From Aquisphaera giovannonii (GTDB taxonomy: Bacteria; Planctomycetota; Planctomycetia; Isosphaerales; Isosphaeraceae), in assembly GCF_008087625.1 (NCBI RefSeq), contig NZ_CP042997.1, positions 6,386,001 to 6,450,000 on the forward strand: 64,000 nt of DNA, given 5' to 3'. This document shows positions 1 to 64,000 of the stretch, piece after piece (the first letter of the stretch is position 1; each line of letters begins with the position of its first letter). The notes under the pieces were generated by a model. That model was not told the DNA's origin, searched no databases, and saw only the letters and a list, made by a program, of their open reading frames with translations. Made by a program: the position numbers and the translations under genes.

Positions 1-1
1 G

Positions 2-211
2 TCGCTGACGGCCTGGCTCGTGGTCGTCATCCTCTACATCCTCGGCGGCGAGGGCCTGCACGGCTTCGCCTTCGCCCTGGTCGTCGGCTTCCTCAGCGGG
101 ACGTACAGCACCGTCTACATCGCCACCCCGATCCTCATCGACTGGGTCGGCACCAAGAACGAGCTGCCCGCCGCCAAGCCCGGCGAGAAGAGGCTGGCCA
201 CGTCCAAGTGA
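2..211 (+). CDS. secF: SecD/SecF-type protein translocase subunit, C-terminal end (partial)
   Basis: The reading frame is already open at base 2 and ends at 211, so only the last 69 residues are present. They hold a hydrophobic segment, then an IHGFAFALxxGxxxGTYSxxxIA-like block (here LHGFAFALVVGFLSGTYS), which is the hallmark of the final two transmembrane helices of SecF and of the SecF half of SecDF. The tail is short and lysine-rich, as expected for the cytoplasmic end. SecDF is an inner-membrane, proton-driven accessory of the Sec channel that pulls exported proteins through. Whether the full gene is a fused secDF, as is common in planctomycetes, cannot be seen here. Confidence 0.85.
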   Translation, partial: SLTAWLVVVILYILGGEGLHGFAFALVVGFLSGTYSTVYIATPILIDWVGTKNELPAAKPGEKRLATSK

Positions 212-246
212 GGCGACGAGCCGCGTCGCCCATCGAAGTCCACCCC

Positions 247-298
247 GACGGGGGCGGGCGGAGTCGGCCCGATCGGCCGGCCTCGCCCCGCCCCCGTC
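247..298 (+). terminator. Strong hairpin downstream of the translocase gene
   Basis: A perfect 12-bp inverted repeat (GACGGGGGCGGG at 247-258 and CCCGCCCCCGTC at 287-298) encloses a 28-nt GC-rich spacer and starts 35 bases after the stop codon at 211. There is no clear T-tract, so intrinsic termination is inferred from position and stem strength only. Confidence 0.55.
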
Positions 299-398
299 CC
301 CTTGCGCACCGAGGGTGCTCACCGCCCCTTGTATGGCAGCTCGGACGGATGTAAGATGGGCGGACGTTTGACTCAGGTTGTCTTCGGTGGGCGTCATC

Positions 399-1937
399 AT
401 GTCTCGTGGGCTTCGCGTGCCGGCCCGTCTGCCGGCGTCTTTCGTGATGGCCGTCCTCGCCGGGGTCGTCGCGGCCGGCGGACCGGGACTCGACCCGCAG
501 CCGGGCCTTCCCGGCGCGGTGATGAAGCCTCCGGCCTGGCTCGGGGCGGGGTCACCCTTCGATGTCGGGGCCTTCTTCCGACAGGTGCCGGACGATCGTA
601 ATGCGGCGGCTCTCTACCTCGACGCCCTCTTCGAGTTCGACCCCGCGATGGCCGTCTGCTTCCCGCCCGGTGCAGAAAGGGACCGCCGCGAGGCGGCGGC
701 GAGGCTCCGCAGCCGGCACTTCGGCGAGCTCCTGACCGCCCGGCAGAACGATGCCGGCTCGGTGTCGGCCGAGCAGATCGATGCGGTGGCGGGGGCCTAC
801 GACGAGGGCTTCGCGAAGCTCGCACGGGCCCAGGAGCGGCCGGACTGCGTCTTCGACTCCGGGCTGGACATCACCGCGCAGATTCCCCACGCCACGGCGG
901 CCCGCCAGGTCGCCCGCATCGCCGCCCTGCGGGCACGACGGCAGTTGGAGCAGGGGAGCCTGATCCACGCGTCGCGAGAGCTGTCGCGGGTGCTCCGCCT
1001 GGCGCGGGACCTCGTCCCGAGAGGTCCCCTCGTCACGGATCTGGCGTCGATCGGCGTGGAGCGGACCGCGGTCGATGAGATCGCGATGCCGCTGCTCGCC
1101 GACCGGAACCTGACGGTGTCGCATTGCGATCGCCTCCTGGGGATCCTCGTCGAGCACGACGCGAAGTCCATCGACCGCTACGCCGAGGGGCTCCGTGCCG
1201 AGTATGTCTTCTCTCGCGGCACGCTCCGCGCCCTGGTGCAGGACCAGGACCGGCTCCGCCGCGACTGGAAGGCGCTGGGCGGCGACCCCGGCCCGTCGAT
1301 CGCCGCCGCGATCGCCGAGCCGCAGTTGATCTCCGTGCTCGCGGGGGGCGGCGCGGCACCGAAGGCCCTGGCGGCGGATGGGCCCGGGGCACGGCCCGCG
1401 TCGCTTCGAGCCGCCGCGGACCTCGACGCGGCGATGGCCCGCATGCCGCCCGAGGAGCTGGCCCGCCAGGAAGCCCTGCTGGGGGCCTTCTTCCGCGACC
1501 GCCTCTCGCTGGCGGAGATGCCCTACGCGGAGCGGATGCGGCGGCTCGACTCGATGCCGCCCGTCTTCGTCGCGGACGACGTCTACACGAGGGTCACGAA
1601 GGGCCTCACGTCGGGCGCCTTCGGGGCCGCCATCGCCTCCATGGCGTTCCACCAGGCGAGGCTGCGCGACGCCATCGGCCTGGTCGCGGTCCGACGCTGG
1701 CAGCTCCGCCACGACGGCCAATCGCCGCCCTCCCTCGACGCCGCCGCGAAGGACGCCGGACTGGTTTCCGTGCCCGTCGATCCCTACTCCGGCGGCCCCG
1801 TCCGCCTGGCTATCATCGCGGGCCGGCCGGTCGTCTACTGCGTCGGCGGAGACGGCCAGGACGGCGGCGGCCGGGCCGAGGCGAAGGTCCACCAGCGCGA
1901 GGGGGACGTCATCCTCCGCATGCCCGAATCGAGATGA
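399..1937 (+). CDS. Secreted protein of unknown function, copy 1 of a tandem pair
   Basis: This 512-residue protein starts at the ATG at 399; a TTG at 378 is in frame but would put residues before a normal signal peptide (basic start, hydrophobic stretch about residues 10-28). I recognise no enzyme domain. Two parts stand out: an early block PGLPGAVMKPPAWLG followed by FDVGAFF and YLDALFEFDPAMAVCFP, and a C-terminal block with DPYSGGPVRLA, VVYCVGGDGQDGGG and GDVILRMP. That last pattern resembles the C-terminal module of many planctomycete secreted proteins (DPFSGKPL...YSVGxDGxDDGG...DIVxRxP). The next gene is a paralog with the same blocks. Its role is unknown. Confidence 0.8.
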   Translation: MSRGLRVPARLPASFVMAVLAGVVAAGGPGLDPQPGLPGAVMKPPAWLGAGSPFDVGAFFRQVPDDRNAAALYLDALFEFDPAMAVCFPPGAERDRREAAARLRSRHFGELLTARQNDAGSVSAEQIDAVAGAYDEGFAKLARAQERPDCVFDSGLDITAQIPHATAARQVARIAALRARRQLEQGSLIHASRELSRVLRLARDLVPRGPLVTDLASIGVERTAVDEIAMPLLADRNLTVSHCDRLLGILVEHDAKSIDRYAEGLRAEYVFSRGTLRALVQDQDRLRRDWKALGGDPGPSIAAAIAEPQLISVLAGGGAAPKALAADGPGARPASLRAAADLDAAMARMPPEELARQEALLGAFFRDRLSLAEMPYAERMRRLDSMPPVFVADDVYTRVTKGLTSGAFGAAIASMAFHQARLRDAIGLVAVRRWQLRHDGQSPPSLDAAAKDAGLVSVPVDPYSGGPVRLAIIAGRPVVYCVGGDGQDGGGRAEAKVHQREGDVILRMPESR

Positions 1938-2039
1938 CACGCGGGCGGCGGGGGCACGGCCGCCCGGCTCCCCCTTGTGGGTGTCCTGCGGCGGCCGTAG
2001 GCTGTCCGGGCCGTCCCCCCTCCACTGAGGTGTCGTCTC

Positions 2040-3560
2040 ATGATTCGGCTCGATGACGAGTTTTCGCGGCGTTCGCTCCTACTCTGGCTCCCCGGTGCGT
2101 TGATGTCGGGCCTGGCCATGGCGTCTCCGCAGCCCCCCTCGCCGCCGGCCGCGAGACCGTCCCGGACGAACGTGCCGCGGCTGCCCGGGGCGGTCACGAG
2201 GCCGCCCGAATGGCTGGGCCCCGAGGCCCCGTTCGACGTCGCCGCCTACTTCAAGGCGCCGCCCGACGACCAGAACGCGGCGCCCCTCTACCTCGACGCC
2301 CTCTTCGAGTTCGGCCCCGAGATGGCGGTCTGCTTCCCGGAAGGCCCCGTGCGTGCCCGCCGCGAGCGAACCGCCAAGGAGCGGATGAGGCGGTATGCCG
2401 AGGTCGCGAAGTCCCTGGAGCGGGGGCCCGACGCCGTCCCGCCCCGGGAGATGAACGCCTTCCTGGCGCTCTACGACGAGGGGCTCGCGAAGCTCGCCCG
2501 CGCGCAGGAGCGGCCTCGCTGCGTCTTCCAGGCGGGCATCGGCATGAACGCGTTGCTCCCGCACCTCCAGGACGCCCGCAATGCCGGCCGGGTGCTCCTG
2601 TGGAAGGCCCGGCGCCTGATGGAGCAGGGGAGCGTGCCGGGCGCCTTGCAGCAGGCGTCTCGAGTGCTGCGGCTCGTCCGGGACCTCCAGCCGCGGGGCT
2701 TCACCATCGCGGCGATGGTGGGCGTGGCCCTGGAGCGGCTGGCGATGAACGAGGTGTTCTTGCCGCTGCTGCAGTCCCGGGGGCTCAAGGCCGAGCACTG
2801 CGACGCCGCGCTGGCGATACTCCGCGAGCACGACTCGAAGTCGATCGACGTGTATTCCGAAGTCTTGCGGGGCGAGTACCTGCTCTGCCGATCGACGCTC
2901 CGCGACCTGGTCCTCCACCAGGACCAGTTCCGCCGCGACCTGGGCGCCGCGGGCGTCCGCATCGGGCCGTCGCTCGTTGAGTCGGTCCTCGATACGAACA
3001 GGAGACCGGGCCAGGGAACGCCAGTCACCGGGCCCGGGGCGACCTCCGACCTCGACGCGAAGATGGCGAGCATGACTCCGTCGGAGCTCGCCCGACAGGA
3101 GGCGAAGCTGACCGCCCTCTACCGGGACCGGCTCGGCCTCGCCGGCACGCCCTATGCCGAGCGGATCCGCCGCCTCGCGGAGCCGCCGGCCGAGGGCCGT
3201 TCCGCCGACATCCTCACGCGGGTCGCCCTGGGCCTCGTGCCCGCCCCGGATAGCGTCCCATGGTCCGCGCTCGTCCAGGCCGCACTCCGCAGCTTGCAGG
3301 CCCTGACCGCCGTCCGCCGCTGGCAAATCCGCCATTCCGGCCAGCTGCCCGCGTCCCTCGAGTCCGCCGCCAGGGACGCCGGCCTCGCCCGATTTCCGAT
3401 CGATCCCTACACCGGGGGCCCGGTCCGCCTGGCGATCCTCGACGGCAAGCCCGTCGCATACTGCCTCGGCGAGGACGGCAAGGACGACCAAGGGCGGACG
3501 GCGGCCACCCGCCCGGGTCAGCGCGGCGACGTCGTGCTCCGCATGCCCGACCAGAAGTGA
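2040..3560 (+). CDS. Secreted protein of unknown function, copy 2 of a tandem pair
   Basis: A 506-residue protein from the ATG at 2040. The N-terminus has SRRSLLLWLPGAL, a plausible twin-arginine signal, unlike the Sec-type signal of the upstream copy. The rest aligns along its length with the neighbour: PRLPGAVTRPPEWLG, FDVAAYF, YLDALFEFGPEMAVCFPEGP, then RAQERP.CVF, a LxILxEHDxKSID block, and the C-terminal DPYTGGPVRLA / GEDGKDDQGR / GDVVLRMP block. It lies 102 bases after the first copy in the same direction, so co-transcription and origin by tandem duplication are likely. No catalytic motif is recognised. Confidence 0.82.
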   Translation: MIRLDDEFSRRSLLLWLPGALMSGLAMASPQPPSPPAARPSRTNVPRLPGAVTRPPEWLGPEAPFDVAAYFKAPPDDQNAAPLYLDALFEFGPEMAVCFPEGPVRARRERTAKERMRRYAEVAKSLERGPDAVPPREMNAFLALYDEGLAKLARAQERPRCVFQAGIGMNALLPHLQDARNAGRVLLWKARRLMEQGSVPGALQQASRVLRLVRDLQPRGFTIAAMVGVALERLAMNEVFLPLLQSRGLKAEHCDAALAILREHDSKSIDVYSEVLRGEYLLCRSTLRDLVLHQDQFRRDLGAAGVRIGPSLVESVLDTNRRPGQGTPVTGPGATSDLDAKMASMTPSELARQEAKLTALYRDRLGLAGTPYAERIRRLAEPPAEGRSADILTRVALGLVPAPDSVPWSALVQAALRSLQALTAVRRWQIRHSGQLPASLESAARDAGLARFPIDPYTGGPVRLAILDGKPVAYCLGEDGKDDQGRTAATRPGQRGDVVLRMPDQK

Positions 3561-3609
3561 AACGGGGCCGTCATGCTTTCTCGCAACCGGGAGGGCGATG
3601 CGACGGGAT

Positions 3610-4464
3610 TCAATCCCTCAGGACACGCCCGCCGGATAAATGATGGACCTCCGATCCGTCGTCCACGCAGAGGGCACCCCGAGGGTCGATGTCCGTGGCG
3701 CGGCCGGCGAGGATTCGCGGGCCGAGGTCGATGCGGACCGGCTTGCCGCGGAGCAGATTGAGGTGGTCCCACTCCCGGGCCTGCTCCGGGCTGTCGTCCC
3801 TCAGGCGGCGGAGCTCGAGGTCCAGGTGCGTCAGGATGGCGGCCAGGGCCCGGGGGATCGAGGACGCGTCGAGCGGGCCCGCGCCCATGGCGGCGAGGGA
3901 GGTCGCCATGCGCGAGACCTCATCCGGCGCCTCGTCGAAGCGGGTGAGGACGTTCAGGCCGATTCCGATGACCAGGAGGTGGCCCGACGGCCCCTCGAGG
4001 CCATCCCGCTCGATCCGCTCCGGGAGGATGCCGCAGAGCTTGCGGCCGCAGGCCTCGACGTCGTTGGGCCAGCGGATGCCGAGGCCCGGGACGACCCACC
4101 CGAGGGACCCGATCGCGTGGATCACCGCCAGGGCGGCCGCCAGCGAGAGCCTCGGCTCCTGGTCCACGCGGAGCCCGTGCGCGGCCGGGTCGATGGCGAC
4201 GGTGAACGTCAGCGAGCCGTCGTCGGAGAACCACGACCGATCCCGCTGCCCGCGGCCCAGCGTCTGCCGGTCGGCCCAGACGAGCAGCGGGAGCTCGTCC
4301 ACGCCCTGGAGGACGAGGCTGCGGGCGAGCCAGTTCGTCGAGTCCACGACCGGCCGATGGAGCACCGTCCGGGCGAACGGCAGGGGATCCCGCACGGAGG
4401 CACCCTGGAGGGAGGTTTCCGCCGGAAGTCGTGTGTCCTGATCGGCCTTCCACGCATCTTTCAT
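3610..4464 (-). CDS. birA: Biotin--[acetyl-CoA-carboxylase] ligase
   Basis: This 284-residue protein activates biotin with ATP and attaches it to the biotin carboxyl carrier protein of acetyl-CoA carboxylase and related enzymes in the cytoplasm. Motifs of the family are clear: DSTN at 41-44, the biotinyl-AMP loop GRGQRDRSW at 70-78, RWPNDV at 131-136 with the following lysine (K142, GRKLCGIL), and GIGLNV. There is no N-terminal helix-turn-helix, so this is a class I enzyme without the repressor function of E. coli BirA. The first 30 residues are not conserved-looking, and the true start could be slightly downstream. It converges on the tandem secreted-protein genes and stands alone. Confidence 0.92.
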   Translation of the reverse strand: MKDAWKADQDTRLPAETSLQGASVRDPLPFARTVLHRPVVDSTNWLARSLVLQGVDELPLLVWADRQTLGRGQRDRSWFSDDGSLTFTVAIDPAAHGLRVDQEPRLSLAAALAVIHAIGSLGWVVPGLGIRWPNDVEACGRKLCGILPERIERDGLEGPSGHLLVIGIGLNVLTRFDEAPDEVSRMATSLAAMGAGPLDASSIPRALAAILTHLDLELRRLRDDSPEQAREWDHLNLLRGKPVRIDLGPRILAGRATDIDPRGALCVDDGSEVHHLSGGRVLRD

Positions 4465-4993
4465 GACTACTTGCGACCTGCTCGCGGCGTCTCGAGGTAG
4501 GCCCGTGAGGCGTCGAGGCCCTTCCCAGTCCCGGGAGCCATCAGCCTCTCTCCGGGTCGCGATTCGTCGGAGATCGAACCCAGGGCGGTCCGCGTCACCT
4601 TCGCCGCGGGGCCGGAGCGGCAGCCCGGGAGTTCGACCATGCTGCGGCGAACGGTTCCCGGGGCGGGCTCTCGGGCCCGCCCGGCCTCGAACACTTCGGG
4701 TAACGGCGGCTCAGGCTTGGCCTTTCCCCCTCCGGGCCGTTGGAAGAGTGCGCCCCCATGATACTTCAATCGGGCCGGCGCTCGCGATATCGCCGGGAGG
4801 ATCGAGGCGCCGTCGTGCCGGATCAGCCACTTGCCGGGACTGCGGTCGTCGGGCATGATTTCCCGGTCGCTCGGCATGGACGCATGCCGGACCCGGCCCG
4901 CAGCCCGGTCGCGTAACGGCCGTCGTCGCCCCGCCCGATTCTCCCTCGTGTCTCCACGATTTTCCAGGCGGGCGGGCCTTCTCGTACAATGCC
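4465..4993. other. Intergenic region between birA and the first SGNH hydrolase gene (529 bases)
   Basis: Divergent genes leave this stretch. I see no convincing gene: open frames here are arginine- and proline-rich with no start signal. It contains an 8-bp perfect inverted repeat (GGGCGGGC at 4661-4668, GCCCGCCC at 4675-4682). Promoters for both neighbours must lie here, but no consensus box can be called. Confidence 0.5.
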
Positions 4994-6808
4994 ATGATGA
5001 ACGAGCCGACCGCACCCCTCGCGAATCGCCCTTTCGACGCCCGCAAGGTGGCCCGGCTGCTCGTGCCCTCGCTCGCCGTGGTGCTGGTCTACTTCGGTTG
5101 GCAGCTCGTGCCGGCCTGGCTCGCATTGGGCTGGTCCTCGATCCCGCGAGGGACGCGCCGGGCGGTGACCGTGGGCTTCCTGGAAGGCCTGCTCGGCGCC
5201 TACGCGATCCTGTCCTCCGCGGTGCTGCTGGGGCTGCCGGTCCTGGGGCTCTCGCTGGCGAGGCCACGGCCCGGCGTCCGCCGGACGAAGGGGAGGGGGG
5301 GCTGGCTCGCCAGGCTGCTCCTCCTGGATCTGTCGCTGCTCGTCAGCCTCATCGGGCTGGAGGTCGCCTCCGCAGCGTGGCTGGCGTGGCTCCATCGCAC
5401 GCCCACGCTGTCGGCCGCGGCCGCGCTCGAACGCGAGGAGGGCCTCAACCCGAAGCTGCCGACCGGCCTGGCGACGGCCGGCGCGGGCTTGGAGGGCTCG
5501 GGCCCCCGCACGCCCCTGAAGCTGCTCGTGCTCGGGGAGTCGAGCGGGCGGGGCGAGCCGTACCATCCGTGGCTCTCCGCGGGCCAGATCGCCGGCTGGA
5601 AGCTCGAGCAGGTGCTCGGCCGTCCCGTCGAGGTCGACATCTGGGCCACCGGCGGGACCCGGCTGGAGACCGTGCACCAGTTGCTGGCCAGGCTCGACTA
5701 CCGGCCCGACGCGATCCTGCTGTTCTCCGGCCACAACGAGTTCCAGAGCCGCTGGGCCTGGGATCGCAGCGTCTCGTGGTATCGCGACGAGGCCTCCGCG
5801 TCCGCCCCCTCGGAGCGGGCCGCCTGGCCGCACGTGCTCCGGGCCTCGCCGGCGTGCCGCCTGATCTTCGAGGCCATCGACCATCAGCGCGTGGACGCGA
5901 CGCCGCCGAAGGTCGTCACCCGGGAGCTCGTGGACCGGCCGACCTGCACGGACGAGGAGCGGGCCGAGGTCCTCGCCGACTTCCGCCGCCGGGCCGAGGC
6001 GATCGCCGCGTTCGCCGAGCGTCTCCGCTCGCTGCTGGTCGTCTTCGTCCCGGCCTCCAACGACGGCGGCTACGAGCCCAGCCGATCCGTCCTCCCCCCG
6101 GCGACTCCCGCGGCCATGCGGGTGTCGTTCGAGGGCGACGTCCGCCGCGCGCGGGAGCTCGAGCACATCGACGCGGCCGGGGCCGTCGCCGCCTACCGTC
6201 GGTTGGTCGCCGCACAGCCCGGCTTCGCCGAGACCCACTTCCGGCTCGCCCGCCTGCTGGAGGGGGCCGGCGTCTGGGACGAGGCCCGGAGGGAATACAT
6301 CCTGGCCAGGGAAGCCGACGCCATGCCGCTGCGATGCCCGGACGACTTCCGCAACGCCTATCGCGACCTGGCGGCCCGGCACCCGTCGCTCGTGCTCGTC
6401 GACTGCGAGAAGGTCTTCGCCCCGATCAGCCCGCACGGGATCCTCGACGACCACCTGTACCACGACGCGCAGCATCCCAACCTGAAGGGTTACGCCGCCC
6501 TGGCCCGGGACCTCCTCGCCCAGCTCCGCGACCGGCATGCCTTCGGCTGGCCCGACGCGGCCCCCGTGCCGACGCTCGATCTCGAGGATTGTGCCCGCCA
6601 TTTCGGCCTGGACCGGGAGCGATGGGCCACGGTCTGCGACCGTTCGGAGTGGTTCTACCACGTCACGGCCTTCGTCCGTTATGACCCGGCCGAGAGGCAG
6701 GGGAAGGAGCTGGCCTACGAGAAGGCCGCGGAGCGGATCCGCGCCGGCACGCGACCGGAGGACGCGGGCATCACCGGCCTGGGCGTCCGCCCGGCGGACC
6801 ACCCTTGA
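4994..6808 (+). CDS. Membrane-anchored SGNH/GDSL-type hydrolase with TPR-like insert, copy 1
   Basis: This 604-residue protein has about three N-terminal hydrophobic segments (near residues 20-40, 62-88 and 107-132) and then an SGNH hydrolase fold. The nucleophile block is GESSGRGEPY at 181-190 (Ser 183 or 184), block III is GHNEF at 246-250, and the catalytic Asp/His pair is DAQHP at 491-495. Between blocks III and V lies a helical repeat (AAYRRLVAAQPGFAETHFRLARLLEGAG...) of tetratricopeptide character. Enzymes of this fold act on acyl or acetyl esters, often on cell-envelope glycans; the substrate here is not known. The active-site side probably faces the periplasm (inference). The next gene is a full-length paralog. 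Confidence 0.82.
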   Translation: MMNEPTAPLANRPFDARKVARLLVPSLAVVLVYFGWQLVPAWLALGWSSIPRGTRRAVTVGFLEGLLGAYAILSSAVLLGLPVLGLSLARPRPGVRRTKGRGGWLARLLLLDLSLLVSLIGLEVASAAWLAWLHRTPTLSAAAALEREEGLNPKLPTGLATAGAGLEGSGPRTPLKLLVLGESSGRGEPYHPWLSAGQIAGWKLEQVLGRPVEVDIWATGGTRLETVHQLLARLDYRPDAILLFSGHNEFQSRWAWDRSVSWYRDEASASAPSERAAWPHVLRASPACRLIFEAIDHQRVDATPPKVVTRELVDRPTCTDEERAEVLADFRRRAEAIAAFAERLRSLLVVFVPASNDGGYEPSRSVLPPATPAAMRVSFEGDVRRARELEHIDAAGAVAAYRRLVAAQPGFAETHFRLARLLEGAGVWDEARREYILAREADAMPLRCPDDFRNAYRDLAARHPSLVLVDCEKVFAPISPHGILDDHLYHDAQHPNLKGYAALARDLLAQLRDRHAFGWPDAAPVPTLDLEDCARHFGLDRERWATVCDRSEWFYHVTAFVRYDPAERQGKELAYEKAAERIRAGTRPEDAGITGLGVRPADHP

Positions 6809-6830
6809 CGGGACGAGGACCGCGCCCCCT

Positions 6831-8579
6831 ATGTCGCGACCGAGCCAGGCTCCAGGGCCCCGCAGGCCCCTCGTGATCTCGCTTGCTGCGATCGCCATCC
6901 TGTGCCTCTGCGCATGGATCGGCATCCGGGCCCGGGGGGCCTCGCCCGCGAGGACCGGCGGGGCGGACGGGGCCGCGTCGCGGGCGAGGCTGCTGGAAGC
7001 CCTGGGGACGGCCTACCCGCGGGCGGTCCTCGGGCTCCTGGCCGCGACGCTCTGTGTGTTCGCGGGCCTCTCGCTCCGCCGCCGGCTGCCGTCGCGGCTG
7101 CGGCCAATCCTCGCGCGAGGGGCGCTCGCGGGGGCCACCGCGATCGCATGCGTGGGGCTGGCCGAGGGCGGCGCGGCCGCCTACCTGTCGTGGCAGCATC
7201 GCGCCCCCCGGCTGGCGATGGCCGCCGGCCCGCCCGCGAAGACGGGCGCGGCGGGGGCGTCCGACGCCGACGCGAGCATCCTCGTCGTGGGCGAGTCGAG
7301 CGCGGAGGGCGTGCCTTACCGCGACTGGCTCTCGGTCGGCAAGGTCGTGACCTGGCAGCTCCGCCGCCTCTTCCCGACGCGGATGTTCCACCTGGAGGTC
7401 CAGGCCCGCGCGGGTTGGACGCTGGAGCAGATGCACCAGAAGCTCGCCGAGTCGTCCAGGCGGCCGGACCTCTTGATCCTGTACGCCGGCCACAACGAGT
7501 TCGCCTCGCGCTACGGGTGGTCGGCCGACGTCCCCTACTACGACGACGATCCGGGGCCCGGCACCGCGGCCGGGCTGGCGACTCGGCTCGCCGGATGGTC
7601 CCCGCTCTGCCGCCTGATGGACGAGGCACGGGGCCGCGCCCTGGTCGCCTCCCGTCCCCCGATCCGGCCCGCCGACGTCGTGACGGTCCCCTCGCACACG
7701 GCCGCCCAGCATCAGGAGCGGCTCGACGACTTCCGCCGCCGCTTGGGGATGATCCTGGCGGACCTGGAGCGGGCGGGCGTGCTCACCGTCGTCGTCGTGC
7801 CGCCGGGCAACGACGCGGGCTTCGAGCCCAGCCGCTCGGTCCTCCTGCCGGGCACGCCCCGCGCCGACCGCGACGCGTTCGCGGCCGAGGTCCTCTCCGC
7901 CCGCGAGCTGGAGCGGGCCGACGAGGCCCGGGCCATCGAGAGCTACCGCCGCTTGATTGCCCGATACCCGGGCTTCGCCGAGACCCATTTCCGCCTCGCC
8001 CGGCTGCTCCAGCGATCGGGCGCCCGCGACGAGGCCTATCGCGAATACGTCCTCGCCCGGGACCTGGACGCCCACCCGATGCGCTGCCCGTCCGCCTTCC
8101 AGGACGTCTACCGGGAGCTCGCCCCCCGCCACGGCGCCCTGCTCGTGGACGGGCAGGACGTGCTGCGGGCCCGCGCCGAGGCCGTCGGCTCGGGCCAACT
8201 CGACGACATCCTCTTCAACGACGCGATGCACCCCTCGCTCGACGGCCACATGGCCCTGGCCGAGGCCATCCTCTCCGCCCTCCGCGACCGCGGCGCCTTC
8301 GGCTGGCCGCAGTCCCTCGCGGCCCCAGCCATCTCGCGCGAGGCGTGCGCCGATCACTTCGACGTGACCGCCGCGACCTGGAAGGAAGTCTGCCGCTTCG
8401 CCTCGGGCTTCTACCGGGCCACCCTCCCCATCCGCTTCGATCCCGCCGAACGCGAGGCCAAGGCCGTTGCCTACGAATCCGCCCTGAAGCGGCTGGAGGC
8501 GGGCGAGACCGCGGACGCCCTGAGCGTCCGCGGAGTCGGCGTCGGACGGCCAGGCACGGGCCCGGCACCCCATCGATGA
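6831..8579 (+). CDS. Membrane-anchored SGNH/GDSL-type hydrolase with TPR-like insert, copy 2
   Basis: The frame opens at 6537 inside the preceding gene, but the ATG at 6831 gives a protein of 582 residues that begins with a basic stretch and a membrane segment, so I chose it. It repeats the architecture of its upstream neighbour: N-terminal membrane segments, GESSAEGVPY (GESS at 154-157), GHNEF (His 221), a TPR-like repeat with YRRLIARYPGFAETHFRLARLL, and DAMHP (Asp 464, His 467). The genes are 22 bases apart on the same strand, so they are probably one transcript. Tandem duplication with retained catalytic residues in both copies suggests two related substrates or a heteromer (inference). 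Confidence 0.83.
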   Translation: MSRPSQAPGPRRPLVISLAAIAILCLCAWIGIRARGASPARTGGADGAASRARLLEALGTAYPRAVLGLLAATLCVFAGLSLRRRLPSRLRPILARGALAGATAIACVGLAEGGAAAYLSWQHRAPRLAMAAGPPAKTGAAGASDADASILVVGESSAEGVPYRDWLSVGKVVTWQLRRLFPTRMFHLEVQARAGWTLEQMHQKLAESSRRPDLLILYAGHNEFASRYGWSADVPYYDDDPGPGTAAGLATRLAGWSPLCRLMDEARGRALVASRPPIRPADVVTVPSHTAAQHQERLDDFRRRLGMILADLERAGVLTVVVVPPGNDAGFEPSRSVLLPGTPRADRDAFAAEVLSARELERADEARAIESYRRLIARYPGFAETHFRLARLLQRSGARDEAYREYVLARDLDAHPMRCPSAFQDVYRELAPRHGALLVDGQDVLRARAEAVGSGQLDDILFNDAMHPSLDGHMALAEAILSALRDRGAFGWPQSLAAPAISREACADHFDVTAATWKEVCRFASGFYRATLPIRFDPAEREAKAVAYESALKRLEAGETADALSVRGVGVGRPGTGPAPHR

Positions 8580-8662
8580 TGGGCAAGCTGACGCCTTTGG
8601 CGGGTACGGGCATGCTGAACTCAGGAGCCCCACACAGGTGCCGCGTCCCCGAGGGGTGACAC

Positions 8663-9055
8663 GTGGAAGAGTCTGCCCAGGATCGTCCGGATGCGGCTGA
8701 CGAGGCCTCAAGCGAATCCGGGACCAGGCACGCGGACTGGATTCTCGCCATGCTCGCTGCGATGGCGATGTTGGTCGGCTGTGTCCTCCGCGATGCGACC
8801 CCGCTTCAGGCGATCGGGCAGGCGATCATGGTGCCCCTCGGCGGGCTCCTGGCGTGGGAAGTCTACAATCGAATCAGCGGGCGCAGGGATGGAAAGGTCA
8901 TCCTGCTCATGGCCTTCACGCTTCCGATCTCGAGGCTCGTCTCCGGCGAGGCGCCGTCAATCGGGGTGACGGTGTTCCAACTCGTCTTCCTCGCCATCTC
9001 CGCGGCCGTCATCGGTGCCATCAATCGGAACCTCGAGAGCGGGCCCCCGGACTGA
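8663..9055 (+). CDS. Small membrane protein of unknown function
   Basis: A 130-residue protein starting at a GTG, preceded by GAGGGGTGA at a good ribosome-binding distance. After a charged N-terminus of about 25 residues it has roughly four hydrophobic helices with few charges between them and a short hydrophilic end. No family is recognised. It follows the second SGNH hydrolase by 83 bases and may be cotranscribed. Confidence 0.65.
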   Translation: MEESAQDRPDAADEASSESGTRHADWILAMLAAMAMLVGCVLRDATPLQAIGQAIMVPLGGLLAWEVYNRISGRRDGKVILLMAFTLPISRLVSGEAPSIGVTVFQLVFLAISAAVIGAINRNLESGPPD

Positions 9056-9432
9056 GACCCGTGCCGGCTCCGAGCCGCCCGAGGCCCCGTCAGCCCCCTC
9101 GCCGAGGATCGGACGCTACCGCCTTCCGGGCCGGCGTCGGTTCATCTAAGATGTCCGAATCTGGCAGGGTCTGAAGTCGCCGGTGACGTGAAGCCACGAT
9201 GCAGCGGAGTCGGCCCCCGGGGTCGCGCCGCGGAGCCGCGCCGCCTTGGGCCGCGTGCCGCTACGGGCGGGCTCCATCTCCCACCGCGAGACGGCAACAA
9301 AGATCGGGAGAGGGCTCGTCGGCGACGCGAGACGCCCGAGGCACGCCAGCCGCTAGACGGGCGGGTTCGCCGCGAGCCGAAGGGCTGGGCGAAGCGGCGG
9401 CCGTGATCCTTGCCGCCGGACGGAGGCGAAAC
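9056..9432. other. Intergenic region before the RND efflux operon (377 bases)
   Basis: No gene is supported here. The adaptor frame extends upstream to 9199 but without hydrophobic or conserved content, and the ribosome-binding site at 9421-9427 points to the start at 9433. This stretch presumably holds the efflux promoter; no operator palindrome was found by eye. Confidence 0.5.
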
Positions 9433-10815
9433 ATGGTCCTGCGGCTCCGAATGCGGATGGCGCCCGGGTTGCGACGGGGGCTAGCCCTCGCGGCGGTGGG
9501 GGCCGCGTGGATCGGCGGATGCTCGCGGGCCAAGCAGGCGGCGCAAGCCCCGCCGCCCCCGGTGGTCTCCGTCGTCGAGGCGAGGCGGATGACCGTGCCG
9601 ATCATGGCCGAGCCGATCGGGACGACGGTCGCGCTCCAGGAGGTGTCTGTCCGCGCCCGGGTCCGCGGGTTCCTCAAGGAGATGCATTTCGCGGAGGGCG
9701 GCGAGGTCAAGAAGGGGCAGCTCCTCTTCGTGATCGACGAGGAGCCGTTCAAGGCCGAGCTGGCGGCGGCGAAGGCGAAGCTCGAGCAGGCCGAGGCCTC
9801 CCTGAAGAAGGCCCAGGACTCGAGGTCCCGCGAGGTCGCGGCCGCGCAGCGGGCCCTCAGCCAGTCCCTGCTGGACCTGGCCAAGGTCGAGGAGAGGCGG
9901 GAGGAGGCCCTCTTCCAGCGCAAGGCGACCTCGGTCGAGGACGTGGAGCGCAAGCGGGCGATCCGCAAGCGGGACGCCGCCCAGGTGGACGCCGACCAGG
10001 CCAGCCTGGAGCAGGCCAACGCCGACTACGGGACCGCCCTGCTCGGCGCCCAGGCCGACGTCGCCTACGCGAAGGCCCAGGTCGTCAACGCGGAGATCGA
10101 GCTCGGCTATTGCCGCATGATGTCCCCTATCGACGGCCGGATCGGCCTGGCGAAGGTCAAGCCCGGCAACCTCGTCGGCCCGGCGACCAACGCCGGCATG
10201 GCGGACTTCTCGGAGCTCGCGGTCATCCGCCAGCTCGACCCGATCGGGGTCGACGTCCAGGTCGCGTCGGCCTACCTGGAGCAGGTGACGAAGCTCGTCG
10301 CCGCCGGGCTGCCCATCGAGATCTACCGGCCGGGGGGCGAGGGCCGGGCCGGCCGTCGCTTCCCGGGCAAGACGACCGCCATCGACAATTCGATCGACGA
10401 GACGACCTCCACGTTCCGCGTCCGGTCCGAGGTCCCCAACCCGGAGAAGATGATCCTGCCCGGCGAGTACGTGAAGGTGGACGTGAAGGTCGGCGAAGTC
10501 GGGGACGCGGTCGTCGTGCCCCAGCAGGCGGTGATCGAGACCCAGGCCGGGCCGACCGTCTCCATCGTGGACGAGCGGAACAAGGTGGCCGTCGTCCCGG
10601 TGAAGGCGAGCTTCACCTACAACGGGCTCCGCGTCCTGGAGGGGGGCATCCGGCCGGGTCAGAAGGTGATCGTCGAGGGGCTCCAGTCGGCCCGCCCGGG
10701 GACGACCGTCAGGCCGGAGCCGGCCCCTCCGGAGATCGCCGCCGTCGATGCCCAGGCGGATGGCAACGCACCGGCCGGCAAGGGTGGACCGGGCCAGGCC
10801 GGCCGCAAGCCGTGA
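9433..10815 (+). CDS. RND efflux periplasmic adaptor subunit (membrane fusion lipoprotein)
   Basis: The adaptor (460 residues) links an inner-membrane RND pump to an outer-membrane channel. The ATG at 9433 sits behind GGAGGCGAA and yields a lipoprotein signal ending in WIGGC (lipidated Cys 30). The body follows the family order: barrel-sandwich/lipoyl half (VRGFLKEMHFAEGGEVKKGQLLFVID), a long alpha-helical hairpin rich in K/E/A, the second lipoyl half (YCRMMSPIDGRIG), then a beta-barrel and membrane-proximal domain (LPGEYVKVDVKVG, VVVPQQAVIETQAG). The C-terminus is low-complexity Gly/Pro/Ala. The pump gene follows at 78 bases. No TolC-type gene is nearby, so the channel must be encoded elsewhere. 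Confidence 0.93.
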   Translation: MVLRLRMRMAPGLRRGLALAAVGAAWIGGCSRAKQAAQAPPPPVVSVVEARRMTVPIMAEPIGTTVALQEVSVRARVRGFLKEMHFAEGGEVKKGQLLFVIDEEPFKAELAAAKAKLEQAEASLKKAQDSRSREVAAAQRALSQSLLDLAKVEERREEALFQRKATSVEDVERKRAIRKRDAAQVDADQASLEQANADYGTALLGAQADVAYAKAQVVNAEIELGYCRMMSPIDGRIGLAKVKPGNLVGPATNAGMADFSELAVIRQLDPIGVDVQVASAYLEQVTKLVAAGLPIEIYRPGGEGRAGRRFPGKTTAIDNSIDETTSTFRVRSEVPNPEKMILPGEYVKVDVKVGEVGDAVVVPQQAVIETQAGPTVSIVDERNKVAVVPVKASFTYNGLRVLEGGIRPGQKVIVEGLQSARPGTTVRPEPAPPEIAAVDAQADGNAPAGKGGPGQAGRKP

Positions 10816-10892
10816 GCGGGACGTGGCCGGTATCGACATCGAGGCGGGGGCGTGCCCGGGGCGATCCCCCGGCCGGCGGAGCGAGAACAGCG

Positions 10893-13800
10893 ATGGTCCA
10901 ATTCCTGATAGGCCGCCCGATCTTCGCCACGGTGCTGGCCCTGCTCATGCTGCTGGTCGGCGGCATCTCGATCTTCATCCTGCCGATCTCCCTCTACCCG
11001 GACATCGTCCCGCCCCAGGTCCAGGTGACGACCACCTACACGGGCGCGGACGCGCAGACCGTGGCCGACACGGTCACGACGCCCATCGAGCAGCAGATCA
11101 ACGGCGTGAAGGGGCAGATCTACTTCAGCTCCGACAGCACCTCCAACGGCCTGGCCAGCATCGTCGCGACGTTCGACGTCGGCTACGACCAGGACATCGC
11201 CGCGGTGGACATCCAGAACAAGGTCTCGACCGCCCAGACGGCCCTGCCGCCGGAGGTCAAGCAGTACGGCGTGACGGTCAAGAAGACGTCCACCAGCATG
11301 GTCTGCGTCGTCAACCTGGTCTCGCCCGACGGCCGCTACGACGCCACGTTCCTCGACAATTATGCCCAGATCAACGTCGTCGATGCGCTCAAGCGCATCC
11401 CCGGCGTGAGCGACGTCAATCCGTTCGGCCGCAAGTACGCGATGCGGATCTGGCTGGACCCGGACCGCATGGCCAGCCAGCGGATCTCGCCGTCGGAGGT
11501 GATCCAGGCGGTCCAGCAGGAGAACCGGCAGGCGGCCTCCGGCAAGATCGGCGCCGAGCCGTCGCCCCCCGGCCAGCGGTTCGAATACCCGGTCAGAGCG
11601 AAGGGCCGGCTCTCGAAGCCCGAGGAATTCGAGAAGATCGTCGTCCGCCGCAACGACGACGGCTCGATCGTCTACCTGTCCAACGTCGCCCGCGTCCAGC
11701 TCGACTCGGAGAACTACGAGACCGCCGGCTGGCTCAACGGCAAGCCGGCGGGCACGGTCCCGATCTACCAGCTCTCGAATGCCAACGCCCTGGACATCGT
11801 CGCGCAGGTGCGCCGGCAGATGGACCGCGTGGCCCGGTCGTTCCCGGAGGGCCTGGAGTACCGGATCGCCTACGACACCACGCTCTACGTCCGCGAGAAC
11901 ATCACGGAGGTCTGGCACACGCTCGTCGAGGCGTTCCTGCTGGTGCTGATCGTCGTCTTCATCTTCCTCCAGGGCCTCCGCGCCACCGTGATCCCGATGA
12001 TCGCGATCCCGGTCTCGCTGGTGGCCACGTTCGCGATGATGGCCGCCTTCGGCTTCTCGATCAACACGCTCACGATGTGCGGGCTCGTGCTCGCCATCGG
12101 CCTGGTGGTGGACGACGCGATCATCGTCGTCGAGAACATCGAGAAGTTCCTGGAGCGGAAGATGTCGCCCCTGGAGGCCACCCGCGCGGCGATGGCGGAG
12201 ATCACCGCCCCGATCGTCACGATCGCGCTCGTCCTGGGCGCCGTGTTCATCCCGGTCGCGTTCGTCCCGGGCCTGACCGGCCGCCTCTACAACCAGTTCG
12301 CCCTGACGATCGTCTTCTCGTTCCTGTTCTCGGCCTTCAACTCCCTCACCTTCACCCCGGCGATGGCCCGGATCTTCCTCAGGGAGAAGCACGGCGAGAC
12401 GAAGTTCCCGCCGTTCCGCTGGTTCAACCGGGGCATGAAGTGGATCGAGGACTCGTACGACTCGTTCCTCGACTTCGGCGCCCATCACTGGTGGACGATC
12501 GTCGTCCCGTCCCTCGCGCTCCTGGCCCTGACCGGCTGGCTGATCGTCGAGCGGCCGAAGGCCTTCATCCCGACGGAGGATCAGGGCTACCTGATCGTCG
12601 CGCTCCAGACGCCGGACGGCACCACGCGCGGGCCCACCAGTCGGGCCGCGCAGCAGGTGAGCAAGATCGCGGGCGAGCTGGAGGGCGTCCGGGACGTGCT
12701 CCTGCTGGACGGGTACAACGCGGTCACCGCGATCAATCAGGCCAACACCGCGACGGCCTTCGTCATCCTGGAGGAGTGGGAGCACCGGAAGACGCCGGGG
12801 CTGCGCGCCGCGGGCCTGTCGCGGGAGCTCCAGCGGAGGCTGAGCGAGCAGGTCCGGGACGGCCGGGTCGCGGTCCTCCAGCCCCCGCCCATCCAGGGAC
12901 TGAGCTCGACCGGCGGATTCGACTTCATGATCGAGGATCGGGACGGCCAGGGCGCGGTCGCGACCGCGGGCGTCGCCGAGCGGTTCATGGAGGCCGCCCG
13001 CGAGCGGCCGGAGATCGCCGGGGTCTTCACGTCGTTCTCCGCCCGCGTGCCCCAGCTCGAGTTCGACATCGACCGCGTCAAGGCGCGTCGGCTGGACGTC
13101 ACGGTCTCCGATGTCTTCGGCGTGCTCCAGACGAACCTCGGCGCCTACTACGTCAACGACTTCAACCTGTACGGTAAGACCTGGAAGGTGATCGTCCAGG
13201 CCGAGGCCGGGGACCGCCACAAGCCCGAGGACATCGCGCGGCTGTTCGTCCTGAACCAGAAGGGCGACAAGGTCCCGCTGAGCGCCCTGGGCCAGGTCCG
13301 CTACACGCTCGGCCCGATCGACGTGCCGCACTACAACCTGTACACGGCCGCTCGGATCACCGGGCAGCCCGCCGGCGGGTACAGCTCGGGCCAGGCGGTC
13401 GCCGCGATGGAGGAGGTGGCGGCGCAGGTCCTCCCGGAGGGGTTCGACTACGAATGGACCGGGACGACCTTCCAGGAGCAGAAGACCGGGAACATGGCGA
13501 CCTACATCTTCACCCTCTCGATCGTCTGCGTCTTCCTGTTCATGTCGGCCCTCTACGAGAGCTGGATCCGGCCGATCGTCATCATCCTGACGGTCCCGCT
13601 GGCGACCTTCGGGGCCATGGTCGGGCTCTGGATGCTGGACATGCCTCTCGACGTGTTCGGCCAGATCGGCCTGGTCATGCTCATCGGGTTGGAGACGAAG
13701 AACGCGATCCTCATCGTCGAGTTCGGCGCGGAGCTCATCGAGAAGCACGGTATGAGCATCATCGACGCGGCCAAGGAGGCCTCTCGCCAGCGGCTGCGGC

Positions 13801-14060
13801 CGATCCTGATGACCTCGTTCGCGTTCGTCTTCGGCGTGCTGCCGATGGCCCGGGCCACCGGGGCGGGGGCGTACAGCCGCAACTCCCTCGGCGTCGTGAT
13901 CGCCTTCGGGATCGCGGTCAGCACCGTGCTCGGCCGGTTCGTCATCCCGATCTACTTCGTCCTGGGCGAGCGACTCCGCGCACGCGGACGCCCGCCGGCC
14001 GCACCGGGCCCCGCGCCCGCCCGCGAGGCCGAGAACGACCTGGCGGTCGCGGGCCGTTGA
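10893..14060 (+). CDS. RND multidrug efflux permease, AcrB/HAE1 type
   Basis: At 1055 residues this is the normal length for a proton-driven HAE1 pump that exports drugs and other hydrophobic compounds from the inner membrane and periplasm. It opens with the usual first helix and ISLYPDIVPPQVQV. TM4 carries the proton-relay pair in GLVVDDAIIVVEN (Asp 407, Asp 408), and TM10 has the partner lysine in GLETKNAIL (Lys 936), so transport should be active. The large periplasmic loops after TM1 and TM7 are complete. I took the ATG at 10893 because the family N-terminus starts there. It forms an operon with the adaptor upstream. Confidence 0.95.
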   Translation: MVQFLIGRPIFATVLALLMLLVGGISIFILPISLYPDIVPPQVQVTTTYTGADAQTVADTVTTPIEQQINGVKGQIYFSSDSTSNGLASIVATFDVGYDQDIAAVDIQNKVSTAQTALPPEVKQYGVTVKKTSTSMVCVVNLVSPDGRYDATFLDNYAQINVVDALKRIPGVSDVNPFGRKYAMRIWLDPDRMASQRISPSEVIQAVQQENRQAASGKIGAEPSPPGQRFEYPVRAKGRLSKPEEFEKIVVRRNDDGSIVYLSNVARVQLDSENYETAGWLNGKPAGTVPIYQLSNANALDIVAQVRRQMDRVARSFPEGLEYRIAYDTTLYVRENITEVWHTLVEAFLLVLIVVFIFLQGLRATVIPMIAIPVSLVATFAMMAAFGFSINTLTMCGLVLAIGLVVDDAIIVVENIEKFLERKMSPLEATRAAMAEITAPIVTIALVLGAVFIPVAFVPGLTGRLYNQFALTIVFSFLFSAFNSLTFTPAMARIFLREKHGETKFPPFRWFNRGMKWIEDSYDSFLDFGAHHWWTIVVPSLALLALTGWLIVERPKAFIPTEDQGYLIVALQTPDGTTRGPTSRAAQQVSKIAGELEGVRDVLLLDGYNAVTAINQANTATAFVILEEWEHRKTPGLRAAGLSRELQRRLSEQVRDGRVAVLQPPPIQGLSSTGGFDFMIEDRDGQGAVATAGVAERFMEAARERPEIAGVFTSFSARVPQLEFDIDRVKARRLDVTVSDVFGVLQTNLGAYYVNDFNLYGKTWKVIVQAEAGDRHKPEDIARLFVLNQKGDKVPLSALGQVRYTLGPIDVPHYNLYTAARITGQPAGGYSSGQAVAAMEEVAAQVLPEGFDYEWTGTTFQEQKTGNMATYIFTLSIVCVFLFMSALYESWIRPIVIILTVPLATFGAMVGLWMLDMPLDVFGQIGLVMLIGLETKNAILIVEFGAELIEKHGMSIIDAAKEASRQRLRPILMTSFAFVFGVLPMARATGAGAYSRNSLGVVIAFGIAVSTVLGRFVIPIYFVLGERLRARGRPPAAPGPAPAREAENDLAVAGR

Positions 14061-14095
14061 TCGGCAGGTTGCGGCCGCCGCGTCCCCGCCCGGTG

Positions 14096-14138
14096 GCGCG
14101 GCCCCGGAGCCTCGCCCTCGGGACGGAGGCCGGGGCGC
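14096..14138 (+). terminator. Imperfect hairpin after the RND pump gene
   Basis: GCG, CCCCGG and CCTC within 14096-14113 pair with GAGG, CCGGGG and CGC within 14126-14138, leaving two small bulges. It lies between the convergent pump gene and the small minus-strand gene, so it could end transcription from either side. There is no T-run. Confidence 0.35.
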
Positions 14139-14174
14139 CGTGCTCGGCAAGTCCGGCGGCCAACGCCTCGACCG

Positions 14175-14405
14175 CTATTCCCCGGGCATGTCGCTCTCGA
14201 GATGCACCGCCCCGTCCTGATGCTTGATGGCCCTTCCCCAGTGCTGGGACGAGCCCTCGCCGCCGGCCCTGTCGGCGGTGATCAGATCAATCGTGTACTC
14301 GCCGACGGGGGCGTCGCGCAGGAGCGACTGAACCTCCTTCGTGGTCCCTGCTTCGCTCGCGGGCCCGCCTGGCCCCCCATTGACTCGGAAGTATGTCATG
14401 GCCAT
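14175..14405 (-). CDS. Small hypothetical protein, 76 residues
   Basis: The frame is open further upstream, but the ATG at 14405 has GGAG about ten bases in front and starts a compact, balanced sequence (MAMTYFRVNGG..., EVQSLLRDAPVGEYTIDLITADR, ...GAVHLESDMPGE), whereas the upstream extension is arginine-rich shadow sequence. There is no signal peptide, membrane segment or known motif. It lies downstream of the STAS-domain gene on the same strand and might be in the same transcript. Confidence 0.5.
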   Translation of the reverse strand: MAMTYFRVNGGPGGPASEAGTTKEVQSLLRDAPVGEYTIDLITADRAGGEGSSQHWGRAIKHQDGAVHLESDMPGE

Positions 14406-14693
14406 CGGTGTATCTCCGACAAGAAGAGCGACGCGGCTCGGGCTTCGAAAAGTTGGCATCGAAAGACGGCGACGATGGGTCCTCGGCCCTGGGCAAGATC
14501 GCCCATGGGGTGTCACCCGGCTCGCGGGACGCGCGGCCCATCCGGAAGGTCGTCGCAGCGGATCGGGACGCGAATGCGATGCCGGATTGCCGGCTCCTTT
14601 CCGCATGCCGCAGGGCCCACCGCATGATGGGCGCGAGCCCCGCCGCCGGCTCATCGATCGCGGGCACGCGGCGCCCGCCCGCGACGCCCAACA

Positions 14694-15104
14694 CTAGCCC
14701 TCGTCTTCCATATTCTGGTGGTTGTATTCGCGGGCGAGCCTGACGGCGTGCTTCACGTTGGGGGCGAAGATCACCTCATTCTCGAGCCCGCTCATCGCCG
14801 CCCCGAGGGCGAGGTTGTCATTGAGGCCGCAGGCGGTGACTTCCCCGCCGCATTGATGCACGCCCCTCGCGAATCCGGCGAGCCTGCAGAATGCCGTGCT
14901 GCCCAGCTTGCGGACTCCGCCGAAGTCCAGGACATACCGCATGGGTATGTCGCGGCGGAGCAGGGAATCCAGTTGCTCTCCCAACTCCTCGCCCCGGATC
15001 GGGTCGTTGATTTCCGGGCTGACGAATTCCACCAGGGCGATGACGTCCGGGGAGGGTTCGTCCAGGAGTTCGTAGACGATGTGTGCCTTGGTCGCGGTCG
15101 ACAT
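14694..15104 (-). CDS. STAS-domain protein (anti-sigma factor antagonist-like)
   Basis: This 136-residue cytoplasmic protein begins at the ATG at 15104, with AAAGGGG upstream. The centre reads as a STAS fold: a strand pair with MRYVLDFGGVRKLGSTAFCRLAGFARGVHQCGGEV, where the phosphorylatable position of SpoIIAA-type antagonists falls at or next to the Ser-Thr of LGSTAF, followed by LNDNLALGAAMSGLENEVIFAPN. Such proteins usually act in partner-switching with a serine kinase or phosphatase to control a sigma factor or another effector. No cognate kinase is adjacent, so the partner is unknown. A perfect palindrome lies about 70 bases upstream. Confidence 0.75.
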   Translation of the reverse strand: MSTATKAHIVYELLDEPSPDVIALVEFVSPEINDPIRGEELGEQLDSLLRRDIPMRYVLDFGGVRKLGSTAFCRLAGFARGVHQCGGEVTACGLNDNLALGAAMSGLENEVIFAPNVKHAVRLAREYNHQNMEDEG

Positions 15105-15170
15105 GGGGGTTTCCCCTTTCTGTTTGGACCATCGAACACCGGCGGACAGGCCACAATCCCGGTGCAATCG

Positions 15171-15194
15171 ACATGCCAACTTGTATTGGCATGT
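15171..15194. promoter_or_regulatory. Operator-like palindrome upstream of the STAS gene
   Basis: ACATGCCAA (15171-15179) and TTGGCATGT (15186-15194) form a perfect 9-bp inverted repeat around CTTGTA, extended imperfectly by TCG...CGA on the flanks. It lies 67-90 bases upstream of the STAS start, in a locally AT-richer stretch, which suits a dimeric repressor or activator site. The bound protein cannot be named. Confidence 0.45.
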
Positions 15195-15266
15195 GTCGAA
15201 TCACAGGGGTTTGTCGGCCTGGTAGCGTGGAGGTGCGTTTGCCGGAGGACGTGCCGCCATGCCGCC

Positions 15267-15674
15267 TCAGGGGGCGGTCTCCGACCCGGCATCATCGGCC
15301 GCCGGCCCGGTGGGCGGCCCCGAAGTGGGGCGTCCCTCCGGGATGGGGCGCGACGCGTCGGGGGCCGGCTGATCCCACGGGCGTCCTGCGCCCGGCTCGT
15401 CGCGTTCGCCCTCGCCGTCGGGGAGCAGCAACTCGGCGGCCGGCGCCGCGGCCCGGGCGGCGTTATCCTCGGACGCCGGGGATGTCGCCGTGGCGGGCGC
15501 CGGTTCGCGCCGGCGGGGGCGATCGGGGTGGAGACGACGAGAAAGCCAGGACTCTCGCGGGCGGGCCGCGGCGGCGCCCGCGGCCGGATCGGCGGCGCCC
15601 GGGCGGGTCACGCCCTCGAACCCCGCGCATCCGGTCAAGGTCAGGAAGGCGACAAGGCTGAATGCGTAACGCAT
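15267..15674 (-). CDS. Small proline/alanine-rich lipoprotein
   Basis: A 135-residue protein with an excellent ribosome-binding site (AGGAGGT, about seven bases before the ATG at 15674). The signal peptide MRYAFSLVAFLTLTGC ends in a good lipobox (LTGC, Cys 16). The mature part is Pro/Ala/Arg/Glu-rich low complexity with no domain and is probably disordered. It should be anchored in a membrane facing the periplasm. The function is unknown. Confidence 0.65.
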   Translation of the reverse strand: MRYAFSLVAFLTLTGCAGFEGVTRPGAADPAAGAAAARPRESWLSRRLHPDRPRRREPAPATATSPASEDNAARAAAPAAELLLPDGEGERDEPGAGRPWDQPAPDASRPIPEGRPTSGPPTGPAADDAGSETAP

Positions 15675-15935
15675 GCGAAAGACCTCCTGCGACGGGCGGC
15701 CCCCTCCCGGGCGGGCCCGCCGGTCGATGATTCGTCCCCGCGTCGGCGGGGGCGTGGTTGCGTTCCCCGGGAGTCCCGGGTGACGATCGACGTGATGGCC
15801 ATTTGCAGGGCAAGCCCCGCGCCGCGGCGCCCCTGCCCACGCCGGGTGTCGCGCGAGGCGTGCCGGTCCTGAGGGCTGGCGAAAGAGGTCGGGCGACCGC
15901 TGGGCCGGGGCGATCGGCCCGGGAGGGTCGGGGCT

Positions 15936-17666
15936 TCAGGCGTCGACGATGACGTCGCCGAGGCATCGCGACTGGCAGGCGAGGATCAGGCCCGACGACC
16001 GATCCAGCGGCGTGAGGGCATCCTCGGCGTCCATCGCGACCGGGCCGGAGACGAGCCGCGTCTTGCAGCGGCCGCAGATGCCCGCCCGGCAGTCGTAGGG
16101 GATGGGGACGCCGAGCTGATCGGCCGCATCCAGGATCGTGCGGTCGAGGCCAACCCGGCCGGACCTGCCGGACCTCTCGAAAACGATCGCGACGGGCGCC
16201 GGCTCGCCGTCCGCGGCGTGGCCGTTCCGGCCCGGTCGCGCATGCGGGGACTCGCCCGTCGACTCCTCCGTCGCCGGCGGCGTGCCGGCGTCGCGGACGA
16301 AGGACTCGACGTGGACCTGGTGCTCGGGGACGGCGAGGCCGCGGAGCATCTCGCGCATCGCGTCCATCATCGGCGTGGGGCCGCAGAGATGGACCGGTCG
16401 GGACCCGATGTCCGGGACGACGCGAGAGAGAAGCTCCGGCGTGATCCGGCCGCGGAGCATACCCGGGGCGGGCCCGCCCCCTCGGCTCAGGACGACCGTC
16501 GACCGGAGATTCGGGAATCGACGGCGGAGGTGCTCGAGCTCCTCGCGGAAGATGACGTCGTCCTCGGTCCTCGTGCCGTAGACGAGGTCGATCGCGCCGG
16601 GCCAGCCGATGTCGGTCAGGTAGCGGATCTTGGCCATGAGGGGCGTGATCCCCACCCCGCCGGCGATCAGGACGACCCCGGAGGCGTCCGCGCCCGTGAA
16701 CGTGAACCGGCCTGCGGGTGCGGAGACGTCGAGCAGGTCCCCCTCGCGGACGACGTCGTGCAGGTGCCGCGAAGCCGAGCCCTTCTCCTCCCGCTTGACC
16801 GTGATCTCGCAGTAGCCGGCATTCGTGGGGGACGAAGCGATCGTGTACGAGCGGGCGAGCCGCCTGCCCTCGACCGGCATCGAGACGTTCAGGTACTGAC
16901 CAGGCAGGTGCTCGAACGGGAGTCGCGTGCCCGCCGTCGGCACGAGGCGGAACGTCCGGACGTCGGGCGTCTCCCGGAAGATCCTCGCCACGCGGAGCTG
17001 CCCTCTCCAGAATCGGGGCAGGCCGGCGGCCGTCGCGGTTGCGGCGCCGGCCGCGCCGGAGCGGAACGCGATGGAGTCCGCCCGGAGCCGCAGGTAATGC
17101 GCGACCAGGCGGTAGCCGAGGAGCAGCCCGATGACGGCGGCGAAGGCGAGCGGCCGCCGCAGGTCCGCCTTGACGAGCATCGCGAAGTGGATGACGCCCG
17201 CGACGGCCGCCGGGTAAACCAGCCGGTGCAGGGCCTTCCAGCGCCGACCGCCCAGCCGGTGGACCATCCGATCGGTCGAGGTCACCGCGAGCGGGGCCAT
17301 CAGGGCCAGCGCGATCGTCCCCATGATCAGGTAAGGACGTTTGGTCATCTCGGCGAGCGTGTCGGCGAGGTCGGCATTCCGGTCGTAGACGAAGAACAGG
17401 GAGAAGTGCAGCGCGGCGTGGGAGAAGGCGCAGAGGCCCATCATCCGCCGGAAGCTTCCGAGCCAGCTCAGCCGGGTCAGGCGGATGGCCGGGGTGATCG
17501 CCAGGGTGAGCACGAGGAAGATCAGCGCCAGGATTCCGGTCGTCCGGATCGCGAAGTTGACCGGATTGGCGCCGAGCCGGCCCCGGGACGCGTCCCAGGC
17601 GAGGAGCGAGACCGGGACCAGGGCATTCAGGAGCACGACGAGCTTGCCGAAGCGTCCGGGCCTCAT
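15936..17666 (-). CDS. msrQ: MsrQ-type heme membrane subunit fused to an NAD(P)H reductase and a [2Fe-2S] ferredoxin domain
   Basis: This 576-residue protein should feed electrons to MsrP, the periplasmic methionine-sulfoxide reductase encoded just upstream. Residues 1-200 are the ferric-reductase-like membrane domain with heme-ligand candidates His 83, His 87, His 147 and His 160. Residues about 220-345 are a ferredoxin-reductase FAD domain (RSYT at 272-275). Residues 330-455 bind NAD(P)H (GGVGIT at 336-341, LCGP at 427-430). A linker then leads to a plant-type [2Fe-2S] domain with Cys 526, 531, 534 and 564. Ordinary MsrQ is only the first part, about 200 residues. The ATG at 17666 has GGAGGTG upstream and lies 14 bases after the MsrP stop. 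Confidence 0.88.
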   Translation of the reverse strand: MRPGRFGKLVVLLNALVPVSLLAWDASRGRLGANPVNFAIRTTGILALIFLVLTLAITPAIRLTRLSWLGSFRRMMGLCAFSHAALHFSLFFVYDRNADLADTLAEMTKRPYLIMGTIALALMAPLAVTSTDRMVHRLGGRRWKALHRLVYPAAVAGVIHFAMLVKADLRRPLAFAAVIGLLLGYRLVAHYLRLRADSIAFRSGAAGAATATAAGLPRFWRGQLRVARIFRETPDVRTFRLVPTAGTRLPFEHLPGQYLNVSMPVEGRRLARSYTIASSPTNAGYCEITVKREEKGSASRHLHDVVREGDLLDVSAPAGRFTFTGADASGVVLIAGGVGITPLMAKIRYLTDIGWPGAIDLVYGTRTEDDVIFREELEHLRRRFPNLRSTVVLSRGGGPAPGMLRGRITPELLSRVVPDIGSRPVHLCGPTPMMDAMREMLRGLAVPEHQVHVESFVRDAGTPPATEESTGESPHARPGRNGHAADGEPAPVAIVFERSGRSGRVGLDRTILDAADQLGVPIPYDCRAGICGRCKTRLVSGPVAMDAEDALTPLDRSSGLILACQSRCLGDVIVDA

Positions 17667-17680
17667 CGCCGCACCTCCGC

Positions 17681-18673
17681 TCAGAAGTTCATCCGCAGGT
17701 CCATTCCGGAGTACAGGTGCGCGACCTGCTCCGCGTAGCCGTTGAAAGGGAGCGTCCGTCGTCGCCCCGATTCGCCGATCCGCTGCTCCGTCGCCTGGCT
17801 CCATCGCGGGTGGTCCACCTCCGGGTTCACGTTGGCGAAGAAGCCGTATTCGTGGGGCGCCTGGGCGTTCCAGGTCGTGGGAGGCTGCTCCGCGGTCACG
17901 GTGATCTTGACGATCGACTTGATCCCCTTGAACCCATACTTCCAGGGGACGACCAGCCGGAGCGGCGCGCCGTTCTGCGGCGGCAGCTCGCGGCCGAACA
18001 GGCCGACCGCGATCAGCGTGAGCGGGTGCATCGCCTCGTCGATCCGCAGGCCCTCCACGTAGGGCCAGTCCAGCACGCGCCTCCGCTGGCCCGGCATCCG
18101 ATCCGGGGCGAGCAGCGTCTCGAAGGCGACGTATCGGGCACCCCCCATCGGTTCCACGGTCTTGAGGAGCGAGGCGAGTGGGAAGCCCGCCCAGGGAATG
18201 ACCATGGACCAGGCCTCGACGCATCGCATCCGGTAGACGCGCTCCTCGGTCGGGAAGGCCTTCCGCAGGGCGTCGATGTCGAACGTCCGGGGCTTTTGGA
18301 CCATGCCCCCGACCGCGACCTGCCAGGGGCGGGCCGCGAAGCCCCTGGCCGCCTCGGCGACGCCCTCCTTGTCGGTCGTGAACTCGTAGAAGTTGTTGTA
18401 GCCGCTGACGCTGGAGGCGGGCGTCATCGGCTCGTCCACGCGGAACGCGGCCGAGGCGTCGGCCGGGGTCCCCCGGGACGCCGGCGGGGCCCCGACCACG
18501 GCCAACTCCGGCGTGTCGAGCTCCGCCACGCCGGGCCTGTTCAGCCGGCGGTAGATGGCCCCGGTGGCCCCGAGGCTGCCCACCGCCAGCGCGGCCTGGA
18601 CCAGTGCCCGCCTGTTGAGATAGGTCGGCAGTGGCGTGATCTCGCCCGAAGGGACCGGCTCCAGGCCTCTCAT
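17681..18673 (-). CDS. msrP: Protein-methionine-sulfoxide reductase catalytic subunit MsrP
   Basis: MsrP is a periplasmic molybdopterin enzyme that reduces methionine sulfoxide in envelope proteins. The product has 330 residues and begins with a Tat-type signal ([13 protein letters not shown]). Diagnostic blocks are [16 protein letters not shown], the molybdenum-ligand cysteine in [18 protein letters not shown] (Cys 151), and [19 protein letters not shown] preferred the ATG at 18673, which has GAGGGGGT eight bases upstream, over one seven codons earlier. It lies between the TetR gene and the MsrQ-fusion gene, all on the same strand with short gaps, so the three are probably one operon. Confidence 0.93.
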
Positions 18674-18717
18674 CGCGGCTACCCCCTCACCCATTGCGGC
18701 CCGTCCAGGCCGGAGGA

Positions 18718-19302
18718 TCAACCGACCGTCTGCTTGCGGAACCTCGACAGCAGGGCGAGGGCCGCGGCGTCGAAACGCCCGGGGTCGTCGAACGTCCGGG
18801 CGAGGAGCATGGCGCCCTCGAGCGAGGAGAGGATGAGCCTCGCCTCCTCGCGCAAGTCCCCCGAGGCGGCCATCACTCCGGCCTCCTCGCCCCGGTGGAG
18901 CAGCGCCTCGAGCCACGCTTCGTGATCCCCGAGCGAGCTTCGCAGGTCGGCGACGATCGAGGGGTCCAGGGTCGTGGCATCCGCGGCCAGCATCCCGCAC
19001 AGGCACATCCGGTTGCCGACCTCCAGCGTCGCCCGGAAGACGGAGACGTACCGGGCCAGCCGCCGATTGGCGTCGTCCTCCTCGGCGTCGATCCGCGCGA
19101 GGGCCGCCGCGAGCTCCTCCCGCTGCCTGGAGATCACGGCCCGGCACAGGTCGGTTTTCGTCGGGAAATGGTAATGGATGCTCGCCGTCTTGATCCCCAC
19201 GCGTTCGGCCACGTCCCGGAAGCTGAACGCGTTGTAACCCCGCGTCTGGATCAGCTCCTGGGCCACGTCGAGCACCACCGTCCGGGTCTCCGGCTCTTGC
19301 AT
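18718..19302 (-). CDS. TetR-family regulator, probable repressor of the msrPQ and SDR genes
   Basis: This 194-residue protein has the N-terminal TetR helix-turn-helix (residues about 8-54: [27 protein letters not shown]). The ligand-binding part contains the short motif [13 protein letters not shown] with Cys 100 and Cys 102, typical of one TetR subgroup. Paired cysteines could make it a thiol or electrophile sensor, as known for NemR; this is inference, but it would fit control of an oxidised-methionine repair system. The gene is first in the tetR-msrP-msrQ run and is divergent from an SDR gene. A palindrome sits nine bases upstream of its start. Confidence 0.88.
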
Positions 19303-19310
19303 CGCAGTAG

Positions 19311-19330
19311 CCTACCTACTCGAAGGTAGG
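19311..19330. promoter_or_regulatory. TetR operator candidate
   Basis: CCTACCT (19311-19317), a 6-base spacer ACTCGA and AGGTAGG (19324-19330) form a perfect inverted repeat immediately in front of the TetR start and about 160 bases before the divergent SDR start. Its size and position are typical of an autoregulated TetR operator controlling both directions. Confidence 0.6.
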
Positions 19331-19490
19331 TAAGTCAAGGAGCATCCGTGGAAATCCCGATTCTCCGGACGGGGGCTTGCCTGGCCGGGAAAATGGTCAT
19401 GCGATGGTGGAGCGGGAGCCCATCGCCCCAGCGTCGGGGCGACCGCGGACGTGGAGGGGCCCGCCTCGGCACGGACAACGGAGACCTTCC

Positions 19491-20231
19491 ATGGGATTCG
19501 CAGTGGGCGGCAAGGTCGCGCTCGTCACCGGGAGCAATCGCGGCATCGGCAAGTCGATCGTGGAGGGCCTGCTGGCCCACGGGGCGTCGAAGGTCTACGC
19601 GGGCGCCAGAAAGGCGGCGAGCCTGTCGGGGCTGGTCGAGCAGTCCGGCGGCCGGGTCGTCCCGGTCGAGATCGACCTGGAGCGGCCCGAGACCGTGGAG
19701 GCGGCCGCGTCGAACCGCGACGTCGAGCTCGTCGTGAACAACGCGGGGGTCCTCAGGGCCGCCGACCTGCTGTCGGCCGAGGCGGAGGACGCGCTGGAAT
19801 ATGAATTCGACGTGAATGTGTTCGGGCCGTTGCGCATGGCCCGGGCCTTCGCGCCGGTGCTGGCCGCGAACGGCGGCGGGGCCTTCGCGCAGGTGAACTC
19901 CGTCGTCTCGGTGAAGAGCTTCCCGGACTTCCCCACCTACTGCGCCTCGAAGGCCGCGTCGTACTCGATCACGCAGTCCCTGCGGGCGATCCTCGGCAAG
20001 CGGGGGACCCTGGTCGTCAGCGTGCACCCCGGCCCGATCGCGACCGACATGGCGACCTCCGCCGGGCTCCAGGACATCGCCGAGCCGCCCTCCGTGGTCG
20101 TCGAGGCCCTGATCAAGGCGCTCGCCGCCGGGGAGTTCCACTGCTTCCCCGACACGATGGCCCGCAACGTCTGGCAGGCCTACGAGGGCTTCGCCCGCTC
20201 GGTCGTCGAGGCCGACATGGCCGGGGGCTGA
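19491..20231 (+). CDS. Short-chain dehydrogenase/reductase
   Basis: A 246-residue classical SDR. The Rossmann cofactor motif is TGSNRGIG (13-20), NNAG follows at about 84-87, and the catalytic Tyr-Lys pair is YCASK (Tyr 150, Lys 154). The reaction is NAD(P)-dependent oxidation or reduction of a hydroxyl or carbonyl group; the substrate cannot be told. The start at 19491 fits the family length, as the frame upstream shows no conserved content. It is divergent from the TetR-msrPQ run and may be controlled by the same regulator. Confidence 0.9.
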   Translation: MGFAVGGKVALVTGSNRGIGKSIVEGLLAHGASKVYAGARKAASLSGLVEQSGGRVVPVEIDLERPETVEAAASNRDVELVVNNAGVLRAADLLSAEAEDALEYEFDVNVFGPLRMARAFAPVLAANGGGAFAQVNSVVSVKSFPDFPTYCASKAASYSITQSLRAILGKRGTLVVSVHPGPIATDMATSAGLQDIAEPPSVVVEALIKALAAGEFHCFPDTMARNVWQAYEGFARSVVEADMAGG

Positions 20232-20267
20232 GCCGCGGCGCCTCGGCGTCGGCGCGGACGACCCGGG

Positions 20268-20295
20268 GCACGGCCCGGCCTCGCGAGGGCCGTGC
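20268..20295. terminator. Hairpin between convergent SDR and outer-membrane-like genes
   Basis: GCACGGCCC (20268-20276) and GGGCCGTGC (20287-20295) form a perfect 9-bp stem with a 10-base loop. It lies 36 bases from both converging stop codons, so it can serve as a bidirectional terminator. No T-tract is present. Confidence 0.5.
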
Positions 20296-20331
20296 GCGGT
20301 CGGGCGTCCGCCTTCGCCCGCCGCGCCGGGG

Positions 20332-21477
20332 TCAGAAGACCTTCACGATCGCCGACTCCAGGATGTAGTCCTGGGCATGCGAACGGGCGACGGGGAATTC
20401 CCAGAACTGCGTGAAGAAGTAGTTGTTCGTGATGTGGAATCGCGTGCCCGGGCCGAGGCCGACGTGGGCGGCCTCGGGGGTGCCCCGGAGCGGGACGTCG
20501 AAGTTGCAGGCGACGTAGAAGACCAGGTCGCCGACCGGGACGTCGTGGGGGCGGACGTAGCGGCCGAGGGCGATGTCCCCGGCGATCGACGTCCCCGGGC
20601 CGCTCGAGCCTCGGCCCTGGTTCAGCGGGATGGGGGGGCCGAGGCCGCCGCGGAAGACCCAGGAACCGACGGGATTGGTCCAGAACTCGTATCGGGGGGT
20701 GAGCGACGTCACCCGGTTCCCCTCGAGCGTCGACCCCGTCGGGGTCCGGACGATGAGGGTGAGGACCTGCGTCGCCGCCCGGCTTTCGCTCATCAGGACC
20801 CGCGGGGTCACCGTGAAGTCGCCGACGTTGCGGGCATAGCCCGACCGCGGGCTGCTCGTGCCGTTGCCGGTCGCGAAGGGGACGTCGAAGGCGACCTCGA
20901 GCCTCCGGCTCAGGGGGAGGAAGAGCACGTAATCGCCCGCGTACGCGTCCCCTCCAGGCGTCGCAGCCAGGTCGTGCCTGTAGGTGAGGCTGGTGAACCA
21001 GAGGCGATAGAAGACGCCGCCGAATGCGCCGAGCCAGCCATGCCGGGGGGTCGTGCCGTCCCGGCCCTCCGGGCCGCAGGCCCAGGCCTCGCCCCAGCCT
21101 TCCGTGAAGAACGTGCGGAGCGGCAGCGGACGCCAGCGTCCGGGGGCGTAGGCATCGCCGAAGACCGAGCCGAAGGCGGCGTCGAGGAGGCCTTCCTCGA
21201 CGAGCGAGACGACCGCGGCGTCGCCCCCTCCGGCGGCGGGCCGCGGGGCGACGGGCCCGCCGGCCGGCATCGACGACGCGGGCGGAAGCTCCTGGGCGGG
21301 CGAGACGCCCAGGCTCATCCCGAGCGTCAGGACGATCGCCGCCCAGGCCCCCTTGTACCGGCGCCGGGAGCCGCATCGGTCCGGGCGCAGCTTCGGCAAC
21401 CGCGGCAAGGCAGGGCTCCGCCCTCGGTCCGCCGGAAGGACGAGGTACGCCCTCGCGACGATCCCCTCGGGCGACAT
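20332..21477 (-). CDS. Secreted, probably outer-membrane beta-barrel protein of unknown function
   Basis: This frame encodes 381 residues. A hydrophobic export signal lies unusually far in (about residues 42-62, ending near SPAQ), so the real start may be downstream of the ATG at 21477. The mature part alternates short polar and aromatic strands (FYRLWFTSLTYRHDLAA, FTVTPRVLMSE, VFYVACNFDVPL, FHITNNYFFTQFWEFPV) and ends in a strand-like IVKVF, all consistent with a beta-barrel in the outer membrane. I cannot name a family. It precedes no obvious operon partner. Confidence 0.65.
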   Translation of the reverse strand: MSPEGIVARAYLVLPADRGRSPALPRLPKLRPDRCGSRRRYKGAWAAIVLTLGMSLGVSPAQELPPASSMPAGGPVAPRPAAGGGDAAVVSLVEEGLLDAAFGSVFGDAYAPGRWRPLPLRTFFTEGWGEAWACGPEGRDGTTPRHGWLGAFGGVFYRLWFTSLTYRHDLAATPGGDAYAGDYVLFLPLSRRLEVAFDVPFATGNGTSSPRSGYARNVGDFTVTPRVLMSESRAATQVLTLIVRTPTGSTLEGNRVTSLTPRYEFWTNPVGSWVFRGGLGPPIPLNQGRGSSGPGTSIAGDIALGRYVRPHDVPVGDLVFYVACNFDVPLRGTPEAAHVGLGPGTRFHITNNYFFTQFWEFPVARSHAQDYILESAIVKVF

Positions 21478-21667
21478 CGGTCCACACCCTCTCGATGACG
21501 TTCGGGCAAGGGATGATCCTTGTATCGATCGGATGGCCGCACGGCGATAGTCCTTTTGTCGGAGCGGGAAAAATGGCCCGAGGCGGCCTCCGCCGGGGAG
21601 GACTCGCCCGCGGGGGCCATGCCGCGTGCGGCGAAGGTTTTGCGCGGACCCGCGGGAGGCGACATGC

Positions 21668-23923
21668 TCAGGGCTTGAGGCCCTTCATCTCCTCGGGCAT
21701 CCAGGCCGGGAGACCCCCGATCGCGTCGCGTGCCGCCTGGCTGGTGGGGACGCCCCAGGCCCGGAAGAAGGGCCCGAGGTTCCTGCCGGCGGCCTTCGAC
21801 ATCCGGATCAGCCACTGGTCGCGTTTGTCGTCGTCGGACCTCGGGTGTTCGCCGCGGGCAAGCTTTTCATACTCGGCGAAGACCCGGTCGAACGGGGCCC
21901 ATCCGAAGCCCTCGTAGAGCTGGATGTACATCATCAGAGCGAGGAACGGGTCGGCCTTCCATTCGTCGAACGGGGCCCCGGCGGCCAGGTGCTTGCGGAT
22001 CCGTTCGGTGCGCATCGCCTTGCCTCGGATGGCCTCGTGGCCGGCGTCGTAGGGCAGCTTCAGGAGCGTGTCGAAGGTGTGGACGACCTGGAGGTTGTTG
22101 GTGACCTCGCCGGTCCCGTCGAAGGTCCAGTCGTCTCCCTGGAAGTTGTGGCCGATCTCGTGGAGGTGGCCCCAGGTGCCCTCGGCCCTGAGCCTGGCCA
22201 GGTCGAGGGCGAGCCGGGCGCTGTCGTCGATCGGGGCCATGATCGGGTAGCCCGAGTGCATGTAGCCGGCGGAGATCTGCCGGTCGCAGACGATCCGCTC
22301 GGGCCGCTCGAGCTTGCTGGTCCGGGCGAAGGCGGCCTGGGACCGGACGGCGGCGTCCCACCAGGCCATCAGCGGCTCGGGGTCGTCGAGGCCGCGGATC
22401 AGGGATGACGGGACGGTGAAGATGAGGTCCTTCCCGGCGAGCTCCGCCCACGGGCCGGGGCGGTTGCGGAGGTCCTTCCGCCACTCCTCCTTCGACGTCG
22501 AGCCGAGCCGGAACAGGGGGGCGTCGACCGCCCCTTCGATGCGTACATTGACGCTGCGTGGCGGCGACGAGCCGTCCGGGACGTCGATGTAGACCAGGCC
22601 GCCGAGGGCGTTGGCCGCGACGGTGGTCGTGCCGTCGATCGGGAAGCGGCGGACGATCTGCGGGAGCCGCTCCCAGCGGTCGAGGTGCCAGAGCTCGTCG
22701 GTGTGGCAGCCGATCTGGACCGAGAGGCCGAGCGGGACGTCCTCCGGGCCCACCTTCACGTTGATCCGCGCGCCGGGCGCGGCGTACAGGCCGAGGCTGT
22801 GCCACCCGCGCACGCGGGTGTCGATCGTCGCCGAGCGGGACGCGGGCCGGGCCTTGCCATCCGGCAGGCCGGGGAAGTCGGCCGCGGCGGCGATCGCCCT
22901 GACCTGATCGACGGGGGCCGATTCGGCCAGGGCGGCCTCGATCCCGATCGCGAACCGCCTGAGGCGGTCGCGGCCGCTCGCCGGGTTCCTCCGTGTGGGC
23001 ACCAGGTCCAGCTTGCGCCCGGAGAGGCTCGCGAGGGCCTGCGAGGCCTGGGAGCCGAATTTCGAGGCGACCGGCCCGGGCGGCAGGCTGCCCAGCGTCA
23101 GGCGGACCGACTCCAGGGCGGTCGGGATGTCGGCCTCCTCGGGCTGCTTGCCGCCGCCCAGCGCGTCGAGGACGGCCGAGGCGTTCGTGGCCTCCGGGAT
23201 GCCGCCGGAGGTGGAATAGCCGGCCTCCGTGGTCTTCTCGGCGAAGCCCCCGGTCCAGGCGAGGCCGGTGCCGGCGAGCAGGGCGTTGCCCGAGAATTCG
23301 CGGATCGGCCGGCGGTGGACCTGCTCCCAGCCCCAGCCGGTGGCCGCCATCACGAGGCCGCCGCCGTTTTCGAGGTAGTTTCGCACCGCCGCGAGGCGAC
23401 CCTCGGGGACGTGGTCCGGCCGGACCACGACCACGTCGAACGCGGCCCAGTCGCCGTCGCCGGGCAGCTAGAGGGCCGCGACGCCGGACTTCCGGAGGTA
23501 TTCCAGCAGGCCGGCCTCCCGCACGACCCCGACGCGCGTGGCTGCCGGCGCCTTCGTTGTCGTCTTCCCCCGATTGCCCGTTCCGGCCCAGCGGACGGCG
23601 TTGACGAGGAGCCTGCCGGTGTCCGCCTTGCCGAGCACGTCGGGGCGGAAATACCCATCGTGACCGAACGCCACGACCCGCCCGCGACCGGCCCTCGCCC
23701 CGGCCACCACGGCGACCTTCGCCCCGCCGCCCGCCGTGCCGACGACGATCGCCTCGGCCCCCGGCCCGTACACCGCCACCGAGCCCGGGAGGCCCGTTGC
23801 GGCGAACTCACGCACCCCGTCCACCAGCGCGGGGCGGATCTCATCCGCGGCCTTCGCGCGACCCGCGAAGACCAGGAAGAGCACCGACAGGGCTGCACGC
23901 GACCGACTCGATACAGGGGCCAT
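21668..23923 (-). pseudogene. M60-type (enhancin-like) metallopeptidase interrupted by an in-frame amber codon
   Basis: One continuous frame runs from the ATG at 23923 to the stop at 21668, except for a single TAG at 23468-23470. Upstream of it, 151 codons encode a signal peptide (MAPVSSRSRAALSVLFLVFAG...) and the start of an N-terminal domain. Directly after it the frame continues as LPGDGDWAAFDVVVVRPDHV and onward to the catalytic region, with zinc motif HEIGH followed by Glu in GTGEVTNN, the M60 gluzincin pattern. The family acts on glycoproteins or mucin-like substrates outside the cell. Both parts have intact codon use and no frameshift, so the loss is recent, a sequencing error, or a read-through codon. 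A GTG at 23434 could restart translation, but without a signal peptide. Confidence 0.75.
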
Positions 23924-24216
23924 CCGCTTCTGACTCCATTGAGTGCCGTCCTCGACCTCGGGACGGCCACGGGGCCGCCGGGGCCAAAGCGTCCAGTATT
24001 CCCGATTCGTGGGATGCGCTCCAGGCGTGGCGTCAGGGTCGATGGGCCCGCGATCGGCCGATGGGCCGGCCCGATCCCGCGGCGGGCCTGGGCGGCGGCG
24101 AGGAACGGTTGACGGATCGACCCGCCCGTGGCGAGACTGGCTCCTCTCCCCATGCCCGACGACCGAGTGTGATCCGCCCCGCCGCGGAGCCCCGTCCGAA
24201 AGGATAAGACGCGATC

Positions 24217-26355
24217 ATGATTGGGAAGCGCATCGTGCCGGCCGTGGCCCTCCTCGCGGGTTGTGCATGGGCCGCAGCCTCGGAGCCCGAAGACGTGAGC
24301 GGAGCCCGCCATTACCCGGCCGCCCCGAAGTCGGAGACGGTCGAGGAACTGCACGGCGTCAAGGTCGCCGACCCGTACCGGCCGCTCGAGGATCCCGATG
24401 CGCCCGAGACACGCGCCTGGGTCGAGGCCGAGAACAGGATCACGTTCTCTTTCCTCGAGGGCGTCCCCCAGCGGGCCGGCATTCGGGCGAGGCTGACGGA
24501 GCTCTGGAATTACGAGAAGTACGGCGCCCCCGAGGTCCGAGGGGGCAAGTATTTCTACAGCTTCAACACCGGCCTCCAGAACCAGTCGGTGCTCTACGCG
24601 GCGGACTCGCTCGACGGCGCCCCCCGCGTGCTCCTCGACCCGAACACGCTGTCGGCCGATGGAACCGTCGCGCTCGCGGGCGGGAGCATCACGGACGACG
24701 GCAAGCTGTTCGCCTACGGGACCGCCGCGGCGGGCTCGGATTGGAACGAGTGGAAGGTCCGCGACGTCGCCACGGGGAAGGACCTCGACGATCACATCAA
24801 GTGGGTGAAGTTCTCGGGCGCGGAGTGGGATCCCGAGCACGCCGGCTTCTATTACGGCCGGTTCCCCGAGCCGAAGCCGGGCGCCGACCTGAAGGGGGCG
24901 AACTACTACCAGAAGGTCTATTACCACAAGCTCGGCACGCCGCAGTCCGCCGACCGGCTGGTCTGGGAGGACCCGGAGCACAAGGAATGGCGCGCGGGGG
25001 CGACCGTCACCGACGACGGGGCGTACCTGATCCTGACGCTCGGCAAGGGGACCGACGCCAAGCACCGCGTCCTGTTCCGGCCCTACAAGGACGCGGACGC
25101 GAAGCCGGTCCACCTCGTGGGCGACTTCGACTCCGAGTACTCGTTCATCGACAACGGCGGCCCCGTGTTCTGGTTCCAGACGAACAAGGACGCGCCCCGG
25201 GGCAAGGTCGTGGCCATCGACACGCGGAATCCGGGGCCGGCGCACTGGGCGGACGTCGTCCCGGAGTCGGCCCAGACGCTCGAGTCGGTCGACGTCGTGG
25301 GCGGCCGGATCCTGGCCGTCTACCTCGAGGACGCGCACACCGTGGTGAAGGCCTTCGACCTCTCGGGCAAGCACCTCCGCGACGTGGCGCTGCCGGGCCT
25401 GGGCACGGCGGCGGGCTTCCACGGCAAGCGGACGGACAAGGAGACCTTCTTCTCGTTCACGTCGTTCGCGAGCCCGGGGACGGTGTACCGATACGACGTC
25501 GGGTCCGGTGCGGTCTCCGCCTGGAAGGAGCCGAGGCTCGCGTTCGATCCGTCGGCCTACGAGTCGATCCAGGTCTTCTACAAGAGCAAGGACGGGACGC
25601 GGATCCCGATGTTCCTGTCCTACAAGAAGGGCCTCAAGCGGGACGGGAACAATCCGACGCTCCTGTGGGGATACGGCGGCTTCAACATCGCCGTCAAGCC
25701 GGGCTTCCGGCCGTCGGCCCTGGCCTGGATGGAGATGGGGGGCGTGTACGCCGTGGCGAATCTCCGCGGCGGCGGCGAGTACGGCGAGCAGTGGCACCAG
25801 GCCGGGACCCGGGCCAACAAGCAGCACGTCTTCGACGACTTCATCGCCGCGGCCGAATGGCTCATCGCGGAGAAGTACACGAGCAAGGCCAAGCTCGCCA
25901 TCCAGGGGCGATCGAACGGCGGCTTGCTCGTCGGCGCCTGCATGACCCAGCGGCCGGACCTGTACGGCGCGTGCCTGCCGGGCGTCGGCGTGATGGACAT
26001 GCTCCGCTTCCACAAGTTCACGATCGGCTGGGCCTGGACCGACGACTACGGCACGCCCGACGACCCGGAGCACTTCAAGGCGATCCGCGCCTACAGCCCG
26101 CTGCACAACATCAAGCCCGGGACGTGCTACCCGCCGGCGATGATCACGACCGCCGACCACGACGACCGCGTCGTGCCCGCCCACTCATTCAAGTTCGCCG
26201 CCGCCCTCCAGGCAGCCCAGTCGTGCGACAACCCGGCCCTGATCCGGATCGAGACGAAGGCCGGCCACGGCGCGGGCAAGCCGACCGCCAAGCAGATCGA
26301 GGAGGCGGCGGACGAGCTGGCGTTCCTGGTCAGGACGCTGAAGGTCGGGGAATGA
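24217..26355 (+). CDS. Prolyl oligopeptidase, S9A family
   Basis: This 712-residue serine peptidase cleaves peptides after proline. An N-terminal hydrophobic stretch (AVALLAGCAWAAA) predicts export, possibly as a lipoprotein (AGC). Residues about 35-80 hold the entry motif KVADPYRPLEDPDAPET, then a seven-bladed propeller follows up to about 430. The alpha/beta-hydrolase domain carries YGGFNIAVKP, the nucleophile elbow GRSNGG (Ser 566), ADHDDRV with the catalytic aspartate at about 648-650, and GHG with His 684. All three triad members are present, so it should be active. It is monocistronic, with the disrupted M60 peptidase gene diverging from it. Confidence 0.95.
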   Translation: MIGKRIVPAVALLAGCAWAAASEPEDVSGARHYPAAPKSETVEELHGVKVADPYRPLEDPDAPETRAWVEAENRITFSFLEGVPQRAGIRARLTELWNYEKYGAPEVRGGKYFYSFNTGLQNQSVLYAADSLDGAPRVLLDPNTLSADGTVALAGGSITDDGKLFAYGTAAAGSDWNEWKVRDVATGKDLDDHIKWVKFSGAEWDPEHAGFYYGRFPEPKPGADLKGANYYQKVYYHKLGTPQSADRLVWEDPEHKEWRAGATVTDDGAYLILTLGKGTDAKHRVLFRPYKDADAKPVHLVGDFDSEYSFIDNGGPVFWFQTNKDAPRGKVVAIDTRNPGPAHWADVVPESAQTLESVDVVGGRILAVYLEDAHTVVKAFDLSGKHLRDVALPGLGTAAGFHGKRTDKETFFSFTSFASPGTVYRYDVGSGAVSAWKEPRLAFDPSAYESIQVFYKSKDGTRIPMFLSYKKGLKRDGNNPTLLWGYGGFNIAVKPGFRPSALAWMEMGGVYAVANLRGGGEYGEQWHQAGTRANKQHVFDDFIAAAEWLIAEKYTSKAKLAIQGRSNGGLLVGACMTQRPDLYGACLPGVGVMDMLRFHKFTIGWAWTDDYGTPDDPEHFKAIRAYSPLHNIKPGTCYPPAMITTADHDDRVVPAHSFKFAAALQAAQSCDNPALIRIETKAGHGAGKPTAKQIEEAADELAFLVRTLKVGE

Positions 26356-26356
26356 C

Positions 26357-26437
26357 CACGGAAGGGATGAGATAGCGAAAAGATAGAGAGATGAAGACGG
26401 GGGGAGTTAACCACGGAAAACACGGAAAGGCACGGAA
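26357..26437. repeat. Cluster of CACGGAA heptamers
   Basis: CACGGAA occurs at 26357-26363, 26412-26418, 26421-26427 and 26431-26437, the last three in a row at 9-10 base spacing. It lies in the gap between two convergent genes and is AT-richer than its surroundings. Short ACCACGGAAA-type direct repeats of this kind recur between genes in planctomycete genomes as far as I recall; no function is known. This is not a CRISPR, because the units are too short and the spacers are not unique. Confidence 0.6.
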
Positions 26438-26515
26438 GGGGGACGGGGAGAGGTGAGCATTGGTGGGGTGTGCCGGCCAGGGCTCGGCACACCCCACGAG
26501 GAGATTTCGTCAGCA

Positions 26516-27400
26516 TCACTTCGGGTCGAGGTTCTGCTTGAGCTCTTCGGGGGTGACCTGGGCGTCGAAGCCCCCCTCGGGGACCTCCAGTCCGGCTGTC
26601 CAGAGGATGGCGTTCAGGACGAGCTTGCGGAAGTTCGGGTCGCCCCAGTTCTTGTGGAAGTGGGCGCCGGTGAAGCCGAAGCCGCGGCCGCCGTCGGGAC
26701 GCTCGACGGCCCAGGCGAGGACCTCGTCGCGGCCGCTCGCCTCGACGATGTGCTTGTAGGGGCCGCGGGGGGACGCGGAGACGCCCTTGCGGGTCGCGTC
26801 GTCGGGCTTCGCCACCAGGATCGGGGTGACGCCCTTCATCTCGGGGCGGAAGCGGATGTTGAAGTACCATTCGTCGCCGATGGCGAAGGGCCCCACGCCC
26901 GAGGTGATCGGGTGCTTGGGCAGGGACTGGACGTCGGCCTTCCAGTGCGGGTTGGTCGAGAAGCCGGTCTCGTAGTAGCCGCCGATCCAGTCCAGGAACT
27001 TGTCGCCGGGCTTGCCCTTGGGCACCTCGACGGCGTAGTGCAGGCAGGCGATCCCGACGCCCTTGTCGGCCAGGGCCTGGAGCTTCTCCAGGTGGTCGCC
27101 CTGGATCATCGGGTGGCCGCCGCCGCCGTCCATGAAGAAGACCAGGGCCTTCGCGCCGTCGAAGACGGACTCATCCTTGGGCCAGCCGCCCGTGACGACG
27201 ACGGGCTCGATGCCCGGCCTCTGCGCCAGGCACTTGGCGAGGAGCTTGCAGCCGGCGTTGAACTCGTGGTCGCCCGGCCCGTGGCTCGGCCGGCCGGCGA
27301 CCAGGACGATCTTGGTGGTGTCGGCGGCCCGGGCGGCGGCCGCCATGCTGCCCGTCAGCAGGCCGGCGGCCATCAGGCCGATCGCGAGGTTCCGTGCCAT
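26516..27400 (-). CDS. ThuA-like domain protein, secreted
   Basis: A 294-residue protein starting at the ATG at 27400 (GGGAGA upstream) with a signal peptide ending near AARAAD. The rest matches ThuA-like proteins, a class I glutamine amidotransferase fold found in sugar-utilisation clusters: IVLVAGRPSHGPGDHEF at the start, DGAKALVFFMDGGGGHPM, GVGIACLHYAVEVP, the aromatic GGYYETGF, and a late GRGFGFTGAHFHKNWGD. Family members are of uncertain biochemical function but are repeatedly paired with Gfo/Idh/MocA oxidoreductases, and one lies immediately upstream here. Confidence 0.88.
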   Translation of the reverse strand: MARNLAIGLMAAGLLTGSMAAAARAADTTKIVLVAGRPSHGPGDHEFNAGCKLLAKCLAQRPGIEPVVVTGGWPKDESVFDGAKALVFFMDGGGGHPMIQGDHLEKLQALADKGVGIACLHYAVEVPKGKPGDKFLDWIGGYYETGFSTNPHWKADVQSLPKHPITSGVGPFAIGDEWYFNIRFRPEMKGVTPILVAKPDDATRKGVSASPRGPYKHIVEASGRDEVLAWAVERPDGGRGFGFTGAHFHKNWGDPNFRKLVLNAILWTAGLEVPEGGFDAQVTPEELKQNLDPK

Positions 27401-27551
27401 GGAAGGTCTGTCTCCCTGCGAGGCTGGGGGTTGAGGTCCGGGGATTGGTCGGGGGAATGAAAAGCCCACCGGGCTCGTCGACGAGGTCGAGGCGCGGTGG
27501 GCGGTTGAGGTCGATGGCCCGTCGGCGCGGGACGGCTCCGGTCCGATCGGA

Positions 27552-28826
27552 TCAGATCAGCTCGGTCACGCCCGGGCGCGGGAACGGCGGCTCGGGGACC
27601 GTGCCCTTGATGTCCAGCGGGACGGGGAACGTGTCCAGCTTGGAGTTGAGCGCCTGCTCCCAGGTGATGGCCTTGCCCGTGTAGGCGGACATCCGGCCCA
27701 TGATCGCGACCAGGGTGCTCTCGGCGACCTGCTTCAGCTCGTTGATCGGCTTGGAGGTCGTGATGCTCTCCAGGAGGTCGATGTGCTCCTGGACGTAGGG
27801 GTTGATGCCCCTCGCCCGGACGCGGGACTTGTCCTTGCCGGTGAAGCGGTAGCCGCCGCTGTGCCACTGGCCGGAGGTCCCGACGAACGTCTCGGAGACG
27901 TTGGACTCGGTGTCCGGGATCTGGCGGCACATGGACGCGATGTGGACGCCGTTGGGGAACTCGTAGTCGACGGCGAAGTGGTCGTAGCTGTTGCCCCGCT
28001 CCGGCTCGGGCGCGGCCTGGCGGCCGCCCATTCCGACGGCGCGGACCGGCGGCGAGCCGAGGGCCCAGCATGCGACGTCCAGGTTGTGGACGTGCTGCTC
28101 GACGATGTGGTCGCCGCAGAGCCAGAGGTAGTGGTACCAGTTGCGGATCTGGTACTCGGTGTCGCTCCAGCCCGGCTGCCGCTTGACGGCCCAGATGCCG
28201 CCGCCGTTCCAGTAGACCTGGCCGGAGACGATGTCGCCGATGGCCCCCTCGTGGATCCGCTTCATGCTCTCGACGTAGCCGGCCTCGTGGCGGCGCTGGG
28301 TGCCGGCGACGACGCAGAGCTTCTTGGCCTTGGCCTCCTCGTAGGCGGCGAGCACCTTGCGGATGCCGGCCGGGTCCACGCCGACGGGCTTCTCGGTGAA
28401 GAGGTTCTTGCCCGCCTTGATCGTGGCCTCGATGTGCAGGGGCCGGAAGCCCGGCGGGGTGGCGAGGAGGACGAGGTCGCAGGCCTCGATGACCTTCCTG
28501 TAGCCGTCGAGCCCGACGAAGAGGCGCTCGTCGGCGACGTCGAACTTGTCCTTGCCGTGCTCGCTGTTCTTGATCGCGTCGCGGCAGTTGCGGACGCGGT
28601 CCTCGAAGACGTCGGCCAGGGCGTGGATCTTGATGTTGTAGGTGGTGCCGGCGGCCTCGCAGATGTTGTCCGCCGCCCCGGTGCCGCGCCCGCCGCAGCC
28701 GACGAGGCCGACCTTGATGGCGTCGTTGCCCCGGGCGTGGGCGTTGGGGAGCAGTCCGAGGCCGGCCGCGGCGGCGGTCGAGGCCTTGAGGAAGTCTCGG
28801 CGGTGGGAGCCGAAGGGGCCTGTCAT
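27552..28826 (-). CDS. Tat-exported Gfo/Idh/MocA-family oxidoreductase
   Basis: This 424-residue protein begins at 28826 behind AGGAGA. Residues 8-30 (SHRRDFLKASTAAAAGLGLLP) form a clear twin-arginine signal, so it is folded with its cofactor before export. The Rossmann motif is VGCGGRGTG (42-50) and the family EKPVG is at 145-149, followed by the substrate domain with GTQRRHEAGY and WLCGDHIVEQHVHNLDV. Such enzymes oxidise or epimerise sugars and cyclitols with NAD(P). In planctomycetes exported versions are numerous, and their natural substrates are mostly unknown. The neighbours are ThuA-like and SUMF1-domain genes. Confidence 0.93.
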   Translation of the reverse strand: MTGPFGSHRRDFLKASTAAAAGLGLLPNAHARGNDAIKVGLVGCGGRGTGAADNICEAAGTTYNIKIHALADVFEDRVRNCRDAIKNSEHGKDKFDVADERLFVGLDGYRKVIEACDLVLLATPPGFRPLHIEATIKAGKNLFTEKPVGVDPAGIRKVLAAYEEAKAKKLCVVAGTQRRHEAGYVESMKRIHEGAIGDIVSGQVYWNGGGIWAVKRQPGWSDTEYQIRNWYHYLWLCGDHIVEQHVHNLDVACWALGSPPVRAVGMGGRQAAPEPERGNSYDHFAVDYEFPNGVHIASMCRQIPDTESNVSETFVGTSGQWHSGGYRFTGKDKSRVRARGINPYVQEHIDLLESITTSKPINELKQVAESTLVAIMGRMSAYTGKAITWEQALNSKLDTFPVPLDIKGTVPEPPFPRPGVTELI

Positions 28827-28918
28827 GGGATCATTCTCCTGGACGGGGGATTCGGGCGAGGCTCGCACGATGGGGGGATCCGCCGGGGAGGGGGCCTCCC
28901 CGGGGCTTTGCTTCCTGG

Positions 28919-29962
28919 CTAGCGGGTGGTCTTGCCCTTCACGACCTGGGACTTGAGGCCCTTGAGGTTCTCCTGCTCGGCGACCGGCCGGACGAGGCGG
29001 AAGCCGACGAAGGTGGCGTCGGTGTGCCACCAGATGCTCTGCGGGCGCTGGGGGTCCTGGACGCTCCATTCCGGGTTGGACGAGCGGCGGGCCGCCGAGC
29101 GGAGCTTCTCCGCGTCGTCGTCCCAGGAGCCGCCGCGGGCCACGTAGGGGTATTCCCGGGCGTCGGGGAGGACGACCGGGCCCAGGGTCGGCTTGTCGGC
29201 CGGGAGGGCCTTGTAGCCGTCGGCGACGTAATGGTCCAGGCACCACTCGGCGACGTTGCCGTGGATGTCGTAGAGGCCCCACGGGTTGGGCTTCTTCTTG
29301 CCGACGGGCTGGGGCTTCTCCGCGTTCTCCACGTACCAGGCGAAGTCGCCGATCATGGACGCGTCGTCGAACGAGTAGGGGGCCTTGGTGCCGGCGCGGG
29401 CGGCGTACTCCCACTCGGCCTCGGTGGGGAGGCGGTAGACCTTGCCGGTCTTCTCGGAGAGCCAGCGGCAGTATTCCATGGCCGCGTGGTGGGTGATGCA
29501 GATCACGGGCTGGCCCTTGCGGCCGAAGCCGAAGGTCTCGTCGGCGTAGGGCGGCGTGGGGCGGGTGACCGCGTCGGCCTTCTTCTCGGTCTCGGGCTGG
29601 CTGGTCAGGTCGACGTTGTCGCGCTTCTTCTTCTTCAGGTCGAGCTGGAAGGCGAACTGGTCGTACTCGTCCCAGGTGACCTCGCGGGCGCCCATCCAGA
29701 ACGGGGCGATCTTCACGGGGTGCTGCGGGCCCTCGTCGGCCCCGCGCTTCTCCTCGTCGTCGGGCGAGCCCATGACGAACTCGCCGCCGGGGATCGGCAC
29801 CATCTCGAACTTGAGGTCGGTGCCGGGGATGGTCTCGGTATAGGGCTTGAGGTCGGCCGGCGAGGCGGGGGCCGGCTCCTGGGCGGGGGCGGGGGCGGTG
29901 CAGGCGAGGGCGGCGACGGCCGCGGCGACCGCCAGGCCGCAGTTGTGCAACGGTCGGCTCAC
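28919..29962 (-). CDS. SUMF1/FGE-domain protein lacking the catalytic cysteines
   Basis: I start this 347-residue protein at the GTG at 29962, because it gives a standard signal peptide (about residues 5-28, ending APAQ) and a GGAG lies 12 bases upstream; in-frame ATGs farther up overlap the divergent gene. The SUMF1 fold is plain: FEMVPIPGGEFVMGS, REVTWDEYDQF, YCRWLSEKTGKVYRLPTEAEWEYAARAG, DIHGNVAEWCLD, RGGSW (about 276-280) and GFRLVR. True formylglycine-generating enzymes have two cysteines after RGGS; here the segment is RGGSWDDDAEKLRSAARRS with none. It is therefore probably a non-enzymatic or binding relative rather than a sulfatase activator. Confidence 0.85.
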   Translation of the reverse strand: MSRPLHNCGLAVAAAVAALACTAPAPAQEPAPASPADLKPYTETIPGTDLKFEMVPIPGGEFVMGSPDDEEKRGADEGPQHPVKIAPFWMGAREVTWDEYDQFAFQLDLKKKKRDNVDLTSQPETEKKADAVTRPTPPYADETFGFGRKGQPVICITHHAAMEYCRWLSEKTGKVYRLPTEAEWEYAARAGTKAPYSFDDASMIGDFAWYVENAEKPQPVGKKKPNPWGLYDIHGNVAEWCLDHYVADGYKALPADKPTLGPVVLPDAREYPYVARGGSWDDDAEKLRSAARRSSNPEWSVQDPQRPQSIWWHTDATFVGFRLVRPVAEQENLKGLKSQVVKGKTTR

Positions 29963-30047
29963 GTTTGATATGCTCCAGCGGTACGGGGTAGGTCCGGACT
30001 CATCGGTCTCACCGCGCCTCGAGCCTTCGTCCGCAAGGGGAGACTTC

Positions 30048-33000
30048 ATGCTCGCATCGCTCTCGGCCGCCTGGTTGTGTCTCGCGACAGCCGGGGCCTG
30101 CTCGAATCCGGGACCGGCGGGATCACTCGCGCGTTTCGAGTTCGTCGAAACGCACATGGGCTGCTCCTTCAAGCTTGTTTTATACTCCACCGGCGCGGGC
30201 GAAGCCAGAAGCGCCTCCCGGGCCGCATTCGATCGGATCGCGGCCCTGGACGCCTGCCTGAGCGACTACGACGCCGACAGCGAGCTCTCCCGCCTGGGGC
30301 TCCGATCGGGCGGCCCGCCGGTGCCGGTCGGGGCCGACCTCTTCGACGTCCTCCGCCTCTCCAAGGAGTTCCACGCGAGGACCGGCGGCGTCCTCGACGT
30401 CACGATCGCCCCGGTGGGCCGCCTCTGGAGGCGGGCCCGCCGCGACCGCAAGCTCCCCGACCCCGCGCTGCTCGCGAAGGCCCGCGACCTCGTCGGCGCG
30501 GACATGATGAAGCTGGACCCGGAGAAGCGGACCGTCCAGCTCACGAAGCCCGGCATGAGGCTGGACGTCGGCGGCATCGCCAAGGGCTACGCCTCGCAGG
30601 CCGCGATCGACGTCCTCCGCGCGCGGGGCGTCGCCAGGGCCCTCGTCGGCGGCGCCGGGGACATCGTGATCGGCGACCCGCCGCCGGGCGAGCCGGGCTG
30701 GACGATCGCCGTCTCCGGCCTGGACCCGAACGCCCCCGAGCCGCTCACGTACCTACTCCTGAAGAATTGCGCCATCTCGACGTCCGGGGACGCGGAGCGG
30801 TTCGTCGTCATCGACGGCAAGCGGTACTCTCACATCATCAATCCGGTCACGGGCATGGGGGTCGTGGAGCGGGCCAGCGTCACGGTCGTCGCGCCGGACG
30901 GCGGCACGGCGGATGCGCTGGAGACCTCGGTCTACATGATGGGCCCGGAGCGGGGATTGTCGCTCATCGAGGGCATGCCGGGCGTGGCGGCCGTCTACGT
31001 CCGGGAGACTCCGGACGGGCCCCGCGTCGTCGAATCGTCCCGCTTCAAGGAGCTGCCCCGGACGACGGCCAAGCCGGCCGCGGCGTCGCCGACGCTGCCC
31101 TCCATGACGCCCGAGTCGCTGGGCTTCGACCCGGAGCGGCTGGCCCGGATCGACGCGGCGATCGACCGCTCGATCGCGGCCGGCGAGGTCCCCGGCGCCG
31201 TGGTCCTCGTGGGCCGGCACGGGGCCGTCGCCCATGCCTACGCGGCCGGGAAGCGGGCCGTCGAGCCGGCGGCGGAGCCGATGACCCGCGACACGCTCTT
31301 CGACATGGCGTCGCTGACCAAGCCGATCGCGACGGCCTCGTCCATCATGGTGCTGCTGGAGAAGGGCAAGCTCCGCCTTTCGGATCGTGTGGTCCGTTAC
31401 CTGCCCGAGCTGGACCGCCACGGCAAGGGGAAGATCACGATCGAGCACCTGCTGCGGCATCGCGCCGGGCTGATTGCGGACAACCCCATCGGGGACTACG
31501 CGAAGGGGCCGGAGGAGGCCTGGAAGCGGATCGCGGACCTGGAGCTGATCGGGGAGCCGGGGGACAAGCTCGTCTATTCGGACGTCGGCTACATCATCCT
31601 GGGGAAGCTCGTCGAGCGGGTCTCCGGCCGGTCGCTGGACCGGTTCGCCGCGGAGCGGGTCTTCGGCCCCGCGGGGATGGCCGAGGCCCATTTCCGCCCG
31701 CTCGGCGCGGCCGGGCCGGTGCCCCCGGCGGGTCGCTGCGCGCCGACCGAGAGGGAGTCTCCGGGCGGGGCGATGCTCCGCGGCGTCGTGCACGACCCGA
31801 GGTCCCGGGCGCTCGGCGGGGTCGCCGGCCACGCCGGCCTCTTCGCCACGGCCGACGACCTCGCCGCGTTCGCCCGGATGCTGCTCGCGGGGGGCGTCGC
31901 GGAGAATGGCCGTCGCGTCCTCTCGCCCCTGACGGTCCGCGCCATGGTCGACCCCGGGGGGACGCCGACGGGCCAGCGCCGGGGGCTCGGCTGGGACGTC
32001 GCCACCGGGCAGAGCGGCCCGCGCGGGGCCCTCTTCGGGCCGGCCAGCTTCGGCCACACGGGATTCACGGGCACCAGCATCTGGATCGACCCGGAGACCG
32101 ACAGCTTCGTCATCCTGCTGACCAGCCGCCTCCATCCCGACGGCAAGGGGGCCTCGCCGGGGGACCTCCGCGCCCGGGTGGCGACCCTGGCCGCGGCGGC
32201 GATCGTCGATGCCCCCGCCTCCCGGCCGCCGACCGCGCCGGCGGGAGAGGCCGCCCCGTCCGCCCCGTCCGCCCCCGCCTCGAGGCCGGAGAACCCGGTC
32301 GCGGTGGCCTGCGGGATCGACGTCCTGGCCGCCGACGGGTTCCGGCTGCTCCAGGGCCGGCGTGTGGCGCTGGTGACGAACCACACCGGGCGTTCTCGCG
32401 ACGGCCGCTCGACGATCGACGTCCTCTTCCATGCCCCCGGGGTCAAGCTCGTCCGGCTGTTCGGCCCGGAGCACGGCATCCGGGGGGAGCTGGACGCGGC
32501 CGTGGCCGACGGCAAGGACGCGGCGACGGGCCTGCCGGTCGTCAGCCTGTACGGGGCCAAGCGGAAGCCGTCGCCCGCGGACCTGGAGGGGATCGACGAC
32601 ATCGTCTATGACATCCAGGACATCGGCGTCCGATATTACACCTACAGCACGACGCTCGGCCTGGTGCTGGAGGCGGCGAAGGAGTCGTCGAAGCGGCTCG
32701 TGGTCCTGGACCGGCCGAACCCCATCGGCGGCGAGGCGGTCGCCGGCCCGGTGCTCGACCCGGGCCTGGAGTCGTTCATCGGCTATCACGCCTTGCCGGT
32801 CCGCCACGGGATGACGCTCGGCGAGCTGGCCCGGCTGTACAACGGGGAGCGGAAGATCGGCGCCGCCCTCGAGGTGGTCCCCTGCAGGGGCTGGACGCGG
32901 GGGCGGACCTACGACCGGACGGGGCTGCTCTGGGTCAACCCGTCGCCCAACATGCGGAGCCTGACCGAGGCGCTGCTCTACCCGGGCGTCGGCTGGCTGG

Positions 33001-33440
33001 AGGCGACGAACCTGGCGACCGGCCGCGGGACCGATACGCCCTTCGAGCGGGTCGGCGCCCCGTGGATCGACCCGGTCGCCTTCGCCGCGGCGATGAACGC
33101 CTCCAGGGTGCCGGGCGCCCGGTTCACGCCCATCTGGTTCACGCCGACGGAGCGGCAGTTCAAGGGGGAGCGATGCGGCGGCGTCCTGATCATGATCGAC
33201 GACTGGTCGGCCTTCGACCCGCTCCGGCTGGGCGTGTCGCTGGCGGTGGCGCTGAGGCAGTCCTACCCGAATGAGTGGAAGCCGGAGAAGGTGCTCGGCC
33301 TGCTCGGCGACCGGGCCTCGCTGGAGTCCATCCGCCAGGGGAAGGGCGCCTCGGAGATCATGGCGATGTGGGGGCCGGAGCTCGAGGCCTTCCGGGAGGT
33401 CCGGGGCCGCTACCTGATCTACGACCGCGGCGCGGACTGA
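30048..33440 (+). CDS. Three-domain protein: ApbE flavin transferase + beta-lactamase-like serine hydrolase + NamZ-type (DUF1343) muramidase
   Basis: One 1130-residue protein holds three complete modules. Residues about 25-335 are ApbE (FAD:protein FMN transferase): DVGGIAKGYA at 173-182 and TADALETS near 286-293, the FAD/Mg sites. Residues about 350-720 are a beta-lactamase/esterase-type hydrolase: SLTK (nucleophile Ser near 422), YSD, and HTG near 669-671. Residues about 750-1128 are DUF1343, known from B. subtilis NamZ as an exo-N-acetylmuramidase: VTNHTG, FGPEHGIRG (PEHG at 807-810), YDIQDIGVRYYTY, LDRPNPIGG. The N-terminus is a signal sequence with a lipobox-like TAGAC, so it acts in the periplasm. 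In B. subtilis the amidase AmiE (beta-lactamase fold) and NamZ are separate, clustered enzymes of peptidoglycan recycling; here they are fused, with ApbE added. Confidence 0.9.
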   Translation: MLASLSAAWLCLATAGACSNPGPAGSLARFEFVETHMGCSFKLVLYSTGAGEARSASRAAFDRIAALDACLSDYDADSELSRLGLRSGGPPVPVGADLFDVLRLSKEFHARTGGVLDVTIAPVGRLWRRARRDRKLPDPALLAKARDLVGADMMKLDPEKRTVQLTKPGMRLDVGGIAKGYASQAAIDVLRARGVARALVGGAGDIVIGDPPPGEPGWTIAVSGLDPNAPEPLTYLLLKNCAISTSGDAERFVVIDGKRYSHIINPVTGMGVVERASVTVVAPDGGTADALETSVYMMGPERGLSLIEGMPGVAAVYVRETPDGPRVVESSRFKELPRTTAKPAAASPTLPSMTPESLGFDPERLARIDAAIDRSIAAGEVPGAVVLVGRHGAVAHAYAAGKRAVEPAAEPMTRDTLFDMASLTKPIATASSIMVLLEKGKLRLSDRVVRYLPELDRHGKGKITIEHLLRHRAGLIADNPIGDYAKGPEEAWKRIADLELIGEPGDKLVYSDVGYIILGKLVERVSGRSLDRFAAERVFGPAGMAEAHFRPLGAAGPVPPAGRCAPTERESPGGAMLRGVVHDPRSRALGGVAGHAGLFATADDLAAFARMLLAGGVAENGRRVLSPLTVRAMVDPGGTPTGQRRGLGWDVATGQSGPRGALFGPASFGHTGFTGTSIWIDPETDSFVILLTSRLHPDGKGASPGDLRARVATLAAAAIVDAPASRPPTAPAGEAAPSAPSAPASRPENPVAVACGIDVLAADGFRLLQGRRVALVTNHTGRSRDGRSTIDVLFHAPGVKLVRLFGPEHGIRGELDAAVADGKDAATGLPVVSLYGAKRKPSPADLEGIDDIVYDIQDIGVRYYTYSTTLGLVLEAAKESSKRLVVLDRPNPIGGEAVAGPVLDPGLESFIGYHALPVRHGMTLGELARLYNGERKIGAALEVVPCRGWTRGRTYDRTGLLWVNPSPNMRSLTEALLYPGVGWLEATNLATGRGTDTPFERVGAPWIDPVAFAAAMNASRVPGARFTPIWFTPTERQFKGERCGGVLIMIDDWSAFDPLRLGVSLAVALRQSYPNEWKPEKVLGLLGDRASLESIRQGKGASEIMAMWGPELEAFREVRGRYLIYDRGAD

Positions 33441-34204
33441 GGCTTCGCGGCGATGTCGGTCCGGGGTGCGTCCGCCCGGCCGCGTCTCCGGGGGCCCGGC
33501 GCCGGGCGATCGGGCTCGGTGTGCGGGTCGTCGGAGCGGTACTCGTCCCGGACCCAGGCGCGGAAGCGCCCGGGGGTGTGATCGAGCCCGCGGGCGTCCA
33601 GCCAGGCGGCGTACTCGTCCAGGGGCTCGTGGAGGTGCTGCGGTCCGAAGAGCGGGATGTGGCTGTGGTAGATCGTGAAGGCCCGCGACGCCCGGCGCGG
33701 GCCCTCGCCGAGGCGGACCATCAGGTAGAGCGCGGAGGCCAGCCCCGTCCGGTCGGCGCCCGCCTTGCAGTGGATCAGCAGCGGATACCGGCAGTCCTCC
33801 AGGACGTCGATCAGCGCGAGCAGCTCGTGGCGCCCGGGCCGCTTCGTGGCGCTCAGGGGGATGTCGTAGAAGGCGACGCCCCGGTCGGACGACGTGCGGA
33901 CCTCGGCGTCGTACCAGGGGTCGCGGGGCGACCCCCCGCGGAGGTTCAGGATCGAGGCGAGGCGATGCTCGGCGATCATCGCGGGGAGGCCGGCGGTGGG
34001 CTGGGCGGCCCGGATGACGACCCCCGGGTCGACCACGCCGACGTTGGCGCTCACCATGGGGCGGACGAGGAGGGCGGCCAGCCCGGCGGCGGCGGCCAGG
34101 GCGGCGAGCAGCGCGGCCCGGGCGGCGCGGCGGGCGATGCCCTTCCGGGGACGGCCGCCGAGGGCCGCGGGCGCGTCGGTCGTGACGTCGAGGGGGTCGG
34201 GCAC
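33419..34204 (-). CDS. Membrane-anchored tyrosine/dual-specificity protein phosphatase
   Basis: A 261-residue protein with one membrane segment (about residues 24-47) and a phosphatase domain carrying the signature HCKAGADRTG (145-154), where Cys 146 is the nucleophile and Arg 152 binds phosphate. The general acid is probably the Asp of YDIPLS (113-118). Bacterial proteins of this type dephosphorylate Tyr/Ser/Thr-phosphoproteins or act on phosphoinositide-like substrates; the target is unknown. The basic N-terminus before the helix suggests the catalytic domain faces the periplasm (inference). The last 22 bases overlap the 3' end of the convergent ApbE-hydrolase-NamZ gene. Confidence 0.87.
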   Translation of the reverse strand: MPDPLDVTTDAPAALGGRPRKGIARRAARAALLAALAAAAGLAALLVRPMVSANVGVVDPGVVIRAAQPTAGLPAMIAEHRLASILNLRGGSPRDPWYDAEVRTSSDRGVAFYDIPLSATKRPGRHELLALIDVLEDCRYPLLIHCKAGADRTGLASALYLMVRLGEGPRRASRAFTIYHSHIPLFGPQHLHEPLDEYAAWLDARGLDHTPGRFRAWVRDEYRSDDPHTEPDRPAPGPRRRGRADAPRTDIAAKPQSAPRS

Positions 34205-34464
34205 GCTTCGTCACCTTCCTGCTGGGAGGGCGGTGGGCCGCCGGCGGGACGTCGCCGGATCGGTGCCGGCCTCATCAAGCGCCAGGAGCCGGGGCCGGTC
34301 AAGGCCGATCGCGGGGGCCGGCCCATCCCGCCGTGCCTCGGCCCGGGATTCGAAAGGCCGCCGGGCCGATCCGGGCCAGCCAGGCTGGCGGGGATCGGCC
34401 CGGCCATTCTCCGATTCGGGCCGCGGAGTCGGCCCGCGGGGGCCGCCGTCCGCGGTCAGCTAGC

Positions 34465-35403
34465 TCAACGGGCTCCCGGCTGGTTGGGGAGGGTCGGCGT
34501 CGTCGTGGCCGTGTTCGCAGCCCCCGCGGTGCCCCTCACGCCGAGCGAGAGGAACTCGATGGAACGGGCCGTGAAGGAGTACTGCAACATCGAATTCAGC
34601 ACGGTCTGGAACGGGGCGGCGAGCCGGTCCAGGAAGACCGTGGTGCGGACGATCGGGTCGCGATAGATCACGAGGCGGTCGCCGGGCATGAGCTGGTAAT
34701 TGGTCGTGGAGTCGCCGCCGCTCATGATGGCCGCGATGTTGACCGGCAGGGTCTGCTCGCAGCAGGCACCCGGCGGCGCCGGCCGCACCAGGCGGATGTT
34801 CCGGGGGGCCGCGGTGGGGAGCAAGCCGCCGGCGAACTCCAGGGCGTCGAGCACCGTCTCGTTGCCCGTGATCGGCAGCCGGCCGGGGGCCGCCACGTCG
34901 CCGAGGACGTAGTAGTTCTTGCTGTTGTAGCCGGTCACGTCGACGAAGACGGTCTCGCTGTCCTTGGGGTCTTTGTGCATCGGCTTGCCGTCCTTGTCGA
35001 GCTTGTGATGCCCCCCCTCGTCGCCTTCCTCGTCCTCGTAGAGCCCCAGGGCCTCGTCGGAGAGCGACTTCCGCAGGTGGAAGATGATCTTCTCCTTGGC
35101 CTCGCTGATCGTGAGGCCGGCGACGTAGACCTCGCCGTACCATCCCAGGGAGATCTTCCCGTCGGGGCGCACCAGCCGCTCGCCGGAGATCGGCCGCCCC
35201 GGCAGCGCCTCGAGGACCTCGACCAGGACGAGGTCGGGGGGCTCGATGACGTACTCGGGCATCGTGACCTTCTTGAACTCGCTCGGGATGTTGCTATTCG
35301 CGATCTTCTCCTCGGGCGTCTTCACGGTCTGGCAGCCGCTCGCGAAACCGACGACGAGCGTGAGCAGCAAGCCGGCCCGGCGGATCTTCCTTGTGCGTCC
35401 CAT
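34465..35403 (-). CDS. Polysaccharide biosynthesis/export lipoprotein, Wza-like
   Basis: The protein has 312 residues from the ATG at 35403 (GGGAGGGAG upstream) with a lipoprotein signal ending FASGC. The export domain begins at YVIEPPDLVLVEVLEALPGRPISGERLVRPDGKISLGWYGEVYVAGLTISEAKEKI, the typical opening of outer-membrane polysaccharide export proteins, and is followed by an SLBB-type part (YYVLGDVAAPGRLPITGNETVLDALEFAGGLLPTAAP, YQLMPGDRLVIYRD). An unusual charged insert (EDEEGDEGGHHKLDKDGK..., about residues 125-150) interrupts the export domain. It would form or assist the outer-membrane pore for exopolysaccharide. No glycosyltransferase or tyrosine-kinase partner is nearby. Confidence 0.9.
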   Translation of the reverse strand: MGRTRKIRRAGLLLTLVVGFASGCQTVKTPEEKIANSNIPSEFKKVTMPEYVIEPPDLVLVEVLEALPGRPISGERLVRPDGKISLGWYGEVYVAGLTISEAKEKIIFHLRKSLSDEALGLYEDEEGDEGGHHKLDKDGKPMHKDPKDSETVFVDVTGYNSKNYYVLGDVAAPGRLPITGNETVLDALEFAGGLLPTAAPRNIRLVRPAPPGACCEQTLPVNIAAIMSGGDSTTNYQLMPGDRLVIYRDPIVRTTVFLDRLAAPFQTVLNSMLQYSFTARSIEFLSLGVRGTAGAANTATTTPTLPNQPGAR

Positions 35404-35642
35404 GCACCACTCCCTCCCGGCACTCCGAGACCGGACCAACTGGCCCCCGGAAGCTTCGGATCATGGCTACCGCCGCGATCCATCGCGGCCGGCTCGGCTC
35501 GCCGCCGAGGCGATTCCTTGAACCCTTGAATCCCCATCCAACCGCGTGGGATGCCGGCCCCCGGATGGCGGGGCCGGCCTTGACACAACCTACAATCGGC
35601 ACATTCGCCCGCTCTCTCGAATCGAATCCCGCCGACGCGCCT

Positions 35643-36206
35643 TTATTGCCCGCGTTGCGGGAAATAGCGGAGTGGACGGTTGAACCGCGGCTCGCGGCCC
35701 GCGCCGCCGGCCGGGGCGGCCGCCTTGTTGAAATACCGGGACGCCAGCCCGCCCGGCACATTCGCGTTCCGACGGTGCGACGGGACCGCGCGGTCGTCGC
35801 CCGCCTGCGATCGGCGCGAGCGCGGATCCGTGGCCTTGCCCCGGCTCGTCCCGGACGCCGCGGGGCGAGTGCCGCTGATCTGGCCGTTGCCCAACCCGAG
35901 CATCCGCTGCGAGGCGGACAGCATGTAGAGCCCGGCCTGGTCACGCGTCATGGGCACGGCGGCCCCGCCGTAAGCGGCGCCGTAGATCGGGCTCAGCCCC
36001 ATCGGGTCCGAGGCCCGTGTCCCGGCGGCGCCCATGGGGACGACCCCCAGGGACATCGACCCATTCGCATTGGGCAGCGGGACCACCCCCAGCCCCGTGG
36101 AGCCCCCCGCGGCCGACTGCCCGTGCGCGGAGGACGCCAGGGACCCGACGGCCGCGATCAGGCCCAGGAACGCGGCCCCCTGCGGCCGGCACCGTCGTAC
36201 GATCAT
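35643..36206 (-). CDS. Small secreted protein of unknown function
   Basis: 187 residues from the ATG at 36206, chosen because AAGGAGG lies eight bases upstream and a signal peptide (MIVRRCRPQGAAFLGLIAAVGSLASSAHGQ) follows at once. The mature part is Gly/Ala/Ser-rich with two similar short repeats (GLGVVPLPNANGSM and SLGVVPMGAAG) and then a basic, proline-containing tail. There is no known domain. Its start region is shared with a divergent secreted-protein gene. Confidence 0.65.
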   Translation of the reverse strand: MIVRRCRPQGAAFLGLIAAVGSLASSAHGQSAAGGSTGLGVVPLPNANGSMSLGVVPMGAAGTRASDPMGLSPIYGAAYGGAAVPMTRDQAGLYMLSASQRMLGLGNGQISGTRPAASGTSRGKATDPRSRRSQAGDDRAVPSHRRNANVPGGLASRYFNKAAAPAGGAGREPRFNRPLRYFPQRGQ

Positions 36207-36560
36207 CACCGTTCCTCCTTGATCAGGCGGGCTGAAACTTCCCGGTCCTCGCACGGCCGGCCGCCAAACGACGGCCGGCCAGTCTCGACCCATCGCCCTC
36301 TCCCCAGTTGATCGGACCGCCGATGTGACTCGTTTGATCCTTTCTCCCCGCACTCTCGCTGCAATGGTGACGACCCGAATTGCCGTTTCAGTCCGAAAAA
36401 GCCTTTCTTGTGTAAAATTCGGATTCCTCCTGTCTTATCCAGATTCGCTGTAGCCTCCGGATCCTCGGACCCGATCGAGATTCTCAGGACAGAACGCATC
36501 CGGACCACCCGCCTGGGGAGTCGGATGCGAAACGAGTCACCCGAACGGACGAGGCAAGGA
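36207..36560. other. Divergent promoter region with TCCGAA...TTCGGA motif (354 bases)
   Basis: This region between two divergent secreted-protein genes contains a markedly AT-richer stretch (about 36376-36445) in otherwise GC-rich DNA. It includes TCCGAA at 36392-36397 and its inverse TTCGGA at 36418-36423, each beside an A-run. The same pair, much closer together, occurs in the 38979-39219 intergenic region. No gene is seen. Confidence 0.5.
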
Positions 36561-37424
36561 ATGCTGACCAGATTCTTGGACGGAAGGACCGGGCGGGTCG
36601 TGGCCGCGCTGGCGGTATTCGCGGGCATGACAGGGCTGGCGAATGCCCAGCAGGGCGGACTGTTGCCGCTGCACCCGATCAAGCGGCAGCGCGTCCCGTG
36701 TCCGAGCGAGGACCCGATCTACGCGACGTATCGGAATCAGTATTACGGCTACTACCCGACGCAGTGGAGGCCCTTCCCGCAGGGCTGGAACCTCGCCGGG
36801 CCGGAGACGCCGAACGTCGCGGCGGAGTTCCAGAGGCTGCCGCTGACGGCGGAGCCCGCGGAGTCCGACGAGGACAACAAGCCGGAGCAGGAGGGCCCCG
36901 AGGGGGGCAACAAGCCGGCCGCGCCGAGCCTCCCCCCGAATGACACGCGGTCGCCCTTCGAGATGGACGCGCCCGACGGGGGCGCCGCCCCTCGCAGGCC
37001 GCCGGCCGCGAGGCCCACGCCGGGGACCGTGAACACCCCGCCCGCGGACAGGCCGGCGAATGCGACCCCGGCGCCGGGGACCGCGGACTCCCCGTTCGAC
37101 ACGCCGGAGCCGAAGCCGGCGGCGGGCAGCCCGACGCCCGCGAGGCCGGACCTGGGCCCCCCCGCCGTGCCTCGCGCGAGCCGGTCGACCCGCAGTGACC
37201 GCGACGAGGAGACGCTGCCGGCCCGCGTGGCCGGCCGAGGGCCGCTGCTCGAGGCCCCCGACGCGACGCTCCCGGATGTGGAGGAAGCGGGCCAGCCCGG
37301 CGGCAATTCCGTCCTCGGCGGCCCGGCCGCCTCGGCGCCCGTGGCCCAGCCGGTCGCCGCCCAGCCGGCCGCCTCGCGCCGCGGCCGGCTGAGTGCCCTG
37401 TTCGGCGGCTGGCTGCGACGCTGA
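36561..37424 (+). CDS. Secreted proline/alanine-rich protein of unknown function
   Basis: 287 residues from the ATG at 36561 (AAGGA directly upstream). A signal peptide of about 29 residues ends at LANAQ. A short folded-looking part (LPLHPIKRQRVPCPSEDPIYATYRNQYYGYYPTQWRPFP...) resembles the N-terminal region of a group of planctomycete secreted proteins, with its YGYYPTQWRxFP core. The remaining 200 residues are Pro/Ala/Gly/Asp low complexity, ending in a basic Trp-containing tail (GRLSALFGGWLRR). It may be a cell-wall or surface-associated protein; no enzymatic role is suggested. Confidence 0.75.
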   Translation: MLTRFLDGRTGRVVAALAVFAGMTGLANAQQGGLLPLHPIKRQRVPCPSEDPIYATYRNQYYGYYPTQWRPFPQGWNLAGPETPNVAAEFQRLPLTAEPAESDEDNKPEQEGPEGGNKPAAPSLPPNDTRSPFEMDAPDGGAAPRRPPAARPTPGTVNTPPADRPANATPAPGTADSPFDTPEPKPAAGSPTPARPDLGPPAVPRASRSTRSDRDEETLPARVAGRGPLLEAPDATLPDVEEAGQPGGNSVLGGPAASAPVAQPVAAQPAASRRGRLSALFGGWLRR

Positions 37425-37838
37425 GCGCCCCGCCCCGGGCCTCCGCGGACCGGGCCGGAATCCCAGGAAGGCGGCCGGGGCGAGCCCGGCGGGTCCATCG
37501 GCCAAGGCCGATCCCGCCGCGGGCTCGCCCCGGCCGCGCGCCGGCGCGGGACGGCGTCTCGGCGTCGACCGGGGCGACTCGACGTCCGCCGCGGCGGACG
37601 TCCGCGAGGCTCGCTCAGCAGGAGACCGCCGAGACGACCCTACTTTTCCCGCCAGCCCTGGCCGGGAATGGACGAGAGCCGCCCCGAGCGGCGAGAAGGC
37701 GAGACAGCCGCCGCGGGGAGCCGCCAATCCCCATGCCGCGTCCCCGCCGGGTCCCGCCGGGCACCGGAGCCTGAAGGTGCTTCACGGGCGGAGGGCAGAG
37801 GGGATCTTGATTTCGGACGTCATAGATCAAGATAGATG
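37425..37838. other. Intergenic region between convergent genes (414 bases)
   Basis: This gap separates the converging secreted-protein and lipoprotein genes. Apart from the large hairpin at 37471-37537, I see no gene or RNA. The last 30 bases before 37838 are locally AT-rich (GATCAAGATAGATGCTATCG). Confidence 0.5.
37471..37537. terminator. Long stem-loop downstream of a secreted-protein gene
   Basis: The 23-base arm at 37471-37493 pairs with 37513-37537 apart from a 2-base bulge. The stem continues inward through ATCGGCC (37497-37503) and GGCCGAT (37506-37512) with a 2-base loop. About 30 base pairs of GC-rich stem lie 46 bases after the stop at 37424. A bidirectional terminator is the simplest reading; a structured RNA element is possible. 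Confidence 0.55.
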
Positions 37839-38978
37839 CTATCGCGAGGCGTGCACGGCGGCCGCCGTGGCGTCGCGCGGGGGGCCGGCGGCCTCGCGCG
37901 ATCCGCGCGTCTCCTCCAGCGAGACTCGCCCGACGTCCAGCGTCTCGCCCGACTCGCGGAGGAAGACCAGGTTGCCGCGGTCGGTGGAGGGGACGGGGGC
38001 GCTCGCCAGGCACCTCTCGGCGAGGACCGTCGCGTCCGCTTCCCGGGCGTGAGGGGCCTCCGAGACCGGGTCGAGGCGGATCGGGACGACCCTCAACTCG
38101 CTGACATTCTCCTTCACCCTCGTGGAGAGATAGGCCAGCCGAGGCGCCCCGGTGTGGTCGCGGAAGGCGGTGGGGAATCGCCGCCGGACGTGCGGACTCG
38201 GGGCCTCCGCGTCGAGCAGTCGCCCCGCCGCCGTGATCCTCGTCGCGTCCTGGTCCAGCTGGAGCCACCAGAGCTGCCACCCCGAGACGCCGGAGGCCTT
38301 CCCGCCCTGGAACCGGAGCGAGGCGAGCAGGCGGCGGCCGGGCTGGGCCGTCGCGTCCCAGGACAGGTCGCTCACGAAGGCCTCGCCCGCCTGCGCGGGG
38401 AAGCCCTCCGCGGGCAGCTCGCGGGGGCAGATCTCGGCGGGGCGGCGGGCACCGTCGTCGGCCCCGGCCGGCTCGAAATCGAGGGCGTAGATCCGGCCGT
38501 CCGAGCCGGGGTAGATGAGCCTCGCCCGGCCCCCGGGAGCCCAGCAGGGGGCCCCGTTGGGCAGGGGATCGCCGTCGAATGGCAACCGATCGAGGACCTC
38601 CCCGCCGGGCACGGTCATCCGGATCATCTCCAGGCGGCTCCCCTCCTCGAATCCGCCGGCCCCCGCGCGGGGCCGACCGACTCCCACGAGCTGGCGTTGA
38701 CCCCGGGCCTCCCAGGGTGACAGGCTGGCCAGGTCCAGGAAGATTCCCCCCGGCAGGTCGAGCTTCTCCATGCGTGCAGTGTCCGCATCCAGGAGCTGCA
38801 GCCCCAGCCCGACGCCGTCGGTGACGGACCGGGCCACGACGACCGTCGCAGACCTGGCCGCGGCGCGTCTCGCAGACTGGTCCGGATTGATGGGCGGCAC
38901 GAGGCAGGCCGCGACCACCCCGCCCATCGCCACGAGCACGGTCAGGCGTATTGCGACCACGAGGATTCTTCCGAGCAT
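37839..38978 (-). CDS. Lipoprotein of unknown function, possibly propeller-like
   Basis: 379 residues from the ATG at 38978 (AGGGAAA upstream). The signal peptide ends at GVVAAC, a lipobox-type site. The mature protein has repeated short strands of the form RLIYPGSDGRIYALDFEP, LSWDATAQPGRRLLASLRF, WQLWWLQLDQDATRI, RLAYLSTR, LVFLRESGETLDVGRVSLEE, which resembles a TolB-like or other beta-propeller, but I cannot assign a family. It is divergent from the ECF sigma gene and shares a palindrome-containing promoter region with it. Confidence 0.65.
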   Translation of the reverse strand: MLGRILVVAIRLTVLVAMGGVVAACLVPPINPDQSARRAAARSATVVVARSVTDGVGLGLQLLDADTARMEKLDLPGGIFLDLASLSPWEARGQRQLVGVGRPRAGAGGFEEGSRLEMIRMTVPGGEVLDRLPFDGDPLPNGAPCWAPGGRARLIYPGSDGRIYALDFEPAGADDGARRPAEICPRELPAEGFPAQAGEAFVSDLSWDATAQPGRRLLASLRFQGGKASGVSGWQLWWLQLDQDATRITAAGRLLDAEAPSPHVRRRFPTAFRDHTGAPRLAYLSTRVKENVSELRVVPIRLDPVSEAPHAREADATVLAERCLASAPVPSTDRGNLVFLRESGETLDVGRVSLEETRGSREAAGPPRDATAAAVHASR

Positions 38979-39099
38979 GGATGTTTCCCTGCGAAGATCA
39001 GGTGGCGTGAATGCTGGGTCATCCATGATTGGGTTGGCGCGATCCCTCGCCGTCCTCTACAGGGGTTTTCAAGCGAAAGCGTCGGGCTGTTACCGCCAA

Positions 39100-39115
39100 T
39101 CCGAAAAAATTCGGA
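39100..39115. promoter_or_regulatory. Palindrome TCCGAA-AAAA-TTCGGA in a divergent promoter
   Basis: A perfect 6-bp inverted repeat with an all-A spacer lies 122 bases upstream of the lipoprotein gene and 105 bases upstream of the ECF sigma gene. The surrounding 60 bases are AT-richer. It could be an operator or part of a promoter recognised by the adjacent ECF sigma factor; both are inference. Confidence 0.45.
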
Positions 39116-39219
39116 GAAAAGCCCGATTCGGCAGGACATTCGCCTTCTTGCTGACGCTAGAAGCTCATGGAGCTATTCGCGAAGCCCGCCCAGCCAGGAC
39201 GAGCCCAGGCCGCGTCCCC

Positions 39220-39957
39220 ATGCACCCCAATCCCACCACGCCTTCGCCGGGTCGCTTCCCTTCCACGCACTGGAGCCGCGTGATCGCGGCCGCGGATCCG
39301 CAGCGAGGACGCGCCCGCGAGCCGCTCGGCGAACTCTGCCGGGCCTACTGGTACCCCCTCTACGCCTACATCCGGAGGCGGGGGAACGGGCCCGAGCGGG
39401 CGCGGGACCTGACCCAGGACTTCTTCGCCCGGCTGCTCGAGCGGGGCACGCTGGCGGAGGCCGATCCTTCGCGGGGCCGGTTCCGTTCGTTCCTTCGCAC
39501 GGTCTGCGCCCACTACCTGGCGAACCTCCGCGACCGTGAAGCGGCGATCAAGCGGGGGGGCGGGGTCGCCACCATGCCGATCGACGCGGTGGAGGCCGAG
39601 GGCCGTTACGAGCGCGAGCTCGCCGACGAGCTGACGCCCGAGCGGATCTTCGACCGGAGCTGGGCCTTGGCGCTGCTCGGCCGGGCCCTCGATCGGCTCC
39701 GCCGGGAATACGAAGAGGCCGGCCGGTCCGCGACCTTCGACGCGCTCCGTGGCGGGCTGGAGTTCGGCCCGGGGGACGTCCATTACGCGACGATGGCCGA
39801 CCGGCTGGGCACCACCGAGGCCGCCGCCCGCGTCGCGGCCCACCGCCTCCGCCGCCGCTACGGCGAACTCCTCCGCCGCGAGATCGCCTCAACCCTCGAC
39901 GACCCCGCCGACGTCGAGGACGAGATCCGGGACCTCTTCGCGTCGCTCGGCGCCTGA
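39220..39957 (+). CDS. ECF-type RNA polymerase sigma factor (planctomycete kinase-linked type)
   Basis: A 245-residue sigma factor from the ATG at 39220. It opens with [14 protein letters not shown], a signature of the planctomycete ECF group. Region 2 contains [33 protein letters not shown] (core binding and -10 recognition), and region 4 has [35 protein letters not shown] (helix-turn-helix for the -35 box). There is no anti-sigma gene; instead, a Ser/Thr kinase gene follows after 61 bases. In this group the kinase is thought to provide the signal, so phosphorylation of the sigma factor or of an inhibitor is a reasonable model. Confidence 0.9.
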
Positions 39958-40018
39958 GCGGCGGGCCGCGCCCGGCGGGGCCGCGTGCCAGCCGTCCGAT
40001 CGGTGGGAGACGAACTCG

Positions 40019-42394
40019 ATGACCGGCACGCCTTCCTGCCCGCGTTGCGGGGCCCCCCGACTCGGGAACGCCCCGGACGGGCTCTGCCCCCGATGCCTCC
40101 TGATGCTGGGGCTGGGCGTATCCCGCGACGCCGCGGCGGACGCCGGCGACTCCGCGAGCCTCCGCGCGACCCCCTTCCCGGCACGCGTCGCGGCGCGAGG
40201 GGGCGGGCCTACGGGCGTGGCGTGGGCACCCGAGGGGCGCGACCTCGCGGATGCGCATCCCTCCCGCGGCGGACACCTCGACGGCCCGTGCGAATGCGGC
40301 CACGACCCCGGCCATCGCGACGCCGCCCCGTCCGGGGGCGCCGCGCGGTACCGGGTCTACGAGGAGATCGCCCGGGGCGGCATGGGGGTCGTGCACCGGG
40401 GCCGCGACGTGGAGCTGGGTCGCGACGTCGCCTTGAAGGTCCTCAGGGAGGAATATGGGCACAGGCCCGAGGCGGTCGGCCGGTTCGTCCGGGAGGCGCA
40501 GATCGGCGGCCAGCTCCAGCACCCCGGGATCGTCCCGGTCTACGAGGTGGGGCGGCTCCCGGACTCGCGGCCGTTCATCGCGATGAAGCTGGTGGAGGGC
40601 CGTACGCTCGCGGAACTGCTGCACGAGCGGGGCGCCCCGTCGGGCGACCTGCCGCGGCTGCTCGCGATCTTCCAGCAGGTCTGCCAGACGATGGCGTATG
40701 CCCACGACTGCGGCGCGATCCATCGCGACCTCAAGCCCGCGAACGTCATGGTGGGGAACTTCGGCGAGGTCCAGGTCATGGACTGGGGGCTCGCCAAGAT
40801 CGTCGACGAGGGGGGCATCGCCGAGGCCGAGCGGTCGAATCGCGTGCGGGACAAGTCGGGCGGGGTCCGCACGCCGCGGGGCGAGGCCGGCGGCGGGGGC
40901 TCGCGGGCGGGATCGGTGCTGGGGACGGCCGCGTACATGGCCCCGGAGCAGGCTCGCGGCCACCTGGACCTGCTCGACGAGCGGGCCGACGTCTTCGGGC
41001 TCGGGGCGATCCTCTGCGAGATCCTGACCGGCGAGCCGCCCTACGCCGGCGGCCCGGGGGACGACCTGCACGCGAAGGCGGAGCGGGCGGACCTGGCGAG
41101 CTGCCTGGCCCGGCTCCGGGCGTGCGAGGCGGACGGCGACCTGGTCGCGATCGCCTCGGCGTGCCTGGCACCGGCGCCGAGGGACCGGCCGAGGGACGCC
41201 GGCGTCGTCGCCGCGAAGCTGACGGCATACCTCGCCGGCATGCGGGAGCGGCTCCGCGCGGCGGAGCTGGCCCAGGCGCGGGCCGAGCTGCGGGCGGCGG
41301 AGGAGCGGAGGCGGAGGGTGCTGACGGTCGGCCTGGCGGCCTCCCTGCTCGCCGCGGCGGCGCTGGGGCTGGGATGGGCCGTCTGGCTCTCCCGCGAGCG
41401 GGCGGAGAGGGTCGAGGGGGCCTCCCGGGCGGTCATCGCCGCGGCCTACGAGGCCTCCTCCCTCCTGAGCCGTGCCCGCGCGGCGAACGACGCCGACCTC
41501 GCCCGGTGGGCGGAGGCATCCCGCGCCGTCGAGCAGGCCAAGGCGGCGGCGGAACGCCCGGAGGTCCGGCCCGAGCAGCGGCGGCAGGTCATGGAGCTGG
41601 CCGCGGCCGCGGCGCGGGACCGCAGGCTCGCCGAGGCCGCGATCAAGGATCGCCACATGGTCGATCGGCTCGGGCAGATCCACGCCGACTTCGCCCTGCA
41701 CTTCCGGCTGGACCGGACGGACTCCGAATACCTGGCAGCGTTCCGCGACTACGGCGTCGAGATCGACGGGCCCGACCCGGCGGAGGCCGGCGCCCTGCTC
41801 GCGGCCAGCCCCGTGGCGACCGAGCTCGCGAATGCGCTGGACCAGTGGACCTTCCTCCGCAGGCGCCAGGGCGGCCCGCGCTCGGCGGCGGCCGGCCGGC
41901 TCGTGGCGATCGCCAAGGTTGCGGACCCGGATCCGTGGCGTAACCGGCTCCGCGACACGCTCCACGACGCGGCCGCCGATCGCGCGCAGGCCGTCGAGGC
42001 CCTCCGTAAGCTGGCCGCGACCGCCGACGCCGAGCGGCTCCCCGAGGCCAGCGTCACGAGGCTCGCCTGGGCCCTGGCCGCCCATCGCAGCCGGGGCCTC
42101 GCGATCGAGCTGCTCCGCCGCGCCCAGCGGGTCCACCCCGACAATTTCTGGCTCAACATGGACCTCGCGGGGCTCCTGGCGAAGGCCAGGCAGCCCGAGG
42201 AGGCGGTCCGCTTCTACTCCGTCGCCCAGTCCATCCGGCCCGACTGCGAGATGGCCCGCCTGGCCCTCGCCGAGGCGCTTCGCGCGGCGGGCCGCCCCGA
42301 GGAGGCGCTCGGGTATCCCCAGGCCCTCCAGCCTCGTGGTGGCCTTCCCGTCGGCGCTCCTCCGCGTGCCGCCCGGGGACCCGCGAAGGGCTGA
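40019..42394 (+). CDS. Ser/Thr protein kinase with N-terminal zinc ribbon and C-terminal TPR region
   Basis: 791 residues from the ATG at 40019 (GTGGGAGA upstream). Cys 7, 10, 23 and 26 form a zinc ribbon. The kinase domain spans about 110-400: glycine loop ARGGMGVV, Lys 140 in [14 protein letters not shown] at 235-242, DWGLAK (255-260, the DWG form usual in planctomycetes), and APEQA. A Gly/Ser-rich insert sits in the activation segment. A membrane helix follows at about 434-457, then a periplasmic helical part with TPR-like repeats near the end. The last 30 residues ([20 protein letters not shown]) no longer look like repeat, so the C-terminus may have been shortened by a frameshift. It pairs with the ECF sigma gene upstream. 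Confidence 0.9.
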
Positions 42395-42475
42395 GGACGT
42401 CGCCGGCCCGCGATGCCTCCGCGTGGGGCGGCGCGGTCGGGACACGCCGGGAGCAGGGCTCTCGGCCAGCCGCGG

Positions 42476-43870
42476 CTAATCCAGGCGGGACGATCCGCCT
42501 TCTTGCGGGTCCGGCGGGCCGTCCGAGGGATGGCCGGGGGCCGCGACGCGCGAGGCCGTGGCCGGGGGCCCCGGCTCCGCGCCGAGGGCCTCGATCCGGG
42601 CGATCCGCGCGGCGGGGGCCGGCCGGTCGCGCCAGTGGCGATCGATGGCGGAGGCGGGCTCCTCGGCCGCCGTCGCCTGGAGGAAGTTCCGGTAACGCCT
42701 GAGGAAGGAGAGGCACTCGCGTCGCGAGTGGCCGAGGGCGAGCAGCCGTCGGCTGACCCACTCGTCGGCGTCGTGCTCCTGGTCGGCCGACGGGGCGTGC
42801 CCGGACTCGGGGGCCGTGGGGCCGTGTCGCAGCTCGGCGTGTGCCAGCTCGTGGCCGACGATCCAGGCGAGCTCGAGGTCGTCGGAGACGAGCTGGAAGA
42901 CCCCGCGGGATACGTAGATGGAGCCGTCCCCCAGGGAGCACACCTCGACCTCATCGGAATCGATCACGAAGAAGCGGTAGCCCGGATCCGTCCTGCCCCG
43001 CAGCTTGAGGAGAGGCTCGGCAGCGGCCCTGACGCGGTCGACGAGCGGCGAGTCGGGGACCACCGGGCGACGGATCCCGACGCTCTCTCCCGCCTTCGGT
43101 GCGGGCGGGACCAGAGTCGTCGGCGAGCCGGAGCCGGGCCGCGGGCCGGGAATCGCGGTCCGCGTGTCGACCGCGAGTTGATCCGCGGGGGGCTGGTCGC
43201 GGACGATGGGATTGGCTCGAGGGCGGTCGCGGTCGCGCCCGGATTCCACGACCGGCCCGGAAGGGGCGTTCGCCGCCCCGCCCGCGGGGGCTTCGACCTG
43301 GCTTCTCGGGTTATGCAAAATCGCCGCGATGAGCGCGACGCAGGCCAGGATGACCGCCGCGACGGCGAGGAAGCGGCGATTCCGCCCGCGGGGCATGGGG
43401 GCCGGTGGCGGATTCGCGCCGCGCCTCCGGGTCTGCTGCCTCCGCCCACCGGGCACCGGCACGGCCCTTTCGGCGGGGCGAGGACGTTGGCCGGCCGGGG
43501 CGGCATCCTCCGCCACGCCGGAGCCCGCCTCGGGGAACAACCCGACCAGCCTCCTGGCCTTCTTCCACCGGTCGAACCCTTCACGCCAGACCAGGTCGGT
43601 CGGCTCGATCATCCCATCGGCCGCGAGCCGGCGGAGACGCGTGCCGGTGACCGGGCCGAGGACCCTGTTCCGGTGCGTGTAGTGCCACCGCGGCCGGCGC
43701 CGCGCGCCGAGCCCGGGGACCTTCGCCGCCGGCGTCCAGCGACGGACGCCCTGCTTGCGGACCGGGTCGCCCCCCTCGAGCTGGCCCTCTCGGACGAGCC
43801 GACGGAGCTCCCAGAACGTGATCGGCCCTTCCGCCTTCGTCTGCCGGCCGTGATGCCACAGGTCGCTCAT
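42476..43870 (-). CDS. Membrane M48-type metallopeptidase with two N-terminal GYF-like domains
   Basis: 464 residues from the ATG at 43870 (GGGGGAGGA upstream). Residues about 3-50 and 58-112 are two GYF_2-type domains (DUF4339), each with a G-P-[IV]-[TL] core and a W/R-rich end (GPITFWELRRLVREGQ..., GPVTGTRLRRLAADG...). A proline-rich linker leads to a membrane helix near 165-185, followed by another linker and a peptidase domain with HELAHAELRHG (zinc ligands His 340 and His 344, Glu 341) and a later EHDADEW that can supply the third ligand. M48 peptidases act in envelope protein quality control. The GYF domains, which bind proline-rich peptides, are on the cytoplasmic side and the peptidase is periplasmic by the single helix. 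Confidence 0.87.
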   Translation of the reverse strand: MSDLWHHGRQTKAEGPITFWELRRLVREGQLEGGDPVRKQGVRRWTPAAKVPGLGARRRPRWHYTHRNRVLGPVTGTRLRRLAADGMIEPTDLVWREGFDRWKKARRLVGLFPEAGSGVAEDAAPAGQRPRPAERAVPVPGGRRQQTRRRGANPPPAPMPRGRNRRFLAVAAVILACVALIAAILHNPRSQVEAPAGGAANAPSGPVVESGRDRDRPRANPIVRDQPPADQLAVDTRTAIPGPRPGSGSPTTLVPPAPKAGESVGIRRPVVPDSPLVDRVRAAAEPLLKLRGRTDPGYRFFVIDSDEVEVCSLGDGSIYVSRGVFQLVSDDLELAWIVGHELAHAELRHGPTAPESGHAPSADQEHDADEWVSRRLLALGHSRRECLSFLRRYRNFLQATAAEEPASAIDRHWRDRPAPAARIARIEALGAEPGPPATASRVAAPGHPSDGPPDPQEGGSSRLD

Positions 43871-43931
43871 CGGTCCTCCCCCTGAATCGAGATGGGTCGC
43901 GAAGAGTCCGGAGTTCCGTCGCGTTCTCGGC

Positions 43932-44918
43932 CTAGTTCGCGCCGAGCCTCTCGCGGCCATCGGGTCGGAGGAGGTCTCGCTGCCGGACCAGCAAGGGGTG
44001 GAGGGTTGCGTAGAGCTCCCGCTCCCGGGGCGTCCTGGCGGGGGCGAACTGGAGCCGGGACCTCGTCATGAATCGGACCAGGTCGCCCGCGCTCGTCCCG
44101 CCGTAGCCATCGATCTCCGCCAGGAGACTGCCGGAGCGGACGGTGTGGAGGAACCTGGCCGAGTCCGCCAGGCCGGCCAGGTACGTCCTGGCGTCCCGGA
44201 CCGCCTCGGGATGTTCTGCCGGGGCGGAGCCGGCGAGCTGGCGCCGCAGGCGGTCGAGCGTCCGATCGACCGCATCGACATCGGCCGGGCGGAGCTCCCC
44301 CCTCGCCGCGGCGTCCATCGCCGCGTCGATCGCCGCATGGTATGCCGCGAATGCCCCGTCGAACGCCGGCTCGCGGAGGAGCACGGGCCACTCCTTGCGA
44401 TCGGTCAGGCGGGTCGTGGAGAGGACGACCCCGTCCTGTGCCAGGAGCCATGGCGTGCCGTCCACGCTCCCGCCCGGGATGGCGACTTTCGTCGCGTTCA
44501 GCAAGGACGGGGACATCTGCGAGAGCTCGGCGATCTCCCGGATCAGGGCGTTCAGCGCATCCCCCCGGTCGATGTCCGAGGGCTCGGGCCTCGTGTTGAG
44601 GCGGTTGCGGATCGCCTCCAACGATCGACTCGTGGCCGCCGCCTTGTTGCGCGTCCGCTCCGCGTGGACCCGGGACCAGTACCGGGCGTTGTCGTGGATC
44701 GCCCACTCCTGCCGGAGGACGGTGTCGGTCCAGACGGAATGGGCGTATGCCGCGTCCAGGTTGTACTGACCCAATCCCATCAGGTAGAGCCCCGCGCCTC
44801 GACTCTCGTCTCCCCCGACGGTCGATCCGGGATAGACGACGTACTGCGCCGGGGCCGTGCGAGCTGACGCCGTGAACAACGCAGCCGCCAGACTGAGCGC
44901 CAGGACGAAACGGGACAT
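43932..44918 (-). CDS. Secreted protein of unknown function
   Basis: 328 residues from the ATG at 44918 (GGAG upstream), with signal peptide MSRFVLALSLAAALFTASARTAPAQ. The mature part is mostly helical: GLYLMGLGQYNLDAAYAHSVWTDTVLRQEWAI at the start, resembling a planctomycete family with GxGxYNLxxAxA, then a helical region with RNKAAATSRSLEAIRNRLNTRP and a C-terminal helical bundle. No enzyme motif. The same GLGQYN-like start is weakly echoed in other secreted planctomycete proteins. It lies 61 bases upstream of the GYF-M48 gene on the same strand. Confidence 0.7.
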   Translation of the reverse strand: MSRFVLALSLAAALFTASARTAPAQYVVYPGSTVGGDESRGAGLYLMGLGQYNLDAAYAHSVWTDTVLRQEWAIHDNARYWSRVHAERTRNKAAATSRSLEAIRNRLNTRPEPSDIDRGDALNALIREIAELSQMSPSLLNATKVAIPGGSVDGTPWLLAQDGVVLSTTRLTDRKEWPVLLREPAFDGAFAAYHAAIDAAMDAAARGELRPADVDAVDRTLDRLRRQLAGSAPAEHPEAVRDARTYLAGLADSARFLHTVRSGSLLAEIDGYGGTSAGDLVRFMTRSRLQFAPARTPRERELYATLHPLLVRQRDLLRPDGRERLGAN

Positions 44919-45320
44919 GGGATAGCTCCGCTGGGTTGGCGATCGCCTCCTTTCCGGAGGCTCGCCAGGGGATCTCGTGGTCACTTGTCACGTCCAGGGT
45001 GCTGGCGCCGGGCTCCACCGGGAGCACGGCGAGGATTCTCTCGGGATTCGCCCGGCCTCCCTCGGACGGGAACCGGGGAAAGTGGAACGACGCCGCGATC
45101 GGCCCGCCGGGACAACCTCTCCCGCCGCGGGAGAGGAAACCCGGCAGGGCAGGCCGTGTCCGACTCCGACGGATAAGGGGTACCGAGCGGTCCCCGCCCT
45201 GCGCCTTTGCGGAAGTGCCTAGCCGCCGATTGCCTTACAGGCAAGAATCATCCAAAAGGGCATGCGGCGGACAGACCGCGGCAACTTCATGACGGTTTTC
45301 TCGAGGAGGCGGTCGGCGGC
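44919..45320. other. Divergent intergenic region upstream of the GTPase operon (402 bases)
   Basis: No gene is supported. It contains a tight hairpin (CTCTCCCG at 45117-45124, CGGGAGAG at 45128-45135, 3-base loop) about 190 bases before the first GTPase start, which could lie in a long 5' leader. The frame of the GTPase is open back to 45207 but without hydrophobic or conserved content. Confidence 0.5.
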
Positions 45321-46910
45321 ATGAGATTCCTTCCCAGGGCCAGAGCGATTCCCGTGCTGGCGACGCTCGTGCTCGTCCTCGCGGCCGGCGTGGTCGTGCC
45401 GGTCCTGGCCCAGGTCGGCCTGCTGCCCGGCCTCCGCGCCGGGCGCATCCCGCCCATCGCCTACGTCGCGCCTGGGATCCTGGTCGCGGCCGGATTGGCG
45501 GCCACTCTCCTCGTCCGCGGGCGGATCGGCGTCGGACGCCGGGCGGAGGGGGCGGGTCCCGAGCCCGCACCCGACTCCGTGGCCGCGGCGGCGGCCCGGC
45601 AGGCCCGCCGCGCGGGGGAGTTCGTCGAGCGTGTCCGCGACCCGGCCCGCCGCGAGGAGCTCGGGAAGGAGCTGCAGCGGATCGAGTCCGCCCGCGAGGA
45701 CGAGGTCAGCACGCTGGACGTCGTCATCTTCGGCACGGTCTCGGCGGGCAAGACCTCGCTGATCAACGCCCTGATGGGCCGGAAGGTCGGCGCGACCGAG
45801 GCCGTCATGGGGACGACGAGGGCGGGGGAGACGCAGACTTACGAGCTGAAGTCCGTCGAGGCCGTCGTGCGGCTGACCGACACGCCGGGCATGTCCGAGG
45901 CCGGCGAGGAGGGCATGGGACGCGAGGCGCTCGCCCGGGGGCTGGCCGTCCGGGCCGACCTTCTCCTCTTCGTCGTCGACCACGACCTGGTCCGCAGCGA
46001 GTATGCCCCGCTGATCGAGCTGGCGAGGCTGGGCAAGCGTTCGATCGTCGTCCTCAACAAGAAGGACCGCTTCCCGGACGAGGACCTCGCCGCGATCCGG
46101 GAGCGTCTCCGGCAGCGGCTCGCGGGCGTGATCGAGCCGGCCGACATCGTCGCCGTCGCCGCCGACCCCCGCCCGATCCCCGTCCGCGTCCAGCGCCCGG
46201 ACGGCGGCTTCGATACGGTCCTGGAGCCGGAGTCGCCGGACATCGAGCCCCTGCGGCGGCGGATCGCCGAGGTCCTCCGCCGCGACGGGAGGCTGCTGCA
46301 CGCGACGAACCTCCTGGTCCGGGGCAAGGTGCTGGAGCAGGAGGCCCAGGAGCAGATCGACCGCGAGCGGGAACGCCAGGCGGAGGCCGTGATCGAACGC
46401 TACCAGTGGATCACCGCCGGCACCGTCTTCGCCAATCCGGTCCCGGCGCTCGACGTCCTCGCCGGGAGTGCCGTCCAGCTCGACATGATCGCGGACCTGG
46501 GCCGGGTCTACGGCATGGAGCTCTCCATGCCGCAGATCCGCAACCTCGCCGGCCAGATGGGCCAGGAGATCCTGAGGCTCGGCCTCATCGAGACGGCGAC
46601 GTCGCTCATCGCCGGCGTGTTCAAGCGGTCGTTCGTCGGCTTCGCGGCCGGCGGCGCGGTCCAGGCCGCCACGATGGGATACCTCACCCGGGTGGCCGGC
46701 AGGGCGTTCCACGACTACTTCCGCCGGGGTCGGGCCTGGGGGCCGGAAGGGGTCAAGGGCGTGGTCCTGCGACAGTTCCAGCAGACCAGCCGCGCCGAGT
46801 TCCTCCAGGACTTCGCGTCGCAGGTCGTCCATCGCGTCCTCCAGAAGCTGCTGCCGATCCCGATCCCGGGCTCCAACACCGCGGTGACGGGCGGGAAGGA
46901 GCCGCGATGA
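45321..46910 (+). CDS. Membrane-associated GTPase with DUF697-like C-terminal domain, first of the operon
   Basis: 529 residues from the ATG at 45321, with GAGGAGG upstream and an immediate pair of hydrophobic segments (about 8-30 and 42-66). The GTPase core has G1 GTVSAGKT (138-145), a G2 threonine in GTTRAGE, G3 DTPGMSE and G4 NKKD. After a helical linker, the C-terminus (about 375-500) is a DUF697-type hydrophobic domain: FANPVPALDVLAGSAVQLDMIADLGRVYG, GFAAGGAVQAATMGYLTRVAGRAFHDYFRRGRAWG. Such proteins are thought to act on or in the membrane, but their physiology is poorly known. Its stop overlaps the start of the amidase gene (ATGA). Confidence 0.87.
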   Translation: MRFLPRARAIPVLATLVLVLAAGVVVPVLAQVGLLPGLRAGRIPPIAYVAPGILVAAGLAATLLVRGRIGVGRRAEGAGPEPAPDSVAAAAARQARRAGEFVERVRDPARREELGKELQRIESAREDEVSTLDVVIFGTVSAGKTSLINALMGRKVGATEAVMGTTRAGETQTYELKSVEAVVRLTDTPGMSEAGEEGMGREALARGLAVRADLLLFVVDHDLVRSEYAPLIELARLGKRSIVVLNKKDRFPDEDLAAIRERLRQRLAGVIEPADIVAVAADPRPIPVRVQRPDGGFDTVLEPESPDIEPLRRRIAEVLRRDGRLLHATNLLVRGKVLEQEAQEQIDRERERQAEAVIERYQWITAGTVFANPVPALDVLAGSAVQLDMIADLGRVYGMELSMPQIRNLAGQMGQEILRLGLIETATSLIAGVFKRSFVGFAAGGAVQAATMGYLTRVAGRAFHDYFRRGRAWGPEGVKGVVLRQFQQTSRAEFLQDFASQVVHRVLQKLLPIPIPGSNTAVTGGKEPR

Positions 46911-48268
46911 ACGCGTTCAAGGACGAGGACGAAGGGATCCGGGGCATCGGCCGTGCGATCCGCGAGGGCCGCATGTCGTGCGAGGAGGCCGTCCAGGCCT
47001 GCCTGGATCGCATCGACGAGAGGGACGACTCGATCCGGGCCTGGGTCGCGGTCGATCGCGAGGGGGCGCTCGCCCGCGCGAGGGACCTCGACGCGGAGCT
47101 CCGGGCCGGGCGAGACCTCGGGCCGCTGCACGGCATCCCGCTGGGGATCAAGGACATCATCGACGTCCGCGGCCTGCCCACACGCTGCGGCTCGCCCCGC
47201 CCGTCCGACCGCCCCGCCGAGGCCGACGCCCGGATCGTCGCCCGGCTCCGCGAGGCCGGCGCGGTGATCCTCGGGAAGACCGTCACGACGCCCTTCGCCT
47301 GGATCGATCCCCCGCCGACTCGCAACCCGTGGGACCTCTCGCGGACGCCGGGCGGATCGTCGAGCGGCTCGGCGGCCGCCGTGGCCGCCGGCATGTGCCT
47401 GGGCGCGATCGGGACGCAGACTGGCGGCTCGATCACGAGGCCGGCCTCCTTCTGCGGCGTGGCCGGGATGAAGCCCACCTACGGCCGGCTCCCCGTCGAC
47501 GGGATCCTGCCGCTGGCCCCGAGCCTGGACCATCCCGGGCCGATCGCCGACGACGTCGCCGGCCTGCGCGTCCTCTTCGAGGCGATGTGCCCTCCGGAAG
47601 ACCTCGGCGAGTTCGTGCCGAGCCTGCGGCCGAAGCTGGACGAGACTCCACCCCGCCTCGGCCGACTGGCCGGGTTCTTCGACGATCGCGCCGACGCGGA
47701 CCTGAGGTGGGCCACGGGGGCGTATCTGAGGTGGTTCGAAGCGTGGGACGGCGCGACGGTGATCGAGCTGGAGCCGTCCGACGTATTCGAAGCGATCCTG
47801 AAGCACCATCGCACCATCCTTGCGGCGGAGGCGTACGCCGTGCACCGCGAGCGTTTCTCGCTCCTCCCGGAGGCGTACCCGCCCCGCATCGCCGAGTTGA
47901 TCCAGGAAGGTGAACGGATCCGGAGTAAGGACGTCGAGGCCGCCCTGGATGCCCGGCCGGGGCTCGTCGCGAGGTTTCTGGAGCTATTCGAGGGCGACGA
48001 CGCCCCGGACGCCCTGATCGCGCCGGCGACGACGGAATACCCCCCGGATCCGTCCACGACCGGCGATCCCGCGTTCAATAGCCCGTGGAGTTATCTCGGG
48101 TTCCCCGCCGTGAGCTTTCCCATCGGTCGATCCGAGAGCGGGCTGCCACTCGCCGTCCAGTTGATTGACGGGCCGGGTACCGATCTCGGCCTGCTGGAAC
48201 TGGCGGAATGGTGTGAGTGGAAGAATCAGGATGCGTACCGACGCTTCAGGGATACCGACGATGGTTGA
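46907..48268 (+). CDS. Amidase, amidase-signature family
   Basis: 453 residues; the ATG overlaps the preceding stop by four bases, so translation is coupled. The amidase-signature Ser-cisSer-Lys triad is complete: Lys 82 in GIKDIID, the serine cluster PGGSSSGSA (148-156) and the nucleophile Ser 175 in TQTGGSITRPAS. The family hydrolyses or transfers amide nitrogen from substrates as varied as Glu-tRNA, allophanate, malonamate and aryl amides; nothing here identifies the substrate, and GatB/GatC are not adjacent, so it is not the tRNA amidotransferase. It sits between two GTPase genes and overlaps the next gene by eight bases. Confidence 0.92.
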   Translation: MNAFKDEDEGIRGIGRAIREGRMSCEEAVQACLDRIDERDDSIRAWVAVDREGALARARDLDAELRAGRDLGPLHGIPLGIKDIIDVRGLPTRCGSPRPSDRPAEADARIVARLREAGAVILGKTVTTPFAWIDPPPTRNPWDLSRTPGGSSSGSAAAVAAGMCLGAIGTQTGGSITRPASFCGVAGMKPTYGRLPVDGILPLAPSLDHPGPIADDVAGLRVLFEAMCPPEDLGEFVPSLRPKLDETPPRLGRLAGFFDDRADADLRWATGAYLRWFEAWDGATVIELEPSDVFEAILKHHRTILAAEAYAVHRERFSLLPEAYPPRIAELIQEGERIRSKDVEAALDARPGLVARFLELFEGDDAPDALIAPATTEYPPDPSTTGDPAFNSPWSYLGFPAVSFPIGRSESGLPLAVQLIDGPGTDLGLLELAEWCEWKNQDAYRRFRDTDDG

Positions 48269-49667
48269 TTCGCAGGCCGCGTCCGCGGATGCCGAGGATG
48301 CAAGCCCCTCGCCCGTCGCATCGACGGAAGCCGACGAGGTGGAGCGTGCGCGGGACAGCCTGGAGGCCACCCTCGCCGAGCTCCGGCTCACGCCCGAGGA
48401 GGCGAAGGCGCTCGCCCCGGAGATCGACCAGCTCCGCGAGCTGACGAGGAAGCTCGACGAGGCGACGATCGAGATCGCCGCGTTCGGCATGGTCAGCCGC
48501 GGCAAGTCGTCCGTCCTGAACGCCCTGCTGGGCCGCGAGGTCTTCCAGGTCGGGGCCACCCACGGCACGACCACCGGCCGCGGGGCCCAGCGGTGGGAGG
48601 AAGGGGCGCGGGGGGCTTCCGGACTCGACCGGGCGCGGCTCGTGCTCGTGGACACGCCGGGCATCGACGAGGTCGGCGGCGAGGTCCGCGAGACGCTCGC
48701 CCGCGAGGTGGCCAGGACCGCCGACCTGATCCTCTTCGTCGTCTCCGGCGACATGCAGCGGCGGGAGGTCCAGGCGCTCTCCGAGCTGAGGGCGCACCAG
48801 AAGCCGATCATCCTGGTCTTCAACCAGATCGACCGCTATCCCGAGGCCGACCGCGAGTCGATCCACGCGAAGCTCGAGGACGAGCGGGTGAAGGGCCTGA
48901 TCCGTCCCGAGGACATCGTCCTGACGGCGGCCCGGCCCGACCCGGCCCGGGTGAAGGTCCGCGACCCGGACGGCACCTCCCGGGTCATCTGGGAGCGCCC
49001 CGCGCCGGTCATCGATCCGCTCAAGGAGCGGATCCTGGACGTCCTGGAGCGAGAGGGGAAGGCCCTCGTCGCGCTCAACACGCTGCTCCTGGCCGGCGAC
49101 CTGCACGAGGAGATCGTCGGCCGGAAGGTGCGGATCCGGGACGAGGCGGCGAACCGGATCATCTGGAACTACGCGATCGCCAAGGGGCTGGCGGTGGGGA
49201 TCAATCCGATCCCGGTCGCCGACCTCGCGGGCGGCGTCGCCGTGGACGTGGCGATGATCGTGGCCCTGAGCCGAGTCTACGGCATCCCTCTGACGAAGTC
49301 CTCCGCGGCGAAGCTCGTCCGCGACATGACCGTGGCGCTGGGCGCGGTCGGGCTCGTGCAGGTGGGCCTGCGCCTCGTCCGCAGCGGCGTCAAGTCGGCC
49401 ATGGCCGGCCTGACCGTGATGACCGGCGGCCTCGCCGGCCCGCTCACGGCGCTCGGCTACACGGCGCTCGGGGTCTCGCAGGGGGCGGCGGCCGCCTCCG
49501 CATCCTACGTGATCGGGCAGGGGGCCAAGACCTACCTCCGGCAGGGGTGCCAGTGGGGCCCGAAGGGGATCAAGACCGTCATCAACCAGATCCTCGTGGA
49601 CGCCAAGAACGACTCGGTCGTCCAGCGCCTCCGCGAGGACCTCAAGATGCGGCTCAAGGGGCGATGA
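48261..49667 (+). CDS. GTPase with DUF697-like C-terminal domain, second of the operon
   Basis: 468 residues from the ATG at 48261, inside the end of the amidase gene. An acidic helical N-terminus leads to the GTPase core: G1 GMVSRGKSS (76-84), G2 THGTTTGRG, G3 DTPGIDE, G4 NQID. The C-terminal domain (about 300-440) repeats the neighbour's plan: GINPIPVADLAGGVAVDVAMIVALSRVYGIPL, then Ala/Gly-rich hydrophobic helices and GAKTYLRQGCQWGPKGIK. It lacks the N-terminal membrane pair of the first GTPase. The two could form a heterodimer, with one membrane-fixed and one more soluble partner (inference). Confidence 0.87.
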   Translation: MVDSQAASADAEDASPSPVASTEADEVERARDSLEATLAELRLTPEEAKALAPEIDQLRELTRKLDEATIEIAAFGMVSRGKSSVLNALLGREVFQVGATHGTTTGRGAQRWEEGARGASGLDRARLVLVDTPGIDEVGGEVRETLAREVARTADLILFVVSGDMQRREVQALSELRAHQKPIILVFNQIDRYPEADRESIHAKLEDERVKGLIRPEDIVLTAARPDPARVKVRDPDGTSRVIWERPAPVIDPLKERILDVLEREGKALVALNTLLLAGDLHEEIVGRKVRIRDEAANRIIWNYAIAKGLAVGINPIPVADLAGGVAVDVAMIVALSRVYGIPLTKSSAAKLVRDMTVALGAVGLVQVGLRLVRSGVKSAMAGLTVMTGGLAGPLTALGYTALGVSQGAAAASASYVIGQGAKTYLRQGCQWGPKGIKTVINQILVDAKNDSVVQRLREDLKMRLKGR

Positions 49668-50122
49668 GCGTGCGGGCGCGATGGCTGGCCGTCGCCGGGC
49701 TCGCGGCGCTGGGGCTCCTCGCCTTCGAGGTGGTCTCCACCCAGCCCGTCCGCGGGGCGGTGCGTACGTTCAACGACCTGGTCCAGGTCGCCAACGGCGT
49801 CGGGCTGCCCGATGAGCGCCGCCTCGCCATGGCCCGCGGGCTCTGCTCCCGCCGCTATCTCGCGTCCCACGCCCTGGAGTTCAGCCCCGAAGGCGGCCTC
49901 GTCGGGCTCCCCCGCGCCATCGACAAGAACTTCGCGGCCTGGCGGGAGGGGCCGGACGTCTGGATCTGCCCGACGAAGCGGACGAGCCGGGAGCGGCCCG
50001 TCTATCGGTTCGTCCGCGAGGACGGCCGCTGGAAGTTCGACGGGCCCGTCGCCATCCTCCGGCCAGGCGGCGAGATCCTGCCCGCGGCGGCCGACGCGAC
50101 GACGGCCGCGGAGGAGCCCTGA
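49664..50122 (+). CDS. Small membrane-anchored protein, last gene of the GTPase-amidase operon
   Basis: 152 residues; the ATG overlaps the preceding stop (ATGA), so it is coupled to the second GTPase. One N-terminal membrane helix (WLAVAGLAALGLLAFEVV) is followed by a domain of about 110 residues (TFNDLVQVANGVGLPDERRLAMARGLCSRRYLASHALEFSPEGGLVGLPRAI, then VYRFVREDGRWKFDGPVAILRPGGEI). The pattern recalls the NTF2-like folds of small secreted proteins, but no family can be named. Its constant coupling suggests it belongs to the same system. Confidence 0.75.
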   Translation: MSVRARWLAVAGLAALGLLAFEVVSTQPVRGAVRTFNDLVQVANGVGLPDERRLAMARGLCSRRYLASHALEFSPEGGLVGLPRAIDKNFAAWREGPDVWICPTKRTSRERPVYRFVREDGRWKFDGPVAILRPGGEILPAAADATTAAEEP

Positions 50123-50132
50123 GCGCCGTCCT

Positions 50133-51380
50133 TCATATGTCCGCGCCGGCCAACGGCCCCTCGTGCTCCGCCTGCTTCGGCCGGTCCCGGCGGCGAGCAC
50201 GGGCCGGAGGAGCCTGCCATCCCAGGGAGTGCCGATTGTGGTAATAGCCGAGGCCGAGGACCCTCGCCGCCACGATGAGCGCCCAGACGACGGCCGAGCA
50301 CGCGGGCAGGGCGGCCGGGATGTAGATCCAGAACGCCATCGCACGGAGTGCGACCAGCATCGCGATCAGCCCGCATGTGCCCGCGAGGAGGACCAGCACG
50401 CGAAAGGCCGCGGGCACGATGGCCGGGCCATGGCCGAGCACCGCGCCCAGGACGCCGAACGGGTTGCCGGCGAGCGGGTTGTCGTCGAGGAAGGTCCGCA
50501 TCAGGGCGACCGACGCATACGATACCCCGGCCGCCGCGAGGACGACGACGCGGGCAATCGCCATCCCGCCGTGGCCGACCCCGGCCGACGCGGACAGGGC
50601 GAGGGGGAGGAAGCCCGGCACGACGCCGAGGGCCAGCCAGATGAACCAGCGGCTTAGCCCGTCGAAGAACCCATCGAAGTTGCGGTCGGGCGTCTTCGGC
50701 GGCACCGTCTCGCCCCGGCCGCTGGAGACGATCACGCGCCCGAGGTATTGCAGCAGGTAGATGGTCACGAGGGGCAGGAGGAAGACCGACGGCATCGCCG
50801 TGATCAGGTTGACGAGCCACCCCATCGGGCCGGCGTTGAACGACTCGGCGTCCGACTGGATCACCAGGCAGTACTCGAAGACCAGCGCGACCAGCATCCA
50901 GTAGGCCGCCCCGATCGCCGCCGCGATGCCCAACGAGTCCGCCGATCGTAGAGGGTAGAGCAGGGCCGTGAAAAGGGATCGCTCCGGGGCCTGGAGCGGC
51001 TTCAGGAACCCGTCGGTGATGGGCGACCGGTCGAGCGCCTTCGCTTCCGCCCGGCGCCCCGCACGCGCCTCGCCGGGGCTGCCCTCGCGCCTCCTCGCCC
51101 CGCTTTGGCCCCGCACGGGCTCCGCCCCGCCGCCCGGCTGGAGGTCGTAGCCGAAGCCCGCCCGGGGTGGGCTTTCCTCCATCGGAGCGTCCCCGGCGAG
51201 GGGTGCCCGATCGGCGACAGGCCGCGCAGACGGACCGGGCCTGAGGGAGGCCGCCCCGGCATCCTCCGGCGGCACCTCGAGCCGTCCTCCGCAACTCGGG
51301 CAGCGTCCCACCCGCCCCGGCACGGCCCCCGGCGCCTTGACCTTCATCCCGCAGGAGCAGACCAGGATCGTCGCGGCCAC
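50133..51380 (-). CDS. Zinc-ribbon multi-pass membrane protein of unknown function
   Basis: 415 residues from the GTG at 51380, chosen because GGGAGG precedes it and a zinc ribbon begins at once (Cys 8, 10, 27 and 30 in CSC...CPSC). Residues 40-150 are a polar linker. From about 155 there are five or six membrane helices separated by short loops (LGIAAAIGAAYWMLVALVFEYCLVI, VFLLPLVTIYLLQYLGRVIV, FIWLALGVVPGFLPLAL, ...LIAMLVALRAMAFWIYIPAALPACSAVVWALIVAARVLG). Similar zinc-ribbon plus membrane proteins are numerous in planctomycetes, with no established function. It converges on the GTPase operon, with 10 bases between the stops. Confidence 0.75.
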   Translation of the reverse strand: MAATILVCSCGMKVKAPGAVPGRVGRCPSCGGRLEVPPEDAGAASLRPGPSARPVADRAPLAGDAPMEESPPRAGFGYDLQPGGGAEPVRGQSGARRREGSPGEARAGRRAEAKALDRSPITDGFLKPLQAPERSLFTALLYPLRSADSLGIAAAIGAAYWMLVALVFEYCLVIQSDAESFNAGPMGWLVNLITAMPSVFLLPLVTIYLLQYLGRVIVSSGRGETVPPKTPDRNFDGFFDGLSRWFIWLALGVVPGFLPLALSASAGVGHGGMAIARVVVLAAAGVSYASVALMRTFLDDNPLAGNPFGVLGAVLGHGPAIVPAAFRVLVLLAGTCGLIAMLVALRAMAFWIYIPAALPACSAVVWALIVAARVLGLGYYHNRHSLGWQAPPARARRRDRPKQAEHEGPLAGADI

Positions 51381-51553
51381 GGAGCGCCTCCCGCGGGTCC
51401 GAGGAGGTGCCACGACGCCTCCACGATCGACGACCCGCGGACAGTTGTACGTTGCCGGCCCGCTCCTGTCAACGACAAGTGTCGCGGCGGTGCAGTGCCG
51501 AGTCGTCGTCGGCGCGTGACCGGACGATCGTTGAGGCCGGCGGCGGTCGGCTC

Positions 51554-51748
51554 TCAGCAGGAAGCGTGGCCCACGTGATAGGCCTGGCAGGTGGTGCACC
51601 TGTAGACATTCACGGGAGGGGCGCTCGGCCTGTAGGCCTGGTCATACCGGCAAAGCCTCGCCACCTCACCCAGGGCCGAGTCCTTGCTGTAGTGCCTCCG
51701 CTTCCCGCACGCCTTCGGGGGCTGGATCCGCAACCTCGTCGTCGCCAT
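51554..51748 (-). CDS. Small zinc-ribbon protein, 64 residues
   Basis: The ATG at 51748 has CAGGAGA seven to nine bases upstream, and the frame reads as a compact basic protein. Cys 14 and Cys 33, then CTTC (Cys 52, Cys 55), His 58 and His 61, and a terminal Cys 64 can make a zinc site. The form KACGKRRHYSKDSALGEVARL...VYRCTTCQAYHVGHASC matches small ribbon proteins of the CGKxxY...AYxCxxCxxWHxGH type, which are common in phages and bacteria and of unknown role. It may bind nucleic acid (inference). Confidence 0.65.
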   Translation of the reverse strand: MATTRLRIQPPKACGKRRHYSKDSALGEVARLCRYDQAYRPSAPPVNVYRCTTCQAYHVGHASC

Positions 51749-52117
51749 GGGAATCTCCTGAAGGAGAGGGTCGATGGGCTCGTCTCCATGGTGTCCTACG
51801 GCCATCCGATCGCCGGTGACCGGCGGCTCCTTTCCCTGATGCCCTGGCGCTCGGAGATCGCAACGCGCGAGGCCGTGCCGCGACATCCCGAGGGCGTGCG
51901 CCGCCTGGTACGACCCCCGGCCGGCCCCGCCTGTCCCGGCGCGGCGGGGGCATCGGGGTTGTGCCCGATCCGGCGCCGCGGGCCGGGGCAGGTCAGGGGC
52001 GTATCGGCGCCGGATGTGGCCCGGGGCCGGGTCGGAACCGTTGTCGACTCGTCGCGAACGTTGTGGATCGGGTACCATCGGCCAGCGGTGGCATTCCGGC
52101 CCGCGGAGGGAGCGATC
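51749..52117. other. Divergent intergenic region (369 bases)
   Basis: Lies between the 64-residue zinc-ribbon gene and the divergent secreted-protein gene. Apart from the two ribosome-binding regions at its ends, I see no gene, repeat or conserved element. Confidence 0.45.
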
Positions 52118-52720
52118 ATGTTCGGACGGCGGCCTGCGTGGATCCTCGTCGTGCTCGTGTCCGTGTCCGTGTCCGCATCGGCCGGCTCCGCCTCTCGGGC
52201 GCAGGAGCCGAAGGGGGGATCCGCGGGGGAGGGCTCCGGAGGCGAATCCCCAGCGGCCCCGTCCCCCGCCCTCGGGATGACGAAGGCGAAGGCCTGCCTG
52301 TCGATCGACGGCTACCAGAACTACGAGGTTTTACCCGACGCGAAGCTGACGGCGGACGAGAAGCTCCTGGTCTATTACGAGCCGTTGAATTACAAGGCCG
52401 TCGTCAAGGACGGCAAGTTCGTCGTCCACATGACGCAGGACGGCCAGATCCGCCGCAAGGGGGAAAAGGCCGTCCTGAGGAGCAAGAAGAACCTCCTCGA
52501 CTTCGAAGACAAGCGGGAGGACGGCTTCGAATGGGTCTTCCTCCGCAACAGCGTCGCCCTCAAGGGCCTCCCCCCGGGCGAGTACGAGTACGACATCATC
52601 CTCCGGGACGAGCAGAACCCGGGCGCGTCCGCGACCCAGTCGCTGAGCTTCCGCATCGTCGCGGCGGCTGTCCCGTCGGAGAAGGATCGCCGGGACAGCG
52701 CCAGAGGCCGCGACCGCTAG
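52118..52720 (+). CDS. Secreted protein of unknown function
   Basis: 200 residues from the ATG at 52118 (GGAGGGAG upstream). The signal peptide is MFGRRPAWILVVLVSVSVSASAGSASRAQ, whose coding sequence contains a short GTGTCC tandem run. After a Gly/Ser/Pro linker, the mature domain is beta-rich: ACLSIDGYQNYEVLPDAKLTADEKLLVYYEPLNYKAVV, FVVHMTQDGQIRRKGEKAVL, VALKGLPPGEYEYDIILRDEQNPGASATQSLSFRIV, which looks like an immunoglobulin-like or fibronectin-like fold. The stop is one base before that of the convergent adaptor gene. Role unknown. Confidence 0.75.
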   Translation: MFGRRPAWILVVLVSVSVSASAGSASRAQEPKGGSAGEGSGGESPAAPSPALGMTKAKACLSIDGYQNYEVLPDAKLTADEKLLVYYEPLNYKAVVKDGKFVVHMTQDGQIRRKGEKAVLRSKKNLLDFEDKREDGFEWVFLRNSVALKGLPPGEYEYDIILRDEQNPGASATQSLSFRIVAAAVPSEKDRRDSARGRDR

Positions 52721-52721
52721 C

Positions 52722-53873
52722 CTACTGGATCCCCGGACCGGCTTCCTGAGAGGCAGGCGGATTCGCACTCGCCGATTGACCTCGGTCACTCCCGGTTTCC
52801 ACCGCAAGGAACACGTCCATCTGCTGCCCGACGTAGACGACTGCCGGGCGGTCGTCGGGGAGGGCGTAGAGGACCTGGAGGACGCGGGTGTCCACGCGCT
52901 CGGTGTTGTCGCCGGTGAGGCTCTTCTTGGGGATGACGTAGGGCTCGATCCGGACGAAGCGGAGCGGGAAGACGGGCTCCTTGCGGCCCTTCAGGGTCGC
53001 GGTGGCGGGGACGCCCTCGCGGAACCGGAAGAGGTCGTTCTCGTCCACGTCCACCCGGACGTGGAGCTGGTTGACCTCGCCGAGGACGATCATCGGCTCC
53101 TTCCAGGTCAGGGTGGCCACCTGGCCCGGCCGGATGTTGACCTGGAGGACCTGGCCGTCCACCGGGGCGCGGACGGTCAGGCGGTCGAGCATGATCCGGA
53201 CGTCCTCCACCTGGGCCTTCGCCTGGTCGACCGCCGCGCGCTGGACGTCGATGTCCTCCTTCCACGAGCCGGCCTTCAGCTTGGCCAGGTCGGCCTCGGC
53301 CTTGGCCAGGGTGGCCCTCGCGGCCTGCATGGTGTAGCGGTCCTTGTCGAAGTCCGAGGCGGCGAGCATCTTCTTGTCGAAGAGGGCGAGGTCGCGGTAA
53401 TACGCGGCCTCGGCGTCCTTGAGGCGGGCCCGGGCCTCCTCGACGGCCGCCTCCGCGGGGGGCACGTCCTCCGGCCTCGGCATCTTGACCAGCCGGTGGA
53501 GCTGGGACTCCGCGGCCCTCAGGGCGCACTCGCGGACCGCGAGCTCGGCGCGGAGGTCGCGGTCGTCGATCCGGAACAGCGGTTCGCCCTTCCTGACGCG
53601 GTCGCCGACCCTCTTGTGGGCCGGCTCGTACCCGGGCCGGCCGTCGACGTAGACCTCCGCGACCATGCCCGGGACGACGGTCCCGATCGGGATGTTCTCG
53701 CGCTGGGCCTCCACCAGCCCTGCGCCGTAGATGGGCTTCTCCATGCCCGCGGGCTGCACCGGCGGGCTCCTCAGGGGCTCCGGCGGCGGCGCGGGCTTCT
53801 TCGGCCAGACCGAGCCGACCCCGGCGACGATCCCGGCGATCGCGATCAGCGGGAGAATGTATCGGGTGAACAT
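52722..53873 (-). CDS. ABC exporter adaptor, HlyD/DevB-type membrane fusion protein
   Basis: 383 residues with an N-terminal membrane anchor (YILPLIAIAGIVAGVG). Family features in order: a lipoyl half with GTVVPGMVAEVYVDGRPGYEPAHKRVGDRVRKGEPLFRIDD, a long helical hairpin (about residues 120-230, Ala/Glu/Lys-rich), the second lipoyl half LTVRAPVDGQVLQVNIRPGQVA, and a beta-barrel with VDENDLFRFREGVPATATLKG. It would connect the ABC permease to an outer-membrane channel. It is the last gene of the TetR-permease-ATPase-adaptor run, 28 bases after the ATPase gene. Confidence 0.92.
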   Translation of the reverse strand: MFTRYILPLIAIAGIVAGVGSVWPKKPAPPPEPLRSPPVQPAGMEKPIYGAGLVEAQRENIPIGTVVPGMVAEVYVDGRPGYEPAHKRVGDRVRKGEPLFRIDDRDLRAELAVRECALRAAESQLHRLVKMPRPEDVPPAEAAVEEARARLKDAEAAYYRDLALFDKKMLAASDFDKDRYTMQAARATLAKAEADLAKLKAGSWKEDIDVQRAAVDQAKAQVEDVRIMLDRLTVRAPVDGQVLQVNIRPGQVATLTWKEPMIVLGEVNQLHVRVDVDENDLFRFREGVPATATLKGRKEPVFPLRFVRIEPYVIPKKSLTGDNTERVDTRVLQVLYALPDDRPAVVYVGQQMDVFLAVETGSDRGQSASANPPASQEAGPGIQ

Positions 53874-53901
53874 GTCCTGGTCCTAAGGTCGGTGGCGGGG
53901 T

Positions 53902-54666
53902 TCAGGCGGCCCCGCGGTCCCTGGTCTCGATCTCCACCACGCGTCCGTCGTCCATGTGGGCGATGCGGTCGCCGAACTGGAAGACGCGGTTGTCGTGGGT
54001 GACGATGACGACGGCGCGGTCGGGCTTCACGGCCGACTCGCGGAGCAGCTCCATGACGGTGAGCCCCGTCTCGTGGTCGAGCGCGGCGGTCGGCTCGTCG
54101 CAGACGAGGAGCTCGGGCTCGTGCACGAGGGCCCTGGCGATGGCCACCCGCTGCATCTGGCCGCCGGAGAGCTGCGACGGGAGGCTGTTGATCCTCTTGC
54201 CCATGCCGATGGAGGCCAGCACGTCGGCGGCCTTCTTCACGGCCGGGGCCTTGCTCCACCCGGCGATCACCAGCGGGATCGCCGCGTTCTCCGCCGAGGT
54301 GAGCGCCGGCAGGAGGTTGTACTGCTGGAAGACGAACCCGATCTTGGCCGAGCGGAATCGCGTCTTGGCCCGGTCGCCCATGCGGGTGATGTCGCTGCCG
54401 AAGATGGAGACCTCGCCCTCGTCGGCGTCCAGGATGCCGGCCACGACGGACAGCAGCGTCGTCTTGCCGCACCCGGACGGGCCGACGATCAGCGTCATCT
54501 CCCCGGCGAGGATGTCCAGGTCGATGCCCGCGAGCGCCTGGACCCGCTGGTCGCCCGAGCCGAAGTGCTTGGTCAGGCGGCGGATCCGGACCGCGACCGC
54601 GGCGGTGCCGTCGCCGGCCGGGATTGCGGCCTCGAGGGCGGGCGGCTGGGACGGGCTTGCGGGCAT
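53902..54666 (-). CDS. ABC transporter ATP-binding protein, LolD/MacB/DevA type
   Basis: 254 residues with all ABC motifs: Walker A GPSGCGKTT (62-70), Q-loop FVFQQYNLLPALT, signature LSGGQ (166-170), Walker B LLVCDEP with Asp 190 and Glu 191, and the switch histidine in THD. The FVFQQYNLLPALT sequence is typical of the MacB/LolD/DevA subgroup that drives extrusion from the membrane or periplasm rather than uptake. About 25 residues of Ala/Pro-rich N-terminus precede the domain, so the true start may be a little later. It lies 70 bases after the permease. Confidence 0.93.
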   Translation of the reverse strand: MPASPSQPPALEAAIPAGDGTAAVAVRIRRLTKHFGSGDQRVQALAGIDLDILAGEMTLIVGPSGCGKTTLLSVVAGILDADEGEVSIFGSDITRMGDRAKTRFRSAKIGFVFQQYNLLPALTSAENAAIPLVIAGWSKAPAVKKAADVLASIGMGKRINSLPSQLSGGQMQRVAIARALVHEPELLVCDEPTAALDHETGLTVMELLRESAVKPDRAVVIVTHDNRVFQFGDRIAHMDDGRVVEIETRDRGAA

Positions 54667-54736
54667 GGGAAGGGCTCCGAGTCGCGGGTACAGGACGTGG
54701 CCGACTTCCGGATCGATCCGCCGGGCCGGCCGTCGT

Positions 54737-56185
54737 TCAGCTCCGGAAGACGATGGCCGGCTCCAGCCGGATGACGCGCTGGACCGAGATCAGGCTGGCC
54801 AGGACGCAGATGGCGATGATGGCGGCGGCGGTCGTCGGCAGGAGCTGCCACGGGGTGAGGTAGGCCAGCTCCGCCGGCTGGCCGTGCCAGCCGGTGGCGA
54901 CCCGCAGGCCGAAGAGGGTGGAGAGCCCCACGCCGATGCCGTAGCCGAGCAGCCCGGCCGTCGCCGCCTGGAGGAGGATCATGCCCACGATCCGGAGGTT
55001 CGACGCCCCCATCGCCTTGAGCGCGCCGAACTGCTTCAGGTTCTCGATCGTGAAGTTGTAGAACGTCTGCCCGGCGATCGCCGTCCCCACCAGGAAGCCG
55101 AGGAAGACCGTGATGCCGAAGTTGATCGGGATGCCCGTGTAGACCAGGTAATACTTGATCGTCCGGTACATGAAGTTCTCGCTCGTGCGGGCCCCGAGGC
55201 CCGTCTGCTCCTGGATCCGCTCGGCGACGACGGCCGGGGGGATCTTGGTGCCGTCGGGGCCGTCGGCCGTCTGCACGAGGATGAACGAGAGGACCTTCCG
55301 CTCCATCGGCAGGTACTGCCTGGCCCGGCTGTAGAGCGTGTAGGCGACCGGATTGGACTGGAACGTCCGCGTGGCCTCGCAGACGCCGACGAGGATCGCC
55401 CGGTGGTCGTTCATCTCGATCTCGGGCGCCGCGGCCACGAACCGGCGGAGCCGCTCCAGGTAGGCCTCGTCGGTCTCCCTGGGGCTCTCGAACGGCTCGT
55501 CGAGGTGGCACCCGGGGAAGAGCTTCCGCAGGCCGACGCGGTCCACGATGATCGAGTCCGGTCGCCGCAGGTCCTCGAGGTCGCCGACGAGCAGCTTGCC
55601 GTTGGGCTTGCCGTCGGGCGTCGGCCCGATCATCGGGTTCCGCTCCGGCGCCCCGACCATCGAGGAGTCGTCCACCCCCAGGACGATCACCTGCTCGATG
55701 ACGTTGATGAGGTCGGTGTCGTGCCAGCGAGCCGGCGGGGCCGGGGGACTCTCGATGCCCGGCACCAGGAAGTCGAGCACCTTCGTGAACGGGTTCGACG
55801 GCGGGCCGTGCGGGGCCCTCCGATCGGCCTCGAGCTGCTCGGCCGGGTACGTCCGGGCCTTCATGTCGGCCGGCGAGAAGACGAGCTTGGCCCGGCCGTT
55901 CCCCTTGTAGAGCGGGACGGCCCACTTCACGCCGTCCACGCCCCGCACGCGCTGGAGGTTGCTCTCGAGCATCGGCTTGACGTCGTCCACGAATCGGACG
56001 CTGGGGTCCATGACCCAGAGGTCCGCGCCCTTGATGTCGGAGATCTGGGCGCAGGTCCGCATCATCAGGCCGCAGAAGATGGACCCCTGCTGCATGATCA
56101 GGGCGGCGGCGAACGTCAGGCCGATCACGATGCCGACGAACTTGGCCCGGTCGCCGACGAGCATCTTGAGCGCGATCCAGGTCAT
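54737..56185 (-). CDS. ABC exporter permease, MacB/DevC type
   Basis: 482 residues with a first helix at the N-terminus (KFVGIVIGLTFAAALIMQQ), a large periplasmic domain of about 290 residues and three helices at the C-terminus (about 340-365, 395-425, 440-475), the FtsX/MacB plan. Early sequence GADLWVMDPSVRFVDDV is characteristic of the DevC-like subgroup. The last part (GIGVGLSTLFG..., LASLISVQRVIRLEPAIVFRS) ends in the family's cytoplasmic tail motif. The ATG overlaps the stop of the TetR gene by four bases, so regulator and permease are coupled. Confidence 0.9.
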   Translation of the reverse strand: MTWIALKMLVGDRAKFVGIVIGLTFAAALIMQQGSIFCGLMMRTCAQISDIKGADLWVMDPSVRFVDDVKPMLESNLQRVRGVDGVKWAVPLYKGNGRAKLVFSPADMKARTYPAEQLEADRRAPHGPPSNPFTKVLDFLVPGIESPPAPPARWHDTDLINVIEQVIVLGVDDSSMVGAPERNPMIGPTPDGKPNGKLLVGDLEDLRRPDSIIVDRVGLRKLFPGCHLDEPFESPRETDEAYLERLRRFVAAAPEIEMNDHRAILVGVCEATRTFQSNPVAYTLYSRARQYLPMERKVLSFILVQTADGPDGTKIPPAVVAERIQEQTGLGARTSENFMYRTIKYYLVYTGIPINFGITVFLGFLVGTAIAGQTFYNFTIENLKQFGALKAMGASNLRIVGMILLQAATAGLLGYGIGVGLSTLFGLRVATGWHGQPAELAYLTPWQLLPTTAAAIIAICVLASLISVQRVIRLEPAIVFRS

Positions 56186-56865
56186 GGCTTCACCTCAACC
56201 TCGCGCGGGGAGTTGGGATGGATGGGATGAGCTTCTCCCGCCCGATTCAGCGTAGGCGCCTCGCCCAGGGCGGCCAGGCAGAAGGACGCGATGTGATCGG
56301 CCAGGTACGCCGCGTCGAGCCCGGCCAGCCCCTCCGCCCCGATCAGGTGCTCGCTGATCCGCCGGGCGAACTTGTAGTGCAGGCACTGGCCGATCACGCT
56401 GAACACCAGGGCGTTCAGGCGGCGATCGTCCGCCTCCGGGCACAATTCGGCCAGCACCCCCTTGAGGTATTCGAACCGCGGCCGGATCACGTCCCGGACG
56501 AGCGCCTCGGAATACGCGGTCGGCGCGAACATCTCCCGGAGCATCAGCTGGTGCTGCCAGCCCGGCTGGCAGCCCAGCACGAGCACCCGCTCCAGGAAGA
56601 GCCGGATGAAGGCCCGCAGCCGGTCCGCCGGCGTGCTCCCCCCCAGGGCCTCGACCTCCTCCATCTCCAGCCGCCCGCACCGATGCGCCTCGTGGAGCAC
56701 CTCGGTGTACAGGCCACCCTTGTCCCCGAAGTGGTAGTTGACCGCCGCCAGGTTCGCCCCGGCCCGCTCGCAGATGGCTCGCACCGTGGCCTGCTCGAAC
56801 CCCCGGCTGGCGAACTCCTGGCCCGCCGCCTCGATCAGCCGCGCCTTCGTCGGATCTTGGCTCAC
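56182..56865 (-). CDS. TetR-family regulator, CecR-like, of the ABC exporter
   Basis: 227 residues from the GTG at 56865 (GAAGGG six bases upstream). A TTG farther up lies inside a repeated operator-like element and was rejected. The DNA-binding part has ARLIEAAGQEFASRGFEQATVRAICERAGANLAAVNYHFGDKGGLYTEV. The C-terminus resembles the DUF1956 domain of CecR (YbiH), the E. coli repressor of an ABC exporter cluster with the same gene order, so a similar role is likely. Being first in the operon and coupled to the permease gene, it should be autoregulated. The inducer is unknown. Confidence 0.88.
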   Translation of the reverse strand: MSQDPTKARLIEAAGQEFASRGFEQATVRAICERAGANLAAVNYHFGDKGGLYTEVLHEAHRCGRLEMEEVEALGGSTPADRLRAFIRLFLERVLVLGCQPGWQHQLMLREMFAPTAYSEALVRDVIRPRFEYLKGVLAELCPEADDRRLNALVFSVIGQCLHYKFARRISEHLIGAEGLAGLDAAYLADHIASFCLAALGEAPTLNRAGEAHPIHPNSPREVEVKP

Positions 56866-56883
56866 GTGAAGCCCTTCGTCGTT

Positions 56884-56919
56884 TTGAACGGATGTTTCAA
56901 ACAAGCGTTTCAATCAAGT
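56884..56919. promoter_or_regulatory. Repeated operator-like element upstream of the TetR-ABC operon
   Basis: Two adjacent 13-base direct repeats, GTTTCAAACAAGC (56894-56906) and GTTTCAATCAAGT (56907-56919), agree at 11 positions. The first also forms an inverted repeat TTGAA (56884-56888) with TTCAA (56896-56900). The element lies 19-54 bases upstream of the TetR start, where a repressor would block the promoter. Confidence 0.55.
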
Positions 56920-56931
56920 GTATGCCTCATC

Positions 56932-56954
56932 GGATTCCCGTCAACGGGGAATCC
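56932..56954. repeat. Inverted repeat between the TetR and holA genes
   Basis: GGATTCCC (56932-56939) and GGGAATCC (56947-56954) form a perfect 8-bp stem around GTCAACG. It lies in the divergent promoter region and could be a second regulatory site or a leader hairpin. Confidence 0.4.
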
Positions 56955-57072
56955 AGCGAAAGTGAATGCCGTCGGCGAAACCGTCGGCTCAGACTCGGCG
57001 GTGACGGGCGGGGCCCGGCCGGATAGATTGAACGCGTCTTACCTCGGGGCCTCCGACGAGCGAGCGGCCGCC

Positions 57073-58077
57073 ATGCGAGCTCTTGATTGGTTGCGTGATT
57101 GGTCGTCCCAGCCGGGGAAGCCGGTGTACGTCGTGTACGGGGACGACGTCTACCTGCGGCGTGAGTCCGTGACCGCGATCCGGCGTGCGGTCCTGGGCGA
57201 GGAGGCGGACGAGCTGGCCTTGCGCCGGTTCGAGGGGAGCAGTGCGGGCCTCGCGGACGTGAAGGACGAGCTGCGCACGCTGCCGTTCTTCTCGAAGCGC
57301 CGCATCGTGCTCATCGAGGACGCCGACCCGTTCGTGACAAGGGCGCGGAAGGACCTCGAGGGCTACCTGGAGGCGCCCAGCGGGACGGGGGTGCTGGTCC
57401 TCCTGGTGAAGTCGTGGCCGTCCAACACGAAGCTCTACAAGCTGGTCGCGGCCTCCGGGATGCCGATCGACTGCACCAGCCCCGCCGAGAAGGACCTGAT
57501 CCCCTGGCTCGTGAAGGAAGCGACCCGGCATCAGGCCCAGCTCGAGCCCGACGCCGCGCGGCTGCTGCTGGAGCTGGTCGGTGCGGAGGTCGGCATCCTC
57601 GCCGCCGAGGTGGAGAAGCTGGCCGTCTACGTCGGGACCTCGGCCAGGATCCGCCGGGCGGACGTCACCAGGATGGTCGAGGCCGGCCGGATCGAGACCG
57701 TCTGGAAGGTGATCGACGCGGCCACGACCGGCGAGCCGGCGGCGGCGATCACGGACCTCGACGACCTCATCGCGTCGGGGGAGCATCCGATCAAGATCAA
57801 CGCCGCCCTGGCGTCGTCGCTGATCCGGGTGCATCACGCCGGCCGCCTCCGCGCCGCTCGGATCCCCCTGGACGAGGCCTGCAAGATGGCCGGCATCCAC
57901 GGCTTCGGCGTGGAGAAGGTGAAGAAGCAGCACGCCCACCTCGGCCCCGGCCGCGTCGATCGCATCCCGGAGATGCTCCTGAAGGCGGACCTGGACCTGA
58001 AGGGCGACTCCAAGCTCGAGCCCCGCGTGATCCTCGAGGAGCTCCTGATCCGCCTCGCCCTGCCGCGGAAGGATTGA
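57073..58077 (+). CDS. holA: DNA polymerase III subunit delta
   Basis: 334 residues. The delta subunit is the wrench of the clamp loader that opens the sliding clamp during replication. Family markers: VYVVYGDDVYLRRESVTAI at the start (the G-x-[DE]-x-[YF]-L-x motif), the LPFFSKRRIVLIEDAD strand, an AAA+ lid region (LLELVGAEVGILAAEVEKLAVYVG) and the C-terminal collar helices (SSLIRVHHAGRLRAAR, GIHGFGVEKVKKQ). The ATG at 57073 fits the family N-terminus, although no strong ribosome-binding site precedes it. It is divergent from the ABC exporter operon and followed by an unrelated secreted-enzyme gene. Confidence 0.9.
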   Translation: MRALDWLRDWSSQPGKPVYVVYGDDVYLRRESVTAIRRAVLGEEADELALRRFEGSSAGLADVKDELRTLPFFSKRRIVLIEDADPFVTRARKDLEGYLEAPSGTGVLVLLVKSWPSNTKLYKLVAASGMPIDCTSPAEKDLIPWLVKEATRHQAQLEPDAARLLLELVGAEVGILAAEVEKLAVYVGTSARIRRADVTRMVEAGRIETVWKVIDAATTGEPAAAITDLDDLIASGEHPIKINAALASSLIRVHHAGRLRAARIPLDEACKMAGIHGFGVEKVKKQHAHLGPGRVDRIPEMLLKADLDLKGDSKLEPRVILEELLIRLALPRKD

Positions 58078-58251
58078 TTCTGCCGATCCGGCCGATGGGG
58101 GCGACGCGCTCAGCCGCGGGCGTCCGGTTGAACTTGAGGCGGCCCCGGCTTTCGAGCATAGTTGATGGATATCGCCCGATCCGGGACGGCGCCCGGCGGA
58201 GCTCACCCATCTCGCCCCGTCCCCTCCCAAGGACCCGGAAGGAACCCTCGC

Positions 58252-59769
58252 ATGTTCCGCAGACACGACGACAAGGCCCCGCTCCGCCGAGCTCTCCCGG
58301 GCGTGGTGCTCCTCCTCCTCGCCGCCGGTCAGGCCCGCGCTCAGGAGGCGTGGGACGCCATCTTCCTGAAGGACAACCCGATCGGCCACGTGCACACGTT
58401 CATCGAGAAGCTGAACGAGAAGGGCCGCGAGCTCTACCGCGTCCGCCAGGACCAGGTCTACACCATCCGGCGGCTCGACGACGCGGTGACCATGAAGTTG
58501 ATGTACGGGACGATCGAGACCCCCGAGGGCGAGGTCCTCCGCCTCGACACCCGGACGCTCACCAGCGACAGCGAGATCCGCGTCCACGGCGACGTGATCA
58601 AGGGCGAGATGAAGCTCATCATGGACACCGGCCAGGGGCACAAGCAGGAGAAGGTCATCCCCTGGGGCCCGGACGTCCGCGGCCCCTACGGCGCCGAGCA
58701 GAGCATGGCGAAGAAGCCGATGGAGGAGGGCGAGGTCCGCGTCATCAAGTCGTACGTGCCGGACCTGAACCGGGTGGTCGACTTTACCTACAAGGCCGGC
58801 GGCAACTTCGAGGTGGTCATGGGCGACCGCTCCAAGCGGGTGCTCCGGAAGATCGACCAGACGGCGACGCTGGATGGCCGACGCCAGACCGTCCTGGACG
58901 CGGTCCTCTGGGCGGATTCCGGCGGCCAGGTCCTGAAGCTCGAGACCGACATGATGGGCGGGATCACGATGCTGCGGACGACCCGCGAGGCGATCGACTC
59001 GCTCTCGAATCGCCGCCCGTCCAACCGCCTGGATGAGATCCGCAGCACGATCATCCCCATCGGCAAGATCATCCCCAATCCGCGGGCCACGCGCTACGTG
59101 AAGTACGGCATCGCGCTCAAGGACGGCGACCCCTCGGAGGTCTTCCCCGCCGACAACCGCCAGGCGATCGAGGCGGGGTCGGACAAGAACTCGCTCGTCC
59201 TCAGCGTCAACACCGGCGGGCCCACCGAGGGAGCCAGCAGCCCCGAGCCGGACGCGGTCTACGCGCGGCCCAACGCGATCATCGCCAGCGACGACAGCGT
59301 CGTCCGCCGCAAGGCGCAGGCGGCCATAGGAGACGCCACGACGCCCTGGGAGAAGGCGACGAGGATCTCGCACTGGGTCTTCGAGAACATCCGCGAGAAG
59401 AACTTCGCGGTCGCCTTCGCCCCGGCGAACGAGGTCGCGCGGAACCTCACCGGCGACTGCTCCGAGCACGCCGTGCTCGCCGCCGCGATGAGCCGCGCCG
59501 TCGGGATCCCGTCTCGCGTGGCCGTCGGCCTCCTCTTCGTGGACAACGAGCGGCAGGGGATCAAGGGGTTCGGATACCACGTCTGGCACGAGGTCTACGT
59601 GAACAACCGGTGGGTGGCCCTCGACGCCTCTTGGGACCAGACGAGCGTGGACGCCACGCACATCAAGCTCGCGGATACGGCCCTGGACGGCGTCGCCCCG
59701 TTCGAGGCCTTCCTGCCCATCGCCCGCATCCAGGGCAAGCTGACGATCGACCCGATCGAGCTGCGCTGA
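58252..59769 (+). CDS. Secreted transglutaminase-like (cysteine protease fold) protein
   Basis: 505 residues from the ATG at 58252 (AAGGA upstream) with signal peptide ending ARAQ. The first 330 residues are beta-rich with no named domain (WDAIFLKDNPIGHVHTFIEKL..., resembling the N-terminal part of planctomycete transglutaminase-like proteins). The catalytic domain follows, with Cys 403 in GDCSEHAVL, His 446 in YHVWHEVY and Asp 458 in ALDASWDQT, a complete triad. In bacteria this fold includes proteases, amidases and cross-linking enzymes of the envelope; the substrate is unknown. It lies 174 bases after holA. Confidence 0.9.
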   Translation: MFRRHDDKAPLRRALPGVVLLLLAAGQARAQEAWDAIFLKDNPIGHVHTFIEKLNEKGRELYRVRQDQVYTIRRLDDAVTMKLMYGTIETPEGEVLRLDTRTLTSDSEIRVHGDVIKGEMKLIMDTGQGHKQEKVIPWGPDVRGPYGAEQSMAKKPMEEGEVRVIKSYVPDLNRVVDFTYKAGGNFEVVMGDRSKRVLRKIDQTATLDGRRQTVLDAVLWADSGGQVLKLETDMMGGITMLRTTREAIDSLSNRRPSNRLDEIRSTIIPIGKIIPNPRATRYVKYGIALKDGDPSEVFPADNRQAIEAGSDKNSLVLSVNTGGPTEGASSPEPDAVYARPNAIIASDDSVVRRKAQAAIGDATTPWEKATRISHWVFENIREKNFAVAFAPANEVARNLTGDCSEHAVLAAAMSRAVGIPSRVAVGLLFVDNERQGIKGFGYHVWHEVYVNNRWVALDASWDQTSVDATHIKLADTALDGVAPFEAFLPIARIQGKLTIDPIELR

Positions 59770-59771
59770 TC

Positions 59772-59801
59772 GCCGGCCGTGACGCGCGTCGGCACGCCGG
59801 C
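59772..59801. terminator. Hairpin between convergent transglutaminase and HNH genes
   Basis: GCCGGCCGTG (59772-59781) pairs with CACGCCGGC (59793-59801), with one bulged base. It begins directly after the transglutaminase stop codon and lies 31 bases from the stop of the HNH gene. A bidirectional terminator is likely. Confidence 0.45.
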
Positions 59802-59831
59802 CTCGCCGGGCGGGGCGGCGATTCCATCCGC

Positions 59832-60344
59832 CTACAGGTCGTAGGCGAGCCGGCCGCCTTCCTCGATGACCTTCCCCGAGGACTTCAGCGACGCGATCAG
59901 GGCGTCCTGCTCCTCGGGGGTCATCGTCGGCAGGAGGGCCCTCATCGCGTTGCGGAGCGCGGCCTCCGTCCGGGGCCTCGTGTCCTCGTGCGCGGCGAGG
60001 CTCTGCACGGCGGCCCGGAGCAGGCCCTCGGCCCTGCCGGGCCCTGGGCCGCTCGCATCAAGCTCGCTCGCCGGGGCGGCCTCGCCAGGCCCCCGGCGCC
60101 CCGGGCATCGGAATGGGCCTCGCTGGTTGAGGACCACCCGGAACTTCTCCTTGAGCGACATGCTGCCCAGCAGCGCGTTGAGGGCCCGGCAGCACGCCAC
60201 GCAGTTCGCCTCCGCGTTGCTCCCCCCCTTGGAGCTCGCCAGGAGGTGCTCGACGCTCGCCTCCGACCGCTCCAGGGGCTGTTCGCAGAAGAAGCACCGG
60301 TTCCCCTGCACGAACAGCAGGCGGTCCAGGAGCGGCATCTTCAT
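59832..60344 (-). CDS. HNH endonuclease-like protein
   Basis: 170 residues from the ATG at 60344 (GGGAAAG upstream). The first 65 residues are a minimal HNH fold with two zinc-binding pairs: CFFC (Cys 17, Cys 20), the metal-binding VEHL (Glu 32, His 33), Asn 47 and CVACC (Cys 48, Cys 51). The second half is a Pro/Gly-rich linker and a short helical end (ALRNAMRALLPTMTPEEQDALIASL). HNH proteins cut or nick DNA in restriction, mobile or repair systems; no such partners are adjacent, and it may be a stand-alone nuclease of unknown target. Confidence 0.75.
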   Translation of the reverse strand: MKMPLLDRLLFVQGNRCFFCEQPLERSEASVEHLLASSKGGSNAEANCVACCRALNALLGSMSLKEKFRVVLNQRGPFRCPGRRGPGEAAPASELDASGPGPGRAEGLLRAAVQSLAAHEDTRPRTEAALRNAMRALLPTMTPEEQDALIASLKSSGKVIEEGGRLAYDL

Positions 60345-61009
60345 CGTCTTTCCCGCGTCGTCGGCAGGGGAGGATCGCCCAACTCCGAGCATTTCCAAGC
60401 ATTTCAATCGACCGGTGCGCGAGAAACAAGGCATCCTGGCGCCGTGGGCGCGGGAGAGATTCCCGACCGGGGCCCCCGGTGGGGGTATCAGGAGCTGGTG
60501 GACCTCGACGTCGACGGCGACGGACCATGCGCCGAGTGCGCGCCGGCGTCGTCGCGCGAGGCCGAAACTGCGGGCATCTCGAACCGGCTGCCCTTCGCCA
60601 CCGCGACGGTGGGCGAGCTCGTCGATGATGGGGCCCACCGGGAAAGGACCCGCGGCCGATCCGTCGCGAGGGCCGCTCGGCGGGGAGCGTCCTCCCCGCG
60701 CCTCGGTGGGACTCGAGGGACCTTGCGGGCGGATCCCGGGCATCCTCGATCGCCTCCCCATTGGATTCGCCGTCGGACGGGCTCGAGGGATTACGTCCCT
60801 TCACATGAAGGGGCCGAACAAGCGGGCCGGGAGCGTATCCGAACCCCTGCCTCGGATCCCGGGCGGGGGCCGCGTCCGTCCCGGTCGGACATCCGGCGAC
60901 GGCCTCTCTATCGCGAACTTGCCGGCTTGTCGATGGCCGGTGGGGCCTGTAGACTTCCCACTAACACCTTCGTCGCGATCCGGCGGTTCTCCTAGCCAAG
61001 GACGCATCC
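60345..61009. other. Intergenic region between the HNH and BON-domain genes (665 bases)
   Basis: The longest gene-free stretch in the window. Frames on both strands are arginine- and proline-rich and lack ribosome-binding sites. I see no RNA gene, repeat or domain remnant, although short untranslated RNAs cannot be excluded by eye. Promoters for the two divergent neighbours lie within it. Confidence 0.5.
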
Positions 61010-62371
61010 ATGAGCCGGCATTTCTCCCGCGGTTTCATGTGGTTGGCTGGCCTCTCGATCGGGACGACTGCGGCGATCGCGGGGGCCGACGAGTCGAGGC
61101 CGAATCGGCCGGATGCGATCGTGGCCGCCGCGCTCCGCTCGAATCCGGTCACGGCCCCGTATGAGATCCGGGTCGGGATGGAGAGGGGCAGGGTGGTCCT
61201 GTCGGGCAGGGTGGGGACCAACGTCATCCACGACGTCGCCGTGCGGACGGTGCTCGACCTGGGCTATCCGCTGCGCGACGACCTGGTGATCGACACGGGC
61301 GAGGTGCACCGGGTCGCGATGGAGCAGGCGATTCGTGCCGGCACCCTGCCGGCCCCGGGGCAGCCCGTCGCGGCCACGTCGTCGCCCTACTTCGTCTATC
61401 CCGAGCCCCTCTTCGGGCGCGTGGACGATCCCTTCTTCGGCATGGAGCCGCCGCTCCTCAGCCTGCCCCCCCGGCCGTCGGCGGCCCCCGGCCTCGATCC
61501 TCGCGTGGCGCCCGCGGGGTCCCGCATGCCCGCGCCGGGGCGGGCCGCGGCGGGCGCCCCCGTCCAGAGGCCGGGGCCCGTCAATGGCCAGCTCCGCCTG
61601 ACCGTCGACGCCGCGGGGCAGGTCTTCCTCAGCGGGGTCGTGGCCAGCGAGGAGGACAGGCGGATCATCGAGGCGGAGGCCCGCAACACCCCGGGCGTGA
61701 GCCGGGTCTTCAGCGAGCTCCGCGTGGCCTCGAGGTCCTCCGACACGCCGCCCCCCCCGCCCACCCCCTACGCCGGGCCCGACGACGCCGCGCAAGGCGC
61801 GAAGATCGTCCCGGCCCCCCCGGATCCCGCCCCGGCGGGCCAGCAGCAGCCTCCCGCGGCCCCGCGGCCCCCGGCGCCCGATCCCTCGAAGGCCGGCCTG
61901 GCGATGGCCCGGGATACGCAGGCGTTGAGCCGACTCGTGGCGGAGGCCCTCTCGCGGCGGCCCGCCCTGGCGCCGCTGCCCATCGGCGTCTCGTCGCGCG
62001 GGGACGTCGTCACGATCTCCGGCAAGGTGCCGACGGCGTATGAGGCCATGCTCACCTATCGGGCCGTCGAGCAGACCCCGGGCGTGCGCGAGGTCGTCGA
62101 CCAGCTCCAGTTCCAGGTCCCCGACGAGGACCACCCCAACCCCCTCCGCCAGAAGGCCCGCCCCGACGACCTGGAACCCTACCTCACCTCGCAGGTCCGC
62201 CGCCACCTCGGCGACATCGCCCACGTCGACCGCATCCGGATCCGCGGCGATCGCGTGGAGCTCCGGGGCACGCTCCTGCGTGCCGACGACCGCAAGCGGG
62301 CGGAGGCCACGATCCGCTCCATGCCCCTCCTCCGCGACTTCCAGGTCGACGCCGTCTTCGACGTGCAGTGA
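61010..62371 (+). CDS. Secreted protein with three BON-like domains
   Basis: 453 residues from the ATG at 61010 (AAGGA upstream), with a signal peptide of about 27 residues. Three segments look like BON domains, each a strand-helix-strand unit with a V-x-L-x-G-x-V core: about 35-105 (YEIRVGMERGRVVLSGRV), 190-245 (RLTVDAAGQVFLSGVVASEEDRRIIE) and 305-370 (PIGVSSRGDVVTISGKVPTAYEAMLTYRAV), with a further similar piece at the C-terminus. Pro/Ala-rich linkers join them. BON domains bind phospholipids or stabilise the envelope (as in OsmY); the role here is likely similar. No lipidation site is seen. Confidence 0.85.
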   Translation: MSRHFSRGFMWLAGLSIGTTAAIAGADESRPNRPDAIVAAALRSNPVTAPYEIRVGMERGRVVLSGRVGTNVIHDVAVRTVLDLGYPLRDDLVIDTGEVHRVAMEQAIRAGTLPAPGQPVAATSSPYFVYPEPLFGRVDDPFFGMEPPLLSLPPRPSAAPGLDPRVAPAGSRMPAPGRAAAGAPVQRPGPVNGQLRLTVDAAGQVFLSGVVASEEDRRIIEAEARNTPGVSRVFSELRVASRSSDTPPPPPTPYAGPDDAAQGAKIVPAPPDPAPAGQQQPPAAPRPPAPDPSKAGLAMARDTQALSRLVAEALSRRPALAPLPIGVSSRGDVVTISGKVPTAYEAMLTYRAVEQTPGVREVVDQLQFQVPDEDHPNPLRQKARPDDLEPYLTSQVRRHLGDIAHVDRIRIRGDRVELRGTLLRADDRKRAEATIRSMPLLRDFQVDAVFDVQ

Positions 62372-62398
62372 GCCCGCGGCGAGACCCTCGCGCCGGGC
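62372..62398 (+). terminator. Hairpin directly after the BON-domain gene
   Basis: GCCCGCGGCGAG (62372-62383) pairs with CTCGCGCCGGGC (62387-62398) apart from two central mismatches, with a 3-base loop. It starts at the base after the stop codon, as expected for an intrinsic terminator. No T-run follows. Confidence 0.45.
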
Positions 62399-62691
62399 CC
62401 GGCACGCCGCGGCCCCTCCGCGCGCCGCGGCCCGGGGCGGTCGGCCCGGCGGGAATTCGGGGGTTCGGGCTGGCTGAAAAGCCTGGATAAAATATCCGGC
62501 CCCTCCGGCGTCGGTCCGCCGCAAAAGCCGCAAGATCGTGGGGGGATTGACCTTGATCGACTCTCCGAGGCGGGCTTAGGATGTGCCGCGAGCGCGGGGG
62601 CGGTGCCCTATCCAGCCGGCGCATTGACTTGAATGGATGAAAACCTGATCAAGCCAAAGAGTCCTCGGATCGAGGAGAGGGTCGAGAACGC
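62399..62691. other. Promoter region of the squalene-hopene cyclase gene
   Basis: About 290 bases without a gene. The last 200 bases are AT-richer than the surroundings and include a -35-like TTGACT at 62624-62629, but no matching -10 box at the standard distance. GAGGAGAGG at 62672-62680 is the ribosome-binding site of the cyclase gene. Confidence 0.45.
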
Positions 62692-64000
62692 ATGATCGCC
62701 AACACGGAGGGAGGCGCATCCCCCGGGCCCGCGGAGGCTTTCCTCCACCGGATGACGCCGCGTCGGGGGGTGATCCCCGCCGACGAGCTGGAGGCCGCGA
62801 CGGAGCGGACGCGGGACTGGCTGCTCGGCCAGCAGAAGGACGACGGGCACTGGATCGGCGAGCTCGAAGGCGACACGATCCTCGAATCCGAATATGTCCT
62901 GCTCCTCGCGTACCTCGGTCGCGAGCGCGAGCCGGTCTGCAAGGCCTGCGCCCGGTACATGCTGGACCGCCAGCTCCCGGGGGGCGGCTGGGCGATCTAT
63001 CCCGGCGGCCCGCTCGAGATCAGCGCCACGGTGAAGGCGTACTTCGCGCTGAAGCTCGTGGGCCACTCCCCCGACGAGCCGGCGATGGCCCGGGCGCGGG
63101 AGGCGATCCTCGAGGCCGGCGGCGCCCGCCTGTGCAACAGCTTCACGCGGTTCTACCTGGCGCTGCTGGGCCAGATCAGCTACGACGAGTGCCCGACGGT
63201 GCCTCCGGAGCTGGTGCTGATCCCGTCATGGCTGAATTTCAGCCTGGCGGCGATGTCCTCCTGGACGCGGACGATCGTGGTCCCGCTGTCGATCATGTCG
63301 CACTTCAAGCCCGTGCGGCGGATCGAGCCGGGCCGGGGCATCGACGAGCTCTTCGTGGGCGGCGAGAAGGGCCACGTCCACCGGGGCGAGGGCCTGCTCT
63401 CGTGGTCGAGCTTCTTCCTCGGGGTGGACCGGCTGTTCAAGCTCCGGGACCGCTTGGTCCCGCGGCGATGGCGCCTGCGGGGCCTGAAGGCGGCGCACCG
63501 GTGGATGCTCGAGCACTTCGAGAACTCCGACGGCCTCGGCGCGATCTTCCCGCCGATGATCTACACGATCGTCGCGCTCGACTGCCTGGGGTACGACGTC
63601 GACTCGCCCGAGGTCGTCTGGGCGTGGCGGCAGTTGAATGACCTGCGCATCGACGAGGGCGACCGGACGCGGCTGCAGCCGTGCGTCTCCCCCGTCTGGG
63701 ACACGGCGATCGCGACCATCGCCGTCTCGGACGCGGACCTCGGCGACGACGACGCGATCGGCCGGGCGGGCGACTGGCTGCTCACGAAGGAGATCCGGAA
63801 CCCGGGCGACTGGCAGCTCCGCCGGCCGGGGATCGAGCCGAGCGGGTGGCCGTTCGAGTACCACAACGAGTTCTACCCGGACATCGACGACACGGCCATG
63901 GTGGTGATGGCCCTGCTGCGGTCGCCGGCGGCCGACCATCCCCCGATCCAGGCGGCGATCCGCCGGGCGACGAACTGGCTGTTGGCCATGCAGAGCCGGG
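62692..64000 (+). CDS. shc: Squalene-hopene cyclase, 5' part (runs off the window)
   Basis: The frame from the ATG at 62692 (GAGGAGAGG 12 bases upstream) stays open to the end of the window, giving 436 residues of a protein that is usually about 630-680 long. Squalene-hopene cyclase folds squalene into hopene, the first hopanoid, at the inner membrane. QW-type repeats (DWLLGQQKDDGHWIGELEGD, GGGWAIYPGGPLEISATVKAYFALK) and WDTAIATIAVSDADLG are typical, and the proton-donor motif DxDDTA is complete as DIDDTA at 397-402. Hopanoid synthesis is common in planctomycetes. Squalene synthesis genes may lie beyond the edge. Confidence 0.93.
   Translation, partial: MIANTEGGASPGPAEAFLHRMTPRRGVIPADELEAATERTRDWLLGQQKDDGHWIGELEGDTILESEYVLLLAYLGREREPVCKACARYMLDRQLPGGGWAIYPGGPLEISATVKAYFALKLVGHSPDEPAMARAREAILEAGGARLCNSFTRFYLALLGQISYDECPTVPPELVLIPSWLNFSLAAMSSWTRTIVVPLSIMSHFKPVRRIEPGRGIDELFVGGEKGHVHRGEGLLSWSSFFLGVDRLFKLRDRLVPRRWRLRGLKAAHRWMLEHFENSDGLGAIFPPMIYTIVALDCLGYDVDSPEVVWAWRQLNDLRIDEGDRTRLQPCVSPVWDTAIATIAVSDADLGDDDAIGRAGDWLLTKEIRNPGDWQLRRPGIEPSGWPFEYHNEFYPDIDDTAMVVMALLRSPAADHPPIQAAIRRATNWLLAMQSR

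Follow-up and report, generated by a model that had tools for sequence, protein, structure and literature searches.

The gene at positions 30048-33440 raises the question of how an ApbE-type FMN transferase, a beta-lactamase-like serine hydrolase and a NamZ-type muramidase came to be encoded in one frame, and whether their joining connects protein flavinylation with the recycling of peptidoglycan. The window, i.e. the whole analysed stretch of 64,000 nucleotides, corresponds to C1:6386001-6450000 of the Aquisphaera giovannonii genome, which comprises 10.53 Mb in 3 contigs and is near-closed. The gene, its parts and its 5' region are as follows (A. insulae, Aquisphaera insulae):

29963-30047, no strand: 85 bp that separate the fusion gene from a divergent FGE-sulfatase-like gene; Shine-Dalgarno-like AGGGGAG present, strong conservation in A. 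insulae
30048-33440, + strand: three-module fusion gene, 1130 aa (frame, translation, Pfam, A. insulae orthologue)
30048-30098, + strand: residues 1-17, hydrophobic and lacking positive charge, predicted to be a signal peptide (comparison with A. insulae)
30156-30995, + strand: ApbE (FAD:protein FMN transferase) domain, residues 37-316 (Pfam, PDB alignments, class-C orthologues)
31032-31145, + strand: junction, residues 329-366, with the native ApbE C-terminus ESSRFKELPRTTAKP followed by LP..PESLGFDPERL
31152-32177, + strand: serine beta-lactamase-like (S12, PF00144) hydrolase, putative AmiE-type MurNAc-L-Ala amidase (Pfam; SLTK, YSD, HTG)
32223-32333, + strand: fast evolving Pro/Ala/Ser-rich linker from hydrolase to NamZ (dN/dS 0.43, dS 0.86)
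32364-32963, + strand: NamZ_N, exo-beta-N-acetylmuramidase N-terminal domain (Pfam PF07075; NHTG, PEHG, YDIQDIG, DRPNPIGG)
32973-33422, + strand: NamZ_C, C-terminal domain (Pfam PF20732)

On the forward strand the frame is open without interruption from 29847 to 33440, and ATG 30048 is the most probable start codon of the gene. This start is preferred because AGGGGAG precedes it, A. insulae keeps the ATG, and a 1-nt indel just 5' of it relative to that species destroys any longer common frame. The product gives Pfam matches to ApbE (E = 1.5e-68), Beta-lactamase (residues 369-710, E = 2e-69), NamZ_N (residues 773-972, E = 2.3e-81) and NamZ_C (residues 976-1125, E = 1.1e-43), all four far over the gathering scores. 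Active-site motifs are intact in every module, among them DVGGIAKG at residue 173, PEHG at 807 and YDIQDIG at 854; the three complete enzyme modules that a preliminary description had read in this single frame are borne out by the Pfam matches and the motif positions. An ATG at residue 353 was considered as an independent start of the hydrolase and rejected, as it is missing in A. insulae.

Export of the fusion protein remains a prediction; its N-terminus, MLASLSAAWLCLATAGA, is hydrophobic but carries no positive charge and shows a dN/dS of 1.2 over 28 codons in the comparison with A. insulae. A lipoprotein anchor was ruled out: the protein is not a conserved lipoprotein because the apparent lipobox Cys18 is replaced by Val in A. 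insulae.

Aquisphaera insulae JC669 (genome G001) has a single-frame gene for the same modules, the identities being 89% in ApbE, 86% in the hydrolase and 85% in NamZ, and was the sole source of a full-length match when genome contigs were searched with the whole protein. The dS value for this species pair is about 0.43, and purifying selection acts on each of the three domains (dN/dS 0.15 for ApbE, 0.20 for the hydrolase and 0.21 for NamZ), the linkers being less constrained than the domains (dN/dS 0.31 and 0.43). It is extremely improbable that an assembly or frame artefact joined two genes. Such an artefact would fit a fusion present in just two genomes, but the assemblies of both species agree, that of A. 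giovannonii is near-closed, all coding-region indels between the two keep the frame, and synteny spans the gene on both sides in both. The assembly error that the preliminary description had named as a reason to discard the fusion is thus ruled out by the A. insulae sequence, and the other such reason, absence from all close relatives, fails on the same gene. Each of the two genomes contains one NamZ and one class-C ApbE, the class to which the fused domain belongs; therefore no stand-alone backup exists, and the fused copy has to serve for both tasks.

ApbE and beta-lactamase-NamZ are found in one frame in 2 of 45 Isosphaeraceae genomes, those of A. giovannonii and A. insulae. The three-module order was not found outside Aquisphaera in the genomes searched, none of the phylum loci inspected joins or adjoins class-C ApbE and NamZ, and ApbE was not found at the G209, G163 and G242 loci. 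Frames of 1321 aa in G003 and 1086 aa in G042 were rejected as triple fusions and consist of beta-lactamase and NamZ only. NamZ itself is present in 39 of the 45 genomes; 32 loci inspected in other family members carry the beta-lactamase-like module fused to NamZ without ApbE, and the pair also occurs in other families of the phylum. The unfused Isosphaeraceae proteins have the same order and motifs at 51-72% identity and, unlike the fusion, lack an ApbE domain and begin with a leader of their own. A DD-peptidase(S12)-DUF1343 architecture appeared already in a survey of 2008 (PMC2605481). Because of this listing and its wide occurrence in the phylum the pair is an established architecture, and only the addition of ApbE is unusual. 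The preliminary description knew of no protein with the three-part order, which agrees with the genomes searched outside Aquisphaera; the joining of the last two modules is not new. All parts belong to known families, the second and third form a known pair, and other ApbE fusions are already known.

In the hydrolase domain SLTK (422-425), YSD (510) and HTG (670) represent the S-x-x-K, Y-x-[ND]-like and H-T-G motifs. The best NCBIfam model is PBP4B with 152 bits, below the cut-off of 385, and the best PDB relatives are esterases; the gene of PBP4B sits within the murQ operon of E. coli (PMC5061867). The domain is thus a putative AmiE-like amidase at most. Both NamZ domains (PF07075 and PF20732) are complete, with 4k05 and 4jja as PDB relatives. 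In 16 relatives a gene for an SSF sodium:solute symporter lies directly upstream of beta-lactamase-NamZ. The gene order is symporter, beta-lactamase-NamZ, MurQ and sugar kinase in G037 and symporter, beta-lactamase-NamZ and MurQ in G038, and in further relatives MurQ and kinase are followed by a second NamZ; the loci counted as MurNAc-linked are L041 and L042 plus the 16 with SSF. These symporter, MurQ and kinase neighbours support a role of beta-lactamase-NamZ in MurNAc recycling, and with it the earlier proposal that the amidase-like module and NamZ act as a pair in this pathway. They point to a MurNAc-recycling unit typical of Isosphaeraceae that would consist of symporter, amidase-like hydrolase with NamZ, MurQ and kinase.

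The same two families are represented in B. subtilis by amiE and namZ (ybbE and ybbC; we take ybbC to be namZ), the MurNAc-recycling context is shared, and the likeness to AmiE is at family level. In B. subtilis they are separate genes accompanied by a PTS transporter, whereas in the relatives of A. giovannonii they are fused and often accompanied by an SSF symporter. The B. subtilis cluster reads murQ-murR-murP-amiE-nagZ-ybbC (PMC5061867). The murT-murK-murQ operon of Tannerella forsythia (PMC5790795) holds sodium symporter, sugar kinase and MurQ together, as do loci L183 and L041; A. giovannonii also keeps symporter, MurQ and kinase together, but at C1:8.847-8.851 Mb, 2.4 Mb from the fusion, its MurQ scoring 348.7 bits (cut-off 302).

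The ApbE half matches PF02424 with 231.7 bits (cut-off 25.6) over profile positions 1-265 of 266. It contains DVGGIAKG, SHIINPVTG with the catalytic His, and ADALET, which are common to the stand-alone class-C orthologues, and the Tyr of LSDYDADSEL aligns to the Tyr/Asn position in PDB 4xdt/4ifu. A Tyr instead of Asn in contact with the isoalloxazine ring is typical of FAD-binding FMN transferases (PMC4767422). The half has the residues of such an enzyme, and the corresponding activity is predicted. ApbE occurs in all 45 Isosphaeraceae genomes (45/45), often three times in each. The three copies of A. giovannonii belong to classes A, B and C: class A is fused to DUF2271 and adjoins PepSY_TM, class B lies beside a DoxX gene, and class C is the fused copy, with 75.9% identity to the stand-alone ApbE of G002, a further genome labelled as Aquisphaera, and 51-71% to others.

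The origin of the two halves can be read from the flanks of the gene, the left being that of a class-C ApbE locus (locus 1) and the right that of a beta-lactamase-NamZ locus (locus 2):

24217-26355, + strand: prolyl oligopeptidase family gene, locus 1 side, also beside the unfused ApbE in G002
26516-27469, - strand: ThuA-like gene, locus 1 side
27552-28775, - strand: Gfo/Idh/MocA-type oxidoreductase gene, locus 1 side, start approximate
28919-29962, - strand: FGE-sulfatase/SUMF1-like gene, divergent, locus 1 side, neighbour of stand-alone class-C ApbE in relatives
33419-34204, - strand: tyrosine/dual-specificity phosphatase-like gene, locus 2 side, 3' of unfused beta-lactamase-NamZ in relatives
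34465-35439, - strand: Poly_export/SLBB gene, locus 2 side, next after the phosphatase gene 3' of unfused beta-lactamase-NamZ

Stand-alone class-C ApbE of Isosphaeraceae shares 51-76% identity with the fused domain over its whole length, as well as the FGE-sulfatase, Gfo/Idh and mostly ThuA neighbours, and stops about where the fusion carries on. It adjoins divergent FGE-sulfatase and Gfo/Idh genes in 20 of the 20 relatives fetched and has ThuA nearby in 17 of them; in G002 the ApbE is unfused and has the same left neighbours. In the closest genera the unfused beta-lactamase-NamZ gene is followed by the phosphatase and then the SLBB/Poly_export gene. At the junction, where a 7-codon in-frame indel separates the two Aquisphaera species, LP..PESLGFDPERL is the mature N-terminus of the beta-lactamase-NamZ protein. 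The native end of ApbE is joined to this mature start, so that the join lacks a stop codon and the second signal peptide, and one leader peptide serves both proteins.

In the trees of both halves the fused pair stands beside the same sister genus (G027-G032). In the ApbE tree G002 is nearest, with support of 86/65 at its node and 100/100 for the fused pair. These placements are consistent with vertical descent of each half. In G031 about 142 kb separate the genes for ApbE and beta-lactamase-NamZ, which have opposite orientations, and a single inversion could have produced the join; its reciprocal breakpoint was not found in the A. giovannonii genome. There AspRS, the old 5' neighbour of beta-lactamase-NamZ, is located at 6.88 Mb and citrate synthase, the old 3' neighbour of ApbE, at 1.62 Mb, and the 3' flank of the unfused ApbE in G002 has no match there.

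The best explanation, to which we assign a probability of about 0.78, is a lineage-specific rearrangement that fused two exported enzymes whose tasks are independent. A chromosomal rearrangement in the Aquisphaera lineage would have brought the exported ApbE gene of locus 1 (ThuA, Gfo/Idh, FGE-sulfatase, ApbE) to a position immediately 5' of the exported beta-lactamase-NamZ gene of locus 2 (beta-lactamase-NamZ, phosphatase, SLBB). Loss of the ApbE stop codon and of the signal peptide of the NamZ protein at the join would have left one protein, exported by the ApbE leader. Since each partner had been active outside the cytoplasm before, the fusion would have been tolerated. The serine hydrolase may then take the stem peptide off MurNAc in the manner of AmiE, and NamZ may free terminal MurNAc for re-uptake and subsequent conversion by MurQ; the ApbE domain would separately move FMN from FAD to a Thr or Ser of some protein.

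It is improbable that the fusion instead couples flavinylation to peptidoglycan recycling, with ApbE modifying a redox partner of the hydrolases or the fusion itself. Purifying selection on the three domains and the frame kept in two species would agree with coupling, as would the position of class B (DoxX-linked) ApbE in G039, G040, G041, G010 and G025, where it is divergent to SSF-beta-lactamase-NamZ at a distance of 2-5 kb. This closeness, however, may be one inherited arrangement, and in the family members checked class-C ApbE and NamZ are located apart. ApbE proteins usually, though not obligatorily, have a substrate with D-x-x-[ST]-G-A-[ST] in the same protein or beside it. Neither this motif nor [ST]GA[ST] is present in the fusion protein, which speaks against the self-flavinylation considered in the preliminary description; for the partner redox protein also suggested there, no candidate is encoded nearby, as the full motif is absent from all window frames of at least 80 aa. 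As the ApbE half derives from an unrelated locus, the join does not establish that ApbE belongs to the wall-recycling pathway. The broader idea that extracytoplasmic flavinylation is linked to peptidoglycan recycling, for instance through a redox protein with a non-canonical ApbE site, is quite improbable; if true, it would also have left its mark in other genera, where class-B ApbE lies close to SSF-beta-lactamase-NamZ.

Similarly doubtful is an ApbE domain that has lost or changed its function and mainly provides the hydrolase pair with a leader and carrier. The substrate families FMN_bind, DUF3570 and NqrB/RnfD gave no match in the A. giovannonii genome, and its single DUF2271, fused to another ApbE, lacks [ST]GA[ST]. 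But this substrate gap is genome-wide and not special to the fused copy, the catalytic and FAD-binding residues are kept, and a decayed or repurposed ApbE is unlikely because ApbE is the most constrained of the modules. Two enzymes that were each exported before they were joined, and that act independently, give the simplest account.

Multidomain ApbE proteins of another kind are known, in which ApbE is joined to its own substrate: ApbE-DUF2271 (PMC8238504), an architecture also present in A. giovannonii, and the trypanosomatid ApbE-fumarate reductase (PMC12052999). Their partner is the flavinylation substrate, whereas the partner in the present fusion has no flavinylation motif. The locus offers a clean case of a rearrangement breakpoint that made a three-enzyme protein, and a warning that a multidomain protein is not always a pathway link. 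It also points to a family-wide ApbE class without a recognised substrate in the A. giovannonii genome. The survival of the fused frame in two species at a dS of about 0.43 also fits a selected function of the fusion itself.

Class-B ApbE, a class other than that of the fused domain and linked to DoxX in the genome of A. giovannonii (G000), is encoded in relatives divergently to the unit in which a sodium:solute symporter gene directly precedes an unfused beta-lactamase-NamZ gene, at a distance of 2-5 kb (loci L039, L040, L047, L050 and L038, from genomes G039, G041, G040, G010 and G025, as listed). This is a second case of physical closeness between ApbE and NamZ, and across the five loci it possibly represents a single inherited arrangement.

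Several relatives (L051, L068, L069, L070, L071) carry a more distant, second NamZ type (41-43% identity), which adjoins MurQ and a sugar kinase. The sole NamZ gene of G000 is located away from its symporter-MurQ-sugar kinase operon (L183:6146-9507 = G000:C1:8847145-8850506).

The whole genome G000 contains three ApbE genes and delivered no matches to FMN_bind, DUF3570 or NqrB/RnfD. An ApbE-DUF2271 protein is encoded at L073:7781-9544 (G000:C1:6125780-6127543), its gene followed by a PepSY_TM gene; the DUF2271 part lacks the [ST]GA[ST] flavinylation motif.

Close to AspRS, G000 carries a direct repeat of two copies, each about 1.55 kb long, that are 75% alike to one another:
L180:660-2194, direct copy near AspRS
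L180:2775-4303, direct copy near AspRS
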